The notes under the pieces were generated by a model that saw only the letters and a list, made by a program, of their open reading frames with translations, searched no databases and was not told where the DNA came from. DNA of 64,000 nt from Veillonella rogosae JCM 15642. GTDB lineage: Bacteria; Bacillota; Negativicutes; Veillonellales; Veillonellaceae. Position numbers and translations under genes: made by a program. The stretch is taken from assembly GCF_002959775.1 (NCBI RefSeq), contig NZ_PPCX01000002.1:62001-126000 (forward strand). Direction: 5' to 3'. Position 1 is the stretch's first letter. Every line of letters starts with the position of its first letter. Below, in pieces: positions 1 to 64,000 of this stretch.

Positions 1-597
1 TTAGATAAACTTAATCAAGCTTATCAAGATGGGGTTAGACTGATAACACTTACGTGGAACTATCCAAATGGTTTGGGAGAACCTCACTGTGGTGAGCAAC
101 ATAAAAAATTAACACCTAAAGGCATTGAGTTTGTTGAGGCTATGCAAGATTTAGGGATAATCGTGGATTGTTCTCATCTTAATGATGCTGGTACAGAGCA
201 ATTAGGGGACATCTTAGATGTACCATTTGTGGCATCTCATTCTAATGCGCGTGAAGTTACGGCTCATACAAGAAACTTACCAGATAATTTAATTAAGCTG
301 ATTGCTAATAAGGGTGGCGTTATAGGCCTTAATTTCGCTCAATCTTTTTTAGGTACATCATCTATAAGTCGGATTGAAGATATCGTAAAGCACGGCTTAT
401 ATCTCATCAATAAGGGCGGGGAAGATGTTGTGGCATTGGGAACCGACTTTGATGGCATTAAGCCAGATACAGAAATTAAAGATGCTTCTGAAATGCATCG
501 ATTATATGATGCATTTAAAGAGGCAGGTTTATCTGTGGAGCAATGTGAGAAACTGTTCTGGAAAAATGCAGATAGACTATTAAAGGAGATTTTATAA
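1..597 (+). CDS. Membrane dipeptidase (peptidase family M19), 3' part
   Basis: The reading frame is open from the first base of the window, so the gene begins upstream and only about 198 C-terminal codons are seen. Motifs of the renal-dipeptidase family are present: an LTWN segment, DCSHLND, SHSNAR and GTDFDG. These carry the His and Asp ligands of the two-zinc site in this family, which hydrolyses dipeptides, including some with a D-residue. The TAA stop overlaps the gmhA ATG by one base, so the two genes are probably co-transcribed and translationally coupled. The link to LPS sugar synthesis looks positional rather than functional. Substrate cannot be told from sequence. Confidence 0.88.
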   Translation, partial: LDKLNQAYQDGVRLITLTWNYPNGLGEPHCGEQHKKLTPKGIEFVEAMQDLGIIVDCSHLNDAGTEQLGDILDVPFVASHSNAREVTAHTRNLPDNLIKLIANKGGVIGLNFAQSFLGTSSISRIEDIVKHGLYLINKGGEDVVALGTDFDGIKPDTEIKDASEMHRLYDAFKEAGLSVEQCEKLFWKNADRLLKEIL

Positions 598-1166
598 TGA
601 CTGATTTAAATCCAATCATTGCAGATCGTTTTACAGAGCATCTTGAAGTCTTTGGCAAGACGATGGAGCATATGGATACCATTCAAGAGATTGCCTATCG
701 CTGTAAGGCGGCTCTCGATAATGGTAATAAAATTTTATTCTGTGGTAACGGTGGTTCTGCAGCGGATTCTCAACATTTAGCAGCAGAATTAATTGGTCGC
801 TTTAAAAAGGAACGTCGTTCTTTTGCCGCGGTGGCTTTAACGACAGACACATCTGCATTGACAGCGATTGCTAATGATTATGATTTTGATGCTGTCTTTG
901 CTCGCCAAGTAGAGGGATTAGGCCGTACAGGTGATGTACTCATCGGTATTTCTACTTCTGGTAATTCTAAGAATGTTGTGAAAGCAGCTGAAATGGCTCG
1001 TTCTATTGGTATGCATACCATTGCTTTTACCGGTGAAGGCGGCGGTAAATTAGCCGAATTATGTGATATTACATTAGCAATTCCTAGTAATGTAACAGCT
1101 CGTATTCAAGAAATGCATATTTTGGCTGGGCACATTATGTGCGAACTTATTGAAGAGGATTATTAA
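597..1166 (+). CDS. gmhA: Phosphoheptose (sedoheptulose-7-phosphate) isomerase
   Basis: This 189-residue SIS-domain protein should convert sedoheptulose 7-phosphate to D-glycero-D-manno-heptose 7-phosphate, the first step of ADP-heptose synthesis in the cytoplasm. The sugar-phosphate loop GNGGSAADS is at residues 50-58, a second loop STSGNSKN near 119-126, and the C-terminal EMHILAGH helix typical of GmhA near 172-179. The length fits the family (about 190). A good AAGGAG site precedes the ATG, which overlaps the upstream stop by one base. It heads hldE, hldD and gmhB, so the whole pathway is clustered. Confidence in function is high because all other steps are adjacent. Confidence 0.95.
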   Translation: MTDLNPIIADRFTEHLEVFGKTMEHMDTIQEIAYRCKAALDNGNKILFCGNGGSAADSQHLAAELIGRFKKERRSFAAVALTTDTSALTAIANDYDFDAVFARQVEGLGRTGDVLIGISTSGNSKNVVKAAEMARSIGMHTIAFTGEGGGKLAELCDITLAIPSNVTARIQEMHILAGHIMCELIEEDY

Positions 1167-1259
1167 CCTTTAGGTTATACGTGATACATATATGTGGTGC
1201 TGATTTAATTCTCATTTTAATTAAGCGCACATATCATTGGGGTAAGGAATAGGTGGACT
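1167..1259 (+). other. gmhA-hldE spacer with imperfect hairpin
   Basis: The 93-base gap contains an imperfect inverted repeat: an ATATGTG arm near 1190 and a CACATAT arm near 1229, with complementary TTAA-rich inner arms. There is no T-run after it, so it is not a convincing terminator. It may stabilise or process the operon mRNA. A GGTGG-like ribosome site follows, just before hldE. Confidence 0.3.
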
Positions 1260-2738
1260 ATGATAAATACTACCATTAATCAGTTTTTAACAAAGCAACT
1301 GCCAAACTTGAAGATTGCCGTTGTTGGCGATGTGATGGTAGATCGTTATGTTTTTGGTGATGTAAGTCGTATTTCTCCAGAAGCACCGGTTCCTGTTAAC
1401 CGAGTGTCAAAAATGAAAGAGGTTCTTGGTGGGGCTGGAAACGTTGCATCTAACTTGTCTAATTTAGATTGTAAGGTATATCTCGGTGCACTTGCTGGTA
1501 ATGATGACCATGGTCGCCTATTGCAACATTTACTTGATGCCGACAAAATCGATACAACTGGTTTAATTACAAGTGATGATCGTTCTACCATTACAAAGAT
1601 GCGCATCTTGGGTGATCGTCAGCAAATGATGCGCCTTGATTTTGAAACGATTACAGATTTAACAAGCGGAGAAGAGGCACAACTAGCTTCTTGGCTTGAG
1701 AATCTATGTAAGTCTGGTATCGACGGTATTGTCGTATCTGACTATGGTAAAGGTGTTTGTACGCCTACCTTATTGAAGAAAATCTTTAGCTTAGCTAAAG
1801 AATATGGCGTGCAAACTATCGTTGATCCAAAAGGATCTGATTGGTCGAAATATAATGGTGCGACCTGCATAACACCAAATGTAAAAGAGCTTGGTGAATG
1901 TGTGGGCCGTAAATTAGAAAATGATGATGCTACAATCGTTGAGGCTGCTAAGTCTGTTCTGGGTAATGTAGATTTGGACTATATTGTGGCTACACGGTCT
2001 GCTAAGGGGATTACAGTTATCGCAAAGGATGGCCGCACATGGCATAATCCGGCTACTCAACAAGAGGTCTTCGATGTGAGTGGTGCAGGGGATACCGTTG
2101 TATCTATGATGATGACTTGTCTTGCTAGTGGCTTATCTATGCGATTAGCCTTGCATATCGCCAATGGTGCTGCTGGCATCGTAGTGTCTAAGGTTGGGAC
2201 CTATCCAATTCACCGCTCTGAACTATTAGACTTATGGCACTCTTTCAAACATAGCATTCAGTCTAAGCCTCTATATACGAAGGAAGAGATGAAAGAGCTT
2301 GTTACACAGTGGCAAAGTAAGGGTGAAACTGTAGTATTTACTAATGGTTGTTTTGACATTCTTCATCGTGGCCATATTACGTACTTACAAGAGGCCGCGC
2401 AACTTGGTGACCATCTCATCATTGGATTGAATTCAGATGCATCTGTTAAACGTCTTAAAGGTGAAACTCGTCCTATCGTTAGTGAAGAGGATCGAGCTGC
2501 TTTATTAAGTGCATTGCAGTGTATTGATGGGGTTGTATTATTTGAAGAAGATACTCCCGCTGAGTTATTAGCGTACTTACGTCCTAATACGCTTGTTAAG
2601 GGCGGCGATTATAAGATTGAAGATATTATCGGACGCGAGTCCGTTGACAATGTAGAGGTGCTTTCATTTAAAGAAGGTTATTCTACATCTGATATTGTAG
2701 GGAAAATAGCCACTATGGCTAAGGAGGGCAAATTATGA
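1260..2738 (+). CDS. hldE: Bifunctional heptose-7-phosphate kinase / heptose-1-phosphate adenylyltransferase
   Basis: This 492-residue protein is a fusion. Residues 1 to about 330 form a PfkB/ribokinase domain with GGAGN at 57-61 and the catalytic-base motif SGAGDT near 273-278. Residues from about 355 form a nucleotidyltransferase domain opened by TNGCFDILHRGH near 361-372, with the HxGH-type site. The kinase makes the 1,7-bisphosphate and, after GmhB acts, the second domain makes ADP-D-glycero-D-manno-heptose. The size is close to E. coli HldE. The last four bases overlap the hldD start (ATGA), indicating coupling. It acts in the cytoplasm for LPS inner core. Confidence 0.95.
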   Translation: MINTTINQFLTKQLPNLKIAVVGDVMVDRYVFGDVSRISPEAPVPVNRVSKMKEVLGGAGNVASNLSNLDCKVYLGALAGNDDHGRLLQHLLDADKIDTTGLITSDDRSTITKMRILGDRQQMMRLDFETITDLTSGEEAQLASWLENLCKSGIDGIVVSDYGKGVCTPTLLKKIFSLAKEYGVQTIVDPKGSDWSKYNGATCITPNVKELGECVGRKLENDDATIVEAAKSVLGNVDLDYIVATRSAKGITVIAKDGRTWHNPATQQEVFDVSGAGDTVVSMMMTCLASGLSMRLALHIANGAAGIVVSKVGTYPIHRSELLDLWHSFKHSIQSKPLYTKEEMKELVTQWQSKGETVVFTNGCFDILHRGHITYLQEAAQLGDHLIIGLNSDASVKRLKGETRPIVSEEDRAALLSALQCIDGVVLFEEDTPAELLAYLRPNTLVKGGDYKIEDIIGRESVDNVEVLSFKEGYSTSDIVGKIATMAKEGKL

Positions 2739-3700
2739 TTATCGTAACAGGTGGTGCTGGTTTTATCGGCAGTAATATTGTGAAAGCACTAAATGACCGT
2801 GGTCGTACAGATATTCTTATCGTAGATGATCTTACAGATGGTCGCAAAATTCGCAATATTCAAAATCTAGAATTCTTAGATTACATCGATTGTGATGATT
2901 TTGATTGTGCTATCGCTGACGGTACATTCGATGTGGGTCCTATTGAAGTCGTATTCCACGAAGGCGCTTGTGCAGACACAATGGAATATAATGGCAAATA
3001 CATGATGAAGAACAACTATGAAGGTTCTAAAAATCTATTCCATTATTGCCAAGACCGTCGTATTCCATTTATCTATGCATCCTCTGCATCTACTTATGGC
3101 AATGGTACTAATGGTTTCGTAGAAAAACCAGAAGCCGAAGAAGCCCTCAATCCATATGCGTATTCTAAGTTATTATTCGACCGTTATGTGCGTAAGTATG
3201 AAGGTGAATATACTGCTCAAGTAGTAGGTTTACGTTACTTTAACGTGTACGGGCCTAACGAAGCACATAAAGATAAAATGGCTTCTTTGGTACGTCAAAT
3301 GTTCTACAAAAATAAAGAAACTGGCGTTATCAACCTCTTTGAAGGTACAGATGGCTACGAAGACGGTGGTCAAACTCGTGACTTTATTTATGTAAAAGAC
3401 GTAGTTAATGTAAACTTCTACTTCTGGGAGCATCCAGAAATTTCTGGTACTTTTAACTGCGGTACTGGTAATGCTCATAGCTTTAATCAATTCATGCAAG
3501 CTGTTATCGATTATAACGGCCACGGCAAAATTGAATACGTGCCATTCCCAGAGGTGTTAAAAGGCAAATATCAAAGCTTTACAGAGGCTGATACGACTAA
3601 ATTATTGGCTGCTGGCTATGATAAAGGATTCCACAAAATGGAAGATGCCGTTAAAGAATATTGTGAGCTATTAGATAATAACGAAGGATATTTACGTTAA
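2735..3700 (+). CDS. hldD: ADP-L-glycero-D-manno-heptose 6-epimerase
   Basis: This 321-residue short-chain dehydrogenase fold protein has the NAD(P) loop GGAGFIGSN at residues 6-14, a YASSAS segment and the YxxxK catalytic pair in YAYSK near 142-146. It should epimerise ADP-D-glycero- to ADP-L-glycero-D-manno-heptose, the donor for LPS heptosyltransferases. The start overlaps the hldE stop by four bases, and the stop overlaps gmhB by one base. Length and motifs match the HldD/RfaD family rather than UDP-glucose epimerase (EGACADTMEYNG is HldD-like). The gene looks intact. Confidence 0.95.
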   Translation: MIIVTGGAGFIGSNIVKALNDRGRTDILIVDDLTDGRKIRNIQNLEFLDYIDCDDFDCAIADGTFDVGPIEVVFHEGACADTMEYNGKYMMKNNYEGSKNLFHYCQDRRIPFIYASSASTYGNGTNGFVEKPEAEEALNPYAYSKLLFDRYVRKYEGEYTAQVVGLRYFNVYGPNEAHKDKMASLVRQMFYKNKETGVINLFEGTDGYEDGGQTRDFIYVKDVVNVNFYFWEHPEISGTFNCGTGNAHSFNQFMQAVIDYNGHGKIEYVPFPEVLKGKYQSFTEADTTKLLAAGYDKGFHKMEDAVKEYCELLDNNEGYLR

Positions 3701-4194
3701 TGCGCAAGGTGTTATTTTTAGATCGCGATGGCGTTATTAATAAAGACGTTAGTTATTTATATAAAATTAGCGATTTAGAGTGGGTAGACGGTGCAAAAGA
3801 GGCCTTAGCTTATGCCTATAGTAAAGGGTATGACCTCATTGTGGTGACGAATCAAAGCGGAGTGGCCCGTGGTTATTACAAAGAGTCTGATGTACAGATT
3901 CTTCATGACCATATGGCTCATGAACTAGACCGCAGTGGGGCGCCAATTTTACACTTCTATTATTGCCCTCACCATAAAGAAGGCTCTGTACCTCTTTATG
4001 CTGTCGATTGTGAATGTAGAAAACCTAAGCCTGGCATGATTAAGCAAGCTATTAAGGATTATGATGTAGATCCTAAATCTAGTTTTCTTATTGGCGATAG
4101 TCAGCGCGATGTTGATGCAGCTGAGGCAGCAGGTGTAAAAGGTTATCTCTTTACAGGTACTAACCTATTAGATTTTATTAAAACTATCATTTAA
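3700..4194 (+). CDS. gmhB: D-glycero-D-manno-heptose 1,7-bisphosphate phosphatase
   Basis: This is a 164-residue HAD-superfamily phosphatase. The nucleophile motif FLDRDGVIN is at residues 6-14, motif II TNQSGVARG near 50-58, and the acid motif IGDSQRDVDAA near 130-140. A CPHH followed by CECRKPKPGM forms the zinc loop typical of GmhB and histidinol-phosphatase relatives. Gene order decides for GmhB: it completes the ADP-heptose set and overlaps the hldD stop by one base. It removes the 1,7-bisphosphate's C7 phosphate before adenylyl transfer. Confidence 0.93.
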   Translation: MRKVLFLDRDGVINKDVSYLYKISDLEWVDGAKEALAYAYSKGYDLIVVTNQSGVARGYYKESDVQILHDHMAHELDRSGAPILHFYYCPHHKEGSVPLYAVDCECRKPKPGMIKQAIKDYDVDPKSSFLIGDSQRDVDAAEAAGVKGYLFTGTNLLDFIKTII

Positions 4195-4307
4195 TCTAGT
4201 ATTTAATATACTAATCTACTATTTATATTGTTTTTGCTTAACATATAAGGCTTATTTAAAGAAACTATAAGGTTGCTTAAGTTGTTGTGTTGTATTTGGG
4301 AGGCTAT

Positions 4308-5327
4308 ATGAAAGACTACAAGAATATACTCATCATAAAGATGAGCTCATTAGGGGATGTAATTCATGCATTGCCTACCTTGTATGCTGTGCGTAAGAAT
4401 TGGCCTGATGCTCGTATTACATGGGCCATTCATGAACAATTCGCTAGCCTCTTACCAGGTACACCTTGGGTTGATGATGTGATTATCATTGACAAGAAAC
4501 AACTTAAAAAGCCTTCTTACTTATATCAATTGCGTAAGGATTTACATAGTCGTCATTTTGATATGACCTTGGACCTTCAATGTATTGCAAAGAGCGCCAT
4601 TGTATCATTATTATCTGGTGCGCCTGAAAAATATGGATATTGGGAACTTCGTGAAGGCAGTAATTTAGTCAATAAAGCACTCGTTGGTGAACATAAATAC
4701 GATCATGTTATCGAACGATACCTAGATACCGTACGTGTCCTTGGGGGCGATGTAGAAGGCGTAGAGTTTCCTATGCCTGCTTATGTTGAGGCGGAGAAGT
4801 CCGTTAAGCATAAGTTACAATCTCATGGTGTGGAAGATGAATATGTAGTAGTTGTACCAGGTGCTCGTTGGATTGTTAAGGAGTGGCCGCTCCTTAACTT
4901 TGGAGAACTTTGTATTCGGTTATGTGAATCGGGTAAAAAGGTCGTTATTGCCGGTGCTCCAGATGATGCAGAAAAAGGAGCTTTCATAGAAAACTATGTG
5001 AAAAATAAGAATCTCATCAACCTAGTGGGATCCACATCAATGCCTGAACTCATTGAATTGATTCGTCATTGTCAAATATTTATTAGTGCCGATACGGGAC
5101 CATTACATATTGCAAATGCTTTGAAGCGACCACTGATTGCCATGTTTGGTACTACGTCTCCTAAGCGGACTGGTCCCTATGGTGGTAGTCATGTACATCT
5201 TATTATTTCCCCGACTTCGAAGGCTACGCCTGAGCAACCTCTCGTAGATGATCCAGATTGTATGGCTCAAATTCCTGTAGATGCAGTATGGTCTGTGTAT
5301 GAACAAGTACTTGGAAAGGAACTATGA
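4308..5327 (+). CDS. waaC: LPS heptosyltransferase, WaaC-like (GT9)
   Basis: This GT9-family protein of 339 residues opens with KMSSLGDVIHALP, the signature N-terminal strand-loop of heptosyltransferase I, and carries SADTGPLHIANAL near 260-272, the nucleotide-sugar site. It should transfer L-glycero-D-manno-heptose from ADP-heptose to Kdo-lipid A at the inner membrane face. I chose the ATG at 4308 because GGGAGG at 4298-4302 is well placed; an in-frame GTG 21 bases upstream lacks a site. The stop overlaps the next glycosyltransferase by four bases. The WaaC label rests on the N-terminal motif; acceptor specificity is inferred. Confidence 0.82.
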   Translation: MKDYKNILIIKMSSLGDVIHALPTLYAVRKNWPDARITWAIHEQFASLLPGTPWVDDVIIIDKKQLKKPSYLYQLRKDLHSRHFDMTLDLQCIAKSAIVSLLSGAPEKYGYWELREGSNLVNKALVGEHKYDHVIERYLDTVRVLGGDVEGVEFPMPAYVEAEKSVKHKLQSHGVEDEYVVVVPGARWIVKEWPLLNFGELCIRLCESGKKVVIAGAPDDAEKGAFIENYVKNKNLINLVGSTSMPELIELIRHCQIFISADTGPLHIANALKRPLIAMFGTTSPKRTGPYGGSHVHLIISPTSKATPEQPLVDDPDCMAQIPVDAVWSVYEQVLGKEL

Positions 5328-6367
5328 TGGAACTAGATTATAAGCGCATTGTGGTCACCTTTCTCATGCACTTAGGTGATGTTATTTTAACGACTCCATT
5401 CCTAGAGGTGCTACGTAAAGCTGCTCCACATAGCCATATTACGTATGTAATAGATGAAAAACTGCAACAAGTGATGCAATATAATCCAAATATTGATGAA
5501 CTTATCGTTGTAGATAAAAAAGGGCGTCATAATAGTATTTCTGGGCTCAATGAGGTTGCTCGTGAGATTAATGCAAAGGGTAAACCTGATATCGTTATCA
5601 ATTTGCATCCCAATGAACGTACTTCCTATTTAGCCTGGAAGATTCATGCGCCCATTACGACTGGTATGAGTCATTTTTTGTTTAGACCGTTTATGACAAA
5701 GTATACCCGTTTAGACCGTAAAACTCGCCACGCTGCAGATATGTACATCAATGTACTAGAACAATTAGGTGTAACAGATACTTCTAACTCTGGCTTACAT
5801 ATTGAAACTTGTGAAGCATGGCGCCGTGAGGCACAAGAATTCTATGCCAGTCATGGATTAACCGATAGTGATACGCTCATCGGTTTTAATATTGGTAGTG
5901 CCGTTCCTGAGAAGCGCTGGCCTGCTGAGCGATTTGCTCATGTAGCAGATCATTTCGGTCGTTTAGGATATAAGACGGTATTCTTTGGCGGTCCTATGGA
6001 TCTTGAAATGGTGCAACCTGTAGTAGAACAAATGGAAACGAAACCTATTGTGGCTACTGGGAAATTTCAGTTAGGACCATTGGCGGCGGCTATGAGCCAC
6101 TGTAATCTATTGATTACAAATGACTCTGGTCCTATGCATGTAGGAATCAGCCAAAAGGTGCCAATTGTGGCACTCTATGGGCCATCAAACCCATTCTTTT
6201 ATGGTCCGTACCAAGCTCATGCTATCGTTCTTGAAACGATGGACTCCTATGAGGTTGGTAAAAGCATGAAGAAGATTATTAAAGAAGGAAATTACAAAGG
6301 GTTATCTGTAATTTCTGAAGAACAGGTTATTAAAGCGGCGGAAATGTTGCTTTCAGAATCGAAATAA
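5324..6367 (+). CDS. Second LPS heptosyltransferase (GT9, WaaF/WaaQ-like)
   Basis: This 347-residue protein belongs to the same GT9 family as its neighbour but is divergent. It has LMHLGDVILTTP near 14-25, an NIGSAVPEKRWP segment in the middle, and TNDSGPMHVG near 264-273. It probably adds a second or further heptose to the core. Two ATG codons in a row open the frame; the first overlaps the upstream TGA as ATGA. Whether it is heptosyltransferase II or III cannot be settled from sequence, so no symbol is given. It ends the LPS block. Confidence 0.8.
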   Translation: MMELDYKRIVVTFLMHLGDVILTTPFLEVLRKAAPHSHITYVIDEKLQQVMQYNPNIDELIVVDKKGRHNSISGLNEVAREINAKGKPDIVINLHPNERTSYLAWKIHAPITTGMSHFLFRPFMTKYTRLDRKTRHAADMYINVLEQLGVTDTSNSGLHIETCEAWRREAQEFYASHGLTDSDTLIGFNIGSAVPEKRWPAERFAHVADHFGRLGYKTVFFGGPMDLEMVQPVVEQMETKPIVATGKFQLGPLAAAMSHCNLLITNDSGPMHVGISQKVPIVALYGPSNPFFYGPYQAHAIVLETMDSYEVGKSMKKIIKEGNYKGLSVISEEQVIKAAEMLLSESK

Positions 6368-6373
6368 AAGCCT

Positions 6374-7357
6374 ATGAATTATATAGTATTTGATTTGGAG
6401 TGGAATCAACCGTATAGCAATGACATTAGCTTTATGAAGCGTACTAAAATGCCGTTGACTGGTGAAATCATTCAAATCGGAGCGGTAAAACTAAATGACA
6501 AGATGGACATTGTAGATCATTTTACGATGTTCATCAAACCTCAATACTTGCCACGGATGCATAAGCATGTACGAGAGCTGACGGGGATAACCTCTAGAGA
6601 ACTCGATCATGGTGTGCCTTTTAAGACGGCTATGCAGCACTTTCAAAATTGGTGTGGTAATGAATATATGTTACTGTCTTGGGGCTCTGATGATATTCTT
6701 ATCTTAAGAGAAAATCTTATGCTCCATAAGATGAAAGCCTTATCTTATGATCAATGGGTAGATGCACAAATGATTTATGCCTATCAACGATATGGTACAA
6801 ATCAGCAATATTCTGTGGCACATGCTATGGAGGATCTCAATATATCGACAGAGCATTTGTCTGCTCATAACGCATTGCATGATGCTGTATTTACGGCTCA
6901 TATATGTCAGAAGCTAGATATTCCACAAGGAATTTTGCATTATGACCAAATTCGCAAGGAAAGTAGCAATCCTTTCCTATATCCACCGATTTTGACATTT
7001 TTTATGTATGAAAACTTCCCTGAGAAGAAGCGTATTGTTCACGATAGACGTGTACGTTTATCTTTCTGCCCGTATTGTCAGACTCGTTTAGAAATGACTA
7101 GGCCAGAACGATTACAAGGGGACAAGCATCTCGCTATTGGCTTTTGCCCAAAACATGGCGATTTTGCAGTGCAACTTAAAGTTGGAAAATATACGATTAA
7201 GTCCGGTAGTACTAAATTCTACGTTACAAAGGTATTAACGCATTGTACGGACGAAATTCGTTCTCTATATACTGAGAAGTCTGAAATTAATCGAGAGAAA
7301 GAGCGAAAGTATTTGGAATTTCGCCAGGCGGAACTTGAAAAGGACCTCCAAAAATAA
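6374..7357 (+). CDS. DEDDh 3'-5' exonuclease, KapD-like, with C-terminal Cys cluster
   Basis: The first 190 or so residues of this 327-residue protein form a DnaQ-like exonuclease: FDLEWN at 6-11 carries the first Asp and Glu, SWGSDD the next Asp, and AHNALHDA the His and last Asp. The closest named relatives I recognise are KapD-type exonucleases. The C-terminal third has SFCPYC and GFCPKHGDF, a possible zinc ribbon that could bind nucleic acid. It begins seven bases after the heptosyltransferase stop. Its substrate (RNA or DNA) is unknown. A link to LPS is not expected. Confidence 0.8.
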   Translation: MNYIVFDLEWNQPYSNDISFMKRTKMPLTGEIIQIGAVKLNDKMDIVDHFTMFIKPQYLPRMHKHVRELTGITSRELDHGVPFKTAMQHFQNWCGNEYMLLSWGSDDILILRENLMLHKMKALSYDQWVDAQMIYAYQRYGTNQQYSVAHAMEDLNISTEHLSAHNALHDAVFTAHICQKLDIPQGILHYDQIRKESSNPFLYPPILTFFMYENFPEKKRIVHDRRVRLSFCPYCQTRLEMTRPERLQGDKHLAIGFCPKHGDFAVQLKVGKYTIKSGSTKFYVTKVLTHCTDEIRSLYTEKSEINREKERKYLEFRQAELEKDLQK

Positions 7358-7427
7358 TTTTATTAATTCCTGTTCACATCTACAGTTTCATAAATGTTAG
7401 ATTGTGAGCTTTTAGAAAGGATAGAAT

Positions 7428-8819
7428 ATGGAACGCAAATATGCATGGCATAATTACGACGATGCCACTATGGAAAAGGTATATGCCTTAAGTGATTCGT
7501 ATCGTCAATTTTTAGATAATGGTAAAACAGAACGGGAATGCGTAGTGCAGGCCGTAGAATTTGCAGAGGCAAAGGGCTATGTAAATCTTAAAGATATCAT
7601 TAAAAATAATACACCAATTAAGGCGGGGGATAAGATTTATTATACCTATATGGATAAATCTATTGCTCTCTTCAATATTGGTACAGATAATATCGAATTA
7701 GGTATGAACATTTTAGGTGCTCATATCGACTCTCCTCGTATTGACGTAAAACAAAACCCTCAATACGAAGATAGCAACCTTTTATTCTGGGATACTCACT
7801 ACTACGGCGGTATTAAAAAATATCACTGGGTAGCCATGCCTCTTGCCATTCATGGTGTTGTGGTAAAAACAGATGGAACTCGCATCAATATTAATATTGG
7901 CGATAAAGAAACTGATCCTGTATTCTGTATTACAGATTTGTTGCCTCATTTAGGGCAAGAACAAATGCAAAAGAATGCAGCTAAAGTAATTGAAGGGGAA
8001 GCTCTTGATTTACTCATAGGCAGTCGTCCAGTAAAAGATGAGGAAAAAGAAGGTGTTTCTAAATTTATTAATAACCTTCTTGAAAAAGAGTATGGCTTTG
8101 TTGAGCGTGACTTGTTATCTGCAGAGCTTGAAATTGTACCCGCAGGTAAGGCACGTGATATGGGCTTTGACCGCTCTATGGTAATGGCATATGGCCAAGA
8201 TGATCGCGTATGTGCCTATACATCCTTAGTGGCTATGCTTGAAGTAGATAATGTAAAACGTACTACTTGTTGCTTACTCGTCGATAAAGAGGAAATCGGT
8301 TCTGTAGGTGCTACGGGTATGCAATCTCGTTTCTTTGAAAATGCTGTAGCTGAAATTCTAACACTTATGGGTAAACCAAATTCTGTTAGCGTTCGTCGTG
8401 CATTGGAAAAATCTCGTATGTTATCTTCCGATGTTAGCGCTGGCTACGATCCACTTTATGCATCTGCGTATGAAAAGAAAAATGCTTCTTACCTTGGTAT
8501 GGGCGTAGTATTTAATAAATTTACAGGCTCTCGTGGTAAAGCTGGCTCTAATGATGCCAATGCTGAGTACATGGGCTTTATCCGTCGTGTTATGGAATCC
8601 AATAATGTAACGTATCAAACGGCAGAGCTTGGTAAGGTAGACCTCGGTGGTGGTGGTACAATTGCGTACATCATGGCACTTTACGGCATGAATGTTATCG
8701 ACTGTGGTGTAGCAGTTCTTAGCATGCATGCTCCGTGGGAGGTTACTTCTAAAGCCGATATTTACGAGGCTAAACAATGCTACGTGGCATTCTTAAATGC
8801 AGCTGATGAAACAATCTAG
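7428..8819 (+). CDS. M18 family aminopeptidase
   Basis: This 463-residue protein matches bacterial aspartyl-aminopeptidase-like enzymes. The two-metal site residues are in GAHIDSPR near 97-104, DDRVCAYTS near 257, DKEEIGSVGATG near 286 and SMHAPWE near 432. The enzyme should remove N-terminal residues from peptides in the cytoplasm. A GAAAGGA site precedes the ATG at a normal distance. A 70-base gap separates it from the exonuclease. The family's residue preference cannot be read from sequence. Confidence 0.93.
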   Translation: MERKYAWHNYDDATMEKVYALSDSYRQFLDNGKTERECVVQAVEFAEAKGYVNLKDIIKNNTPIKAGDKIYYTYMDKSIALFNIGTDNIELGMNILGAHIDSPRIDVKQNPQYEDSNLLFWDTHYYGGIKKYHWVAMPLAIHGVVVKTDGTRININIGDKETDPVFCITDLLPHLGQEQMQKNAAKVIEGEALDLLIGSRPVKDEEKEGVSKFINNLLEKEYGFVERDLLSAELEIVPAGKARDMGFDRSMVMAYGQDDRVCAYTSLVAMLEVDNVKRTTCCLLVDKEEIGSVGATGMQSRFFENAVAEILTLMGKPNSVSVRRALEKSRMLSSDVSAGYDPLYASAYEKKNASYLGMGVVFNKFTGSRGKAGSNDANAEYMGFIRRVMESNNVTYQTAELGKVDLGGGGTIAYIMALYGMNVIDCGVAVLSMHAPWEVTSKADIYEAKQCYVAFLNAADETI

Positions 8820-8829
8820 TATAATAGGG

Positions 8830-8848
8830 CTTTCACCAATGGTGAAAG
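8830..8848 (+). other. Short hairpin after the M18 gene
   Basis: An exact 8-bp inverted repeat, CTTTCACC and GGTGAAAG with a three-base loop, lies between the M18 stop and the next start. No T-run follows, so it is a weak terminator at best and may act in mRNA processing. Confidence 0.4.
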
Positions 8849-8869
8849 TCCATTCTATGTGAGGTATAT

Positions 8870-9247
8870 ATGAATCAAACGGAATTAGGCGCAGCTATTA
8901 AGGCTGCGAAGGGAGAGGCAACCGAGGTTAAGACTGTAAAAGTCGACATCTTTGATATTCCTGAAACAACAGCTGAAGAATATATTGCAAATCGTGAACA
9001 GGTAGCTGAGGCGGCTGCTGCAGTTATGAAACCATACTGCGTAACAGTAAAACGAGAAACCCTAGATGAAGACGAAGGGGAAGCTGTAGTAGGTTATTAT
9101 GTAACGGGTGAAATCTTGATGTGCGTTATTCTCGACCCATTTGAAGTACCTGTTATGAAGGTAGCACTCGATAAAGGTACTCTTAAAGAATATATTCTTG
9201 CAGCAAATGATTTGACAGAAGATATGCTATCATCTTTAGAAAAATAG
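8870..9247 (+). CDS. Unrecognised 125-residue acidic protein
   Basis: I do not recognise this family. The protein is acidic, has no Cys pair that looks metal-binding, no signal peptide and no membrane segment. It has an Ala/Glu-rich N-terminal half and a C-terminal part that reads as alternating strands and helix (VTGEILMCVILDPFEVPV). A GTGAGG site precedes the ATG. Codon use is like the neighbours, so it is probably a real lineage-specific gene. A 73-base gap and a promoter separate it from the ABC importer downstream. Confidence 0.7.
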   Translation: MNQTELGAAIKAAKGEATEVKTVKVDIFDIPETTAEEYIANREQVAEAAAAVMKPYCVTVKRETLDEDEGEAVVGYYVTGEILMCVILDPFEVPVMKVALDKGTLKEYILAANDLTEDMLSSLEK

Positions 9248-9312
9248 TTGGATTTCTTGTCTTTATTGTGTTTTACACATAATAAAAATGTAAAATACTT
9301 TACTCTGCTACA

Positions 9313-9341
9313 TTGATGTAGTGAATAAATTTGTTTATAAT
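9313..9341 (+). promoter_or_regulatory. Sigma-A-type promoter of the ABC importer operon
   Basis: TTGATG at 9313-9318 and a perfect TATAAT at 9336-9341 are separated by 17 bases. The position, 40 bases before the ATG at 9381, also shows that an in-frame GTG at 9321 inside the promoter cannot be the start. Confidence 0.8.
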
Positions 9342-9380
9342 AGAAGTATTATAGTCATTGCAGATAGGAAGGAAATCCCC

Positions 9381-10358
9381 ATGAACTTGAAAAAAGGTAT
9401 TGCCCTAGCACTCACGGCGGCAGCTTTATTAGCTTTTACAGGCTGTGGCTCAAATGGAACAACATCGAATGGTGAATACAAAGTTGGCGTAGTACAACTC
9501 GTTGAACATCCTGCACTAGATGCGGCAAATAAAGGTTTTGTTGATGCTCTTAAAGAAAAGGGGCTAGCTGAAAAAATTGCTTTTGACCAACAAAACGCAC
9601 AAGCTGATCAGTCTAACTTGAATAGTATTGCTCAGCGATTCGTATCTGATCGTAAAAACTTGATTTTAGCAATTGCTACTCCAGCAGCTCAATCTATGGC
9701 GAATGCAACTCATGATATTCCAATCTTGGGTACTGCGATTACAGATTACGAAGCAGCTAAACTTGTTAAATCTAATCAAAAACCTGGTGGTAATGTGTCT
9801 GGTACATCCGACATGAATCCAGTAGAGCAACAAGTTGACTTAATTTTACAAGTAATACCGAATGCAAAAACAATCGGTACTATTTATAGCTCTAGCGAAG
9901 TAAACTCTCAAATTCAAGTAGAGAAGATGAAAGCTTACGCAGCTACAAAAGGCATTAAAGTTGAAGAAGTTACAGTTTCTAACGTAAACGATATTCAACA
10001 AGCGGCTCAAAACCTCGTATCTCAACATGTAGATGCCGTATATGTACCGACAGATAATGTTGTAGCTTCCGCAATGAGTAATCTTGTAGCTATTACCGAC
10101 CCAGCAAAAATTCCTGTATTTGGCGGTGAAGACAACCACGTAAAAGGTGGTGCACTCATGTCCTTGTCTGTAGATTACTACAAACTGGGCTACCAAACAG
10201 GTTTGATGGCAGCAAAAATCTTAACTGGCGAAGCTAAAGTTGAAGATATGCCTATCGAAATGCAAAAAGAATTTAAATTAGTTGTGGGTAAAGAAAAATT
10301 AGAAAAATTGGGCATCACCTTACCAGAGGATTTGATGAACAAAGCGACTATGATTTAA
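9381..10358 (+). CDS. ABC transporter substrate-binding lipoprotein (ABC_sub_bind/TrpX-like), copy 1
   Basis: The 325-residue protein has a lipoprotein signal peptide with lipobox FTGC and the lipidated Cys at residue 22. The mature part matches the ABC_sub_bind family: VGVVQLVEHPALDAANKGF, then the DQQNAQADQSNL and FGGEDN regions. In this family some members bind aromatic amino acids or purine-related ligands; the ligand here is not known. AGGAAGG precedes the ATG. It is followed by a close paralogue, a permease and an ATPase, so it feeds one importer. Confidence 0.88.
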   Translation: MNLKKGIALALTAAALLAFTGCGSNGTTSNGEYKVGVVQLVEHPALDAANKGFVDALKEKGLAEKIAFDQQNAQADQSNLNSIAQRFVSDRKNLILAIATPAAQSMANATHDIPILGTAITDYEAAKLVKSNQKPGGNVSGTSDMNPVEQQVDLILQVIPNAKTIGTIYSSSEVNSQIQVEKMKAYAATKGIKVEEVTVSNVNDIQQAAQNLVSQHVDAVYVPTDNVVASAMSNLVAITDPAKIPVFGGEDNHVKGGALMSLSVDYYKLGYQTGLMAAKILTGEAKVEDMPIEMQKEFKLVVGKEKLEKLGITLPEDLMNKATMI

Positions 10359-10382
10359 CACATAACTGGTAAGGAGTTACAT

Positions 10383-11363
10383 ATGAATTGGAAAAAAAGT
10401 ATTGCAGTGGCACTTAGTGCCGTCACTATTATGGCAATGGTAGCTGGTTGTGGTTCCAATACTGCAACTAATGACCAAAAGAAGATTGGCGTTATTCAAT
10501 TAGTAGAACATCCATCCCTTGATGCTGCGAATAAAGGCTTCGTAGATGCTTTGGCAGCTAAAGGTTATAAAGATGGTCAAAATATTAAGTTAGATCAACA
10601 AAATGCTCAAGCTGACCAATCTAACTTGAATAGTATTGCCCAACGCTTCGTATCTGATAAAAAAGATTTAGTATTAGCGATTGCAACGCCAGCAGCGCAA
10701 ACGATGGCAAATGCATCTCATGATATGCCAATCTTGGGGACTGCGATTACAGATTACGTAACAGCTAAACTCGTTCAATCTAATGAACATCCTGGTGGTA
10801 ACGTATCTGGTACGTCTGATATGACACCTGTTGAAAAAGAGGTTGATCTCATTATCGCATTAGTACCAAATGTAAAACGCATTGGTGCTATTTATACATC
10901 CTCTGAAATCAACTCCCAATTACAAGTTGAAAAAATGAAAGCTTATGCAGCTACTAAAGGTATTACTGTTGTAGAAGCAACTGTATCTAACGTAAATGAT
11001 ATCCAACAAGCAGCTACAAATCTTGTAAACCAAGATGTACAAGCAATCTATACACCAACAGATAATGTATTGGCATCTGCTATGGCTAACTTAGCACAAA
11101 TCACAGATGCTGCAAAAATTCCAGTATTTGCTGCTGATGAAGGTATGACAATGACTGGTGGTGTAGCAACATATTCTGTTGACTATTATCAATTAGGTTA
11201 CCAAACTGGCTTAATGGCTGCTAAAGTGCTTGCTGGTGAAGCAAAAATTGCAGATTTAGCTATTGAAACGCAAAAAGATATTAAGTTAACTGTTAACGAA
11301 GAACGTGCTAAAAAATTAGGTATTACAATTCCTGACGCACTTCGTAAAGATATGAAACAATAG
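10383..11363 (+). CDS. ABC transporter substrate-binding lipoprotein, copy 2
   Basis: This 326-residue paralogue of the preceding gene shares long identical stretches, such as the DQQNAQADQSNLNSIAQRF region and the KMKAYAATKGI region. It has its own signal peptide with lipobox VAGC and Cys 23. The ligand-pocket segment near FAADEG differs from FGGEDN in copy 1, suggesting a different ligand or affinity. AAGGAG precedes the ATG and only 24 bases separate the two genes. A local tandem duplication is the simplest origin. Confidence 0.88.
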   Translation: MNWKKSIAVALSAVTIMAMVAGCGSNTATNDQKKIGVIQLVEHPSLDAANKGFVDALAAKGYKDGQNIKLDQQNAQADQSNLNSIAQRFVSDKKDLVLAIATPAAQTMANASHDMPILGTAITDYVTAKLVQSNEHPGGNVSGTSDMTPVEKEVDLIIALVPNVKRIGAIYTSSEINSQLQVEKMKAYAATKGITVVEATVSNVNDIQQAATNLVNQDVQAIYTPTDNVLASAMANLAQITDAAKIPVFAADEGMTMTGGVATYSVDYYQLGYQTGLMAAKVLAGEAKIADLAIETQKDIKLTVNEERAKKLGITIPDALRKDMKQ

Positions 11364-11374
11364 AGGAGATTTTG

Positions 11375-12247
11375 ATGTTAGATTTAATGGTAGGCACCAT
11401 AACCACAGGCCTTTTATGGTCCTTGTTAGCGGTCGGTGTATTCATTACATTCCGTGTACTAGATGTGGCTGACTTAACTGTGGAAGGTACGTTCCCAATG
11501 GGGGCGGCTATTTCCGCTGTTTTAATTACAAGTGGCATGAATCCAATCCTTTCCATTTTACTTGCCGGTGTGGGCGGTATGATGGCAGGTGCTGTAACAG
11601 GCTGGATTCATACAAAACTAAAAATTCCTGCATTATTGGCTGGTATTTTGACAATGATTGCTTTGTACTCTGTGAACCTTCACATTATGGGCAAAGCTAA
11701 CGTATCCTTGCTTCGTATGGATACAATTTATTCTATCCTCGGCGGTGTATTCCACACTCCTAATATGTGGTCTGCTGCTATCGTAGGCGTATTGGTCGCT
11801 GTAGCTGTATGCTTGTTCTTGTTCTGGTTCTTCGGGACTGAAATTGGTACAGCGTTACGTGCAACAGGTGTTAACCCTCAAATGATTCGCGCTCAAGGCG
11901 TAAATACTGATAACATGATTGTTCTAGGTCTTTTGATTTCTAATGGTTTTGTTGGTATGTCTGGCGCTCTTATTGGTCAATTCCAAGGCTTTGCCGACGT
12001 AGGTATGGGTATCGGTACCATCGTTATCGGCTTGGCATCTGTAATCATTGGTGAAGTAGTATTCGGTACGAAATCCTTCGTACGTAGTCTTATCGCCGTA
12101 GTACTTGGTTCCATCGTATATCGTATCGTTATCGCTGCTGTACTCTACATGGGTATGCCGCCAAACGATTTGAAATTATTCACTGCAATTCTCGTTGCCA
12201 TCGCGCTTTCCTTGCCTACATTGAAAGCAAAATGGTTGGCTCGCTAA
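11375..12247 (+). CDS. ABC importer permease (partner of the ABC_sub_bind lipoproteins)
   Basis: The 290-residue hydrophobic protein has about eight membrane segments and matches the permease that accompanies ABC_sub_bind proteins, distantly like branched-chain amino-acid permeases (LRATGVNPQMIRAQGVN is the likely ATPase-coupling loop). The ATG at 11375 follows GAGGAG; an in-frame TTG just upstream is not favoured. It starts 11 bases after the second lipoprotein and ends 10 bases before the ATPase. It forms the channel in the inner membrane. Confidence 0.88.
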   Translation: MLDLMVGTITTGLLWSLLAVGVFITFRVLDVADLTVEGTFPMGAAISAVLITSGMNPILSILLAGVGGMMAGAVTGWIHTKLKIPALLAGILTMIALYSVNLHIMGKANVSLLRMDTIYSILGGVFHTPNMWSAAIVGVLVAVAVCLFLFWFFGTEIGTALRATGVNPQMIRAQGVNTDNMIVLGLLISNGFVGMSGALIGQFQGFADVGMGIGTIVIGLASVIIGEVVFGTKSFVRSLIAVVLGSIVYRIVIAAVLYMGMPPNDLKLFTAILVAIALSLPTLKAKWLAR

Positions 12248-12257
12248 GGAGGACACT

Positions 12258-13055
12258 ATGTTAGAAGTAAAAAATATGGTAAAAACCTTCTTTAAGGGCA
12301 CAATCAATGAAAAAACTGCACTTCAAGGTATTGATCTTCGTTTAGAAGAAGGAGATTTCTGTACTGTTATCGGTGGTAATGGTGCTGGTAAAAGTACGTT
12401 ACTAAACTCCATCGCTGGTGTATTCCCAGTAGATGAAGGTTCCATTACAATCAATGATATTGATGTCACAAAAATGCCTGAATACAAACGTGCTAAATAC
12501 ATTGGCCGTGTATTCCAAGATCCTATGGTAGGCACTGCAGGCAACATGCAAATTGAGGAAAACTTAATCCTTGCTATGCGCCGTGGTAAAAGCTTAGGTC
12601 TTAAATGGGCTTTCAAAGATAGCGAACAAGCATTCTTCAAAGAACGTCTTGCACTATTAGGTTTAGGTCTTGAAGATCGTTTATCTGCTCGTATGGGTCT
12701 ATTATCTGGTGGTCAACGCCAATCCATCACATTATTGATGGCTACTATGCTTCGTCCTGAACTTTTATTGTTGGACGAACATACGGCGGCTCTTGATCCT
12801 AAGACTGCAGAAAATGTTTTGCAATTAACAGATAAACTTGTAGCAGAGCATAACTTAACAACTCTTATGATTACTCACAATATGCGCGATGCATTGCGCT
12901 TTGGTAATCGCCTCATCATGATGGACTCCGGTCGCATCATCTATGATGTAAAAGGGGAAGAAAAGAAAAAATTAACAGTTGCTGACTTACTTCAAAAGTT
13001 CGAAGTAGCTGGGGAAAATGCATTGAGCGACCGCATGGTGCTTGGTGCGAAATAA
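12258..13055 (+). CDS. ABC importer ATPase
   Basis: This 265-residue ABC ATPase has Walker A GGNGAGKS at 39-46, signature LLSGGQRQS near 147-155, Walker B LLLLDEH and an H-loop in MITHNM. It powers the importer encoded just upstream. AAGGAGG precedes the start at a good distance. The Walker B Glu is followed by HTAALDP, normal for importers. A terminator follows directly, so the operon ends here. Confidence 0.93.
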   Translation: MLEVKNMVKTFFKGTINEKTALQGIDLRLEEGDFCTVIGGNGAGKSTLLNSIAGVFPVDEGSITINDIDVTKMPEYKRAKYIGRVFQDPMVGTAGNMQIEENLILAMRRGKSLGLKWAFKDSEQAFFKERLALLGLGLEDRLSARMGLLSGGQRQSITLLMATMLRPELLLLDEHTAALDPKTAENVLQLTDKLVAEHNLTTLMITHNMRDALRFGNRLIMMDSGRIIYDVKGEEKKKLTVADLLQKFEVAGENALSDRMVLGAK

Positions 13056-13059
13056 TAGA

Positions 13060-13085
13060 AGGGGGCATATGCCCTCTTTTGTTTA
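13060..13085 (+). terminator. Intrinsic terminator after the ABC importer operon
   Basis: A GGGGGCA arm pairs with TGCCCTC (one G-T pair) and is followed by TTTTGTTT. Confidence 0.75.
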
Positions 13086-13101
13086 TTTACTGTAATTTTC
13101 C

Positions 13102-13130
13102 TTTACAAGATAAGGTAGATACTGTATACT
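13102..13130 (+). promoter_or_regulatory. rpsO promoter
   Basis: TTTACA at 13102-13107 and TATACT at 13125-13130 are 17 bases apart. The start of transcription would be near 13137, giving a leader of about 90 nt. Confidence 0.75.
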
Positions 13131-13136
13131 AAATAA

Positions 13137-13212
13137 GGTCGTAAGACATATCGTAAGCGAAGTATTCGAATCTCCAACGGTTACTTAAGCTTATCGGGAT
13201 TATTTATTTTTT
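13137..13212 (+). promoter_or_regulatory. Candidate S15 autoregulatory leader
   Basis: The leader has GC-richer segments that can pair, for example a TAAGC arm near 13155 with a GCTTA arm near 13190, ending just before the AGGAGG site. S15 represses its own mRNA through diverse leader structures in several phyla, so such a role is plausible. No match to a named leader class was recognised. Confidence 0.35.
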
Positions 13213-13226
13213 AGGAGGTAACATTA

Positions 13227-13493
13227 ATGTTAACTACAGAAGCTAAATTAGCAGTAATTAAAGAATACGCTACTCATGAAGGTGACACTGGTTCTCCAGA
13301 AGTACAAGTTGCGATTTTGACAAGCCGCATCGTTTACTTAACTGAGCACTTGAAAGAGCACAAAAAAGACCATCATTCCCGTCGTGGTTTGTTGAAATTG
13401 GTTGGTCAACGCCGTAACATGCTTGACTACCTTCGTCGTAAAGATATCGAACGTTACCGTTCCCTTATCGAACGTCTTGGTCTTCGTAAATAA
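13227..13493 (+). CDS. rpsO: 30S ribosomal protein S15
   Basis: The 88-residue protein is a full-length S15, with the conserved [17 protein letters not shown] and the [20 protein letters not shown] region that binds the 16S rRNA central domain. It is preceded by a strong AGGAGG site and its own promoter, and followed by an intrinsic terminator. The rpsO-pnp order is widely conserved. Small, basic and with high-expression codons. Confidence 0.98.
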
Positions 13494-13500
13494 TAAAATT

Positions 13501-13526
13501 AGCCGTCCTTTTGGACGGCTTTTTTA
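13501..13526 (+). terminator. rpsO terminator
   Basis: AGCCGTCC and GGACGGCT pair across a TTTT loop and are followed by a T-run. It lies eight bases after the stop. Confidence 0.9.
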
Positions 13527-13542
13527 TTTCATTTCTCTATGT

Positions 13543-13631
13543 TATAATAACATTAGGCAAAGGGAAACGAATTCCGATAACCTATTGTGGAAACAGGAAA
13601 AAAGGACAGAGCGGCTACTCTGTCCTTTTTT
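13543..13631 (+). ncRNA. Candidate small RNA or attenuator between rpsO and pnp
   Basis: A TATAAT at 13543-13548 is followed by about 50 bases that can form small hairpins (GGAA/TTCC near 13563-13574; CCT and AGG arms around 13581-13597). The segment ends in a strong terminator: GGACAGAG pairs with CTCTGTCC, flanked by A6 and T6, at 13598-13631. There is no good -35 box. It could be a short independent transcript, or an attenuator for readthrough from rpsO. Confidence 0.35.
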
Positions 13632-13734
13632 ATTGTGCTAGTTGCTTTTAATGAAGTGAAAAAATAGCTTATTTTTTACTGATGATATATAATAAGAAGG
13701 TATACATATAAGAAGATTTTTAGGAGGAATAGGA

Positions 13735-15804
13735 ATGGAACAATTCCAAATGGACCTAGCTGGTCGTACGCTTACGATCGAGACTGGGGAACTTGCAAAA
13801 CAAGCTGGCGGTGCCGTAATGGTTGGCTATGGCGATACTCGTGTACTCGTTACCGCTACAGGTTCTAAAGAGGCGAAGGATATCGACTTCTTCCCACTTA
13901 CAGTAGACTATGAAGAAAAAATGTACGCTGTTGGTCGTTTACCAGGTGGCTTTATTAAACGTGAAGCACGTCCACCTGAAACTGCGATTTTGAATAGCCG
14001 TTTGATCGACCGTCCTATTCGTCCATTATTTGATAAAGGTGTACGTAATGAAGTACACGTAGTAGCAACAGTTATGTCCGTAGATCAAGACTGCGATCCA
14101 GCAGTATGTGGCATGATTGGTGCTTCTGCAGCATTATCTATTTCTGATGTGCCTTGGAATGGTCCTATTGCAGGCCTTCGCATGGGTCGTATCAATGGTG
14201 AGTTCGTTGTAAACCCAACTAAAGCTCAATTAGAAGAAACAGACCTTAACATTGTTGTAGCTGGTACTAAAGATGCTATCCTCATGGTTGAAGGTGGCGC
14301 TGAAGAAGTTCCAGAAGATATCATTCTTGAAGTTATCATGGCAGCTCATGAAGAAATCAAAAAAATCGTAGCTTTCCAAGAAGATATGAAAGCAAAAGTG
14401 GGCAAGGAAAAACGCGTATTTGAAAGTAAAGACGTTCCTGCTGAAATCGCTGATGCAGTTCGCGCTTATGGTCATGATAAACTTGATGCAGCAGTTCGTT
14501 GTGCAGATAAACAACAACGTGATGCTCAAGAAAGTGAAGTACGCGCAGATGTATTAGCACACTTTGAAGAAATCTACCCTGACAATATGGGTGACGTAAA
14601 TAAAGCATTTGACGCTATGATTAAAGAAATCGTTCGTCATATGATTACTGTTGAAAAAATTCGCCCAGATGGTCGTAAACTTGATGAAGTTCGTCCAATC
14701 TCTTGCCGTACAGGTGTATTGCCTCGTACACATGGCTCTGGTTTATTTACACGTGGTCAAACTCAAGTATTGAACATAGCTACTGTAGCTCCATTGTCCG
14801 AAACACAAACAATTGATGGCATTGGTATTGAAACAGAAAAACGCTATATTCACCACTATAATTTCCCATCCTTCTCCGTAGGCGAAACTCGTTCTTCCCG
14901 CGGTCCTGGTCGTCGTGAAATTGGTCATGGTGCTTTGGCTGAACGCGCTTTGGTTCCTGTAATTCCTAGCGAAGCAGACTTCCCATATGCATTGCGTTTA
15001 GTATCTGAAGTATTAGAATCCAATGGTTCTAGCTCTATGGCTTCTGTATGTGGTTCCACATTGTCCTTGATGGACGCTGGCGTACCAATTAAAGCCCCTG
15101 TAGCAGGTATCGCTATGGGTCTTGTAACGCAAGGTGAACACTACACAATCTTAACAGATATTCAAGGCATGGAAGATGCTCTTGGCGATATGGACTTTAA
15201 AGTTGCTGGTACTGCAAAAGGTGTAACAGCAATTCAAATGGATATTAAAATCTCCGGTTTATCCCGTGAAATTCTTCAAGAAGCATTAGAACAAGCTCAC
15301 AAAGGCCGTATGCACATCATGGGCATTATGCTTGATACAATTGCTGAACCACGTCAACAAATGTCTGAATATGCTCCACGCATCATTACAATGAAAATCG
15401 ATCCAGATAAGATTCGTGACGTAATCGGTTCTGGCGGTAAAGTAATTCGTGGTATTATCGAAGAAACTGGCGCTAAAATCGACATCGAAGATGATGGTAC
15501 AGTATTCATTGCTTCTGTAGAACAAGAAGGTGCAGCAAAAGCTCAACAAATTATTGAAAACCTTACTAAAGAAGTTGAAGTAGGTGAAGTATACCTTGGT
15601 AAAGTAACTCGTTTGATGGCATTCGGTGCTTTCGTAGAGGTATTACCAGGTAAAGAAGGTCTTGTACACATTTCTAAACTTGCAAAAGAACGCGTTGAAA
15701 ATGTAGAAGACGTAGTAAATGTAGGTGATGAGATCATGGTAAAAGTTATCGAAATCGATAAACAAGGCCGTGTTAACTTGTCCCGTAAAGATTGTTTAAA
15801 ATAA
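13735..15804 (+). CDS. pnp: Polyribonucleotide nucleotidyltransferase (PNPase)
   Basis: This 689-residue exoribonuclease degrades RNA phosphorolytically from the 3' end and works as a trimer. It has two RNase PH domains with an all-alpha linker between (the second includes the [20 protein letters not shown] core), a KH domain with GSGGKVIR near 564, and a C-terminal S1 domain from about 615 to the end. The protein stops right after the S1 domain, so there is no long tail. TTAGGAGG precedes the ATG. A TATAAT at 13688-13693 with a poor -35 may be its own promoter. dut follows after ten bases. Confidence 0.97.
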
Positions 15805-15814
15805 GAGGTGTTAC

Positions 15815-16264
15815 ATGGATATTCGTGGCTTTGAAGTAGTTTCTGCTTTTGAAGAACAAGATATCAATTTACCGACACGTAAAACAACAGAAAGCGCAGG
15901 CTATGATATTGAATGCGCTGAAGCTGTTACTTTAGAACCAGGTCAAGTAGTATTAGTGCCAACAGGTATTAAAGCTTTCATGGCATACGATGAATACCTT
16001 GCCATTCACATTCGTTCTAGCATGGCTATTAAGCGCCATCTAGCACTCGTAAATAGCACAGGTATCATCGATAGCGATTACTATAATAATGAGGAAAACG
16101 AAGGTCATATCATGATCGCTTTACTCAATTATGGTAAAGAAACAGTTTCCCTTGAAAAAGGCGAGCGCGTTGCCCAAGGCATCTTCTCTAAATACCTTAT
16201 CACTAACGATGACGATGCTACAGGCATTCGTACAGGTGGTATTGGTAGCACTGGGACTATGTAA
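15815..16264 (+). CDS. dut: dUTP diphosphatase
   Basis: The 149-residue protein carries all five motifs of the trimeric dUTPase family: AGYDIE (I), RSSMAI (II), GIIDSDYYNNEENEGHI (III), GERVAQGIF (IV) and RTGGIGSTG (V). It hydrolyses dUTP to dUMP and pyrophosphate, keeping uracil out of DNA and feeding thymidylate synthesis. Motif III has the DYYNNEENEG form with a few extra residues, also known from other Firmicutes. GAGGTG precedes the ATG. A strong terminator follows. Confidence 0.95.
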   Translation: MDIRGFEVVSAFEEQDINLPTRKTTESAGYDIECAEAVTLEPGQVVLVPTGIKAFMAYDEYLAIHIRSSMAIKRHLALVNSTGIIDSDYYNNEENEGHIMIALLNYGKETVSLEKGERVAQGIFSKYLITNDDDATGIRTGGIGSTGTM

Positions 16265-16292
16265 ACTAAATACGATTCTAAATAGAATGGTG

Positions 16293-16325
16293 AAAGCCGC
16301 TCAACCGACGTTGGGCGGCTTTTTC
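16293..16325 (+). terminator. Terminator after dut
   Basis: AGCCGCTCAAC pairs with GTTGGGCGGCT (one G-T pair), with a CGAC loop and a following T-run. It closes the pnp-dut transcript. Confidence 0.9.
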
Positions 16326-16349
16326 TAATAAAATTTTCTAAATTAATTA

Positions 16350-16378
16350 TTGACACACACGGATACGTGTACTATAAT
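16350..16378 (+). promoter_or_regulatory. Perfect consensus promoter with internal palindrome
   Basis: TTGACA at 16350-16355 and TATAAT at 16373-16378 are 17 bases apart, a full consensus. Within the spacer lies ACACG-GATA-CGTGT (16357-16370), a 5-bp inverted repeat that could be a repressor operator. A promoter this strong is likely to be repressed under ordinary conditions. Confidence 0.8.
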
Positions 16379-16384
16379 TACATC

Positions 16385-16740
16385 ATCAGGTGAGTTAAAT
16401 CACCAACATGTAGAACAGAAAGACTTAGGTTCTAACAGCAATCTTATAATATATATAGCTTAATAGAGATGAGTATAGAATCTAGTATAATTTAATAGTT
16501 ATCGTTCATAAACGATTCATAAGGTTAGACACTTGCAGCAATCCATTGATTAAATAACCAGAAAAAGTGATTTTGGAGACCTTTTGGTCTAGAGTATCGT
16601 GTCTAGTTAGCCTTAGCCTCAGTGAGGTTAGTAATTGTCTTGAACTTTGTATTGTAACCGCTCACGGTTGTCGTGTTTATTTTGTCTTCAAAATTTACGT
16701 TGTGATAATCCGGAGTGGTTTTTTATATGCTAAGGAGATA
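16385..16740 (+). ncRNA. Long untranslated leader of the Ro60-like gene, candidate ncRNA
   Basis: About 360 nt lie between the promoter's expected start site and the ATG at 16747. Several short hairpins can be read: GGTGA/TCACC (16389-16404), AGAAC/GTTCT (16412-16433), an AACG/CGTT-type repeat near 16501-16518, AGACC/GGTCT across TTTT (16577-16590), CCTCA/TGAGG near 16617-16626 and AACCG/CGGTT near 16656-16669. No internal terminator is obvious. Ro60-type proteins in bacteria bind Y RNAs often encoded nearby, so a Y-like RNA is possible, but I see no diagnostic Y RNA sequence. Confidence 0.35.
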
Positions 16741-16746
16741 GGAACT

Positions 16747-18363
16747 ATGAATACATTTATGGACGCTTTAACGAAAAATGAGAAATCTTATACTGCAAAT
16801 GATGGTACTGCATATCGTACGAGTGGTAGTAAATTAGTGGATCTTAATTTTTCTGTGCCTGCATTGCGCCAAGCGGCTGTTAATTTCTATGGTAAAGATG
16901 AACATAGTCGATACTTTTATGGTGAAGATTCGACTATGGATGCAGTAGAATCATTGCGTTTATTTATTACATCTTACGAGGAAGATCCTATTTATACCAT
17001 GAAATGGCTTATGTATGCCCGCCATATTAAGTTAGGACTTGGCGAGCGTGATGTATTTCGCATGATGCTTACAAAAGTCGGTGATTTGCATCCAGAGATA
17101 GCATTGCAATTTATCATCGGCACCGAGTTATGGAACTATGGTCGTTGGGATGATGTGCTACGCATCTATTTTGATACAACGAGTGGTATTTTACATGATG
17201 GACTAGGAGAGCTAATTGCCAATCAGTTTAGACGTGATGTTATAGGCTGTGGACTCGGCGATTCCATTAGCTTGTTAGCTAAATGGATGCCGTCCAATAA
17301 TACATCCTCTAAACAAAAACGTTCTGAGGCGGTTATTTTGCAATCCTTGTTACATCTAAGTGCACGAGAGTACCGTAAAACTCTGTCTAGATTGCGCGAA
17401 TATCTAGCGGTGGTAGACCGCAAGGCTTCTCTTAACCAATGGAACGATATTAATTATAATCATGTACCATCTAAAGCTAATCTTAAATATCGTCAAGCCT
17501 TTTTAAAACATGATGAAGAACGTCGTAAGGCCTATCTTACATCATTACAAAAGGGTGACAATGCTGTTAAAATTAATGCGAACTCTATGTTTTTGTATGA
17601 TATTGTACAAGCCTATATAGATAATAATAGTTGTTGGAGAAATGTTTTAAAACCGCATGATGAAACCTTAGAGCAATTATGGCATGCCCAAGAACCACCT
17701 AAGGATTATGACGATATTCTAGTCATACGAGATGGGTCTGGATCTATGGGGCAAATTCTATCTGGTAATAGTTATGTCACAGCACTTAGTGTAGCAGATT
17801 CGATTGCATTGTATTGTGCACAGCATAATAAGAATGAATCTTTTAAAAATCGATTGATTACCTTTAGTAATCGTCCAGAGATCGTTGATATTTCGATGTG
17901 TCAAACATTGAGGGATAAGTTAAGACGCTTACATCGATTTGACGATTATAGCAATACGGATATAGAGGCAAATTTTGACTTAATTCTAGACACAGCTGTT
18001 AAAAATCATCTGCGTCAAGAGGAACTGCCTTCATCGTGCCTTATTATTTCTGATATGCAGTTTGATCAAGCTACTCTGCATGAAGATAACACTACCGTTA
18101 TTGAATCGTGTCGCCGGAAGTTTGAAGCCCTTGGGTATACTTTGCCACGGTTAATTTTCTGGAATGTATCTGTCTATGCACATAATACTATTCCTGTACA
18201 AGTGCATCCGAGCGGTGTTATCCTCGTATCTGGTTTCTCGAAAGCAATCGTAGATATGGTAGTATCTAGAGAACTCGATCCTGAAACGGCACTTAAAGCT
18301 GAGCTAGATGCAAAGTGTAGTATTGTAGATACAGTACTACAAGACTATGTAAAGGTAGCGTAA
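16747..18363 (+). CDS. DUF2828 protein, Ro60/TROVE-like with vWA domain
   Basis: The 538-residue protein has an alpha-helical N-terminal part (about 1-310), including the MKWLMYARHIKLGLGERDVFR segment's family signature, and a C-terminal von Willebrand A domain. The MIDAS metal site is seen as D329-G-S331-G-S333, with Thr 404 and Asp 436 in the expected later positions. This arrangement resembles Ro60/TROVE RNA-quality-control proteins and fits DUF2828. Function is not established. The ATG at 16747 follows AAGGAGAT; in-frame codons 180 bases upstream lie within the leader and read as non-coding. It sits alone between two terminators. Confidence 0.8.
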   Translation: MNTFMDALTKNEKSYTANDGTAYRTSGSKLVDLNFSVPALRQAAVNFYGKDEHSRYFYGEDSTMDAVESLRLFITSYEEDPIYTMKWLMYARHIKLGLGERDVFRMMLTKVGDLHPEIALQFIIGTELWNYGRWDDVLRIYFDTTSGILHDGLGELIANQFRRDVIGCGLGDSISLLAKWMPSNNTSSKQKRSEAVILQSLLHLSAREYRKTLSRLREYLAVVDRKASLNQWNDINYNHVPSKANLKYRQAFLKHDEERRKAYLTSLQKGDNAVKINANSMFLYDIVQAYIDNNSCWRNVLKPHDETLEQLWHAQEPPKDYDDILVIRDGSGSMGQILSGNSYVTALSVADSIALYCAQHNKNESFKNRLITFSNRPEIVDISMCQTLRDKLRRLHRFDDYSNTDIEANFDLILDTAVKNHLRQEELPSSCLIISDMQFDQATLHEDNTTVIESCRRKFEALGYTLPRLIFWNVSVYAHNTIPVQVHPSGVILVSGFSKAIVDMVVSRELDPETALKAELDAKCSIVDTVLQDYVKVA

Positions 18364-18383
18364 TATTTATATAATCTTGTTCC

Positions 18384-18429
18384 ATAAGGTTCTTATTAGT
18401 CTAGTTATGACTAGTAGGACCTTATTTTT
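18384..18429 (+). terminator. Terminator after the DUF2828 gene
   Basis: A long hairpin with ATAAGGT at one end and ACCTTAT at the other, with paired TTAGTC/GACTAG inner arms, is followed by TTTTT. Confidence 0.85.
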
Positions 18430-18443
18430 GTGCATTTAATTTG

Positions 18444-18452
18444 TGATATAAT
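18444..18452 (+). promoter_or_regulatory. Extended -10 promoter of the NUDIX gene
   Basis: TGATATAAT at 18444-18452 is an extended -10 element (TG, one base, TATAAT). The -35 region is only a T-run. Its place, just after a terminator and about 50 bases before the ATG, supports use. Confidence 0.6.
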
Positions 18453-18503
18453 GAAGAGTAGGTTTTATATGGTAACAATCATTTTATATACGAGGAATTA
18501 TAT

Positions 18504-19037
18504 ATGGCAATTAGCAAAGAGATACAAAAATCAAGCGAAATGAAATTTGATGGTAAACTAATTAAAGTTACTTATGATATAGCTGATGTTAATGGTAATG
18601 AAGCGTGGCGAGAGGTAGTTCATCATCCTGGTGCTACAGCGATTGTAGTTGTTACGGAAGATAATAAAATTGTAATGGAGCGCCAATTCCGTTATGCTCT
18701 GCAACAGCCTTTGCTTGAAATCCCAGCAGGTAAATTGGATCCTAATGAGGAGCCTCTAACTTGTGCTAAACGTGAGTTAGCAGAGGAGACCGGGTATCGT
18801 GCTAACGAGTGGATTCCATTAGGGACTATTGCAACAAGCCCTGGATTCTGTAATGAAGTATTACATTTATATTTAGCGAAAGATCTCACTATGGGTGAAA
18901 CTAATTGGGATCCCGACGAATATGTAGAGCTAGAGTACTTTACATTACCTGAATTATTAGAGGCTATTAAGAGTGAGCAAATTAAGGATAGTAAATCTTT
19001 GGCAGCCCTTATGCTTGCTATGCCTTATCTTAAGTAG
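18504..19037 (+). CDS. nudF: NUDIX hydrolase, ADP-ribose pyrophosphatase-like
   Basis: The 177-residue protein has a complete NUDIX box near residues 75-97, with the core RELAEETG, preceded by the ADP-ribose pyrophosphatase type segment VVTEDNKIVMERQFRYAL. It probably cleaves ADP-ribose to AMP and ribose 5-phosphate. The nearby deoB acts on ribose 1-/5-phosphate, which gives a loose metabolic link, but a toxin locus and promoters lie between them. GAGGAAT precedes the ATG. Confidence 0.85.
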   Translation: MAISKEIQKSSEMKFDGKLIKVTYDIADVNGNEAWREVVHHPGATAIVVVTEDNKIVMERQFRYALQQPLLEIPAGKLDPNEEPLTCAKRELAEETGYRANEWIPLGTIATSPGFCNEVLHLYLAKDLTMGETNWDPDEYVELEYFTLPELLEAIKSEQIKDSKSLAALMLAMPYLK

Positions 19038-19040
19038 TAC

Positions 19041-19069
19041 TTTATTTTCATAATTATATATAGTATAAT
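19041..19069 (+). promoter_or_regulatory. Candidate promoter of the antitoxin RNA
   Basis: TATAAT at 19064-19069 follows TTTATT at 19041-19046 with a 17-base spacer. Transcription would start near 19076 and run toward the toxin gene. Confidence 0.5.
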
Positions 19070-19075
19070 TAACAC

Positions 19076-19186
19076 ATAAAGAGAGCCAAATAACGTGCCG
19101 TTAGCGTTAGGCTCATCTAAAATAGGGAAATTTGATGATGCCTAACGTGTTGAGGTGGTAGGATACCTCATACGTTAGGCGTTTTC
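19076..19186 (+). ncRNA. Candidate RNA antitoxin opposite the holin-like toxin mRNA
   Basis: This + strand stretch has no ORF. It can fold into a hairpin between the CGTTAGGC arm near 19105-19112 and the GCCTAACG arm near 19140-19147, or into a terminator in which GCCTAACGT (19140-19148) pairs with ACGTTAGGC (19172-19180) around an inner GAGGT/ACCTC stem, followed by GTTTTCATT. The toxin mRNA comes from the other strand and would reach the same terminator, so the 3' ends overlap. That is the layout of txpA/ratA-type type I systems in Firmicutes. The RNA itself is inferred. Confidence 0.5.
19139..19186. terminator. Shared terminator hairpin of the type I toxin locus
   Basis: A 9-bp outer stem (GCCTAACGT with ACGTTAGGC) encloses an inner GAGGT/ACCTC stem. 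On the + strand it is followed by GTTTTCATTATTATTT. The minus-strand side has fewer T residues, so termination there would be weaker. Confidence 0.65.
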
Positions 19187-19190
19187 ATTA

Positions 19191-19292
19191 TTATTTACGG
19201 CTATTAAAAAATATCGTAATCATAATAGTAATGATTGCTACTATGAGCATAGAAAAATCTATCATTATAGATAGCGATTCATATGTTGTCAT
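19191..19292 (-). CDS. Putative holin-like type I toxin, 33 residues
   Basis: On the minus strand, AGGAGGTG stands eight bases before an ATG and opens a 33-codon frame. The peptide begins MTTYESLSIMIDFSML, has one hydrophobic span of about 17 residues and ends in NSRK. The TYESL-x-MI-F opening, single membrane helix and basic tail match the holin-like toxin family that includes B. subtilis TxpA and BsrG. It would insert into the membrane when translated. The ribosome site lies in a hairpin, and an antisense-oriented RNA overlaps its 3' end. The gene is easily missed because of its size. Confidence 0.8.
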   Translation of the reverse strand: MTTYESLSIMIDFSMLIVAIITIMITIFFNSRK

Positions 19293-19297
19293 AGCAT

Positions 19298-19315
19298 CAC
19301 CTCCTTACGGAGATG
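19298..19315 (-). promoter_or_regulatory. Hairpin that buries the toxin's ribosome site
   Basis: In the minus-strand mRNA, CATCTCC pairs with GGAGGTG across a GTAA loop: seven pairs with one G-T. The Shine-Dalgarno sequence is inside the 3' arm. Translation would be off until the RNA is processed or opened, as in other type I toxins. Confidence 0.6.
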
Positions 19316-19347
19316 AACCTAACTCACGTTATTTGACCCTTAAAGGT

Positions 19348-19356
19348 AGTATAGCA
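19348..19356 (-). promoter_or_regulatory. Extended -10 promoter of the toxin gene
   Basis: On the minus strand TGCTATACT forms an extended -10. The -35 region is poor. It would give a leader of about 50 nt before the toxin ATG. Confidence 0.55.
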
Positions 19357-19393
19357 TGGATTATTCTGCTTGAGTATTACATTAGGAGTACTT

Positions 19394-20566
19394 ATGTATA
19401 AAAGAATTATTTTATTAGTTATGGACTCTGTTGGTATCGGTCACGCTGCTGATGCTGCAAAATTTGGTGATGAAGGTTCTAATACTTTGGGCCATATTGA
19501 ATCAACGGCTGGTCAGATTCATTGTCCTAATTTAAAATCTATTGGCTTAGGTCGCATTGCTGATATTTTTGATACTGGTGAAAGCATTAAAGGTGCTTTT
19601 GGCCGCATGGCTGAGCTTAGTACTGGTAAAGATACGACTAGTGGTCATTGGGAGATGATGGGGCATCCCGTTACCGTTCCATTCCCAACCTTTTATGAAG
19701 GTTTCCCAAAAGAATTAATGGATACTTTCACAAAAGAGACAGGCTATGGTTATCTTGGCAATGAAGTAGCATCTGGTACAGAAATTATTGAGCGTCTTGG
19801 GGCAGAGCACATCAAAACAGGTAGGCCTATTGTATATACCTCGGCAGATTCTGTATTCCAAATTGCTGCTCATGAAGATGTAATTCCTATCGATGAATTA
19901 TACCGTATTTGCCAAATTACCCGTGATAAGGTATGCATCGGTGATTACTATGTAGGTCGTATTATTGCACGTCCTTTCGTAGGTGAACTAGGTAGTTTTG
20001 TTCGCACCTCTAATCGTCATGATTATAGTCGTATGCCTGAGAAAAAGATGGTACCTCAAGAGCTACAAGATGCAAATATTCCAACTGTCGCTGTTGGTAA
20101 AATTGGAGATATTTATGCTCATGTAGGATGGGATGAAAGCTATCCAACAAAGACTAATTCCCATGGCATGAATATGGTTCCATACTTACTTGGTTCCTCC
20201 TTTGAGCGTGGTTTAATGATGGTTAATCTCGTTGAATTTGATAGCTTATATGGTCATCGCAGAAATGTAGAAGGATACAAACGAGCTATTGAGGACTTTG
20301 ATTATCAGCTAGGCGGCTTATTACAATTACTGAATGATGACGATTTACTACTCATCACTGCTGACCATGGTAACGATCCAACTTGGGAGGGAACCGATCA
20401 TACTCGTGAATTAGTACCAATTCTTGCTTATAGTCCACGTATTGATGGACCAATAGACCTTGGTGATAGAAAGAGCTTTGCTGATATTGGGGAAACTATA
20501 TTAGAAAACTTTAGTCTAAAACAATGGGGCATTGGTACATCGTTCTTAGATAAACTTAGTAAATAA
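19394..20566 (+). CDS. deoB: Phosphopentomutase
   Basis: This 390-residue alkaline-phosphatase-fold enzyme interconverts ribose 1-phosphate and ribose 5-phosphate (and the deoxy forms) in nucleoside salvage. The metal and phosphoryl sites are visible: MDSVGIGHAADA near the N-terminus, the KDTTSGHWEMMG segment that includes the phosphorylated Thr, and TADHGNDPTWEGTDH near the C-terminus. TAGGAG precedes the ATG at 19394; an in-frame codon 24 bases upstream lacks a site. The toxin promoter reads away from it just upstream. Confidence 0.96.
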   Translation: MYKRIILLVMDSVGIGHAADAAKFGDEGSNTLGHIESTAGQIHCPNLKSIGLGRIADIFDTGESIKGAFGRMAELSTGKDTTSGHWEMMGHPVTVPFPTFYEGFPKELMDTFTKETGYGYLGNEVASGTEIIERLGAEHIKTGRPIVYTSADSVFQIAAHEDVIPIDELYRICQITRDKVCIGDYYVGRIIARPFVGELGSFVRTSNRHDYSRMPEKKMVPQELQDANIPTVAVGKIGDIYAHVGWDESYPTKTNSHGMNMVPYLLGSSFERGLMMVNLVEFDSLYGHRRNVEGYKRAIEDFDYQLGGLLQLLNDDDLLLITADHGNDPTWEGTDHTRELVPILAYSPRIDGPIDLGDRKSFADIGETILENFSLKQWGIGTSFLDKLSK

Positions 20567-20668
20567 TTTTCTAATATGTTTTTTGTACTTTTAGATTCAG
20601 AATCTATATTACTAGCTATGTACGACACTGATATTATTTAAAATAACAAATTAATATACTATATATGA

Positions 20669-20713
20669 GATACTACCAGTTAAAAATAAACAGTTTTAAC
20701 TGGTAGTATCTTT
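20669..20713 (+). terminator. Perfect 17-bp inverted repeat after deoB
   Basis: The arm at 20669-20685 (GATACTACCAGTTAAAA) is exactly repeated in reverse at 20694-20710, with an eight-base loop and only TTT after it. It could be a deoB terminator or part of the deleted segment that also left the adenine deaminase fragment. Between 20567 and 20668 nothing else is seen. Confidence 0.55.
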
Positions 20714-20714
20714 A

Positions 20715-20837
20715 AATGCAGATATGATGGTAGCCATTGAACGTATTCGTGAAATTGGTGGGGGCTATGTTATTACAAGTGAAGGTAAAGTCGTAGAAGA
20801 ATTAGCCCTCGAAGTAATGGGGTTAATTACAAATTGA
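20715..20837 (+). pseudogene. Remnant of an adenine deaminase gene
   Basis: Forty codons read NADMMVAIERIREIGGGYVI and on through TSEGKVVEELALEVMGLITN to a TGA. This is the internal 'N-x-D-M ... GGG ... V-x-x-L-x-L-x-x-x-GL' block found near the C-terminus of adenine deaminase (Ade). There is no start, no ribosome site and nothing of the rest of the protein on either side, so it is a relic of a larger deletion. The region just after it, to about 20880, has no feature I can name. Confidence 0.7.
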
Positions 20838-20901
20838 CCACACAAATTACTACCACTGGTGTAATGGAGTTTTAGTATTTAGTGTAAGAAAAATATAATA
20901 G

Positions 20902-20956
20902 AAAAAGAGGTTGTAACTAGAATGCGATTAAATCACATTTTGTTGCAACCTCTTTT
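20902..20956 (-). terminator. Hairpin at the convergent 3' ends, likely terminator of the RNA-repair gene
   Basis: AAAAGAGGTTG and CAACCTCTTTT pair around a loop of about 32 bases. The stem has an A-tract on one side and a T-tract on the other, so it can work in both directions. It lies 44 bases past the stop of the minus-strand gene. Confidence 0.6.
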
Positions 20957-20999
20957 GGTTTTATTACAGGATATTTCTAGAAAAGATATGATTATTTTA

Positions 21000-23204
21000 T
21001 TATAGTAAACCCTTATTTTCCATCATTTCTTTTATATTTAGTAAGGTGGATTTGCAAACTGCATCATATTCTAGTGTACTCAAGAAATCTGCAAATTTTC
21101 TATCATCTTCGTTTTTACAGTTTTCATAAGGAATTTTACCATTTTGTTGATATGGTTCTAGAATTCGATTTCGCCGGTACTTCCAAGTATTATAATAAGG
21201 ACCTTTAAATTTTGTCATAAAGCCATTGCTATCGACTAATACAAAGCCTTCAGACTCATGATATGAATTGAGTTCTTTATTTATGATGTTTGTCAGTTCG
21301 TCCATAGTATTTACTTGTTGAACTGTTTTTACAATAGATATCAACTGTGTATCATATTTCTTAAGGATGGAGTCTAGTTCTGCTAGCCTCTCCCTAGAGA
21401 AAGATACATCAATATGTTTACCATTTACATCTAGCGTATTTTGAATCATATCAAGTACATAAAGATGATCTTGGTCATATTTTATAATATGTGTATCTTC
21501 TTGGCTGATGACTTCAAACATCATAGAACAGCAATTACGTTTTAATAATTCTTTGATTTCTTCTTGTAGGCTTGTAGGTAATTTTTGGAATAAATTTTTA
21601 AACAAATCTACGTGCATACCTTCTGTAGTAGATTTAGAAGCAAAGACTAACTCATCATTAATGACACCAAGAATAGAAAGGTATCCATTTTCTTTAGTTC
21701 GAATTTCTACAGGAAAGGAGAGAGTATTAGCTAAATTATTTAACTCAGTTTCTGGTCGTTCATTGAGATTAAAGAATTTATTATAACTACGTAATTTTAC
21801 ATCTCCTGTCATACGATCCACAAATAATCCCCGAGCTTGTACTGTATTTTCATTCCATAATCGTTTGTGGAATACACGTGAGGTAAAGTTCAAGGAATAT
21901 AGGTTAGGGGAGCATTTTTTTACTTTTACTAATTTAGAATTACCTAAAATATTAATATCTTCATTTTGCGTGAAAATGACATATTGTGTCATGTTTTGGT
22001 ATTCATGGCGCATGTACTCTTTGTCGTACACATCATTTTTAATACCATTTTTAGTAAAAGCATCTGCAGTAATATCAATGTATTTGAGCTCTCCACCAAA
22101 CTCTACTTCGCCTTCTAAACAGAAGGAATATTTACCATCTGGAACACCACGATGACCATGAATTTGAATAAAGTTTTGACACATACCTTTTTCGTAATTA
22201 TTATCATATATTTTAGCAATATCTGTTTCGTAAGCTCCAAAACCATTTATAAAGGTAGAGGTAGCTATAAAGGTCATGTTAGGTACATAGGAAAGACCAG
22301 CATGGGATACTAAATACTTTTTGCCATGAAAGCTGAAAGGATAGCATTGACGAAGTGATTTATAAAAGAGGCGTAATTCTCGTTGAAGTGATTCTACATC
22401 TTTTTTTGTCATATCTTTTACGATAGGTGCCACTACTTCTTTCATAAATCGTTTGGAATGATTTAAGTTTGTATCGAATGCAAAGTTTGCAATATGTCGT
22501 TCGTGATTGCCTTCTAACATAATCGTATTAGGTAATGTGCTGAGGCGCATCATTTCATATATCATTTCTTTATTTTCAATACCGCGCTCCAAATAGTCGC
22601 CACAAAAGATATAAAGTGTTTTTTCATCCCATGGAGTGATAGCTTGTTGTAATGCCGTGTAACAGCCGTGAATATCACCGATGATACGTACTCGTTCATA
22701 TCGATTCGTTAAATTTACAGTAAAGTAATTGTTGATTTCATCGATAGAATTTATTTTCCTACAAAACTTTGGTAATGTAGTTGTTTTAATCATCTTGTGC
22801 ATGCGGTGTATAACTTGCTCAGGCACTCGTTTGTAATCTGTTCGTATAGCATTACGAGCTAAACATTCTTCTAATGATGTATCTGGTTCGTAGTAATATA
22901 CAGTATATTTATATTTGTTAAGCAATTCTTTATATGTATTAACAGCTTTAGATGTAGTGTGGGTAGCATCTAAAACGACAAAGTCGCCATTGCTCATTCG
23001 TTTCTCTAAGCAATCTAATAGGAGTTCCCAGGCCGGACCATTATCCTCTTGTGAAATATACCAGCCGCTTTCACCAAGGGAAGGGCTGCGTAATAGCATA
23101 CGGAAATGATCGGCTTCTAAGGTGTAAGCCTCAAGATTGTTGTCACGAATCCACTGAGACTTACCACTAGCAGGAGCACCACGCATTAATAATAGTGTTC
23201 TCAT
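21000..23204 (-). CDS. Polynucleotide kinase - metallophosphatase - Rnl1-type RNA ligase
   Basis: The 734-residue protein has three enzyme domains. Residues 1-160: a P-loop 5'-kinase with GAPASGKS at 9-16 and the D32/R35 pair like T4 Pnk. Residues 170-385: a calcineurin-like phosphatase with GDIHG 176-180, GDYLERG 202-208, GNHER 232-236, HAG 301-303 and HGH 349-351. Residues 440-734: a nucleotidyltransferase RNA ligase with RG at 458-459, KFFNLNE 476-482 (a T4 Rnl1 feature), motif I KENG with Lys 504, FEV near 563, EGFVLV 652-657 and KFK 665-667. Together they could heal and seal a cleaved RNA such as a tRNA. It stands alone on the minus strand, with AGAGGA before its ATG. All catalytic residues seem present. 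Confidence 0.88.
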   Translation of the reverse strand: MRTLLLMRGAPASGKSQWIRDNNLEAYTLEADHFRMLLRSPSLGESGWYISQEDNGPAWELLLDCLEKRMSNGDFVVLDATHTTSKAVNTYKELLNKYKYTVYYYEPDTSLEECLARNAIRTDYKRVPEQVIHRMHKMIKTTTLPKFCRKINSIDEINNYFTVNLTNRYERVRIIGDIHGCYTALQQAITPWDEKTLYIFCGDYLERGIENKEMIYEMMRLSTLPNTIMLEGNHERHIANFAFDTNLNHSKRFMKEVVAPIVKDMTKKDVESLQRELRLFYKSLRQCYPFSFHGKKYLVSHAGLSYVPNMTFIATSTFINGFGAYETDIAKIYDNNYEKGMCQNFIQIHGHRGVPDGKYSFCLEGEVEFGGELKYIDITADAFTKNGIKNDVYDKEYMRHEYQNMTQYVIFTQNEDINILGNSKLVKVKKCSPNLYSLNFTSRVFHKRLWNENTVQARGLFVDRMTGDVKLRSYNKFFNLNERPETELNNLANTLSFPVEIRTKENGYLSILGVINDELVFASKSTTEGMHVDLFKNLFQKLPTSLQEEIKELLKRNCCSMMFEVISQEDTHIIKYDQDHLYVLDMIQNTLDVNGKHIDVSFSRERLAELDSILKKYDTQLISIVKTVQQVNTMDELTNIINKELNSYHESEGFVLVDSNGFMTKFKGPYYNTWKYRRNRILEPYQQNGKIPYENCKNEDDRKFADFLSTLEYDAVCKSTLLNIKEMMENKGLL

Positions 23205-23295
23205 AGTAATAGTCCTCTAATCTGCCCATAGGGCGTAATAAAATATAACTGTATAAAAAACGAAATAATCATTATATATAAAATGAAAAAGGGCA

Positions 23296-23331
23296 TAAAA
23301 AAACAGCCTCAACGGAAATCCGAGAGACTGT
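23296..23331 (-). terminator. rpsT terminator
   Basis: On the minus strand CAGTCTC..CGGA pairs with TCCG..GAGGCTG and is followed by seven T residues. It separates rpsT from the RNA-repair gene, so the latter needs its own promoter in 23205-23295, an AT-rich stretch with a TATAAT-like box but no clear -35. Confidence 0.85.
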
Positions 23332-23348
23332 CTTACTTGCTTTTAAAA

Positions 23349-23609
23349 TTATAAAGCGTTTACTTTAGCTGCAAGGTTGGATTTTTTGCGAGCTGCAGTG
23401 TTTTTATGAAGTACACCTTTGGAGGCTGCTTTATCAATTACGCTAGTAGCATGAACAAGTGCTTGTTTTGCTTCTTCTACTGCGCCTGCTTGAACAGCTT
23501 CTACGGTTTTACGACTTGCTGTACGGATTTGAGATTTTACAGCGGCGTTTTTCGCACGACGTTCAGCATCCGTTTTTACGCTTCTAATACTGGATTTAAT
23601 GTTTGGCAA
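23349..23609 (-). CDS. rpsT: 30S ribosomal protein S20
   Basis: The 86-residue basic protein reads MPNIKSSIRSVKTDAERRAK and on, typical of S20, which binds 16S rRNA early in assembly. A TTG at 23609 is chosen as start because AGGAGG lies eight bases before it and S20 usually begins M-x-N-I-K. A GTG three codons upstream overlaps the ribosome site and is rejected. It is monocistronic, with promoter and terminator, and divergent from polA. Confidence 0.96.
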   Translation of the reverse strand: MPNIKSSIRSVKTDAERRAKNAAVKSQIRTASRKTVEAVQAGAVEEAKQALVHATSVIDKAASKGVLHKNTAARKKSNLAAKVNAL

Positions 23610-23649
23610 TTGAGTCACCTCCTTAAAAATCGTTTCTTATACCTGAATG

Positions 23650-23678
23650 ATTATATCATACCACATATTGATACGCAA
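23650..23678 (-). promoter_or_regulatory. rpsT promoter
   Basis: On the minus strand TTGCGT and TATAAT are 17 bases apart, and TGA just before TATAAT makes it an extended -10. Confidence 0.75.
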
Positions 23679-23846
23679 GGACTTTTCAGCCCAATATTTT
23701 CCTTGTTAGTATGAAGTATAAAACATTTTCTATTGTTCTTTAACTATAGCATATAAGTCTGTTTTATGAAATCAAGATTATTAATATATTTGCTAGTGTT
23801 GTAATTAGTTATTTATTTTGATTTTAAAGGTTAGTTAGCCCCATTA

Positions 23847-23855
23847 TGTTATAAT
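23847..23855 (+). promoter_or_regulatory. polA extended -10 promoter
   Basis: TGTTATAAT at 23847-23855 is an extended -10 element with no good -35, 27 bases before the polA ATG. Confidence 0.6.
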
Positions 23856-23882
23856 AAAGGATAGAATTAAGCGAGGTGTATT

Positions 23883-26504
23883 ATGAAAAAATTAATGATT
23901 ATAGATGGCAGTAGTTTGTTATTCCGTGCATTTTTTGCGTTACCACCGTTGAAGTCTGCTTTGGGGACTCCAACGAATGCGGTGTATGGTTTTTTAACTA
24001 TGCTCATCAAATTGTACGAAGAAATTAATCCTGATTATATTGCCGTAGCTTTTGATAAAGGTCGTCAGACATTCCGTACTGAAATGTACAGCGAATATAA
24101 AGGCAATCGTCCAGATGCACCAGAGGATTTACGTCCACAGTTTAGTCTTATTCAAGATGTATTAAAAGCTTTAGGTATTTGTGTTATTGAAGAAGAAGGC
24201 TTTGAAGGGGACGATATTCTAGGATCTTTAAGTAAGAAATTTGGTACATCAGAGATGGCTGTTCAAATTATTACTGGTGACCGCGATAATCTGCAGCTCG
24301 TTACAGAGCATAGTCACGTGTTCTTAACTAAAAAAGGTATTTCTGACATGTTAGAGGTTACTCTTGATAACATGGAAGAACTTTATGGCTATGGTCCTGA
24401 TAAGGTTATCGAAATGAAAGCCCTTATGGGTGATTCCTCTGATAATATTCCAGGTGTACCAGGTGTAGGTGAAAAAACGGCTCTTAAATTGATTACAGAA
24501 TACGGTAATCTTGAGTCCGTATATGACCATATCGAAGATATTTCCGGTAAGAAATTAAAAGAGCGACTCGTAGAAAATAAAGACTTAGCGTTTTTATCTC
24601 GTGAATTGGCAACCATTAAGACAGATATGGATTTATCTTACAAGGTTGAAGATTTTGTACAAAATTTCCATACCTCTGAGGTGCAGCCTTTATTCGAAAC
24701 CTTGGGATTTACTAAATTAACGCCTCGTATTGTACAAGTAATGGGCGGAGAGGAAGCCGATTTTGGTGATCCTGGTTCTTTATTTGCTCCACAAGAGGAA
24801 ATTTCTCTAGATGATTTAGCAGATGCTAACGCTTTAACCTCTGAGTTCTATACAGATAAAATGGTGGCAGTACATGTTGTGCTAGATGGTAAAACTCCAT
24901 TTAGAACAGTAACAAATGCGTATTTATCTAATGGTGATACTATTGTAAAAACAGACGATACTAAAGCTGTATTAGCTGTTTTACAAGGTGCAAATGCTAT
25001 CGTTACTACTCAAACCAAAGAGATTATTGAAGCCATTGGTGAAGATGCACCAGCTGAGATTTCTTTATTTAATGATGATAAAACCGCTCGTGTCCATGAT
25101 ATGTCTCTTCTTGCGTACTTGTTAGATCCTACGCGTACTAACTATGGTTATCTATATTTAACGGAACGTTTCTCCGTGCCAAGCATTGCTAGTGGTAGTG
25201 TAGATGTAGAATGCGTGTCCATGGTGAAAGCTTTACTCGCAATGAACGAAGTCGCTTGTGAATCTGCACGCCGTGAAGAGCTTTGGTCTCTATATGAAAC
25301 GATTGAGTTGCCATTGATTCATACTTTAGTGGTAATGGAGAAAAATGGTATTTATATTGATACAGAAAAATTAGCTGAAACTACGTCTCGTTTTAAAGAG
25401 GAACTAGCGCAAGTACAGCAAGAGATTTACGATATCGCAGGGGAAACTTTCAACATTAACTCGCCTAAACAATTGGGTGTTATATTGTTTGAAAAGATGA
25501 ACTTGCCAATCATTAAGAAAACTAAGACGGGCTATTCTACTGATGCAGAAGTACTTGATATGCTTCGTCATGAAAGTCCGATCGTAGAGAAAATCTTGGC
25601 ATACCGTTCTGTAGCTAAGCTAGTATCTACGTATTGTGAAGGCTTGGCCGTCCTCATTAATGATAAGACTAAGCGTATTCATACGACCTTTAATCAAATG
25701 GTTACCGCAACAGGACGTCTCAGCTCTTCTGACCCTAACTTACAAAATATTCCGGTTCGTACTGAAAAAGGGCGTGAAATTCGTGCCTTATTCTACCCAG
25801 GTGCAGGGTACGATACATTAGTTAGTGCCGATTATTCTCAAATTGAGTTACGTATTTTAGCGCATCTTTCAGGTGATGAAGCTTTAATCAAAGCCTTCGT
25901 AGAAGGCAAGGATATTCACCGTTTTACTGCGGCGGAGGTACTAGGAAAATCTCAAGAGGATGTTACGAGTGAAGAACGTTCCCATGCGAAGGCGATTAAC
26001 TTCGGTATCATTTACGGTATTTCTGACTTTGGCTTGTCTCGTGACCTTGGTATTACACGTGGTGAAGCTAAAAACTATATTGATCTATACTTTAGTCGTT
26101 ATCCTAAGGTTAAAGAGTATATGGATCGCATGGTTCAAGAAGCTCATGAAACTGGTAAGGTTCGCACTATGTTCGGTCGTCAACGTGAATTGCCTGATAT
26201 TAACAGCCGTAACTTTAACCGTCGCTCCTTTGCAGAACGTACGGCAATGAACACACCAATTCAAGGTACTGCGGCAGATATTATTAAGTTGGCTATGAAC
26301 CAAGTCGAGAAAAAGCTAGAAGAAGGAAACTTTACATCCCGTCTTTTATTACAGGTACATGACGAACTTGTATTAGAAGTGGTGAACTCTGAATTAGAAG
26401 CAGTAGAAGAATTATTACGTACTACTATGCAATCTGTTGTGGAGTTACAAGTACCTCTTATTGTAGATGTACATCATGCGGAAAATTGGGCGTTAGTCAA
26501 ATAA
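23883..26504 (+). CDS. polA: DNA polymerase I
   Basis: This 873-residue polymerase fills gaps and removes primers. The N-terminal 290 residues form the 5' nuclease (FDKGRQTFR, GDRDNLQLV, GDSSDNIPGVPGVGEKTA). The middle domain lacks the DxE pair and other acidic residues of a 3'-5' exonuclease, so proofreading is probably lost, as in B. subtilis and Thermus enzymes. The polymerase domain has motif A SADYSQIELR, motif B RSHAKAINFGIIYG and motif C QVHDELVLEV. It begins an operon with coaE. Confidence 0.97.
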   Translation: MKKLMIIDGSSLLFRAFFALPPLKSALGTPTNAVYGFLTMLIKLYEEINPDYIAVAFDKGRQTFRTEMYSEYKGNRPDAPEDLRPQFSLIQDVLKALGICVIEEEGFEGDDILGSLSKKFGTSEMAVQIITGDRDNLQLVTEHSHVFLTKKGISDMLEVTLDNMEELYGYGPDKVIEMKALMGDSSDNIPGVPGVGEKTALKLITEYGNLESVYDHIEDISGKKLKERLVENKDLAFLSRELATIKTDMDLSYKVEDFVQNFHTSEVQPLFETLGFTKLTPRIVQVMGGEEADFGDPGSLFAPQEEISLDDLADANALTSEFYTDKMVAVHVVLDGKTPFRTVTNAYLSNGDTIVKTDDTKAVLAVLQGANAIVTTQTKEIIEAIGEDAPAEISLFNDDKTARVHDMSLLAYLLDPTRTNYGYLYLTERFSVPSIASGSVDVECVSMVKALLAMNEVACESARREELWSLYETIELPLIHTLVVMEKNGIYIDTEKLAETTSRFKEELAQVQQEIYDIAGETFNINSPKQLGVILFEKMNLPIIKKTKTGYSTDAEVLDMLRHESPIVEKILAYRSVAKLVSTYCEGLAVLINDKTKRIHTTFNQMVTATGRLSSSDPNLQNIPVRTEKGREIRALFYPGAGYDTLVSADYSQIELRILAHLSGDEALIKAFVEGKDIHRFTAAEVLGKSQEDVTSEERSHAKAINFGIIYGISDFGLSRDLGITRGEAKNYIDLYFSRYPKVKEYMDRMVQEAHETGKVRTMFGRQRELPDINSRNFNRRSFAERTAMNTPIQGTAADIIKLAMNQVEKKLEEGNFTSRLLLQVHDELVLEVVNSELEAVEELLRTTMQSVVELQVPLIVDVHHAENWALVK

Positions 26505-26544
26505 TAGTTTCTTAATATTAGTTTATTAAAAATAGTAGGTATAT

Positions 26545-27159
26545 ATGTTTAAAATAGGATTAACTGGTGGTATTGCATCGGGCAAGAGTACAGTCCTTAC
26601 CTATTTTAAGGACAAAGGAATACCTTATATCGATGCAGATATCGTCGCTCGTGAGGTAGTAGAGCCCGGTACTGAAGGTTTAGAAGCAATTGTGGATGCC
26701 TTTGGTTCTAATGTATTGCATGATGATGGTACATTAAATCGTGAAGCACTGGGAGCTATTGTCTTTCATAATGAAGAAAAGCGCCGACAACTAAATGATT
26801 GTTTGAAAGAACACATTCGAAATCGGATTATGGAACTTACAGCTCATTATGAGTCGAATCGTGCAGCTGTTTTAATCTATGACATTCCCTTACTCATAGA
26901 AGGTGAATGGTATACCATGATGGATGAGGTGTGGCTCGTTTATGTAAACGAACTAACACAAATAGAACGCTTGATGAGTCGTAATGGCTTTTCTAAAGAG
27001 GATGCCATGGCTCGTATTAAGAGTCAAATGCGACTCGACGATAAACGCTCTTATGCAGATCTAATCATTGATAATAATGGTACGCCTCAGGCTTTGACCG
27101 CAAAATTAGATACAATTTGGAGTGACCGTTTAGAGCCGCTTTTACAAAAACCTCAATAA
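26545..27159 (+). CDS. coaE: Dephospho-CoA kinase
   Basis: The 204-residue P-loop kinase has GGIASGKS at 8-15, DADIVAREVVEPG, and YDIPLLIEG near 112, all CoaE features. It phosphorylates dephospho-CoA at the 3'-hydroxyl, the last step of CoA synthesis. The length is as usual. It follows polA by 40 bases, an order common in Firmicutes. The ribosome site before the ATG is weak (TAGGTA). Confidence 0.94.
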   Translation: MFKIGLTGGIASGKSTVLTYFKDKGIPYIDADIVAREVVEPGTEGLEAIVDAFGSNVLHDDGTLNREALGAIVFHNEEKRRQLNDCLKEHIRNRIMELTAHYESNRAAVLIYDIPLLIEGEWYTMMDEVWLVYVNELTQIERLMSRNGFSKEDAMARIKSQMRLDDKRSYADLIIDNNGTPQALTAKLDTIWSDRLEPLLQKPQ

Positions 27160-27307
27160 TAACAGTATATGTGTCAAAATTGGTATATAAAAAATAGTAT
27201 TAAATGGTATAATAAGCCCATGTAATTTAGTATCATATTGTCTATCATTTTCTTATATGCTAGATAATTGTAAATGTTATAGTAATTATGTGTAGAAAGG
27301 GGGATAT

Positions 27308-27862
27308 ATGAAACGTGCAACGGCAACGGCGCTGTCTTGCGTCGTACTTGGATGGTTTTATTTTACACATCTAGATGATCCTTTGGCGCGTCAAACCGCG
27401 TATCCCTTTAACTATAGAGATGTAGTGATGGCTGCCGCTGAGAAAGAGCAAGTGCCCCCGTCCTTGGTGGCTAGTGTTATCTTGGCTGAAAGTAAATACA
27501 AGAACACTGCTGAGTCTGAAACAGGTGCTCTTGGGTTAATGCAACTCATGCCTGATACGGCTCGTTGGGTAGCGCAACAAGTTGGCCATGGCAATTATAC
27601 AGATCGCCAATTAAAAGAACCTACCACTAATATTGAGTTAGGCACTTGGTACTTAGGTCATTTATTAAAGGAATTTAATGGTGACGAAGTACAAGCGTTA
27701 GCTGCTTATAATGCAGGTCGTGGCCATGTGGAATCTTGGCTTCAGGAGAATAAGTGGAATGGTATGGCTGATACAATTCCGTTTCCTGAGACGCGTAGCT
27801 ATGTAAAGGCTGTTTTACAGTATCAAGAAAGATATGAGGCATTGTATGGAAACGATCATTGA
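27308..27862 (+). CDS. Lytic transglycosylase (SLT domain)
   Basis: The 184-residue protein has an N-terminal signal anchor (about residues 4-20) and a soluble-lytic-transglycosylase domain. The catalytic Glu is residue 61 in ILAESKY, with GLMQLMP at 76-82 and AAYNAGRG near 138 completing the family motifs. It would cleave peptidoglycan glycan strands in the periplasm. GAAAGGGGG precedes the ATG. The next gene starts inside its 3' end, suggesting coupling. Confidence 0.93.
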   Translation: MKRATATALSCVVLGWFYFTHLDDPLARQTAYPFNYRDVVMAAAEKEQVPPSLVASVILAESKYKNTAESETGALGLMQLMPDTARWVAQQVGHGNYTDRQLKEPTTNIELGTWYLGHLLKEFNGDEVQALAAYNAGRGHVESWLQENKWNGMADTIPFPETRSYVKAVLQYQERYEALYGNDH

Positions 27863-28541
27863 AGCTTGTAAAGGCTTAGACTATTCATGGTTGCCTCAAA
27901 GTGTTGAAGGTTTTACTTTAGTTACATCTAGTGATAGTGACTATGCAGAGTTAGCTAATCGTATTGAACGTGGAGAAGAGGTTTTAAGAGTACCTATTTT
28001 CCATTATCAAAATGACTTAGGTTGGCGTTGGTGTGCCTTATATGATAAAGAGGTAGAGGATTATACGGTACATATTGAGATGCCTTTATTTTCCTTTGTG
28101 GATATTTCCTTTGTAAGAGCTGATTTAGAATCTTTTTGGAACGGTCTTAAGGAACGATGTGTGAAGGGCTTAACAAATATGCTAATCGAACCATCTAATA
28201 ATTTTACCTTTACTTATCGTCGCAGAGGGATTCCTACATGGGACTTCTCCGAGGTTATGCCTGAAGAGTTAGAAGGTTTTGTTCGAGATATTGATCCTGC
28301 TCACGGGATTCGCATGATTAATGGTTCTTTTATCGTTGGTGAATACCGTAAAATGGATGAGTGTACAGGTTTATTATTGTATTATAATGAGTTGCGCGAT
28401 GAATATTTTGCAGAACTCCGTTATAAAAGCTATCCAGAAATCGATCATCATTTAGACGCTAAAAATCTAGATGATTTATCTGACGTGTTGCGTGAGCATT
28501 TAGGCCCTATATTACAAGGCTTAAATAACCGTGTTGATTAA
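27846..28541 (+). CDS. Unrecognised 231-residue protein coupled to the transglycosylase
   Basis: I do not recognise this family. The protein is soluble and acidic, with no signal peptide and a high content of aromatic residues. It reads like an alternating strand/helix domain with a repeated YRKMDE...YNELRDEYFAELRYK style C-terminus. I chose the ATG at 27846, preceded by GAGG at 27836-27839; it overlaps the transglycosylase end by 17 bases. An ATG 12 bases earlier is the alternative. Overlap implies co-expression with a cell-wall enzyme, but its role is unknown. Confidence 0.7.
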   Translation: METIIEACKGLDYSWLPQSVEGFTLVTSSDSDYAELANRIERGEEVLRVPIFHYQNDLGWRWCALYDKEVEDYTVHIEMPLFSFVDISFVRADLESFWNGLKERCVKGLTNMLIEPSNNFTFTYRRRGIPTWDFSEVMPEELEGFVRDIDPAHGIRMINGSFIVGEYRKMDECTGLLLYYNELRDEYFAELRYKSYPEIDHHLDAKNLDDLSDVLREHLGPILQGLNNRVD

Positions 28542-28697
28542 TTAGGATAGATTTGACTATGCTGTTATCGTAGTCATTTTTGAGTTTTATAAAATGACTT
28601 ATGTGGTATTGATTTCTTAAATGCCCATTAGAAAGCGTAGAATTTGTATATACACCGTAAATGTGATATACTATATATGACTTTTATATAAATCTTT

Positions 28698-28726
28698 TAA
28701 AAGAGTGGGCTTATGTCCACTCTTTC
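28698..28726 (+). terminator. Terminator before the nusA operon
   Basis: AAAGAGTGG and CCACTCTTT pair around a GCTTATGT loop, followed by CATTT. It has a moderate T-run, so it may be an attenuator in the rimP leader instead; a TATACT lies upstream near 28668. Confidence 0.6.
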
Positions 28727-28803
28727 ATTTATGATTAGCCTAATTTTAAGGTGAATGAATCAAGAGATATATACAAGATGTTGTAATGAAGGAGGCGATG
28801 GCT

Positions 28804-29262
28804 ATGAAGAGAGAAGCAGTGGAGGAATTTGTATCCTCTGTAGTTGAAGGTATAATAGCCGGCACCGATATGGAACTCGTTGATGTAGACTATGTGCGCG
28901 AACGTGATTGGTATTTGCGCGTCTATCTCGACAAACCAGGTGGTGTAGATTTGGATGATTGTCAGTTGGTGAGCGAAAAATTAAGTGCTGTCCTCGACGA
29001 AAAAGATCCAATTACGGAAAACTATTTATTGGAAGTATCTTCTCCAGGCTTAGATCGAGTTCTTAAGAAGGATAAGGATTTGATTCGCTATAATGGCCGA
29101 GACGTAGATATTCAGTTATTTAAACCTGTTAATGGCAGTAAGCAATTTACTGGTGCCTTACAAGGTTTTACGGATACAACTATCGACTTTACTATTAATG
29201 GTGAAAGCATGACATTTGAACGTTCTGCTATTGCACAAATTCGATTACATCTTGATTTTTAA
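28804..29262 (+). CDS. rimP: Ribosome maturation factor RimP
   Basis: The 152-residue protein helps assemble the 30S subunit. The family block DWYLRVYLDKPGGVDLDDC and the YLLEVSSPGLDR segment are clear. I chose the ATG at 28804, eight bases after GGAGG (28791-28795); the ATGs at 28786 and 28798 lie before or too close to the site. It heads the conserved nusA-infB operon, ending 17 bases before nusA. Confidence 0.95.
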   Translation: MKREAVEEFVSSVVEGIIAGTDMELVDVDYVRERDWYLRVYLDKPGGVDLDDCQLVSEKLSAVLDEKDPITENYLLEVSSPGLDRVLKKDKDLIRYNGRDVDIQLFKPVNGSKQFTGALQGFTDTTIDFTINGESMTFERSAIAQIRLHLDF

Positions 29263-29279
29263 TATATGGAGGCATACGA

Positions 29280-30356
29280 GTGAGTCAAGAATTAATTCAA
29301 GCGGTAATGGTACTTACAAAGCAAAAAGGTTTTGCTCCTGAGGTTATCTTTGAATCCTTAGAGGCTGCATTATTGCAAGCATATCGCAAAGAACCAACAT
29401 CTAACCCAGATGCGTACGTTGTGATTGACCGCGAAACAGGCGTTTATAAAGTAATGGCAAAAAAACAAGTAGTAGAAACTGTGGAATTACCTGAAACAGA
29501 AATCAGCTTGCTTGATGCTCGCAAAAAAGATAAACGTTTTGAGATTGGTGACGTAGTAGAAGTAGATGTAACTCCTGCCAACTTTGGTCGTAGCGCTGCC
29601 CATACTGCAAAACAAATGCTCATTCAACGTTTGAAAGAGGCTGAGCGCAGTGTAGTATATGAAGAATACTATAGCCGCGAAGGTGATATCATCACTGGCG
29701 TCATTACTCGCGTAGAAGGAAAAAATGTATTTATTGATCTTGGTAAAACAGAAGCAATCTTACCACCAACAGAGCAAATTGCTACTGAAACATATCGTGA
29801 AGGGGACCGCATTAAGTGCTATATCGTAGAGGTTAAGAAAACTACGAAAGGCCCTCAAATCATGATTTCCCGTACACATCCAGGCTTATTAAAACGTCTC
29901 TTTGAATTAGAAGTGCCAGAAATCTTTGAAGGCGTTGTGGAGCTTAAGTCTGTAGCTCGTGAGCCAGGTATGCGCTCTAAAATCGCTGTATATAGCCGTG
30001 ATGAAAATGTTGATCCTGTAGGTGCTTGCGTAGGTCCTAAAGGTCAACGTGTACAACATATCGTTGATGAATTACACGATGAAAAAATTGACATTGTTAA
30101 ATGGGATGAAGATCCAGCAATTTACATTGCTAACTCCTTAAGCCCGGCGAAGGTTATATCTGTAGATGTAAGCGAAGAAGAAAAATCTTCTTACGTAGTA
30201 GTGCCTGACTACCAATTATCTTTAGCGATTGGTAAAGCTGGTCAAAATGCTCGTTTAGCGGCCAAGTTAACAAACTGGAAAATTGATATTAAAAGCGAAA
30301 CTCAAGCTGCTGAAGAACCTTTCACAGGTTTTGGCAATGCTGAGGAAGGTGAATAG
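29280..30356 (+). CDS. nusA: Transcription factor NusA
   Basis: This 358-residue NusA has the N-terminal RNA-polymerase-binding domain, an S1 domain (about 135-200) and two KH domains, including the conserved GACVGPKGQRVQ and SLAIGKAGQNARLAAKLT. It lacks the C-terminal acidic repeats of E. coli NusA, as usual in Firmicutes. It modulates pausing, termination and antitermination. The start is GTG, preceded by TGGAGG. ylxR follows after two bases. Confidence 0.97.
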   Translation: MSQELIQAVMVLTKQKGFAPEVIFESLEAALLQAYRKEPTSNPDAYVVIDRETGVYKVMAKKQVVETVELPETEISLLDARKKDKRFEIGDVVEVDVTPANFGRSAAHTAKQMLIQRLKEAERSVVYEEYYSREGDIITGVITRVEGKNVFIDLGKTEAILPPTEQIATETYREGDRIKCYIVEVKKTTKGPQIMISRTHPGLLKRLFELEVPEIFEGVVELKSVAREPGMRSKIAVYSRDENVDPVGACVGPKGQRVQHIVDELHDEKIDIVKWDEDPAIYIANSLSPAKVISVDVSEEEKSSYVVVPDYQLSLAIGKAGQNARLAAKLTNWKIDIKSETQAAEEPFTGFGNAEEGE

Positions 30357-30358
30357 TC

Positions 30359-30628
30359 ATGAAACCGAAATCCCAACCTATGCGAACTTGTGTAGGATGT
30401 GGTGAGCCTAAGGCTAAACGCGAATTGATTCGAGTAGCTTTGAGCCCAGACGGTAACATCAGTATTGATCGCACTGGTAAAGCACCAGGACGTGGAGCCT
30501 ATCTATGTGAATCCATGTCGTGCTTTGAGCAAGCCTATAAGGCAAAACGATTAGAACGGTCATTAAAGCATGGTGTATCGAAAGAGATATACGAAGCATT
30601 ACAACGTGATTTACAAGAGAATGAGTAA
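30359..30628 (+). CDS. ylxR: YlxR family RNA-binding protein (RnpM)
   Basis: The 89-residue basic protein has RTCVGCGEPKAKRELIR at its start and GRGAYLC in the middle, the YlxR signature. Members bind RNA, and the B. subtilis protein (RnpM) is reported to modulate RNase P. The position between nusA and ylxQ is the standard one. It is two bases from nusA, so translation is coupled. Confidence 0.93.
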   Translation: MKPKSQPMRTCVGCGEPKAKRELIRVALSPDGNISIDRTGKAPGRGAYLCESMSCFEQAYKAKRLERSLKHGVSKEIYEALQRDLQENE

Positions 30629-30640
30629 TCACTGATATAC

Positions 30641-30946
30641 ATGAATGAAGATAAAATTTTGAATCTCTTAGGTCTAGCACAACGAGCAGGCAAAGTTATT
30701 TCCGGTGATTTCATCGTAGAAAAGGCTATAAAGAGAAAGGAACCGAAATTGGTACTTCTCGCTGGTGACTGTGCAGCCAACAATGAAAAGAAATATACTC
30801 AACTAGCAGAGACACATCAGATTCCACTTCATAGTATTGCCAATAAAGAGGCGTTAGGAACGGCCATTGGTAAAGAAGTTAGGGTAGTAGTTGCCGTACT
30901 AGATGATGGATTTGCAAAGGCAATATTAAAAGAGATTGATCGATAA
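30641..30946 (+). CDS. ylxQ: L7Ae-family ribosomal protein YlxQ
   Basis: The 101-residue protein has LLGLAQRAGKVISGD and LVLLAGDCAANNEKK, typical of the L7Ae/L30e family that binds kink-turn RNA. It lies 12 bases after ylxR and 15 before infB in the conserved operon. Its exact role in bacteria is uncertain. Confidence 0.92.
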   Translation: MNEDKILNLLGLAQRAGKVISGDFIVEKAIKRKEPKLVLLAGDCAANNEKKYTQLAETHQIPLHSIANKEALGTAIGKEVRVVVAVLDDGFAKAILKEIDR

Positions 30947-30961
30947 TAAGGGGGTATGTAG

Positions 30962-33457
30962 ATGTCCAAAAAGCGCGTCCATGAAATCGCCAAAGAGTTC
31001 GGCGTAGAAAGTAAGCAGATTATTTCTATTTTGCAACAACATAATGTAAATGTTACGAAAGCAGTTAATTCTGTAGATGATTCTGGTTATGAAATTGTAA
31101 AAAAACAATTGAGTAAGAAATCTGAAGCACCTAAAGTAGCACAAAAAACAGAACAAAAAGTAGAACAAAAATCTGCTCCAACTGCAGCTCATAAACAAGA
31201 AGCTGCGCCACATAAACAACAACATTCAAATCGTTCTAACGAACAGAAAAAGGATAATCGTAAACAAGGTGGTCAAAAACAAGACGATCAATCTAAACAA
31301 AACGACCACAAAAAAGGCAATGTACGTCACGTACAAATTTCTGAGCCTACACGTAAATCCGATGGTAACCAACATGGTGGTGACCGCGCTAATAACCGCC
31401 CTAATAACAATAATAACCGCAATAATGACAACCGCAATAATAACGGTCGTCCTAATGATGCGCGTAATAACGACAATCGCAATAACGATAATCGTAATAG
31501 CGACAACCGCAACAACGATAATCGCAACAACGATAATCGCAATTCTAATAACAATGATCGACGTAACAAGAAAAATAAAAAAGGTGGCAACAATCGCCCT
31601 CAATCCTTGTTATCTACATCTATGCAAAAGAAAAAGAATCGCGTAAAACATCGTAATGAACAGTACTTACAACAAAAAGCTGAGGCTGAACGTAAGGCTG
31701 AAGCAGCGATTGCCACAGAAATTGAATTGTCTGGTTCTTTAACTGTTAAAGAACTAGCTGAAAAAATGGGCCGAGAAGTATCTGAAATTATCAAAAAATT
31801 GATGCTTTTAGGTGTAATGGCAAGTATTAACCAAGAGGTTGATGTTGATACAGCTACAATCGTAGCAGAAGAATTTGGTGTAACTGTAACTGAAGTAGAA
31901 CCTGAAGAGGATCCTACTGATATTATCGAAATTGAAGATGCACCAGAAACATTAAAACCTCGTCCACCAGTAGTTACTATCATGGGTCACGTTGACCATG
32001 GTAAAACATCCTTATTGGACGTAATTCGTCAAACTAACGTAACAGCTGGCGAAGCTGGCGGTATTACTCAACATATCGGTGCTTACCAAGTTCGTTATAA
32101 CGACAATAAAATCACATTCCTTGATACTCCTGGCCATGAAGCGTTTACAGCTATGCGTCTTCGCGGTGCTAAATCTACAGATATCGCAGTTCTCGTTGTA
32201 GCTGCTGATGATGGTGTAATGCCGCAAACTATCGAGGCTATTAACCATGCTAAATCTGCGGATGTACCTATTATTGTTGCTATCAACAAAATGGATAAAC
32301 CAGGTGCTAACCCAGACCATGTTAAACAACAATTGTCTGAACATGGCCTTTTACCAGAAGAATGGGGCGGCGATATAATCATGGTTCCTGTATCTGCTAA
32401 ACAAAAACAAGGTATCGATGACTTGCTCGAAAATATCTTGCTCGTAGCAGAGGTTATGGAATTGAAAGCTAACCCTAACCGTAAAGCTTATGGCGTAGTT
32501 ATCGAGGCTCAACTTGATAAAGGCCGTGGTGCTGTATGTACCGTATTAGTACAAAAAGGTTCCCTCCGTGTAGGTGACACAGTACTTGCTGGTACTGCAT
32601 ACGGTAAAGTTCGTGCTATGACAAATGAACGCGGCGAAAAAGTAAAAGTAGCTCGTCCATCTATGCCAGTAGAAATCTTAGGTTTCTCCGAAGTTCCACA
32701 AGCTGGTGAAATCATCAATGGTATGGATGATAACGAAGCGCGTGCAATCGCTGAAAAGCGTATTGCAAAACAACGCGTTCAAGAATTACAAGCAACTCAC
32801 AAAGTTACATTGGATGATATTTTTAACCAAATTCAACAAGGTGAGTTAAAAGACCTTAACATCATCATCAAAGCTGACGTTCAAGGTTCTGTAGAAGCAT
32901 TGCGTCAATCTTTAGAAGGTATTAAAAACCCTGAAGTTCGTATTGTTATCGTCCATGCTGCAGTAGGTGCTATCAACGAATCCGATATCATGTTGGCTTC
33001 TGCATCTAATGCAATCGTAATGGGCTTCAACGTACGTCCTGATGCTAATGTTCGCCGCGCTGCGGAAAATGAAAAAGTTGACCTTCGTACATATCGCGTA
33101 ATCTATGATGCTATCAACGATGTTGAGTCTGCAATGCGTGGTATGTTAGCACCTCAATTCAAAGAGGTTATCGTTGGTCGTGCTGAAGTACGTCAAGTAA
33201 TCTCTACACCTAAAGCAATTGTTGCTGGTTCTTATGTAACTGAAGGTCGTATTACTAACGACTCTGAAGTACGTTTGATCCGTGATGGCATCGTCGTATT
33301 TGAAGGTAAGGTTGACTCCTTACGCCGCTTTAAAGACGAAGTGAAAGAGGTTAAAACATCCTTCGAATGTGGTATTTCCTTGGAAGGTTACCGCGATGTG
33401 AAGGAAGGCGACGTTATCGAAGCATACTTAATGGAAGAAATTGCACCTCAATTCTAG
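30962..33457 (+). CDS. infB: Translation initiation factor IF-2
   Basis: The 831-residue factor brings initiator tRNA to the 30S subunit. The first 50 residues are an IF2_N domain ([16 protein letters not shown]). Residues about 60-220 are a low-complexity linker, with Asn/Arg/Asp-rich units of RNNDN type near 140-200. A second IF2_N lies near 255. The GTPase has [12 protein letters not shown] near 342, DTPGHEAF and NKMDKP, followed by domains II-IV to the end. GGGGG precedes the ATG. The linker is encoded by short tandem DNA repeats and may vary in length between strains. Confidence 0.97.
31380..31566 (+). repeat. Tandem short repeats encoding the IF-2 linker
   Basis: Units such as CGCAATAACGACAAT and close variants occur many times in a row, coding for R-N-N-D-N or R-N-S-D-N. 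Units keep the frame (15 bases) and are degenerate at third positions. Confidence 0.8.
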
Positions 33458-33466
33458 GAGGTTTAT

Positions 33467-33823
33467 ATGAGTGACGTTCGTGTCAGAAAATTACAAGAAT
33501 TTATCAAACAAGAGGTAAGTCAAATGTTGATGCGCGGGTTGAAGGATCCTCGCATCGGCTTTACTACGATCACTGATGTTCATGTAACAGGTGATTTACG
33601 GGAAGCTACGATTTATGTTTCCTTGTTTGGTTCTGATAAGGAAAAACAAGATACCCTTATCGCATTAAAGCATGCAGCTGGCCATATTCGTACTGAGCTT
33701 GGCAAAGTACTTAAATTGCGCCATATTCCTTCTATCACTTTTGATAAGGATACGTCTTTAGACTATAGCATGCATATCGAATCCCTTTTGAATGAAATCA
33801 AAAAGGACGAAGAAACAAATTAA
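33467..33823 (+). CDS. rbfA: Ribosome-binding factor A
   Basis: The 118-residue KH-type protein helps 16S rRNA 5'-end maturation and cold adaptation. The block MLMRGLKDPRIGFTTITDV and the later HIPSITFDKDTSLDYSMHIE are typical. AGGAGG precedes the ATG, ten bases after infB. Length is normal. Confidence 0.95.
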   Translation: MSDVRVRKLQEFIKQEVSQMLMRGLKDPRIGFTTITDVHVTGDLREATIYVSLFGSDKEKQDTLIALKHAAGHIRTELGKVLKLRHIPSITFDKDTSLDYSMHIESLLNEIKKDEETN

Positions 33824-33848
33824 CAAATTAACACAAAGGATACAGAAC

Positions 33849-34793
33849 ATGAGTAAGATTACTATTAATCAATTACATATGGCTCTGTGTGAAGCTAATT
33901 CTATTATGCTAACCGTCCATGTTAGACCTGATGGCGATGCTATCGGGTCCATGGTGGCCTTTTACGAAGCCCTTATAGGACAAGGTAAAACTGTATATAT
34001 GGTAGTGGATGATGTAGTTCCTGAGAAGTACTCATTCTTACGATATACGGACCACATCCATGATGTAGCGTACTTTGAAACTAACCCAGTTGACATTGAT
34101 ATGCTTATGATTTTGGATGCTAGCACGTATGAGCGAATTGGCAAAGTAGGTGCACTCTGGAGTGCACCTATTTTTAATATAGACCACCATATTTCCAATA
34201 CGGAATTTGCTGATCATCTATATTTGAAGTCAGAATTTGCTGCTACAGGTGAAATTGTTACGGACTTATGTACGAAATGGAATTGGCCTATCACCGAGTC
34301 GATGGGCACCGCATTATATATGGCGATTGCTACAGATTGTGGGTTCTTTAAATTTAGTAACACCACAGCGAATACCCTTGAAATGGCTGCTAAATGTGTA
34401 GCTGCAGGGGCTAGACCAAATGTTATTTCTGAAACGATTGAGGCCGTATCTGCTAGTCGTCTTGAATTAACTAAACAAGTAATGCAAACTATTGAGTTCC
34501 ACAAGAATAATACAGTAGCAACCATTGATTTGAATCGAGAAGCTATGAATATTCTTGGAGATGATACAGATGGTTTTGTAGATATTATTAGAAACGTCGA
34601 TACTGTTGATGTAGCCATTTTATTAAAAGCAGAAGCCGATGATAGAACTCGTGTTAGTTTACGTTCTAAAGGTATTGATGTAAACGCAGTAGCCAGTCAC
34701 TTTGGTGGAGGCGGTCATATTCGCGCTTCTGGTTGCACTATTAATCTACCGTTAGAAGAGGCAAAACAAGCTCTTATTGAGGTAATTAAGTAA
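33849..34793 (+). CDS. nrnA: DHH phosphoesterase, NrnA-like oligoribonuclease/pAp phosphatase
   Basis: The 314-residue protein has DHH-family motifs: HVRPDGDAIGS at 24-34, an LDAS Asp, DHH near 112-114, and the DHHA1 motif GGGGHIRASG near 285. NrnA-type enzymes degrade very short RNAs and 3'-phosphoadenosine 5'-phosphate. I chose the ATG at 33849, preceded by AAAGGATA; an in-frame start 57 bases upstream would overlap rbfA. Its stop overlaps truB by one base. It sits in the usual place after rbfA. Confidence 0.9.
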   Translation: MSKITINQLHMALCEANSIMLTVHVRPDGDAIGSMVAFYEALIGQGKTVYMVVDDVVPEKYSFLRYTDHIHDVAYFETNPVDIDMLMILDASTYERIGKVGALWSAPIFNIDHHISNTEFADHLYLKSEFAATGEIVTDLCTKWNWPITESMGTALYMAIATDCGFFKFSNTTANTLEMAAKCVAAGARPNVISETIEAVSASRLELTKQVMQTIEFHKNNTVATIDLNREAMNILGDDTDGFVDIIRNVDTVDVAILLKAEADDRTRVSLRSKGIDVNAVASHFGGGGHIRASGCTINLPLEEAKQALIEVIK

Positions 34794-35734
34794 TGGATGG
34801 CATTTTACCATTTTTAAAACCGCCTGGTATTACGAGTCATGATGCTGTAGCTATTTGTCGCCGTATTTTAAAAGAAAAGCGCATTGGTCATAGTGGTACA
34901 CTTGATCCGATGGCTTATGGTGTATTACCAATATTTCTAGGTAAGGCTACGCGCCTCATAGAGTATACTGAAGGTTTTGATAAAACCTATGTAGCTGAAT
35001 GTAAATTTGGAACTTTTACAGATACTGAAGATAGCTCTGGACAACCTGTATTACCTGATACAGATATGGTGTTGCGTGACGGTGTTGTATTGAATGAATC
35101 TATTCAGTCTTCTGAGCTCTCTGGGTCTATGCTTAAGCCAACATTTGATGAATTGGTTAATACCTTGAATACCTTTGTAGGCATTCAAAATCAGAGGCCA
35201 TCTAAGTATTCTGCGATTAAAGTAAATGGTATTCGAGCTTATGAATATGCACGAAAAGGGATCCCTGTAGAATTGCCATTACGTCAAATTCATATTAAAC
35301 ATATTGAATTAATAGCCTATGGATTCCCATACTTTACGGTTCGCGTTACTTGCTCAGGCGGTACTTATATTCGTTCGTTATTACGCGATATTTGTTTTTC
35401 TCTAGGCATACCAGGAACTATGACTTCTTTAGCACGTACTCAAGTGGGACCTTTTGCTATCGATTCCGCAAAAATAGCGGAAGAGTTAATATTACATGGT
35501 GAAAGCCTTTTACTACCAACAGAAGTGGCGGTATCTCATCTTTCACAAGTGACTGTAAATAGTGTACAATTAAAGATGATGGTGCAAGGCAAGGAGTTGC
35601 CTATTAACAGTGAATTTTCTTTCACTGAGCCAGATAATTTGTATAGAGCCTATGGACCGCATGGTTTTATTGGTATTATGAAACGAACAAACCACTCCTT
35701 AAAGGTGGAAAAAAATATTTTTATTGAAGGATAA
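34793..35734 (+). CDS. truB: tRNA pseudouridine-55 synthase
   Basis: The 313-residue enzyme makes pseudouridine 55 in the T-loop of tRNAs. The catalytic motif GHSGTLDPMAYGVLP is at 32-46, with catalytic Asp 38. The RVTCSGGTYIRSLLRD segment follows, and a C-terminal PUA-like region ends the protein. The start overlaps nrnA by one base; ribF begins two bases after the stop. Confidence 0.95.
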   Translation: MDGILPFLKPPGITSHDAVAICRRILKEKRIGHSGTLDPMAYGVLPIFLGKATRLIEYTEGFDKTYVAECKFGTFTDTEDSSGQPVLPDTDMVLRDGVVLNESIQSSELSGSMLKPTFDELVNTLNTFVGIQNQRPSKYSAIKVNGIRAYEYARKGIPVELPLRQIHIKHIELIAYGFPYFTVRVTCSGGTYIRSLLRDICFSLGIPGTMTSLARTQVGPFAIDSAKIAEELILHGESLLLPTEVAVSHLSQVTVNSVQLKMMVQGKELPINSEFSFTEPDNLYRAYGPHGFIGIMKRTNHSLKVEKNIFIEG

Positions 35735-35736
35735 AT

Positions 35737-36672
35737 ATGAAACAAATACATTCGTTTGATGAACTACGTCAAATCAAAGATACAAAAGTATATGCCCTTG
35801 GTACCTTTGATGGCATTCATCGAGGTCATCAACGAGTTATACGTAAGGCTGTTGAGGAGGCTGCATCAGTTAATGGTGTTAGTATCATCATAACCTTTGA
35901 ACATCATCCGTTGACGATACTACATCCAGAACGAGTACCTAAACGGTTGATTCAAGAAGACATTTTGAATACAGTCATTGAAAGCCTCCAGGTGGATTAT
36001 ATTTTGCGATTACCGATGACTGAAGCATTGCTTAACATGTGTGCTGATGAGTTTTTAAATGCCCTTTGTAAAGATACTAATGTAGAAGCTATCGTCGTTG
36101 GTGAAAATTTCACATTTGGTGCTAAAGGGCTAGGTAATCCTGAATATATGAAACAAGTATTGGCAGATAAGGCGATACAAGTTTTAGTTCAGCCTTTATT
36201 GCCTTGTGATGGACTTAGTACTCCTATTTCAAGTACTGAGATTAGAAAAGCTATTCGAGAAGGCCGTCTAGAAGATGCCACTCATTGGCTTGGTCGACCA
36301 TTCCAGTTTAAAGGTACTGTTATAAAAGGTGATCAACGGGGACGTACATTAGGATTCCCTACATTAAATTTATTGCTTCCTAATGAAATGGCTACACCTC
36401 CAGATGGAGTGTATGCTAATCGTGTATGCATTGATGGCATTTGGTATGATGGGGTAGGTAATGTTGGAGACAATCCAACATTTAAAAACCAGTACCATAG
36501 ATGTGAAGTACACGTATTTGACTTTGACCAAGATATATATGGAAAAGAAGTAATCGTACAATTTATTTCCTATCTTAGAGGGGAAGTTAAATTTAATAAT
36601 TTACAAGATCTTATCGATCAAATGAAAGTAGATGAAGAACAGGCGTTAGCTATTTTAGCTAATGCACAATAA
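35737..36672 (+). CDS. ribF: Bifunctional riboflavin kinase / FAD synthetase
   Basis: The 311-residue protein has an N-terminal adenylyltransferase domain with GTFDGIHRGH at 23-32 and a SSTEIRKAIREG motif, and a C-terminal flavokinase with GRTLGFPTLN near 202-211. It turns riboflavin into FMN and FAD. It ends the nusA-infB operon block; its last codons run up to the ribosome site of the next gene. Confidence 0.95.
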   Translation: MKQIHSFDELRQIKDTKVYALGTFDGIHRGHQRVIRKAVEEAASVNGVSIIITFEHHPLTILHPERVPKRLIQEDILNTVIESLQVDYILRLPMTEALLNMCADEFLNALCKDTNVEAIVVGENFTFGAKGLGNPEYMKQVLADKAIQVLVQPLLPCDGLSTPISSTEIRKAIREGRLEDATHWLGRPFQFKGTVIKGDQRGRTLGFPTLNLLLPNEMATPPDGVYANRVCIDGIWYDGVGNVGDNPTFKNQYHRCEVHVFDFDQDIYGKEVIVQFISYLRGEVKFNNLQDLIDQMKVDEEQALAILANAQ

Positions 36673-36682
36673 GGGGGTTCTC

Positions 36683-37447
36683 ATGGATATTAAAGAAGCT
36701 CGCAAACAAATTGACAGTATTGATACTGTTTTAGTCGGTGAATTTGAAAAAAGACTATCCTTAATTAAAGAAATTGGCAAATATAAAGATGAACATCATT
36801 TGCCACTCGTCGATGAAGAACGGGATGCAAGTATCATTGCTATGCATCGTTCTAACTGCAAAGATGAGTCTTTAGCGAACTATGTGGAAAACTATATGAA
36901 AACAATTGTTTCCATGAGTAACGATTACTTAAAACAAAATATGCATAAACATATTTTCCTCATCGGTATGCCTGGTGCAGGTAAGACTACGGTAGGTAAG
37001 GTTCTTGCTAAAGAATTAGGTAGAGACTTCTTCGATTTAGATCAAACAATCCAAGATAAGGTTGGTAAATCAGTACAAAATATTTATATTCATGATGGTA
37101 AAGATGCTTTCACTGAATACGAATATACTACAATCAAAGAATTGATTCACAATAAACCATCTGTTATTGCTACAGGTGGTGGTACAGTTACTTATGATAA
37201 AACTGTAAACTTAATGCGCAATAACGGTCTTGTTGTATTCGTTAATCGAGATGTAAATCATATTCTAGATGATTTAGATCTTGAGATTCGCCCACTTGTA
37301 AAAGAAAGTATTGAGTATATATTTAATGTATACGAAGAACGATACCCATTATACGAGGAAGTGGCACATATCAAAATTGGTAACGAAGGTAGCATTACCG
37401 ATGCGGTGCAAGAAATTATAGAAGCCTTGCCTAATACGGAGAAATAA
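36683..37447 (+). CDS. Chorismate mutase (AroQ) - shikimate kinase fusion, atypical kinase site
   Basis: The 254-residue protein joins two shikimate-pathway domains. Residues 1-88 read like an AroQ chorismate mutase (DIKEARKQIDSIDTVLVGEF, with ERDASII). Residues 92-254 are a shikimate kinase with P-loop GMPGAGKT at 95-102, DLD near 118 and ATGGGTV. The substrate Arg of the usual FR-x-x-E motif is Thr here (FTEYE), while RPLV and ERYPLYEE Arg residues are kept. Activity may be altered. The ATG at 36683 follows AAGGGGG. The stop overlaps the helicase gene by one base. Confidence 0.82.
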   Translation: MDIKEARKQIDSIDTVLVGEFEKRLSLIKEIGKYKDEHHLPLVDEERDASIIAMHRSNCKDESLANYVENYMKTIVSMSNDYLKQNMHKHIFLIGMPGAGKTTVGKVLAKELGRDFFDLDQTIQDKVGKSVQNIYIHDGKDAFTEYEYTTIKELIHNKPSVIATGGGTVTYDKTVNLMRNNGLVVFVNRDVNHILDDLDLEIRPLVKESIEYIFNVYEERYPLYEEVAHIKIGNEGSITDAVQEIIEALPNTEK

Positions 37448-39600
37448 TGGACGCCATACGAGGATTTGTATACCGAACTATATATGAGAATACACAGCGT
37501 ACATATTGCGTGTTTATCCTCAAAGATTATAATGAGGAATACATTACTTGTACCGGCAAATTTGAGTCTCCTAAAGAAGGGGAAGATATTGAAGTACGAG
37601 GCCGCTATGTAGAGCATGAAAAGTATGGTCGCCAATTTGATGCGAGCAGTGTGGAAAAATTAAAGCCCGATAATATGGGCGCTGCTAAAACGTATTTACT
37701 AAACCTAGGTATAAAGGGATTTGGTGAGAAGTCTGTAGAGAAGGTTCTAGACTATTTTGGCATTCGTATTTTAGAGATTTTACGACAGGAACGTCCTGAA
37801 GAAATTAAGGATGTTCCTGGTCTTCGGAAAAGTGTTAAGGATGAACTATTTAATACTTTACTTGGTGAAGGGATTTTATCCGATTTAAATCACTTTTTTG
37901 AAAGTCACCATATTTCTTCTAAATGGAGTCGAACTGTATATACTTATTACGGTGTTCAGTCGGTAGCTGTTATAGAGGATAACCCTTATACTTTGTTGCG
38001 TGTTGCACCAGACATGCTCTTTGGTACGGCTGATACACTGGCGGAACATTTAGGTATTACTAGCAGTGATTCTCGCCGTTTAGAGGCTGGTTTAGAATGG
38101 ATTTTACGCAGTTTAGATAATCAAGGTCATACATGCTTGCCTGTAGATCAACTTATAGGTCGGTTAGATGATCTTTTACAAACTGATGTAGATGATATTG
38201 CTAACTTTATTGAAAGTCTTTTAGAGCAAGGTGCATTGTATAGTACGTATTACGAAGATATTTTATATATCTATCCGCCAGAAATGTATGTTTCTGAAGT
38301 GGAAGGTGTGCACTATACTCGGGAATTTTTATTAGAAGCAGATCCAATTGCTTTAGATATTCCTAGCTTTATAGAAAGGTTTGAGCAAGATAATCATATT
38401 ACCTTTGGTGATGCTCAAAAAGAGGCTATTCAGCTTTCTTTCTTTGAGAAGTTTTCCCTCATAACCGGTGGTCCTGGTACGGGCAAAACAACGATTATTA
38501 AGGCTTTAGTTAAAGGGTTCCAACTTGGTGGCTTAGGTCGTATTATTTTATGTGCCCCTACGGGTCGTGCTGCGAAACGACTTACAGAGGCCACCGAGTT
38601 TGAAGCTACTACGATACATAGATTATTAGTACCTGTTCAAGGTAGTGATTCCTATGATTTTACTAAGAACGAGGATGATCCATTAGATATAGATGTTATT
38701 ATCATCGATGAAGCATCTATGCTCAATGTTCGTCTATTCTATTCTTTAATGGCCGCAATTCCTAAAGAAGCCCATGTTATTATCGTAGGCGACGTCGATC
38801 AATTGCCACCTATTGGGGCTGGTTTTGTATTAAAAGATTTGCTTGATAGTGATTGCGTACCTTATACACGACTCAATCAGATTTATCGTCAAAGTTCGGG
38901 TAATACTATCGTTGAAAGCGCTTATGCTATCAATCGTGGGGAAATGCCGAACCTAGATGGTGTAAGTGAAGAGTTTTCTTTTATTCCCGTTAAATCCTAT
39001 GACATGATGATGAAAGCCATCATCGATGTATATAAACGAGAACAGGAATATGTAGAGGATGAATTAGATATTCAAATTATTTCTCCTATGCGTCGTGGTG
39101 AAGCCGGTAGTACATTGATTTCTCAATATGTACAACAAGCTGTTAATCCACCGGATAGCTATAAAGGGGAAGCACGTGTAAATGGTATTACTTATCGAGT
39201 TGGCGATAAGGTTATTCAAATCTTAAATGACTATGAGTTAGAGGTTTTCAATGGTGAAATTGGTATAATCTACGCCATTACACGAACGGACATTTGTATC
39301 CGATTTATCCATAAAGAGGTTCGTCTACCAATCGATGAAGCACATATGATTATGCCAGCCTATGCTATTACGGTTCATAAAAGCCAAGGTAGTGAGTATG
39401 GTGTAGTTATTATTCCATTTGTCCCTAGATATGGTGGTATGTTACAACGCAACTTGTTGTATACTGCTGTTACTCGAGCAAAACGAAAAGTTATTATCGT
39501 TGGTACTACTAGTGCTGTTGAACGTGCCGTACGTACCGTTAATGCTGATGAACGATATACATTGTTTAAAGAACGACTACAAGGGAGCTGTGATTCATAA
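37447..39600 (+). CDS. recD2: RecD2-like ATP-dependent DNA helicase
   Basis: The 717-residue helicase has an N-terminal OB-like and helix-hairpin-helix region (LGIKGFGEKSVEKVL), Walker A GGPGTGKT at 341-348, Walker B IIIDEASML near 419, QLPPIGAGF and the C-terminal VHKSQGSEY motif. RecD2 proteins are 5'-3' superfamily-1 helicases found without RecBC and linked to DNA repair. The start overlaps the previous stop; comF begins directly after the stop. Length is normal for the shorter RecD2 group. Confidence 0.93.
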   Translation: MDAIRGFVYRTIYENTQRTYCVFILKDYNEEYITCTGKFESPKEGEDIEVRGRYVEHEKYGRQFDASSVEKLKPDNMGAAKTYLLNLGIKGFGEKSVEKVLDYFGIRILEILRQERPEEIKDVPGLRKSVKDELFNTLLGEGILSDLNHFFESHHISSKWSRTVYTYYGVQSVAVIEDNPYTLLRVAPDMLFGTADTLAEHLGITSSDSRRLEAGLEWILRSLDNQGHTCLPVDQLIGRLDDLLQTDVDDIANFIESLLEQGALYSTYYEDILYIYPPEMYVSEVEGVHYTREFLLEADPIALDIPSFIERFEQDNHITFGDAQKEAIQLSFFEKFSLITGGPGTGKTTIIKALVKGFQLGGLGRIILCAPTGRAAKRLTEATEFEATTIHRLLVPVQGSDSYDFTKNEDDPLDIDVIIIDEASMLNVRLFYSLMAAIPKEAHVIIVGDVDQLPPIGAGFVLKDLLDSDCVPYTRLNQIYRQSSGNTIVESAYAINRGEMPNLDGVSEEFSFIPVKSYDMMMKAIIDVYKREQEYVEDELDIQIISPMRRGEAGSTLISQYVQQAVNPPDSYKGEARVNGITYRVGDKVIQILNDYELEVFNGEIGIIYAITRTDICIRFIHKEVRLPIDEAHMIMPAYAITVHKSQGSEYGVVIIPFVPRYGGMLQRNLLYTAVTRAKRKVIIVGTTSAVERAVRTVNADERYTLFKERLQGSCDS

Positions 39601-40296
39601 ATGAGTCTTTTGGATTTCCTATTTCCACCTGTTTGTCCTCACTGTGGGGCTCCTGTAGCAACACAAGGTGATTGGTGTAAAACTTGTTTTACAGATCTAT
39701 TACATATTCGTCATGTGCCACATAAATTTTTACATCATGTAGATGATGTATGTGTGCTAGCTGAATATCGTGGTGGTCTAAAGTCTATGATTTACGATGT
39801 AAAATTTAATGAAAAAAAGGAGCAGTCCAAAGGGGCTGCTCCTTTTTTAGCGTCGTACAACTTTTACATGAAATATAATAAATTTAATATAGTTAGTCAT
39901 AATTGTAAAACCGTATATGACTATATTGTACCTGTACCGTCTAGTACGAAAAAAATAAATAAGAGGGGATATAATCAAGTTGATTTATTTTTCCGTCATT
40001 GGGTACAGTCCTTACAAAACATCGATCATAATCATTTTATTTGGTTAGATTGTATATATAAATTTGATACTTCAAATGATATGTGGGCCTTAACAAATAA
40101 GGAGCGCCATCAAAATATTGATGATGCCTTTGTCGTAAAAGCTGAGTATAAGCATATGGAATTAGCTGATAAAAATATTTTAATTGTTGACGATATTTAT
40201 ACGACAGGCGCAACAATTGAGGCTGTAACAAAGGTGTTGAGGTCATATAAACCTCTTAAAATTGATGCTTTAACATTAGCTAGTGGTAGTTTTTAA
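39601..40296 (+). CDS. comF: ComF family phosphoribosyltransferase-like protein
   Basis: The 231-residue protein has an N-terminal zinc finger with Cys 12, 15, 26 and 29, then PVPSSTKKINKRGYNQ and the PRPP-type motif IVDDIYTTGAT near 193-203. ComFC proteins act with DNA uptake in competence, in the cytoplasm. The ATG abuts the recD2 stop. The reading frame includes a lysine-rich segment near 39810-39840 whose DNA forms a small GC-rich repeat (GGAGCAG and CTGCTCC). A terminator for the opposite gene follows. Confidence 0.9.
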   Translation: MSLLDFLFPPVCPHCGAPVATQGDWCKTCFTDLLHIRHVPHKFLHHVDDVCVLAEYRGGLKSMIYDVKFNEKKEQSKGAAPFLASYNFYMKYNKFNIVSHNCKTVYDYIVPVPSSTKKINKRGYNQVDLFFRHWVQSLQNIDHNHFIWLDCIYKFDTSNDMWALTNKERHQNIDDAFVVKAEYKHMELADKNILIVDDIYTTGATIEAVTKVLRSYKPLKIDALTLASGSF

Positions 40297-40310
40297 ATTT
40301 CCACTAAAAA

Positions 40311-40337
40311 AGCGTCCACCTTATGGTGAACGCTTAG
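40311..40337 (-). terminator. Terminator of the HD-GYP gene
   Basis: On the minus strand AAGCGTTCACC and GGTGGACGCTT pair (one mismatch) across ATAA, followed by TTTTTT. It also separates comF from the convergent gene. Confidence 0.8.
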
Positions 40338-40345
40338 TAAGTCTA

Positions 40346-40948
40346 TTAGCCAAGAACATCAATAAAAGCTTTTACTACATCTGGATCGAAAAGGGAACCT
40401 GATGCACTGAAGAGTTCTTCTTTTGCTTTAGCTTTAGTTTTTGCCCAAAACTCGGTAGAAGGATTAACTGTTGTATCATAGTAATCGGCAACAGCAATGA
40501 TTCGAGCTCCTAATGGAATGTTAGCACCTCGTAGATGTTTTGGATAACCAGAGCCATCCCATTTTTCGTGGTGGTAACGAATATAAGGCAAGATTTGTTG
40601 GCAGCAAGGGTAGTTTTCAATCATATTGGCACCACTTGCAGCATGTTGCTTATACTTAGACATTTCTTGCTTATTTAGATATGGAGATTTTTGAATTAAT
40701 GCATTAGGTACCATTAATAGCCCTACATCATGAAGTAAAGCTGCGTGACGAATTTGTTCAATTTCATTTAATGGTAAGCCCATTTTAGCAGCGATACTAA
40801 CTGCATAGTTTGAAACTTGGATAGAATGAGTATAGAGATGATAGCTTTTCATTTGTATCATCTGCAAAAGCTGAGCGCTTATTGCTTCTAAACTGTCCTT
40901 TTCCAGTTCATACAACCCAGATGGTTGCATCAATGATAACATAAACAT
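40346..40948 (-). CDS. HD-GYP domain protein
   Basis: The 200-residue protein consists almost only of an HD-GYP domain. The HD pair is His 73-Asp 74 in LLHDVG, and HHEKWDGSGYP is at 126-136; ADYYD follows at 154-158. Such domains hydrolyse cyclic di-GMP or related nucleotides. There is no sensor or receiver domain, so control would come from expression. The ATG has GAGGGG six bases upstream. It is isolated on the minus strand. Whether this genome uses cyclic di-GMP cannot be seen here. Confidence 0.85.
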   Translation of the reverse strand: MFMLSLMQPSGLYELEKDSLEAISAQLLQMIQMKSYHLYTHSIQVSNYAVSIAAKMGLPLNEIEQIRHAALLHDVGLLMVPNALIQKSPYLNKQEMSKYKQHAASGANMIENYPCCQQILPYIRYHHEKWDGSGYPKHLRGANIPLGARIIAVADYYDTTVNPSTEFWAKTKAKAKEELFSASGSLFDPDVVKAFIDVLG

Positions 40949-41398
40949 AATAAACCCCTCTAACTAACGTACAGAACATTTGGTACAACCCCTCGTACTT
41001 ATGTTCATATCGTACAACTTTAGGCCGTTCTAATTTAACAGTATACAAATTATACACCATAAATTATGTTTTGTGTATGACACGTATGTTCTTGCATACA
41101 TGTTGTATTCATATTTGGCATACTAAAATGAATTGACTTTTTGAGAATACACTAGATATAGTACCTTGAAAAAATAATTTTAGAATTATTAAAATAATAT
41201 GAAGATTTTTTTAGGTTTTCTATTCCAATTTTCTATACATCAAGAAATAGGGGTTGCAAAAAATATTCTCATTAGTCTGAGAACTAATCGTTATTATGTT
41301 TGGCTTTTGATTTATACTATCTATTTTCATTACTAGAGTTGCTATTATACTATTGTAGGTTTATATATTATATACTACCTATATAATTATCTTTTACC
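40949..41398 (-). other. Upstream region of the HD-GYP gene, mostly AT-rich
   Basis: Four GTAC tetramers lie at 40969, 40983, 40995 and 41012, two of them as GTACAAC, just upstream of the HD-GYP start. On the minus strand TATAAT- and TATACT-like boxes are near 41045-41060. The rest to 41398 is AT-rich with no ORF or clear structure. Confidence 0.4.
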
Positions 41399-41427
41399 TA
41401 GACATGAATACTCTTATTCTTTATAAT
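41399..41427 (+). promoter_or_regulatory. Promoter of the structured RNA
   Basis: TAGACA at 41399-41404 and TATAAT at 41422-41427 are 17 bases apart. The start would be near 41434. Confidence 0.8.
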
Positions 41428-41433
41428 ACGTCT

Positions 41434-41665
41434 ATACGGGTCTGTGGTTGAAAGTCGATGCCAGTCGCAGGCAAAACGATCCACATAAGCAGTCTAAGAG
41501 ACTGTGAGCATGGTGCGGCTTAGGTGTAAGTCCTGCCGGTTAAACCGAGAGGGGTAGTAGTGGGGAGTCTCAGACTTATGAGCGAACCCTCCAGCAGGCG
41601 AGTGTGGGGGCAAAGACCAGGTCAGCCGTATACGGGCACATGAGGCTTTTCTCATGTGCTTTTTT
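41434..41665 (+). ncRNA. Structured non-coding RNA, candidate raiA-motif RNA
   Basis: The segment is GC-richer than its surroundings, has no ORF, a good promoter and a strong terminator. Near its 5' end TATACGG-GT-CTG can pair with CAGCCGTATA at 41622-41632, closing the whole molecule. Internal hairpins include AGTCT/AGACT near 41493-41504, CCGGTT/AACCG near 41538-41550 and GGGGAG/CCCTCC between 41563 and 41592. It does not carry the signatures of RNase P RNA, tmRNA or SRP RNA. Size, terminator and place between comF and hpf (raiA) match the raiA-motif RNA, whose class is known beside raiA and comF genes; this naming is inference. Confidence 0.65.
41636..41665 (+). terminator. Terminator of the structured RNA
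   Basis: GCACATGAG and CTCATGTGC pair around a six-base loop and are followed by six T residues. Confidence 0.92.
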
Positions 41666-41819
41666 CTTTTTATACATTTGTATATTCAAGAATCTATAGA
41701 AATCCACTACCTATGGGAATGTTTCTATACATAGTTGTAATATTTATACATCGCATGTATAAAATAAAAATATAGATATAGGAATTTTGTGATATTTTGG
41801 AATTTTTTATACAAATTTA

Positions 41820-41848
41820 TTGACATAATTATACTAACTATATATACT
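41820..41848 (+). promoter_or_regulatory. Promoter of the amino-acid importer operon
   Basis: TTGACA at 41820-41825 and TATACT at 41843-41848 are 17 bases apart, about 42 bases before the ATG. The stretch from 41666 to 41819 is AT-rich with nothing else recognisable. Confidence 0.85.
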
Positions 41849-41889
41849 GTTATAAAGTAGTAGTAAGTTAGAATGATGAGGTTGATAAT

Positions 41890-42696
41890 ATGTTAAATAG
41901 AAAGTTGAAAAAATTAATTGTTGGCAGTTGTATGTTAGTTATGGCAGGTTCTTTAGTTGGTGGTTGTGGCTCTTCTAGTCAAACAACATCCAATAAACTT
42001 GTTGTAGGTACTAATGCAACATTTGTTCCGTTTGAATTTAAGGATGAAAAAACTCAAGACTATACAGGTTTTGACATTGAATTAATCCGCGCTATTGGTA
42101 AACGTATTAATAAAGAGGTAGAGCTTAAAAATATAGCTTTTGATGCTTTGATTCCAGCTTTGAATACTCGTGATATCGATGTTGCTGCATCTGGTATGAC
42201 TATTACAAAAGCTAGAAGTGAAAAGGTATTATTCTCTTCTCCTTATTATGAAAATGCATTAGCAGTAGTTTATAAAGATGGTACAACTGTGAACTCTCTA
42301 GATGATTTGAAAGGTAAAAAAATTGCCGCTCAATTGGGGACTACTGGAGCAGATCTTGCACATAAAATTGAAGGTACTGCAGTAAAAGAATTTGACCATA
42401 GTAATGAAGCTTTGTTAGAATTACAAAATGGTGGTGTTGATGCAACTGTAATTGATTTACCTGTTGCACAATATTACAGTACTAAGCATCCTGACCAACA
42501 CATCAAATTTATGGCATATCCAAATACAAAAGAATATTTGGGCTTAGCAATGAATAAAGATAATAAAGCGTTGCAAGAACAAATTAATAAAGCAATTGCC
42601 GATATGAAGGCAGACGGTGAATTTAATACATTATATAAAAAATGGTTTAATGTAGATGCACCTGCTGATATGCCAGTGGTTTTAGAATTTAAATAA
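41890..42696 (+). CDS. Polar amino-acid ABC transporter substrate-binding lipoprotein
   Basis: The 268-residue protein has a lipoprotein signal with lipobox VGGC and Cys 26, followed by an SBP family-3 domain: GFDIELIRAIGKRI, AASGMTITKARSEKVLFS and LGLAMNKDN. It resembles glutamine/arginine-binding GlnH-type proteins. The ligand is not certain. A GATGAGG site precedes the ATG. It forms an operon with the permease and ATPase that follow. Confidence 0.92.
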   Translation: MLNRKLKKLIVGSCMLVMAGSLVGGCGSSSQTTSNKLVVGTNATFVPFEFKDEKTQDYTGFDIELIRAIGKRINKEVELKNIAFDALIPALNTRDIDVAASGMTITKARSEKVLFSSPYYENALAVVYKDGTTVNSLDDLKGKKIAAQLGTTGADLAHKIEGTAVKEFDHSNEALLELQNGGVDATVIDLPVAQYYSTKHPDQHIKFMAYPNTKEYLGLAMNKDNKALQEQINKAIADMKADGEFNTLYKKWFNVDAPADMPVVLEFK

Positions 42697-42707
42697 TAGG
42701 AGAGATT

Positions 42708-43364
42708 ATGAGTTTTAATTGGGGGTTAATTGCGGATAATTTGCCGCTCTTATTACAAGGTGCACTTGTGACCGTAGAAATTACAGCTATGTCTGTAGGC
42801 TGTGGTTTCTTTATCGGTTTGTTAGTATCTTTAGCTAATTTATCTAAATTTAGTTTAGTTAGATTACTAGCCAAATGTTATGTAGATATCATTCGTGGTA
42901 CACCACTTTTGGTACAAATTTTCTTGATTTATTTTGCTTTACCAATGATTACAGGTCAACGTATTGATCCGTTTATTGCAGCTGTTACGGCATGTAGTAT
43001 TAACTCTGGTGCATATGTGTCTGAAATTTTCCGTGCTGGTATTCAGTCTATTGATAAAGGTCAAATGGAGGCTGGTAGATCTCTTGGTTTAACTTGGGGT
43101 CAAACAATGCGTTATATCATTATGCCTCAAGCTTTCAAAGCAATTATTCCACCATTGGGTAATGAATTTATTGCCATGTTGAAAGATTCCTCTTTGGTTT
43201 CTGTTATCGGCTTCGAAGAGTTGACACGTCGTGGTCAATTAATTATTGCTAAAACCTATGCATCCTTTGAAATCTGGGGTACAGTTGCCGTTATTTATCT
43301 TATTATGACGGTGACAATCTCACAATTAGTTGGATATCTTGAAAGGAAATATAGCATTAAATGA
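42708..43364 (+). CDS. Polar amino-acid ABC transporter permease
   Basis: The 218-residue protein has about five membrane helices and the HisM/GlnP-type EAA loop ([20 protein letters not shown]). It forms the channel for the importer in the inner membrane. AGGAGAG precedes the ATG, 11 bases after the lipoprotein gene; its stop overlaps the ATPase start by four bases. Confidence 0.94.
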
Positions 43365-44086
43365 TTAAATTAGAAAATGTACATAAATCCTTTGGTAAAA
43401 ATGAAGTACTAAAAGGTATCAACCTACATATTAAACAAGGTCAAGTTGTGGTAATTATAGGGCCATCTGGTTCTGGTAAAAGTACTGTACTACGTACTAT
43501 GAATTATTTAGAAGAACCTACATCTGGTAAAGTTATCGTTGATGGCATGGATCTATCTGATAAGAAAAAATTAAATGAAGTACGTGCTGAAGTGGGTATG
43601 GTTTTCCAAAACTTTAATTTATTTCCACATATGACCGTGATGGACAACTTAACCTTGGCACAAACTAAGGTTCGTAAAACATCTACTGATGAGGCTAAAA
43701 AAATCGGTCAAGCTTTACTTGATCGAGTTGGCTTAGGTGATAAAGCTAATGCGTATCCTGATTCTTTATCTGGCGGTCAAAAGCAGCGTGTTGCTATTGC
43801 TCGTGCTTTGGCTATGAAACCTAAAGTAATGCTATTTGATGAACCAACATCTGCTCTTGATCCTGAAATGGTTAGTGAAGTTCTGGATGTAATGAAGTCT
43901 CTTGCAGAAGATGGCATGACGATGGTTATTGTTACTCACGAGATGGGCTTTGCCAAAAAAGTAGCTGATAGAGTATTATTTGTTGATGGTGGTTTGATCT
44001 TAGAAGATGATACACCAGAACATGTATTTGACTCACCGACAAATGAAAGAACAAAATCTTTCTTGGATAAAATTCTATTAGATTAA
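43361..44086 (+). CDS. Polar amino-acid ABC transporter ATPase (GlnQ-like)
   Basis: The 241-residue ATPase has Walker A GPSGSGKS at 34-41, signature LSGGQKQR near 136, Walker [16 protein letters not shown] and H-loop VTHEMGFA. The PEMV and HEMGFA forms are typical of polar amino-acid importers. The start overlaps the permease by four bases. A terminator ends the operon. Confidence 0.95.
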
Positions 44087-44098
44087 TTTATAAAATTA

Positions 44099-44140
44099 TA
44101 GGAAGTAAACTCTAGAAATAGAGCTTGCTTCCTATTTTTT
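44099..44140 (+). terminator. Terminator of the amino-acid importer operon
   Basis: ATAGGAAG and CTTCCTAT, with inner CTCTA/TAGAG arms, form a long hairpin followed by a T-run. Confidence 0.9.
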
Positions 44141-44522
44141 TATATTTTTAAAGTGAACTTTTTTTGTTCATATTAAATTTCATAATATATGTATTGCTAT
44201 ATATCTATTAATATATTTTATAGCCTTGTGTGGAATGAATTGACTATTAAGAATATGTATAAGGTTTTCACACATATATTAATCTGAAAAATACGATTAT
44301 GCCTATAAATATTTGTGATATAACAATAATTTATACAGTCTTTTTGTAAAGTGATAATTTTTAATTCATATATTTTTATGATTATAAAATTATGTAATAA
44401 ATTTATAGGTTGTTCGTAATTATTTATAATACTGATAAATAAAGGAGTTTTAGGTGATTAGGAGAAACGTGTTCTCAAGTATTAATATTTGTATATTCAT
44501 TAAAAATGTTGATATTATTGTT
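44141..44522. other. AT-rich spacer without recognisable genes
   Basis: About 380 bases with no convincing ORF or stable hairpin. A TATAAT lies at 44425-44430 and a 23-codon GTG frame follows at 44454, but neither is well supported. Confidence 0.5.
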
Positions 44523-44551
44523 TGATATTTTATACATGCTGTGTTATGATA
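44523..44551 (+). promoter_or_regulatory. Cold-shock gene promoter
   Basis: TTGATA at 44523-44528 and TATGAT at 44546-44551 are 17 bases apart. The leader would be about 48 nt, shorter than the long regulatory leader of E. coli cspA. Confidence 0.7.
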
Positions 44552-44605
44552 CAGATATAGAGCAAGACAGTAAGACAATAAATATATTTTTAGGAGGAAA
44601 TTACC

Positions 44606-44803
44606 ATGTTAGGTAAAGTAAAATGGTTCAGCGCAGAAAAAGGTTATGGTTTTATTGAACGTGAAGACGGTAGTGATGTATTCGTACACTACTCTGCGAT
44701 CCAAGACGAAGGCTTCAAATCTTTGACAGAAGGTCAAAATGTTGAATTTGATATCGTTGATGGTAACCGTGGACCTCAAGCTGCTAACGTTGTTAAAGCG
44801 TAA
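44606..44803 (+). CDS. cspA: Cold-shock domain protein
   Basis: The 65-residue protein is a single cold-shock domain with RNP1 KGYGFIE at 12-18 and RNP2 VFVHY at 25-29. It binds single-stranded nucleic acid and acts as an RNA chaperone. A very strong TAGGAGG site precedes the ATG. It is monocistronic with its own promoter and terminator. The symbol is by family; which paralogue it is cannot be told. Confidence 0.95.
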
Positions 44804-44834
44804 TCACATACAAAATTATTCATAAAAACAACAT

Positions 44835-44873
44835 ATAAAAAAACCTCGACATAGTATTATGTCGGGGTTTTTG
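44835..44873 (+). terminator. Terminator after the cold-shock gene
   Basis: AAAACCTCGACATA and TATGTCGGGGTTTT pair around GTAT, followed by T residues. Confidence 0.88.
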
Positions 44874-44975
44874 ATTTTTTATGATAAAAGAATATACATA
44901 TTTCTACAAAAAAACATAAAATTTTTGTAGAAAAAAGAGGAGTTTTATAGGGAGATGTAGAAATACTAAATATAA

Positions 44976-45019
44976 CACGAGAGATAAGGTTACATGATAC
45001 CACACACTCGTATCTCGTG
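44976..45019 (+). other. Hairpin in the hpf leader
   Basis: CACGAGAGATA can pair with TATCTCGTG (two-base bulge) around a 24-base loop, just upstream of the hpf ribosome site. No T-run follows, so it may be a leader structure. Confidence 0.35.
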
Positions 45020-45046
45020 GATGATTTTTAGAAAGGGTGTTGACTT

Positions 45047-45574
45047 ATGAAAGTAGCAATCAGAGGAAAAAACATTGAAGTGACAGATGCTTTAAGAGCA
45101 TACATCGAGAAAAGATTGAGCAAATTAACTCGTTACTTCGATGATGAGTTAGATGCACAAACGGTTCTATCCGTTGTTAAAGATAAGTCCACAATTGAGC
45201 TTACATGCTTCGTCGATAAAATTGTTCTTCGCGGTGTAGAAACTAACGATGATATGTATGCTGCTATTGATTTAGTAGTAGATAAAATCGTTCGCCAAAT
45301 TCATAAACATAAAACTCGTTTAGCTAAACGTTTCAAAAAACAAGAAGCTTTCCATCCAGAAGTGTTGGCAGCTCCTGTGGAAGAAGAAACTATCGAAGTT
45401 GTAAAACGCAAACACTTTGCAGTACGCCCAATGGATGTAGAAGAAGCGATTTTGCAAATGAATCTTATTGGTCATGACTTCTTTATGTTCTTCAATGCTG
45501 AAACTGAAGCAATGAACGTTGTATATCGTAGACATGATGGTTTCTATGGTTTAATTGAACCAGAACTTCAATAA
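45047..45574 (+). CDS. hpf: Ribosome hibernation promoting factor, long form
   Basis: The 175-residue protein has an N-terminal S30AE domain (about 1-100) and the C-terminal dimerisation domain of long HPF (HFAVRPMDVEEAILQMNLIG and on). The long form pairs two 70S ribosomes into inactive 100S dimers in stationary phase. GAAAGGG lies before the ATG. It is followed by secA and prfB, the usual Firmicute order; terminators in the spacer suggest a separate transcript. Confidence 0.95.
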   Translation: MKVAIRGKNIEVTDALRAYIEKRLSKLTRYFDDELDAQTVLSVVKDKSTIELTCFVDKIVLRGVETNDDMYAAIDLVVDKIVRQIHKHKTRLAKRFKKQEAFHPEVLAAPVEEETIEVVKRKHFAVRPMDVEEAILQMNLIGHDFFMFFNAETEAMNVVYRRHDGFYGLIEPELQ

Positions 45575-45638
45575 CCTATAATGTCGGCTGAACTTAATCC
45601 TAACTCCTTTCTACTTTTAATCAGCCGATTATTATACT

Positions 45639-45675
45639 AAGGTGGATGACCGTTTTGAGTCATCCACCTTTTTTG
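45639..45675 (+). terminator. Terminator after hpf
   Basis: AAGGTGGATGAC and GTCATCCACCTT pair around an eight-base loop, followed by a T-run. A weaker pair, TCGGCTGA at 45584 and TCAGCCGA at 45621, lies just before it. Confidence 0.9.
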
Positions 45676-45703
45676 TAAAAAATACTATAAATAATCGTGA
45701 AAT

Positions 45704-45735
45704 GCCTTGAATTCTTTGACTATTCAAGGCTTTTT
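45704..45735 (+). terminator. Second terminator-like hairpin, overlapping the secA promoter
   Basis: GCCTTGAAT and ATTCAAGGC pair around a nine-base loop and are followed by five T residues. The loop holds the -35 box of the secA promoter. Confidence 0.75.
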
Positions 45736-45744
45736 CGTTATAAT
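45716..45744 (+). promoter_or_regulatory. secA promoter
   Basis: TTGACT at 45716-45721 and TATAAT at 45739-45744 are 17 bases apart, within and just after the terminator hairpin. Confidence 0.8.
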
Positions 45745-45790
45745 AAATTAGATAAAATAATGTAAGATGTCCTGTAGAGGAGTGATTTGT

Positions 45791-48226
45791 TTGTTAGGCT
45801 TTTTACAAAGGCTATTAGGCAATAACAACGCTAAAGAAATCAAAAAAATGCGTGCTATTGCTGATCATATTAATGAAATTGAACCAAACTATGTTAAATT
45901 AAGTGATGCTAACTTAGTGGCTAAAACCGATGAGTTTAAACGTCGTTTGCAAAAAGGGGAAACGTTAGACGACCTATTGCCAGAAGCATTTGCTGTAGTT
46001 CGTGAAGCATCTAAACGCGTATTGGGTATGCGTCATTTTGACGTACAGTTAATGGGTGGTATTTGCCTGCATAATGGTAATATTGCTGAAATGCGTACTG
46101 GTGAAGGTAAAACATTAGTTGCTACATTGCCAGTATATCTTAATGCGTTGACAGGTAAGGGCGTGCACGTAGTTACAGTAAATGATTATTTGGCTACTCG
46201 TGACAGCGAGCAAATGGGTCGTTTATATAATTTCTTAGGTCTTTCCACAGGTCTTATTGTAGCTAATCTCGACTTTAACCAACGTAGAGAAGCATATGCA
46301 TGTGATATTACATATGGTACAAATAACGAGTTTGGCTTTGACTATTTGCGCGATAACATGGTTACTGATGTACTTCAAATGGTACAACGTCCACTAAATT
46401 ATGCTATTGTCGATGAAGTTGACTCTATCTTGATCGATGAAGCAAGAACTCCGTTAATTATTTCTGGTCCTGGTCAACGTTCCACAGATAATTATTATAA
46501 ACTTGCTAAAATTGTTCCTCATCTTGTAAGAGATGAAGACTATATCATCGATGAGAAACAAAAAACTATTGCGCCTACAGATTCTGGTATCGAAAAGGTA
46601 GAGAAAATGCTTGGCGTTGAAAACTTATATGATGCTGAAAATATCGAGTTGAATCATTTGCTTGGTGCTTCTTTACGTGCCTATGCAATGATGCACCGTG
46701 ATACTGATTACGTAGTTAAAGACGGTGAAGTTGTTATTGTCGATGAATTTACAGGTCGTTTAATGTTTGGTCGTCGTTATTCTGATGGCTTACATCAAGC
46801 TATCGAGGCTAAAGAAGGCTTGAAAGTTGAACGTGAAAGCCAAACTTTGGCATCTGTTACATTCCAAAACTACTTCCGTATGTATGAAAAATTAGCTGGT
46901 ATGACTGGTACAGCTAAAACAGAGGAAAAAGAGTTTATCGACATCTATGGTTTAGAAGTAATTCCAATTCCTCCAAATAAACCATTGATTCGTATAGATT
47001 TACCGGATCAAATTTTCAAAACTAAAGCTGCTAAATATCGTGCTGTAGTTCGTAATGCTGTAGAACGTCATAAAGTAGGTCAACCGCTTTTAATCGGTAC
47101 TACATCTATTACACAATCTGAAGAACTTTCAGACATGTTGTTACGTGCCGGAGTTCCTCATAGTGTATTGAATGCTAAACACCATGAAAAAGAAGCTGAA
47201 ATCGTTGCTAATGCTGGTCAAATGGGCATGGTAACTATTGCTACAAACATGGCTGGTCGTGGTACAGACATTACCCTTGGTGAAGGTGTACCCGAATTAG
47301 GTGGTTTAGCTATTTTGGGTACGGAACGCCATGAAAGTCGTCGTATTGATAATCAGTTGCGCGGTCGTTCTGGGCGTCAAGGTGACCCTGGTTCTTCTCA
47401 ATTCTTCTTATCCTTAGAAGACGATTTAATGCGTATCTTTGGTGCTGATAATATTACAGGCATCATGGATAAACTTGGTATGGAAGAGGATGAACCTATT
47501 GAGCATTCTTTGATTACAAAATCTATTGAACGAGCTCAAAAGAAAGTTGAAGATCATAACTACAATATTCGTAAATATGTCCTCGAATATGATGATGTTA
47601 TGAATCAACAACGTGAAGTGTTATATGAACAACGTCGTCGTATTTTGCGCAACGAATCTTTGCGTGAAACGATTAATGAAATGATTGATAAGCTTGTTAC
47701 TGATTCTGTAGATGCTTATGCTGATGAAAAGCTTTATCCAGAAGAATGGGATTACGAAGGTCTCTACAAGCACTTGAGTCAATATTTCTTAACCGAAGAG
47801 ATTATGACTCCTCAAGATATGGAGGAATATACTCGTCAAGAATTATTAGAACGCTTATTGGAAATTGCTCATGAAGAGTACCAAGACCGTGTTAATATGC
47901 TTGGTGAGGCTATGTTTAGTCAACTTGAGAAGGCTATTATGTTGCGCGTTGTCGATAACAAATGGATGGAACATTTGGATAATATGGACATGTTGCGTGA
48001 AGGTATTGGCCTTCGTGCATATGGTCAAAAAAATCCATTGGTGGAATATAAATTTGAAGCCTTTGAGATGTTCCAAAACATGATTGCAGCAATCCAAGAT
48101 GAAACAATCATGGCGTTATACAAAATTCGTGCACAATTGATTCAAGAACTCGAAGAACCAGTTGATCACTTAGAAGGTGCACAATCCCATCATGAAGATG
48201 TGTTGGAGCCACAAAACGAAGACTAA
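45791..48226 (+). CDS. secA: Preprotein translocase ATPase SecA
   Basis: The 811-residue motor drives secreted proteins through SecYEG. It has Walker A MRTGEGKT near 101-108, the [13 protein letters not shown] block near 208, [10 protein letters not shown] and [11 protein letters not shown] in the second nucleotide-binding fold, and a helical scaffold. I chose the TTG at 45791, eight bases after GAGGAG, because the protein then begins [10 protein letters not shown] like other SecAs; an ATG 24 bases upstream precedes the ribosome site. The usual C-terminal Cys-rich zinc motif is missing; the tail ends in acidic residues. Confidence 0.96.
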
Positions 48227-48234
48227 GATTTGTG

Positions 48235-48283
48235 AATGGCACGTTGCTCAATGGGACTTCCAGTGGGCAACGGCCATTTTTCT
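48235..48283 (+). terminator. Terminator after secA
   Basis: AATGGC-CGTTGC and GCAACG-GCCATT arms pair with small bulges and are followed by TTTTT. prfB may use a TATAAT at 48310-48315. Confidence 0.85.
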
Positions 48284-48346
48284 ATTTTATTAAGGTAATA
48301 GTTTATCAATATAATAGGCTAATAAGTTAAAGGTGGTGAGCATAAA

Positions 48347-49454
48347 TTGTTAGAAGATTTAAAACCAATAATTTTTAATCTGGAAGAACGTATTTATGGA
48401 ATGAGGGATTCACTTTAACATCGCTCAGAAAGAAGATCGAATTTTTACACTCGATGTACAGATGAGTGACCCTACATTTTGGGATAATCCAGATAAGGCT
48501 CGTGAGATTTCTCAAGAGGCTACACAACTTAAAAATGCTGTGGAAAGCTATAAGCAACTTGTTAGTGATATTGAAGATGCCAACGTAATGCTTGAAATGG
48601 CTATCGAAGAAGATGATAGTTCTATGGAGAGTGAAATTAAAGAATATGTTAAAGCCATAGAAGAAACTGTAGAAAAACAAGAGGTTCTCTTGTTATTAAG
48701 CGGTGAATATGATGCTAATAATGCAATTTTAACCTTCCATGCTGGTGCAGGTGGTACGGAAGCACAAGATTGGTGCTCCATGTTAATCCGTATGTACTTG
48801 CGTTGGGCTGAAAAATCTGGTTTTTCTATTGAACTAATGGATGAACAACCAGGTGATGAGGCTGGTACTAAATCTTCTACGTTCCTTATTAAGGGCGAAA
48901 ATGCTTTTGGTTATTTAAAATCTGAAAAAGGTGTTCATCGTTTAGTTCGTATTTCTCCATTTGACGCTGCTGCACGTCGACATACTTCTTTTGCTGCTGT
49001 CGATGTAATGCCAGAAATTGATGATACTGTTGAAATCAATATCGATATGAAGGATGTACAGGTAGATACTTATCGTGCCAGTGGTGCTGGTGGTCAGCAC
49101 ATCAATAAAACTGATTCTGCCGTACGTATGACACATAAACCGACAGGCATTGTTGTACAATGTCAAACACAACGATCTCAAATGCAAAATAGAGAACAAG
49201 CATTGCGCTTATTACGTGCTAAATTATTTGAATTAGAGCTTGAAAAACAAGCTGAGATTAAAGAACAAATTGGTGGTACATATCAGGCCATAGAGTGGGG
49301 CAGTCAAATTCGTTCTTATGTATTCCATCCTTATAATCTTGTTAAAGATCATCGTACTAATGTTGAAACAGGTAATGTTCAAGCTGTTATGGATGGTAAT
49401 CTTGATCAATTTATCGAAGGTTTCTTGAAGAAAGAAGCGAATTTAACAATTTAG
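48347..49454 (+). CDS. prfB: Peptide chain release factor 2, programmed +1 frameshift
   Basis: RF2 ends translation at UGA and UAA. Codons from a TTG at 48347 to CTT at 48413-48415 are followed by an in-frame TAA (48416-48418). A +1 shift at CTT-T resumes at 48417 and continues in the main frame, giving 368 residues, the usual size. AGGG six bases before the CTT is a plausible internal Shine-Dalgarno. The anticodon-like SPF is near 202 and GGQ near 248-250. The first frame reads MLEDLKPIIFNLEERIYGMR, RF2-like. The stop is TAA instead of the common TGA. AAAGGTGG precedes the TTG. Confidence 0.9.
48403..48419 (+). promoter_or_regulatory. prfB recoding site
   Basis: The stretch holds AGGG, then a five-base gap, then CTT TAA C. 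Slippage of the P-site tRNA from CTT to TTT bypasses the stop. In most bacteria the site is CTT TGA C with AGGGGG three bases before it. Confidence 0.8.
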
Positions 49455-49463
49455 GAGATAATT

Positions 49464-50159
49464 ATGAAAAAATTTTTGCTATTCCTATTAGTGTTGATTA
49501 TTGCATTAGCTGCAGCAACACAATTCTTATTACCTTCTTATATTAGTTCACGTATTGAAAAGCAATTAAATGATTCTTTAAAACCATCAGCACAAAGTGT
49601 TAATGTTGAGTCTCAACCTGGATTCAAACTATTATATGGTGAAGCTGACCATGTGTATGGTTCATTAGATAATGTTAAGCTTGGTAAACTTAATTTTGCA
49701 ACTTTCCAATATGATGCAAAACAGATTCTTGTTAATCCAATCTCCCTGTTAGCGAGTCAAGAAATTGATGTTGTTAGTGTAGGTAATGCTAGTATCGATG
49801 GTACTGTTACAAATTCTGATTTAGCTGCATTCTTGAGTACTCAAGCGGGCAGTGAAATTAAAGATGTTAATGTAACTATTGATAAAGACAATATTAGTTT
49901 AACAGGTCAAATGAATGTGGGAATGGTATTTAAAGGTGCCGTTAAATTGGATGGTAACTTAGAGTTGAATAATAATAAACTATTATTTTCACCTAAAAAA
50001 TTCACCATTAATGGTGCTACAATTCCTGGTTTGACATCTAATGTGTTAGAAGATACAGAGATTTACGATTTCAATAATTTCCCTATTCCTGTAAAAGCAG
50101 ATACTTTAACTACTGATAATGGCCAAATTCGCATTAAAGTTAAACCTATACTCAACTAG
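49464..50159 (+). CDS. DUF2993 (LmeA-like) envelope protein
   Basis: The 231-residue protein has an N-terminal signal anchor (about residues 4-20) and a periplasmic domain with repeated beta-strand segments like DUF2993/LmeA phospholipid-binding proteins. Function in this organism is not known. AGGAGAT precedes the ATG, nine bases after prfB; the next gene follows after 12 bases. The neighbourhood with csaB suggests an envelope role. Confidence 0.72.
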   Translation: MKKFLLFLLVLIIALAAATQFLLPSYISSRIEKQLNDSLKPSAQSVNVESQPGFKLLYGEADHVYGSLDNVKLGKLNFATFQYDAKQILVNPISLLASQEIDVVSVGNASIDGTVTNSDLAAFLSTQAGSEIKDVNVTIDKDNISLTGQMNVGMVFKGAVKLDGNLELNNNKLLFSPKKFTINGATIPGLTSNVLEDTEIYDFNNFPIPVKADTLTTDNGQIRIKVKPILN

Positions 50160-50171
50160 AAAGGATTTGCT

Positions 50172-52214
50172 GTGAATCATCGGAACATACATAAAAGTAA
50201 GTACTCATGGATTCTCATACTTTGTATTATTGTAGGGCTTTTATCTTCTTTATACTTGGTATTTGAACGCCATCAAATTGAAAAATCTCAAAATCATATT
50301 GAAAACATCGTTGATTATGACGCTGTTTTACGAGCAAATGCCTTTGAAAAGCGTAGCCAACAAGAAGCGTTTGATGCACTTCGCAATGCAGGTGTAACAG
50401 CATTTGCTATTTATGACCGTACATTAGAAAAAGCTAAAGATGCAGGACAAGTTAAAGTCTTAACGTCTGAAGAGATGGATTCTGTTCGCGTTAATGGCGC
50501 ATCTATTAAACATGGTGCCACATACGTAGGGCTTATCTCTGGTAAAGAAGGTTATTACAAAGAAATTCGTGAAGATTTATATCATCGCATTGGCAAGGAT
50601 AAGGTTAAAGAACTTAATACAAGTATCGGCCCTGTTCTAGAGTTGTATGGTGCTACAGCAGATAGCTATGCAAAGATGAATCTTGGTATTTCTAAATTAC
50701 AAGCTCAAGAAGTAGCTGATCGTGGCTTTAATGTTATTGTTCGACCTACAAACTACAGAAATGTTACATCTGAAGATCTTCAATATGTATTCAAACGTCT
50801 TGAAGGTATTCCACATGTAACAGGTATGATTTTTGCAGGTAAAGAAGCTCTTGGTGCGCCAAACTTAACTGATGAAACATTAGAGTTACTTCACAAAAAT
50901 CATATTCCATTAGTAGGTATCGAAGCAGTTAACCAACTACAATATGAGCCTCAACAAGGTTTCTTAGAAATGGCTGCTAAGGATGAATATAGTGTTGGGC
51001 GTGTCTATACAATCGCTAAAGATGAATTAAAGAAAATTACACCTGAAGAAGCAGCTCAACGTTTTTATATTAGTGATATTGAACGTAATATTCGTTTCAA
51101 CTTGTTCCCTATGTATGAAACAGGCGTAAACAATGAAACTGTATTACAAACAACCATAAACTATATTGGTATGGCTACGGAAAAACTTGCTGCTAAAGGC
51201 TATGAATTTGGTCCTGCAGATATTTATCCACCGTATACGCCAAATCCATTGTTAGTAGTTCTTACCATGACTGGTGCTATTGCACTCTTTGTATATGTTG
51301 TTCAAATGCTAATTCCAATGCCTAAACATACACAATTGGTTGCATTTTTTGGTATTTCCTTAGTGTCTATCGTTGTATTTATCGTTACAAGTGGTACTTT
51401 AATCACTCAAATTTGGGCTTTATCTAGTGCTGTTATGGCTCCAGTGGGGGCTATGATCCGCCTGATGGAAGAGTGGCGTCGTTATGACAGTGCACGTCCT
51501 TTAGGCGCTACTAAGTCTACAGTGCTTGCTTTATTCTATCTCGTAATTGCAGCTTTATTTGCTGCAATTGGAGGCATGTATATTGCATCCTTACTTGGTA
51601 ATACGAAATTCTTTATGGAATTTGCTATCTTTAGAGGTGTTAAATTAACATTTGTATTACCAGTTATTCTCGTTATGATTGCCTATTTACAACGATTCCC
51701 ATTGTGGAAGGGGCGCATGATTAACTCTAAAGAAGAAGCGAAGAAGTTCGTAGTAGAATTCCTTACAATGGATGTTAAATTCTATGTATTCTTCGTAGTA
51801 GCTGCTCTTGGTGCAGTAGCATGGGTATTTGTTGGTCGTAGTGGTCATACTGCAGGTGTTCCAGTGCCTACTTCTGAACTTATGCTGCGTCGTTTCCTTG
51901 AGAATACGATGTATGCAAGACCTCGCGAAAAAGAATTTATTATTGGTCATCCTGCATTAATGCTTGCTACCTTTGCATTCTTACGTAAATGGCCTTCAGT
52001 GATTCATTTCTTATTAACTCTAGCTGGTGTTATCGGTATTGCTTCTATGGTAGAAACGTTCTGCCATCTCAGAACGCCTGTATTCATGTCTATCATGCGT
52101 GGTTATGATGGATTATTGATTGGTGCTCTTTTAGGCTTGCTTCTTATCATTGCAGTACGTTTTATGATGTATGCAACACAATGGTTCCAAGCTAGGGAGG
52201 TAGACCATGAGTAA
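50172..52214 (+). CDS. DUF5693 multi-pass membrane protein
   Basis: The 680-residue protein has an N-terminal membrane segment, a periplasmic part of about 330 residues, and then eight or so membrane helices. It matches the uncharacterised DUF5693 family, which is commonly placed beside csaB. The start is GTG at 50172 after GAAAGGA. Its last bases overlap csaB by eight. Function is unknown; the association suggests cell-wall polymer export or modification. Confidence 0.75.
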   Translation: MNHRNIHKSKYSWILILCIIVGLLSSLYLVFERHQIEKSQNHIENIVDYDAVLRANAFEKRSQQEAFDALRNAGVTAFAIYDRTLEKAKDAGQVKVLTSEEMDSVRVNGASIKHGATYVGLISGKEGYYKEIREDLYHRIGKDKVKELNTSIGPVLELYGATADSYAKMNLGISKLQAQEVADRGFNVIVRPTNYRNVTSEDLQYVFKRLEGIPHVTGMIFAGKEALGAPNLTDETLELLHKNHIPLVGIEAVNQLQYEPQQGFLEMAAKDEYSVGRVYTIAKDELKKITPEEAAQRFYISDIERNIRFNLFPMYETGVNNETVLQTTINYIGMATEKLAAKGYEFGPADIYPPYTPNPLLVVLTMTGAIALFVYVVQMLIPMPKHTQLVAFFGISLVSIVVFIVTSGTLITQIWALSSAVMAPVGAMIRLMEEWRRYDSARPLGATKSTVLALFYLVIAALFAAIGGMYIASLLGNTKFFMEFAIFRGVKLTFVLPVILVMIAYLQRFPLWKGRMINSKEEAKKFVVEFLTMDVKFYVFFVVAALGAVAWVFVGRSGHTAGVPVPTSELMLRRFLENTMYARPREKEFIIGHPALMLATFAFLRKWPSVIHFLLTLAGVIGIASMVETFCHLRTPVFMSIMRGYDGLLIGALLGLLLIIAVRFMMYATQWFQAREVDHE

Positions 52215-53307
52215 TATCGTGATCTCTGGTTATTATGGCTTTGGTAATGCTGGTGATGAGGCTATGCTTTGCGCCATTATCGATGCTATTCGTAAAGAAG
52301 AGGCCGACGCTCATATTACTGTAATTTCTGGTAATCCTAAGGAGACTAGTAAAAAACACAATATCAATGCAGTTGGTACATTTTCTGCATTCGGTATTTT
52401 AAAGGCTATTGCTAATTCTGATCTTGTCATCAGTGGTGGTGGTAGCCTATTACAAGATGCTACTAGTATTCGAAATACTTACTATTATTTAAGTATTATG
52501 TCGTTAGCTAAAATGATGGGGAAAAAGGTTATGCTTTATTCCCAAGGGATTGGACCTTTGAATCGACCATCTACTCGCCGAGCTGTAGGTTTTGTATTGC
52601 GCTTTGTAGATACAATTACAGTGCGAGACTCTATTTCTAAAGAGGAATTAGGGTCTTTAGGCATTGAGGATGTAGAGGTTACTGCAGATGCTGTACTGGC
52701 AATGCAACCAGCTGATTTATCTATTGGGGCTCATATTCTTGAAGGGTATACTTCTAAACTTTCAGAATCAATTGAACAACCTAAGAAGATAGGTGTTGCT
52801 GTTCGTAGTTGGAAAGAGGATACCGAATACCGTGAGGCCTTAGCCAATGTATTGAGTCGCTTACAAGAACAAGATAATGTGGAAATTATCTTTATTCCTA
52901 TGTCTCATCCTGAGGATACAAAAGAAGCTAAGATTATTGCTAGTTATATGCCGAAGGGCGCTATTGTATTGGAGGGACCATTCTCTACGGAGGAACAAGT
53001 ATCTCTATCCGGTAATGTAGACTTAATGATTGGTATAAGACTACATGCCTTAGTCTTTAGTTCCTTAATGGGGAAACCTGTTATTGGCATTTCTTACGAT
53101 CCTAAAATCACAAGTTTCTTACACATGATTGGGCAAGAACCTATTGGCACAATGACTCATTTACGTGAAGAAGCTTTATATCAACGGTGTCATAAACTAT
53201 TGAGTTCTCGCGAAGAATATCAATCCTCTTATGACCGCATTGAAACATTGCGCGTAGATTCTCAACGCAATGCAGAAATTGCTATTTCATTACTTAAGAA
53301 TTATTAA
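52207..53307 (+). CDS. csaB: Polysaccharide pyruvyl transferase CsaB
   Basis: The 366-residue protein has the family's opening SGYYGFGNAGDEAMLCAI, the SGGGSLLQDATS segment and IGIRLHALVFSSLMGKPVIG near the C-terminus. CsaB adds pyruvate ketals to cell-wall polysaccharide, the ligand for SLH domains in Firmicutes. In diderm Negativicutes, SLH proteins tether the outer membrane, so this gene may matter there, which is inference. GGGAGG precedes the ATG, which lies inside the previous gene's end. Confidence 0.9.
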   Translation: MSNIVISGYYGFGNAGDEAMLCAIIDAIRKEEADAHITVISGNPKETSKKHNINAVGTFSAFGILKAIANSDLVISGGGSLLQDATSIRNTYYYLSIMSLAKMMGKKVMLYSQGIGPLNRPSTRRAVGFVLRFVDTITVRDSISKEELGSLGIEDVEVTADAVLAMQPADLSIGAHILEGYTSKLSESIEQPKKIGVAVRSWKEDTEYREALANVLSRLQEQDNVEIIFIPMSHPEDTKEAKIIASYMPKGAIVLEGPFSTEEQVSLSGNVDLMIGIRLHALVFSSLMGKPVIGISYDPKITSFLHMIGQEPIGTMTHLREEALYQRCHKLLSSREEYQSSYDRIETLRVDSQRNAEIAISLLKNY

Positions 53308-53340
53308 TATATTGGATCCTATCCAGAAAGAGAGGTCTCT

Positions 53341-54177
53341 ATGGCTACATTAACACAAGATGTTAAACAATTAGTTCAAGAGAAGGCAAAAGCTATTCGC
53401 GTTAGTATTGTACAGTCTGTGACGGCTGCGAAATCCGGTCACCCAGGTGGTTCACTATCTATCGCCGATGTGATGGCCTTATTGTACTATGTAGAAATGA
53501 ATGTAGATCCAGCAAATCCAAAGGATCCTAATAGAGATCGTTTCGTTCTTTCTAAAGGTCATGCAGCACCTGCATTATATGCTACATTGGCAGAAAAAGG
53601 TTATTTCCCTAAAGAAGAACTTTTGAACTTGCGTAAAATTGACCATATGTTACAAGGTCATCCTGATATGAAACATACACCAGGTGTAGATATGTCTACT
53701 GGTTCTTTGGGTCAAGGTATCTCTGCGGCTTGCGGTATGGCCTTGGCTGGTAAAATTGATAATGCTGACTATCGTGTATATTCCATTCTTGGTGATGGCG
53801 AGCTTGAAGAAGGTCAAGTTTGGGAAGCAGCAATGTTTGCTGGCCATTACAAACTCAATAATTTAACTGCTTTTGTCGATTTCAACGGTCTTCAAATTGA
53901 TGGAGATATTACAAAAGTGCTTTCTCCATTGCCAATTCCAGAAAAGTTTAAAGCTTTCAATTGGAATGTTATTGAAGTAAATGGTCACGATCTTGATGAA
54001 CTTCATAATGCTATTGAATCTGCAAAAGCTTTCACAGAAGGCCCAACATGTATTGTAATGCATACTGTAAAAGGTAAAGGCGTTGAAGAAATGGAAGGTC
54101 AAGCTGGTTGGCATGGTAAAGCACCAAGCGAAGAACAAGGTGTAGCCTTTGTTAATGAGATTATGGGGGTACAATAA
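53341..54177 (+). CDS. Transketolase, N-terminal (thiamine-binding) subunit
   Basis: The 278-residue protein is the first half of a split transketolase. It has SGHPGGSLSIADV, SKGHAAPALYA and the thiamine-diphosphate motif GDGELEEGQVWEA near 151-163. With the next subunit it moves two-carbon units in the pentose phosphate pathway, which also supplies sedoheptulose 7-phosphate for the heptose genes near the window's start. GAGAGG precedes the ATG. The stop overlaps the next start by one base. Confidence 0.94.
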   Translation: MATLTQDVKQLVQEKAKAIRVSIVQSVTAAKSGHPGGSLSIADVMALLYYVEMNVDPANPKDPNRDRFVLSKGHAAPALYATLAEKGYFPKEELLNLRKIDHMLQGHPDMKHTPGVDMSTGSLGQGISAACGMALAGKIDNADYRVYSILGDGELEEGQVWEAAMFAGHYKLNNLTAFVDFNGLQIDGDITKVLSPLPIPEKFKAFNWNVIEVNGHDLDELHNAIESAKAFTEGPTCIVMHTVKGKGVEEMEGQAGWHGKAPSEEQGVAFVNEIMGVQ

Positions 54178-55109
54178 TGGGTAAAGCAACACGTGAAGCA
54201 TATGGTAATGCGCTAGCTCGCATTGGTAAAGAAAATACAAATATTATTGTTTTAGATGCAGATTTATCTAAATCTACTAAAACAGATACTTTTAAAGGTG
54301 CATGCCCAGAGCGCTTCTTTAACGTAGGTATTGCAGAGCAAAATTTAATTTCTGTTGGTGCCGGTCTTGCAGCAGCAGGTAAGATTCCATTTGTTTCTTC
54401 CTTCTCTATGTTTGCTACAGGTCGTGCTTTTGAACAAATTCGCAATGCTGTATGTTATCCAAAATTAAATGTAAAAGTATGTGCTACACATGCGGGTATT
54501 ACAGTAGGTGAAGATGGTGCTACACATCAAAGTTTGGAAGATATTTCCTGTATGCGTACATTGCCTAATATGACAGTCGTAGTTCCTGCAGATGAGCGCG
54601 AAACAGAGGCTGTTATTGACTGGGCTGCATCTTATGAAGGCCCTGTATATGTACGTCTTGGTCGTGCAGGTGTAGATGATGTTACTGCAGAAGGTTATAC
54701 ATTTGTACCAGGCAAATCTACCACATTAGTAGAGGGCTCTGATGTTACAATCATCGCTTGTGGTGCGTTGGTTGGACCTGCTGTAGAAGCAGCAAAATTG
54801 TTAGGTGAGTCTAATGTATCTGCTCGTGTTATCAATATGGCATCTATTAAGCCTATCGATGCAGATGCAATTATAAAAGCAGCTGCTGAAACAGGCGCTA
54901 TCGTTACCGCAGAAGAACATAATATCATTGGTGGTCTTGGTTCTGCTGTGTCTGAAGTTGTTGTGGCTAATAAGCCAGTTCCTATGGAATTCGTTGGTGT
55001 CCGAGATACATTTGGGGAGAGTGGTACACCAAAAGAATTATTGGCTAAATATGGCTTAACAGCAAAAGACATTGTAGAAGCAGTAAAACGTGTAATCACT
55101 CGTAAATAA
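54177..55109 (+). CDS. Transketolase, C-terminal subunit
   Basis: The 310-residue second half has the pyrimidine-binding domain (GIAEQNLISVGAGLAAAGK, PFVSSFSMFATGRAFEQIR) and the C-terminal domain (TAEEHNIIGGLGSAVSE). Split transketolases of this type are common in Firmicutes and archaea. The ATG overlaps the N-terminal subunit's stop by one base. ftsE follows after 14 bases, possibly in the same transcript. Confidence 0.94.
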   Translation: MGKATREAYGNALARIGKENTNIIVLDADLSKSTKTDTFKGACPERFFNVGIAEQNLISVGAGLAAAGKIPFVSSFSMFATGRAFEQIRNAVCYPKLNVKVCATHAGITVGEDGATHQSLEDISCMRTLPNMTVVVPADERETEAVIDWAASYEGPVYVRLGRAGVDDVTAEGYTFVPGKSTTLVEGSDVTIIACGALVGPAVEAAKLLGESNVSARVINMASIKPIDADAIIKAAAETGAIVTAEEHNIIGGLGSAVSEVVVANKPVPMEFVGVRDTFGESGTPKELLAKYGLTAKDIVEAVKRVITRK

Positions 55110-55123
55110 TTTAAGGGGCCCCC

Positions 55124-55810
55124 ATGATTGAATTTAAGAATGTTAGTAAAGTCTATGATAATGGTTCTGTTGCATTAGACGATGTGTGTTTAACCATTAA
55201 CGATGGTGAATTTATCCTCGTTTGTGGTCACAGTGGTGCAGGGAAATCAACTCTATTTAAGTTGTTGACACATGAAGTTGTGCCAGACACTGGTACAGTT
55301 ATCGTCGATGACTTTGATGTTACGCGCATGAAGCGTAGCAAAATTCCGAAATTACGTAGAAAGCTAGGAGTAGTATTCCAAGACTTCCGTCTATTACCAA
55401 ATAAAACGGTAGCTGAAAATATAGCCTTTGCTCTCGAAGTAATTGAAGAAAAACCAAAAATCATTAAAGAAAAGGTGAGTCATGTATTAGAGCTTGTTGG
55501 TTTAAGTGATAAGGCTAATGATTTACCAGAGGATCTATCTGGTGGTGAACAGCAGCGTGTGGCTATTGCTCGTGCTATTGTTAATCGCCCATCCGTACTC
55601 ATTGCTGATGAGCCTACAGGCAACCTAGATCCTGATACAAGTAAGGATATTGTAGATTTGTTCAAGCATATCAACAATTTTGGCACTACCGTTATTATGG
55701 TTACCCATAATATGGATCTTGTTTCGTATTTAAATAAACGCGTTATTCGTTTAAAAGACGGCCGCGTTCAAAGTGACAATATGAGAGGTGCAGAAATTAA
55801 TGAAGCCTAG
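55124..55810 (+). CDS. ftsE: Cell division ATP-binding protein FtsE
   Basis: The 228-residue ABC ATPase has Walker A GHSGAGKS at 35-42, signature LSGGEQQR near 138, Walker [14 protein letters not shown] and MVTHNM. With FtsX it controls peptidoglycan hydrolysis at division. Its end overlaps ftsX by 11 bases. GGGGCCCCC before the ATG is an unusual, weakly matching ribosome site. Confidence 0.96.
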
Positions 55811-56687
55811 AACGATAAAATACTATTTTAAAGAAGCTCTAAAATCTATGAAGCGTAATGGGCTTATGACCTTGGCGTCCATTTCTACAGTAGCTTTATC
55901 CTTATTTATGCTTGGTGTATTCCTTTGTGGTGTTATCAATTTGAATAATATGGCATCTAGCTTGGAAAACCAAGTACAGTTGAGCATTTACTTAAAAGAC
56001 GGCTTAACAACAGAACAAATTATGTCTGTAGGCAAGCAAATTAAGGCTATACCAAATCTTAAGAAGCTTGAGTTTGTTAATAAAGAACAAGCTATGAAAG
56101 AGTTTAAAGAGCGTCTTGGTGATCAACAACAATTAGTTAATGCTTTAGGTGGTGTAAACCCATTACCTAATTCTTATGTATTAACTTTTGATAATCCTAG
56201 TGATGTAAAGGCAACTGCAAAGCTAGCTACGACCTTTCAAGGTGTAGAAAGTACACATTATGGTCAAGATATTGTAGAAGAGCTCTTCCGAATTACTCAA
56301 GTTATTCGTATTGGTGGTATTGTATTGATTGCTTTTTTAGCAGCCGCTACATTATTTATTATTTCTAATACGATTCGGTTGACTGTATTTGCACGTCGTA
56401 AAGAAATTGCAATCATGAAGTATGTAGGTGCTACTAATGGCTTTGTCCGTTGGCCGTTCTTGATTGAAGGCATGTTGCTAGGCTTAATTGGTGCTATCAT
56501 TGCCGTTCTTTGCGTCGGTGAATTCTATCACTTTATTACTATGGAAGTATCTGAATCTTTAGCATTCTTCCCATTAGTACCAATGTTCCCATTCTTCTAT
56601 GATGTGGCTATCTATATTTTAGGTGGTGGCATAGTAGTAGGTGCTATTGGTAGTACTATTTCGTTAAAACAATACATGAAGGTGTAA
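55800..56687 (+). CDS. ftsX: Cell division protein FtsX
   Basis: The 295-residue protein has four membrane helices (one near 25-45, three near 170-290) and a periplasmic loop from about 50 to 165 that contacts a hydrolase activator. The cytosolic FARRKEIAIMKYVGAT segment is typical. I chose the ATG at 55800; an in-frame GTG at 55788 lies directly behind the AGAGG site and is too close. It overlaps ftsE by 11 bases and the next gene begins at its stop. Confidence 0.94.
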   Translation: MKPRTIKYYFKEALKSMKRNGLMTLASISTVALSLFMLGVFLCGVINLNNMASSLENQVQLSIYLKDGLTTEQIMSVGKQIKAIPNLKKLEFVNKEQAMKEFKERLGDQQQLVNALGGVNPLPNSYVLTFDNPSDVKATAKLATTFQGVESTHYGQDIVEELFRITQVIRIGGIVLIAFLAAATLFIISNTIRLTVFARRKEIAIMKYVGATNGFVRWPFLIEGMLLGLIGAIIAVLCVGEFYHFITMEVSESLAFFPLVPMFPFFYDVAIYILGGGIVVGAIGSTISLKQYMKV

Positions 56688-56692
56688 TGTTT

Positions 56693-57892
56693 ATGAAATA
56701 TAAAACAATAAAGTCCCGTCTTGTAGCAACCATTTTAACGGGTATAGTCGTACTGGGAACACCTCTATACATCGTTGCAGAAGACGAAGATTTAACGAAT
56801 CAACTCGATTCGATCCAACAACAAGTAAATCAGCAAAATGCTATTAAAGCAGATGCTGAGACTGTCATTGTTAGCGTATCTGAGCAATTGCGTCAAATTG
56901 AAGAACAATTGCGTCAAGCACAGCAACAATTAGAAGTAATTCAACAGCAACGTATAGCAGTAGAAAATGATATTACTGTTAATGAAAAGTTACTTGCTGA
57001 AGCACAAAAGCGCTTAGAAGGCCGTGAAGCTGTTTTCTATAAACGTGTACGTGATATTTATATCAATGGTCGATTGAGTTATTTAGATGTAGTTATTGGT
57101 TCTAAAGACTTTAAAGACTTTGCAAATCGTTTAGAAATCTTAAAGCGTATCATTGATTCAGATATTAAGTTAATTGATGAAATTAAAAAAGAGCGAGCTG
57201 AAATCGCTGCTCGTAAGCAAGCCCTTGAACAATCTCGCGCTAAATTAGTAGAGCTTGAAAAAGCGGCAGTGGCTAAACAAGCTGAAATTGAACAGAAGAA
57301 ACAAGAGCGTGAAGTAGTTCTACAAAAAGCACAAAATGATCGTGCTGTAGCAATGCAAGCTGTAGAAGAACTAAATGCATCATCTGCTCAAATTACTTCT
57401 CTCTTAAAAGCTCGCCAAGCAGAACGTGCGGCAGCACGTGCAGCTGCAGAAGCAGCAGCGGCAGCGGCGGCTCAACAAGCTGCACCAAGTTATTCTTGGG
57501 TACAAGGGTCTGGTCAACTTGGCTGGCCTGTTAGTGGTGAAATTACTTCACCATATGGCTATCGTACACATCCAATTTGGGGTACTACAATTTACCATTC
57601 GGGCATCGATATTGGTGTTGATGAGGGTACACCTGTTCATGCTGCGGATGGCGGTACTGTTGTTTGGTCTGGATGGATGGGTGGTTATGGTTATGCCGTA
57701 GTTATCGATCATGGTAACGGTATGTCTACATTATATGCGCATAACTCTGAACTAGCTGTTTCTGAAGGTCAAGATGTAGGTAAAGGCCAAGTTGTAGCCT
57801 ATGCTGGTAGTACTGGTAACAGTACGGGACCACACGTACATTTTGAAGTTCGTATAAGTGGGGATCCAGTGGATCCTATGGGATATTTATAA
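56693..57892 (+). CDS. EnvC-like murein hydrolase activator, M23 peptidase
   Basis: The 399-residue protein has a signal peptide (about 1-26), a long Gln/Glu/Ala-rich coiled coil to about 260, and a LytM/M23 domain. The domain has HSGID (HxxxD) and HVHFEV (HxH), so the zinc ligands of an active M23 endopeptidase are kept, unlike E. coli EnvC. It should be controlled by FtsEX. AAGGTG lies eight bases before the ATG at 56693; an ATG two codons earlier is also possible. The alanine run near 57426-57475 comes from GCA/GCG repeats. Confidence 0.9.
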   Translation: MKYKTIKSRLVATILTGIVVLGTPLYIVAEDEDLTNQLDSIQQQVNQQNAIKADAETVIVSVSEQLRQIEEQLRQAQQQLEVIQQQRIAVENDITVNEKLLAEAQKRLEGREAVFYKRVRDIYINGRLSYLDVVIGSKDFKDFANRLEILKRIIDSDIKLIDEIKKERAEIAARKQALEQSRAKLVELEKAAVAKQAEIEQKKQEREVVLQKAQNDRAVAMQAVEELNASSAQITSLLKARQAERAAARAAAEAAAAAAAQQAAPSYSWVQGSGQLGWPVSGEITSPYGYRTHPIWGTTIYHSGIDIGVDEGTPVHAADGGTVVWSGWMGGYGYAVVIDHGNGMSTLYAHNSELAVSEGQDVGKGQVVAYAGSTGNSTGPHVHFEVRISGDPVDPMGYL

Positions 57893-57893
57893 T

Positions 57894-59033
57894 ATGAAAT
57901 TTGACACACGTACGGTGTTATGGAGCCTATTGAAATATATAGGCTCTGGCATCGTCATTATGTGGCTTACATTTTGGTATCTTTCCGGTTCATTCTGGGG
58001 GTTGCCAAGATTATTTGTAGCCTACTATGCTGCGAGTCAAGTCTTTATGACACCGACAGCTAAATCCACTCTTTATGATGGAATGCTAAAAGGTTTAATT
58101 GACTCTTTGGGAGAACCGCATAGTGTTTACTTAGATGCTGAAGAATATAAGTCCATGAAAATGCAAACATCTGCAACTTATGCAGGTGTAGGTATGGTTC
58201 TTGGCACTGATGATAAAGGTTTACATGCTGTTAGCGTTATGGAAGATCAACCAGCTTTTAAAGCAGGAATCAAGCCTGGAGATCATATCATTGCTATTGA
58301 TGGACAATCTACTAGTGACATCACAGTAGAGGAAGCATCCTCTAAAATTCGTGGTGAAGCAGGTACTGTTGTAGCTCTTGATATTGAGCGCAATGGTGAA
58401 AAGTTGCATTTCGATATAACTCGAGAATCTATAGTTCTTCCTACTGTTAAAAGTAAAATGCTAACTAGTACAGTTGGTTATATTCGCATTAGTCAATTCG
58501 CTGAGAATACGGCAGATGATTTTGCTACTCAGTTTAAAGAGCTTCAAGCTCAAGGTATGAAGGCACTTGTATTAGACTTGCGAGATAATCCAGGTGGCTT
58601 ACTTTCAACAACTGAAAAAATATCCAACTACATCATGCCTCCAGGTACATTAGTAACAGTACAAAATCGGGCTGGTAAAAAGGATGTTTATAAGTCTGAT
58701 GGTCCTGAAGTAGCTATTCCTTTAGTCGTTTTAGTAAACAAAGGCTCTGCTAGTGCATCTGAAATCATAGCAGGGGCCGTTCAAGATCGTAAATTAGGTA
58801 CTATTGTAGGTACTAATACATATGGCAAAGGTACAGTTCAAACTATATATCCAAGTTTAGATAATGAGGGCATTAAAGTTACCATTGCTAAATACCACAC
58901 ACCAAGTGACCGTATTATTGACGGAACTGGTATCAAACCTGATGTGGAAATAGAGTTACCAAAAGGGGTAAATCCATCTAGTAAATTAGATGATATTCAA
59001 ATTAAAAAAGCATTAGAGATATTACAACAATAA
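57894..59033 (+). CDS. S41 family C-terminal processing protease (CtpA-like)
   Basis: The 379-residue protease has an N-terminal membrane anchor (about 12-32), a PDZ domain near 90-165 (GVGMVLGTDD, IKPGDHIIAIDG) and an S41 catalytic domain. The Ser in NKGSASASEI near 285 and Lys in TYGKGTVQ near 311 form the catalytic dyad. It trims or degrades envelope proteins. The ATG at 57894 is one base after the EnvC-like stop, so they are coupled, as often seen with FtsEX-EnvC-CtpA sets. Confidence 0.93.
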   Translation: MKFDTRTVLWSLLKYIGSGIVIMWLTFWYLSGSFWGLPRLFVAYYAASQVFMTPTAKSTLYDGMLKGLIDSLGEPHSVYLDAEEYKSMKMQTSATYAGVGMVLGTDDKGLHAVSVMEDQPAFKAGIKPGDHIIAIDGQSTSDITVEEASSKIRGEAGTVVALDIERNGEKLHFDITRESIVLPTVKSKMLTSTVGYIRISQFAENTADDFATQFKELQAQGMKALVLDLRDNPGGLLSTTEKISNYIMPPGTLVTVQNRAGKKDVYKSDGPEVAIPLVVLVNKGSASASEIIAGAVQDRKLGTIVGTNTYGKGTVQTIYPSLDNEGIKVTIAKYHTPSDRIIDGTGIKPDVEIELPKGVNPSSKLDDIQIKKALEILQQ

Positions 59034-59050
59034 TGCATAGGAGTTAAATT

Positions 59051-60322
59051 ATGTTTATAGATAGAGCGCGCGTCTTTGTAAAGGCTGGTGACGGTGGTGA
59101 CGGCATGTCTAGCTTCCGTCGTGAGAAATACGTGCCAAATGGCGGTCCGAGTGGCGGCGATGGTGGTAAAGGGGCGGACGTTATTTTTAAAGCGGACAAG
59201 AATATTAATACTCTTGTAGACTTTAGATATAAACGTCAATTCAAGGCACCTGCTGGTGGTAATGGTGAAAGTTCCAACAAGCATGGTCGTGGTTCTGAAC
59301 CACTTATCATTCCTGTTCCTTTGGGGACAGTCATTAAAGAGGAAGAAACGGGCAAAGTTTTCTGCGACCTCGTTAATGATGGCGATACATTTGTTATTGC
59401 TAAAGGCGGCCGTGGCGGTCGCGGTAATGCTCGTTTCCAAACGAGTGCTAATCGTGCGCCAACATTTGCAGAAAAAGGTGAACCAGGTGAAGAATTCTGG
59501 TTACAATTAGAGCTAAAAGTATTAGCTGACGTGGGTTTATTAGGATATCCATCTGTTGGTAAATCTAGTATTTTGCGTAAAGTATCTAAAGCTCAACCTG
59601 AGGTAGCAGCGTACCACTTTACTACATTGACACCAGTTCTAGGTGTTGTAACTATTTCCGGTGACCGCAGCTTTGTATTAGCCGATATTCCTGGTCTTAT
59701 TGAAGGGGCGAGTGAAGGTGTTGGCTTAGGTCATAACTTCTTGCGTCATGTTGAACGTACGAATATTTTAATTCATGTTCTTGATGTATCTGGTATGGAA
59801 GGCCGTGACCCTAAGGTTGACTTTGATGCTATCAATGAAGAGTTACGTAAATATTCTGAAAAATTAGCTAATAAAAAGCAAATCGTTGCTCTTAATAAGA
59901 TCGATATGGTCTTTGATGACACCACAATTCCAGATAATAAAAAATACTTTGAAGATAAGGGCTATGAAGTATTCCTTATCAATGCATTGAGCGGTGAAGG
60001 TTTACCAGAGCTTATGGAACGAGCTTACTACTATGTAGAAAACTACGAACCAGAGCCTGAAGCGACTGATGATACAGTTGTTTATGAAGCGAAACAAGAT
60101 GTAGAGTTTGTTATCACTCGTGGTGATGATGCTGCCTTCTACATTACTGGTAAACGTATTGAACGATTAGTTGCTATGACAAATCTTAGCGACGATCAAT
60201 CTCTTCGTAGATTCCAACGTATTTGGCGTTTTATGGAGCTCGATGCTAAGTTGAAAGAAAAAGGTTGTAAAGACGGTGATGAAGTTGTAATTGGGGATCA
60301 ACGCTTTACATTCCAAGAGTAG
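59051..60322 (+). CDS. obgE: GTPase ObgE/CgtA
   Basis: The 423-residue GTPase has the glycine-rich Obg domain (GDGGDGMSSFRREKYVPNGG, 1-158), a G domain with GYPSVGKSS near 164 and DIPGLIEGASEGVGLG, NKIDM, and a C-terminal OCT domain from about 340. It acts in 50S assembly and growth control. TAGGAG precedes the ATG. It heads a run with yhbY, proB, proA, nadD and yqeK. Confidence 0.97.
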   Translation: MFIDRARVFVKAGDGGDGMSSFRREKYVPNGGPSGGDGGKGADVIFKADKNINTLVDFRYKRQFKAPAGGNGESSNKHGRGSEPLIIPVPLGTVIKEEETGKVFCDLVNDGDTFVIAKGGRGGRGNARFQTSANRAPTFAEKGEPGEEFWLQLELKVLADVGLLGYPSVGKSSILRKVSKAQPEVAAYHFTTLTPVLGVVTISGDRSFVLADIPGLIEGASEGVGLGHNFLRHVERTNILIHVLDVSGMEGRDPKVDFDAINEELRKYSEKLANKKQIVALNKIDMVFDDTTIPDNKKYFEDKGYEVFLINALSGEGLPELMERAYYYVENYEPEPEATDDTVVYEAKQDVEFVITRGDDAAFYITGKRIERLVAMTNLSDDQSLRRFQRIWRFMELDAKLKEKGCKDGDEVVIGDQRFTFQE

Positions 60323-60330
60323 GAGATATA

Positions 60331-60615
60331 ATGACAGGAAAACAAAAACGGTATTTACGTTCTTTAGCTGCTACTATGCCACCAGTTGTACAAATTGGTA
60401 AAAATGGCTTAGAAGATAGTGTTATTGATAGCGCTCGTGCAGCGTTGATGGCTCGTGAGTTAATTAAAGTGAAATTACACAATAACAGCCCTGAAGATAA
60501 AACTATTTTCGAAGAACTAGCGGATATGCTAGGTGCTGAGCTAGTGCAAGTTATTGGCTTTAATGGCGTTTTGTATAAAGCTAAAAAAGAACCAAAAATT
60601 ATTTTACCTAAATAG
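60331..60615 (+). CDS. yhbY: YhbY family CRM-domain RNA-binding protein
   Basis: The 94-residue protein is a single CRM domain: LRSLAATMPPVVQIGKNG, then ELIKVKLHNN and GAELVQVIGFNGVLYK. Such proteins bind pre-50S particles. AGGAGAT precedes the ATG, eight bases after obgE. proB follows after 63 bases with no terminator. Confidence 0.94.
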   Translation: MTGKQKRYLRSLAATMPPVVQIGKNGLEDSVIDSARAALMARELIKVKLHNNSPEDKTIFEELADMLGAELVQVIGFNGVLYKAKKEPKIILPK

Positions 60616-60678
60616 TTTTGAAATCATTTCTATTAATATGTTGTAGTTAAGAAACTGTTAACCTTAGGAGGTTAGTCT

Positions 60679-61800
60679 ATGCGCAGCGCTATCGTAAACG
60701 CTAAACGAATTGTAGTCAAAGTTGGTAGCAGTACGCTTTGTTACGCTAATGGTCATTTAAATTTAGAGCGTATTGAAAGATTAGTACGACAATTATCAGA
60801 TTTGGCTAACCAAGGTAAAGAGGTAATCCTTGTTTCTTCTGGTGCTACAGGAGCTGGACTTGCTCCACTAGGTTTTAAAGAGAAGCCTAGAGATCTTGTA
60901 CTTAAGCAAGCAGCAGCAGCGGTCGGCCAAGGCATTCTTATCCATATGTACGAGCGCATGTTTCGTGAATATGGACGTACTGTAGGGCAAATTCTTTTAA
61001 CAAAAGAGGATAGCACTGGACGTCATAGTTATCTTAACTTACGTAATACATTACATACTTTGTTGCAACTTAATGTTATTCCCATAATCAACGAGAATGA
61101 CGTGGTTGCTATTGAAGAGTTTAAAATAGGCGATAATGATACTTTATCTGCTACTGTGGCAGGTATTGTAGATGCTGATTTACTTATCATTTTATCTGAC
61201 ATTGAAGGTTTATATACGGCTAATCCAGCAACTCATCCAGATGCTACATTAATAGAAACAGTTTCTGAAATTACAGATGAAACGTATGCTATTGCAGGTG
61301 GTGCTGGTTCTAACATGGGCACTGGTGGTATGTATACTAAAATAAAAGCGGCTCACATGGCGACAAACTCTGGTGTACCTATGGTTATTACCTCTGGTGA
61401 AGTAGAGGACTCTGTTCGTCGCGTATGTAAGGGTGAACAAATCGGTACTCTCTTTGAAGCACATGATGCTGGTCTATCAGGGAAACATCATTGGCTAGCC
61501 TTTGGTAAGCGGTTGAAGGGTTCCATTACTATTGATGATGGTTGTGCTCGTGCTGTTTTAGATAAAGGGGCTAGTATATTACCTGCTGGTATTGTTGATG
61601 TGGAAGGTACATTTGGACCTGGTGATACAATTTCTATTTATCATAATGGGAAAGAAATTGGACGTGGTCTTATCAACTATAGTGTTGATGATATGAAAGC
61701 TATTAAAGGTCATAATACTAACGATATAGCTCAGATTTTAGGTATTAATACGACGTATGATGAAGCTATACATCGTAATAATCTAGTTTTATTACACTGA
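60679..61800 (+). CDS. proB: Glutamate 5-kinase
   Basis: The 373-residue enzyme makes gamma-glutamyl phosphate, the first step of proline synthesis. It has RIVVKVGSSTL at the start, SSGATGAGL, INENDVVAIEE, and a C-terminal PUA domain from about 280 (KGSITIDDGCARAVLDKGAS). TTAGGAGG precedes the ATG. proA follows after nine bases. Confidence 0.97.
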   Translation: MRSAIVNAKRIVVKVGSSTLCYANGHLNLERIERLVRQLSDLANQGKEVILVSSGATGAGLAPLGFKEKPRDLVLKQAAAAVGQGILIHMYERMFREYGRTVGQILLTKEDSTGRHSYLNLRNTLHTLLQLNVIPIINENDVVAIEEFKIGDNDTLSATVAGIVDADLLIILSDIEGLYTANPATHPDATLIETVSEITDETYAIAGGAGSNMGTGGMYTKIKAAHMATNSGVPMVITSGEVEDSVRRVCKGEQIGTLFEAHDAGLSGKHHWLAFGKRLKGSITIDDGCARAVLDKGASILPAGIVDVEGTFGPGDTISIYHNGKEIGRGLINYSVDDMKAIKGHNTNDIAQILGINTTYDEAIHRNNLVLLH

Positions 61801-61809
61801 GGATACAAT

Positions 61810-63069
61810 ATGAACCAGTACGAAGAAATTTGTAAAGATATGGGTCTGAGAGCTAAAGCAGCTGCTTTTGAATTAGCTCAACTTGATCAAGGTACGTTAG
61901 ATGCTGCATTATTAGCAATCGCTGATGCTGTGGAAGCACAAACTGATGAAATCATGGCCGCTAATAAGCAAGACTTAGATAAATCTGGGGACTATAATGT
62001 ACCTCAAACTATGATTGATCGATTAACGTTGACCCCTAATCGAATTGCTCAAATGGCTGAAGGTGTTCGTCAAGTCGCAGCTCTTGAAAGCCCTGTAAGA
62101 TCTGTTATGGAAACGATTACACGTCCTAATGGCTTGACTATAGAAAAAAGAGCAGTACCTTTTGGTGTGATTGGTATTATTTTTGAAGCGCGCCCCAATG
62201 TGACTATCGATGCTGGTGTACTTTGTTTAAAAACTGCAAATGCTACGATTTTACGAGGTGGTAAAGAAGCATTCCATACGAATCAAATTATCGTGTCTAT
62301 CATGCGTAATACTTTAGAATCTTTGGGCATTAATGGTGATGCTATCCAATTGGTTGAGGTTCTTGATCGAGATATGGTTGGCGTACTATTGCAACAACGC
62401 GAATACATAGATGTTATTATTCCTCGCGGTGGGGCTGGACTCATTCGCCGTGTCGTAGAGGAAAGTAGTATTCCTGTTATTGAAACGGGTAGTGGTGTAT
62501 GTCATACGTTCGTAGATGAATATGCTAATCTCGATATGGCATTAGACATTGCTATTAATGCTAAAGTGCAACGTCCATCGGTATGCAACGCTATGGAAAC
62601 TTTGTTAGTTCACCAAGCAGTGGCTGCTGAATTTTTACCTCGCCTTGATATAGCCTTACAAGAATATGGTGTTCGCATTCACGGTGATGAAGTAGTAGCT
62701 CAATATATGAAAAATACAATTCCTTTAACAGAGACGTCTTTTAACACAGAATACAATGATATGGATTTAAATGTACGTATCGTTCAAAATCTTGAGGAAG
62801 CTATTGAGCATGTAAACTACTATACTACACATCACTCTGAGGCTATTATTACTGATGAGCCTATGCGTGCTACAGTATTTATGAATTTAGTAGACTGTTC
62901 TACTGTGTATCATAATGCGTCTACACGCTTTACAGATGGCTTTGAGTTTGGCTTTGGCGCAGAAATTGGTATTAGTACACAAAAACTTCACGCTCGTGGT
63001 CCTATGGGCTTACAAGCTTTAACATCTTATAAATACTTCGTATTTGGAGAAGGCCAAGTGCGGACGTGA
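61810..63069 (+). CDS. proA: Glutamate-5-semialdehyde dehydrogenase (gamma-glutamyl phosphate reductase)
   Basis: The 419-residue enzyme reduces gamma-glutamyl phosphate with NADPH. It has VPFGVIGIIFEARPNVT, ILRGGKEAFHTN and the catalytic Cys in SVCNAMETLLVH near 256-267, plus HARGPMGLQALTSYKY near the end. It forms a pair with proB. Its stop overlaps the start of a small ORF by three bases (GTGA). Confidence 0.97.
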   Translation: MNQYEEICKDMGLRAKAAAFELAQLDQGTLDAALLAIADAVEAQTDEIMAANKQDLDKSGDYNVPQTMIDRLTLTPNRIAQMAEGVRQVAALESPVRSVMETITRPNGLTIEKRAVPFGVIGIIFEARPNVTIDAGVLCLKTANATILRGGKEAFHTNQIIVSIMRNTLESLGINGDAIQLVEVLDRDMVGVLLQQREYIDVIIPRGGAGLIRRVVEESSIPVIETGSGVCHTFVDEYANLDMALDIAINAKVQRPSVCNAMETLLVHQAVAAEFLPRLDIALQEYGVRIHGDEVVAQYMKNTIPLTETSFNTEYNDMDLNVRIVQNLEEAIEHVNYYTTHHSEAIITDEPMRATVFMNLVDCSTVYHNASTRFTDGFEFGFGAEIGISTQKLHARGPMGLQALTSYKYFVFGEGQVRT

Positions 63070-63215
63070 AGAATATATATTACTTTATAAGGGCATACTA
63101 CAGATATATTCAAACACCAAAAGGACGATATGAATGGATATCCTATGGAAAGGCATTGCTCTTATTCATCATTATTTGTGTCATTGTCATTAAGGGTGTG
63201 ACCGCATTATGGTAG
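63066..63215 (+). CDS. Small predicted membrane protein, 49 residues
   Basis: A GTG at 63066 overlaps the proA stop and opens 49 codons ending in a TAG that overlaps the nadD start. The peptide has a basic, Tyr-rich first half (KNIYYFIRAYYRYIQT) and one hydrophobic span ALLLFIIICVIVI before a short tail. The tight overlap at both ends and the good membrane helix suggest a real, coupled gene. The ribosome site is weak (GGAGAAGG, about 13 bases off). I do not recognise a family. Confidence 0.55.
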   Translation: MKNIYYFIRAYYRYIQTPKGRYEWISYGKALLLFIIICVIVIKGVTALW

Positions 63216-63823
63216 AGAAACGTCGTATAGGTATCCTTGGTGGAACTTTTAACCCCATTCATCTAGGTCATCTAATGATTGCAGAGGTTGCTTGTGAAAG
63301 CTTTAATCTAGAAAAGGTTATATTTGTACCTGCTCGTATTCCACCGCATAAACAGCATGATGTGATAGATAGTCGTCATCGCTATGCTATGGCAGCTGCT
63401 GCTGTAGCAGATAATCCAAATTTTGAAATTTCCGATATAGAGATGCGAAGAGAAGGTCCATCGTACACTGTAGATACAATTCAACATTTCAAAATTATAT
63501 ATGGTCCAAATGTAGAATTTTATTTTATTGCTGGCACGGATACAATTCGGGCATTGCCGACTTGGAAATTTATAGAAGAATTATTAGATGAAGTTCATTT
63601 TATTGGTGCTACTAGACCAGATGGAACGAGTGTTATTGATGCTACATTAGATGAACTAGGGCCAAAGGCACATGAAAAGATTCATGTTATGGAAGTGCCT
63701 GAAATGAAATTATCTGCTACTTATTTACGGGATCGTTTACGTTCTGGCAAAACCGTTCGCTATATGTTGCCTAAATGTGTAGTAGATTATATAGAAAAAA
63801 ACCATATTTATGGGAAGGAATAA
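63209..63823 (+). CDS. nadD: Nicotinate-nucleotide adenylyltransferase
   Basis: The 204-residue enzyme makes nicotinate adenine dinucleotide in NAD synthesis. It has GGTFNPIHLGHL at 11-22, FVPARIPPHK and FIAGTDTIRALPTW; the usual SST-x-IR is LSATYLR. The ATG is inside the end of the small membrane ORF. yqeK follows after two bases. Confidence 0.95.
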   Translation: MVEKRRIGILGGTFNPIHLGHLMIAEVACESFNLEKVIFVPARIPPHKQHDVIDSRHRYAMAAAAVADNPNFEISDIEMRREGPSYTVDTIQHFKIIYGPNVEFYFIAGTDTIRALPTWKFIEELLDEVHFIGATRPDGTSVIDATLDELGPKAHEKIHVMEVPEMKLSATYLRDRLRSGKTVRYMLPKCVVDYIEKNHIYGKE

Positions 63824-63825
63824 AG

Positions 63826-64000
63826 GATGTTATCTTTTGATGAAATAGAACATAGAGTAAGCCAATGGATGGGTAAAAAACGCTTTAAGCATACTCTAGG
63901 TGTTGTTGAATCAGCCACTCAATTAGCTAAACTGTATAACGTCGATGTAGAGAAAGCGCGTTTAGCAGCATTACTACATGACTGTGCAAAGGAAATGCCA
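63826..64000 (+). CDS. yqeK: YqeK family HD hydrolase, 5' part
   Basis: A frame opens at an ATG at 63826 after AAAGG and runs to the window end (58 codons). RFKHTLGVVESATQLAKLY and LLHDCAKEMP match YqeK, which hydrolyses diadenosine tetraphosphate. The HD pair is in LLHD. nadD-yqeK-rsfS is the usual order, so the rest should follow outside the window. Confidence 0.88.

Follow-up and report, generated by a model that had tools for sequence, protein, structure and literature searches.

The healing-and-sealing chemistry of RNA repair is known from T4 Pnkp and Rnl1, from the Pnkp-Hen1 system and from Trl1 (PMC3400036, PMC4411300, PMC7824862). Fungal Trl1 is a single trifunctional chain with an all-helical C-terminal ligase subdomain, LIG-C, that resembled no ligase structure known at the time; the Trl1 structure also holds a sulfate near the active site, bound by Arg334, Arg337 and His227 (PMC6592678). 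Trl1 joins ends that carry a 2'-phosphate, whereas T4 Rnl1 joins 2'-OH ends (PMC11494293). In T4, healing and sealing are divided between two proteins, and the phosphatase of T4 Pnkp is of the DxDxT (HAD) type (PMC3400036). In Pnkp-Hen1, the Clostridium thermocellum Pnkp is ordered like the protein described here, although its ligase domain is of another type. The baculovirus AcNPV protein Rnl/Pnk also unites a kinase, a phosphatase and an Rnl1/Trl1-like ligase in one chain, but its ligase comes first and its phosphatase is of the HAD type. Finally, the phage family phrog_8238, found in Twort-like, SPbeta-like, Fnu1 and other phages, has the same three domains in the same order and at the same length as the protein studied here. 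We found no biochemical study of this family in the papers searched, which covered the literature incompletely.

Here we describe a gene within a 64,000-nucleotide stretch (the window) of Veillonella rogosae JCM 15642 whose product combines healing domains of the Pnkp type with a ligase of the Trl1/Rnl1 type. We put at about 80% the probability that this product heals and seals RNA by three activities and descends from a phage enzyme, its gene now being stable in the chromosome of part of the genus Veillonella.

A kinase, a phosphatase and a ligase in one chain

The open reading frame has 734 codons and an ATG start and lies on the minus strand, a detail absent from the earlier note's description; the plus strand over the same interval holds only short open reading frames. 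The following features were assigned to it.

21000..23204, minus strand: gene for the 734-residue kinase-phosphatase-ligase protein (open reading frame; full-length phrog_8238 match over residues 1-726)
22725..23204, minus strand: P-loop polynucleotide 5'-kinase domain, residues 1-160 (Pfam AAA_33; fold match to 4gp7)
23157..23180, minus strand: Walker A motif (P-loop) GAPASGKS, residues 9-16, with Lys15 invariant in the alignment
22002..22736, minus strand: calcineurin-type metallophosphatase domain for 3'-end healing, residues 157-401 (Pfam Metallophos; fold match to 4j6o)
21003..21971, minus strand: ATP-dependent RNA ligase, adenylyltransferase plus C-terminal helical domain, residues 412-734 (RNA_lig_T4_1; Trl1 fold match)
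21693..21695, minus strand: Lys504 in KENG, the predicted covalent-AMP site, equivalent to T4 Rnl1 Lys99 and ctTrl1 Lys148 (alignments; invariant)
21489..21491, minus strand: His572, paired with ctTrl1 His227 near the bound sulfate (alignments; PMC6592678; invariant)
21171..21182, minus strand: Lys675 to Arg678, these two residues pairing with the sulfate-binding Arg334 and Arg337 of ctTrl1 (alignment; PMC6592678; invariant)

The earlier note had read three active sites in one 734-residue protein, and this reading holds: all the domains and every motif that it named are present. The healing half carries GAPASGKS (residues 9-16), GDIHG (176-180), GDYLERG (202-208), GNHER (232-236) and HGH (349-351), and the ligase carries KFFNLNE (476-482) and the KENG that includes Lys504. 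In profile searches all three domains were matched above the curated Pfam cut-offs and far above chance, in the order AAA_33 (residues 4-137, E 2.2e-19), Metallophos (171-307, E 7.6e-10) and RNA_lig_T4_1 (456-671, E 1.2e-32). An AlphaFold2 model with a mean pLDDT of 89.2 resolved three separate folds, whose mutual placing is uncertain because the pTM is low (0.58).

In the predicted structure, the healing half agrees with that of C. thermocellum Pnkp, whose kinase and phosphatase are its closest solved relatives. Residues 1-160 match the kinase structure 4gp7 over 152 residues (Z 18.6), and residues 157-401 match the phosphatase structure 4j6o over 222 residues (Z 22.1). The phosphatase is thus of the calcineurin type, unlike that of T4 Pnkp. 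As the earlier note had proposed, the ligase is unlike that of clostridial Pnkp; the NCBI Pnkp equivalog TIGR04075 reached 63.6 bits against a cut-off of 750 and matched residues 3-305 only.

The earlier note had named loss of catalytic residues in most orthologues as a result that would count against its reading. Instead, these residues are essentially invariant across 50 relatives. Lys15, Asp32, Arg35, Asp177, Asp203, Asn233, His234, His301 and His351 in the healing half, and Arg458, Lys476, Lys504, Gly507, Lys524, Glu564, Glu652, Lys665 and Lys667 in the ligase, never vary in the 50-member alignment. Three positions do vary: residue 16 is Ser or Thr, His179 is Gln in three members and His349 is Phe in ten. 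The Veillonella copies have Ser16, His179 and His349 together with all other catalytic residues, and in a bacterial-plus-phage set the catalytic residues are kept in 17 to 19 of 19. It is probable, judging from these sequences, that the Veillonella protein can trim, re-phosphorylate and rejoin broken RNA.

A promoter scan of the gene gave no signal above that of shuffled sequences, and the PADLOC models of anti-phage defence did not match the protein. Rfam matches near the gene were all below threshold; one of them, to BsrG in the gap between a NUDIX gene and deoB (19190-19319, minus strand), scored 25.9 bits against a cut-off of 55 and is probably due to chance.

Proposed reaction and RNA substrate

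Since the protein belongs with T4 Pnkp/Rnl1, Pnkp-Hen1 and Trl1, it would be expected to follow their healing-and-sealing chemistry. The substrate would be RNA cut by an endonuclease, most likely within the anticodon loop of a tRNA, so that one end bears a 2',3'-cyclic phosphate and the other a 5'-OH. At the first of these ends the phosphate would be opened and removed by the metallophosphatase domain, and at the second the kinase domain would phosphorylate the 5'-OH. Lys504 of the ligase would then be adenylated, the AMP passed to the 5'-phosphate and the ends joined. In this way the enzyme could counter tRNA-cutting toxins of neighbouring bacteria or of the cell itself, or limit self-damage. 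We infer catalysis, the end chemistry, the tRNA substrate and any role in countering defence nucleases or toxins that cut tRNA from these relationships.

The choice of tRNA as the putative substrate is suggested by the genes that accompany relatives of the enzyme. In Fusobacterium phage Fnu1 (131 kb) the ligase copy is followed, 0.9-1.5 kb downstream, by all five tRNA genes of the genome. Runs of tRNA genes stand next to other phage copies as well, and roughly one in four of the scanned viral loci has tRNAs within 4 kb, a count made without a general phage background. Thg1 is a neighbour of the ligase in seven phage loci and is also encoded by Fnu1. In addition, genome G249 has a three-gene group (L112, 3970-7718) in which a relative is preceded by KptA/Tpt1, ending 32 bp upstream of the ligase, and followed by a WYL-domain regulator. 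A rival reading is that the enzyme repairs other RNAs (rRNA, mRNA or small RNAs) after damage from stress or from the RNases of toxin-antitoxin systems. Ends of this kind are also produced by many toxins (PMC4411300), and the surroundings of the Veillonella ligase gene include no tRNase, no tRNA gene and no partner in repair; the locus itself holds no pointer to tRNA. However, the tRNA genes, Thg1 and KptA near relatives favour tRNA, as do the T4 and Pnkp-Hen1 precedents (PMC7824862), and we consider substrates of another kind rather unlikely.

Other RNA repair parts were also sought in the genus. No RtcB was found in the 14 Veillonella genomes and the V. rogosae genome has no second RNA_lig_T4_1 protein, and thus no redundant sealing enzyme was found. 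Hen1 methyltransferase and Tpt1/KptA likewise gave no match over the cut-off in the 14 genomes.

Several candidate partners were considered. KptA as a usual neighbour was rejected, being found at only one of 96 loci; the G249 trio has the appearance of a repair operon with 2'-phosphate removal and lies on a short contig. A PrrC-type nuclease was also rejected, as the only clear case in the genus (an AAA_13 protein at G004:C6:568200-570215) is in a genome that has no ligase. A recurrent neighbour of the ligase in viral contigs is a single protein cluster in loci L131, L173, L174, L177, L178, L179 and L181, of which the L131 member is Thg1 (tRNA-His guanylyltransferase). One further gene in the window was considered:

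16567-18363, plus strand: DUF2828-DUF7788 protein, of a family often called 'RNA-binding protein' in phage records (664 phage records match)

A Ro/TROVE-like repair module made up of this protein and the ligase was rejected, since the presence of one gene is independent of that of the other across the 14 species, of which two have both (Fisher p = 1). Phage Fnu1 encodes a DUF2828-DUF7788 protein as well as the ligase.

Affinity of the ligase to fungal Trl1

The earlier note had described the ligase as of the T4 Rnl1 type. This stands for the Rnl1 family in the broad sense, of which the ligase is an intact member, but by sequence and by predicted fold it is nearer to fungal Trl1, especially in the C-terminal domain. 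The protein has the KFFN and the adenylyltransferase motifs I, III, IV and V of the Rnl1/RNA_lig_T4_1 superfamily, and KFFNLNE is identical in T4 Rnl1 and the Veillonella protein. The residues Arg458, Lys476, Lys504, Gly507, Lys524, Glu564, Glu652, Lys665 and Lys667 align with Arg54, Lys75, Lys99, Gly102, Lys119, Glu159, Glu227, Lys240 and Lys242 of T4 Rnl1, all of which are essential in T4 according to published mutagenesis. The T4 pair shares with the Veillonella protein a presumed task and these conserved motifs, including KFFNLNE and Lys99, but not the single chain.

Beyond the adenylyltransferase the resemblance to T4 ends. A profile search matched the Candida glabrata tRNA ligase (9qw7) with an E-value of 1.3e-35 and an alignment that took in the C-terminal domain as far as residue 727, compared with 2.6e-15 for T4 Rnl1 in a comparable search. 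In the predicted structure, residues 412-734 match the Trl1 ligase domain over 305 residues up to residue 734 (Z 25.6, rmsd 3.4), whereas the match to T4 Rnl1 covers 239-252 residues and ends at residue 680-701 (Z 23). On the T4 side, the aligned region ends at residue 252 by sequence and at residues 252-265 by fold. The comparison with T4 Rnl1 that the earlier note had suggested thus bears out the adenylyltransferase but not the T4 C-terminal domain, in whose place sequence and fold both indicate the helical domain of Trl1. By these two measures the ligase most resembles the corresponding domain of the fungal tRNA ligase, C-terminal helical domain included. The likeness does not extend to Trl1 as a whole, which has the order ligase-kinase-phosphodiesterase, a phosphodiesterase of the 2H type and a partner, Tpt1, that is absent from Veillonella; the order here is kinase-metallophosphatase-ligase.

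This affinity raises the possibility that the end chemistry is also fungal, with a phosphatase that leaves the 2'-phosphate and a ligase that requires it, so that the junction would keep its 2'-phosphate or be cleaned by an unknown enzyme. The LIG-C similarity is consistent with this, as is the apparent operon of KptA/Tpt1 with the relative in G249. His572, Lys675 and Arg678, which are invariant in all 50 family members, correspond to the sulfate-site residues His227, Arg334 and Arg337 of ctTrl1 (PMC6592678) and form a candidate pocket for the phosphate; in the alignment, T4 Rnl1 has no His at the position of His572. On the other hand, Arg334 is replaced by Lys in the Veillonella protein, the phosphatase is of the Pnkp/calcineurin type and not the 2H phosphodiesterase of Trl1, and the 14 Veillonella genomes lack Tpt1/KptA. 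We therefore regard fungal-type sealing as unlikely. More speculative, and distinctly improbable in our view, is the proposal that the bacterium adopted a phage enzyme with Trl1-type sealing as its own tRNA rescue, working through 2'-phosphate ends without Tpt1, in which case no known prokaryotic protein would be closer kin to the fungal tRNA-splicing ligase than this phage family.

The hybrid of a bacterial Pnkp healing module and a Trl1-type ligase offers a compact way to ask what separates 2'-OH from 2'-phosphate sealing. It also bears on where the nearest kin of the fungal tRNA ligase domain lies.

A phage family at a fixed chromosomal site in Veillonella

The fusion is an established phage gene, and the Veillonella enzyme, although real, is not unprecedented. 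The phrog_8238 profile, annotated 'RNA ligase', matched residues 1-726 to profile positions 1-727 of 737 (E 3.5e-177), and the active sites of all three domains are intact. Among 50,697 phage records searched with tblastn, 207 were matched and 112 of these had at least 80% coverage. Identity to the Veillonella protein was 44-45% in Fusobacterium phages, about 35% in Twort-like Staphylococcus phages, SPbeta-like phages and an Alicyclobacillus phage, and 27-28% in Lactobacillus phages; for the phage copies of phrog_8238 the range is 35-45%. Eighty IMG/VR loci each hold a full-length copy, and the gene is also found on some plasmid records. The phage copies have mostly been deposited as 'RNA ligase', 'polynucleotide kinase' or 'hypothetical protein'. 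One statement of the earlier note needs correction in this light. Phages do not use Pnk and Rnl1 only as separate proteins, given that at least 112 phage records carry the same fusion. Nor is the fusion a peculiarity of Veillonella, being common in large phages.

In an 87-member family tree the Veillonella copies form one clade (SH-aLRT 100), enclosed in a clade of 11 with two Fusobacterium phages, one IMG/VR contig and one Fusobacterium vincentii copy (SH-aLRT 100). The tree was made quickly and has long branches, and the share of phages in it is inflated because its viral members came from a collection of viruses. Transfer from phage to cell is the likeliest direction suggested by these sequences. 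Full-length copies outside Veillonella are rare among cellular genomes, with two more in 250 genomes of the class and one more in 398 genomes of the phylum. The F. vincentii copy lies among genes for cytidylate kinase, adenylosuccinate synthetase and a UPF0029 protein, and the copy in G386 is flanked by an EamA transporter gene, with lactate-utilisation genes beyond it, and by TetR/P450 genes. From these surroundings, chromosomal adoption seems to have occurred more than once.

While the phrog_8238 copies are borne by phages, the Veillonella gene lies at a conserved housekeeping locus. The neighbours in the window are as follows.

23349..23618, minus strand: rpsT (ribosomal protein S20), the fixed upstream neighbour (Pfam; all seven carriers)
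19370..20566, plus strand: deoB (phosphopentomutase), the fixed neighbour on the other side (Pfam Metalloenzyme; all 14 genomes)
20715..20846, plus strand: adenine deaminase gene remnant of 44 amino acids, 89% identical, between deoB and the ligase gene

Seven of the 14 Veillonella species genomes carry the gene, at 72-100% identity to the window copy, including V. parvula SKV38 and V. infantium T11011-4. A survey of the genus, as the earlier note had proposed, found the same site in all carriers but no gene in the other half of the species. The order deoB - ligase - rpsT - polA is kept in all seven carriers, with or without an adenine permease/deaminase pair on the deoB side, and the seven non-carriers have the same neighbours with the ligase cleanly absent. 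On the polA tree, parsimony requires at least three changes, for example one gain and two losses. Between carriers, dN/dS is 0.06-0.14 (with dS up to saturation), compared with about 0.03-0.05 for polA, which indicates purifying selection, though less tight than on polA. The GC content of the gene is 0.34 against 0.39 in its neighbours, with similar GC3. The fixed chromosomal site and the purifying selection support the earlier note's view that the gene is cell-owned; its absence from half of the species indicates that it is dispensable.

We also weighed the possibility that the gene came in recently as prophage cargo, or is what remains of a prophage, and serves a phage and not the cell. The family is mainly phage-borne, and in one carrier (G010, locus L056) the ligase gene, which is divergent, has on either side an imperfect direct repeat of 65 bp that corresponds to the 3' end and terminator of rpsT, such as integration might leave (about 8484-8550 and 10845-10905 of L056; score 28 against a shuffle maximum of 18); the repeat was not seen around the gene in the other six carriers. 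This reading is very improbable and is largely refuted by synteny, as the site is the same in seven species, at 72-97% identity to the window copy. Also against it, the gene is under purifying selection, no phage genes occur among the neighbouring housekeeping genes and an exact-peptide scan found no close copy on any IMG/VR contig. Scarcely credible is a role in DNA-end repair or nucleotide signalling: the predicted phosphatase fold also resembles ApaH and lambda phosphatase, and DNA too can be a substrate of Pnkp kinases and phosphatases, but the ligase falls in an RNA ligase family and no DNA ligase, nor any other family outside the RNA ligases, was a better match.

At this locus, human-associated commensals that lack RtcB and Hen1 have taken in a whole RNA-repair enzyme, most likely from a phage, and kept it stably. 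Because these two are missing from Veillonella, losing a single gene could test what RNA damage the cells meet, and such a gene-loss test is within reach since V. parvula SKV38 carries the gene.

The region between deoB and rpsT also differs among the genomes in other respects. A whole adenine deaminase gene stands at the place of the remnant in G008, G009, G010 and G012. In G002, G011 and G013, all of which are without the ligase, rpsT lies on the opposite strand directly after deoB, pointing to a local inversion or rearrangement.
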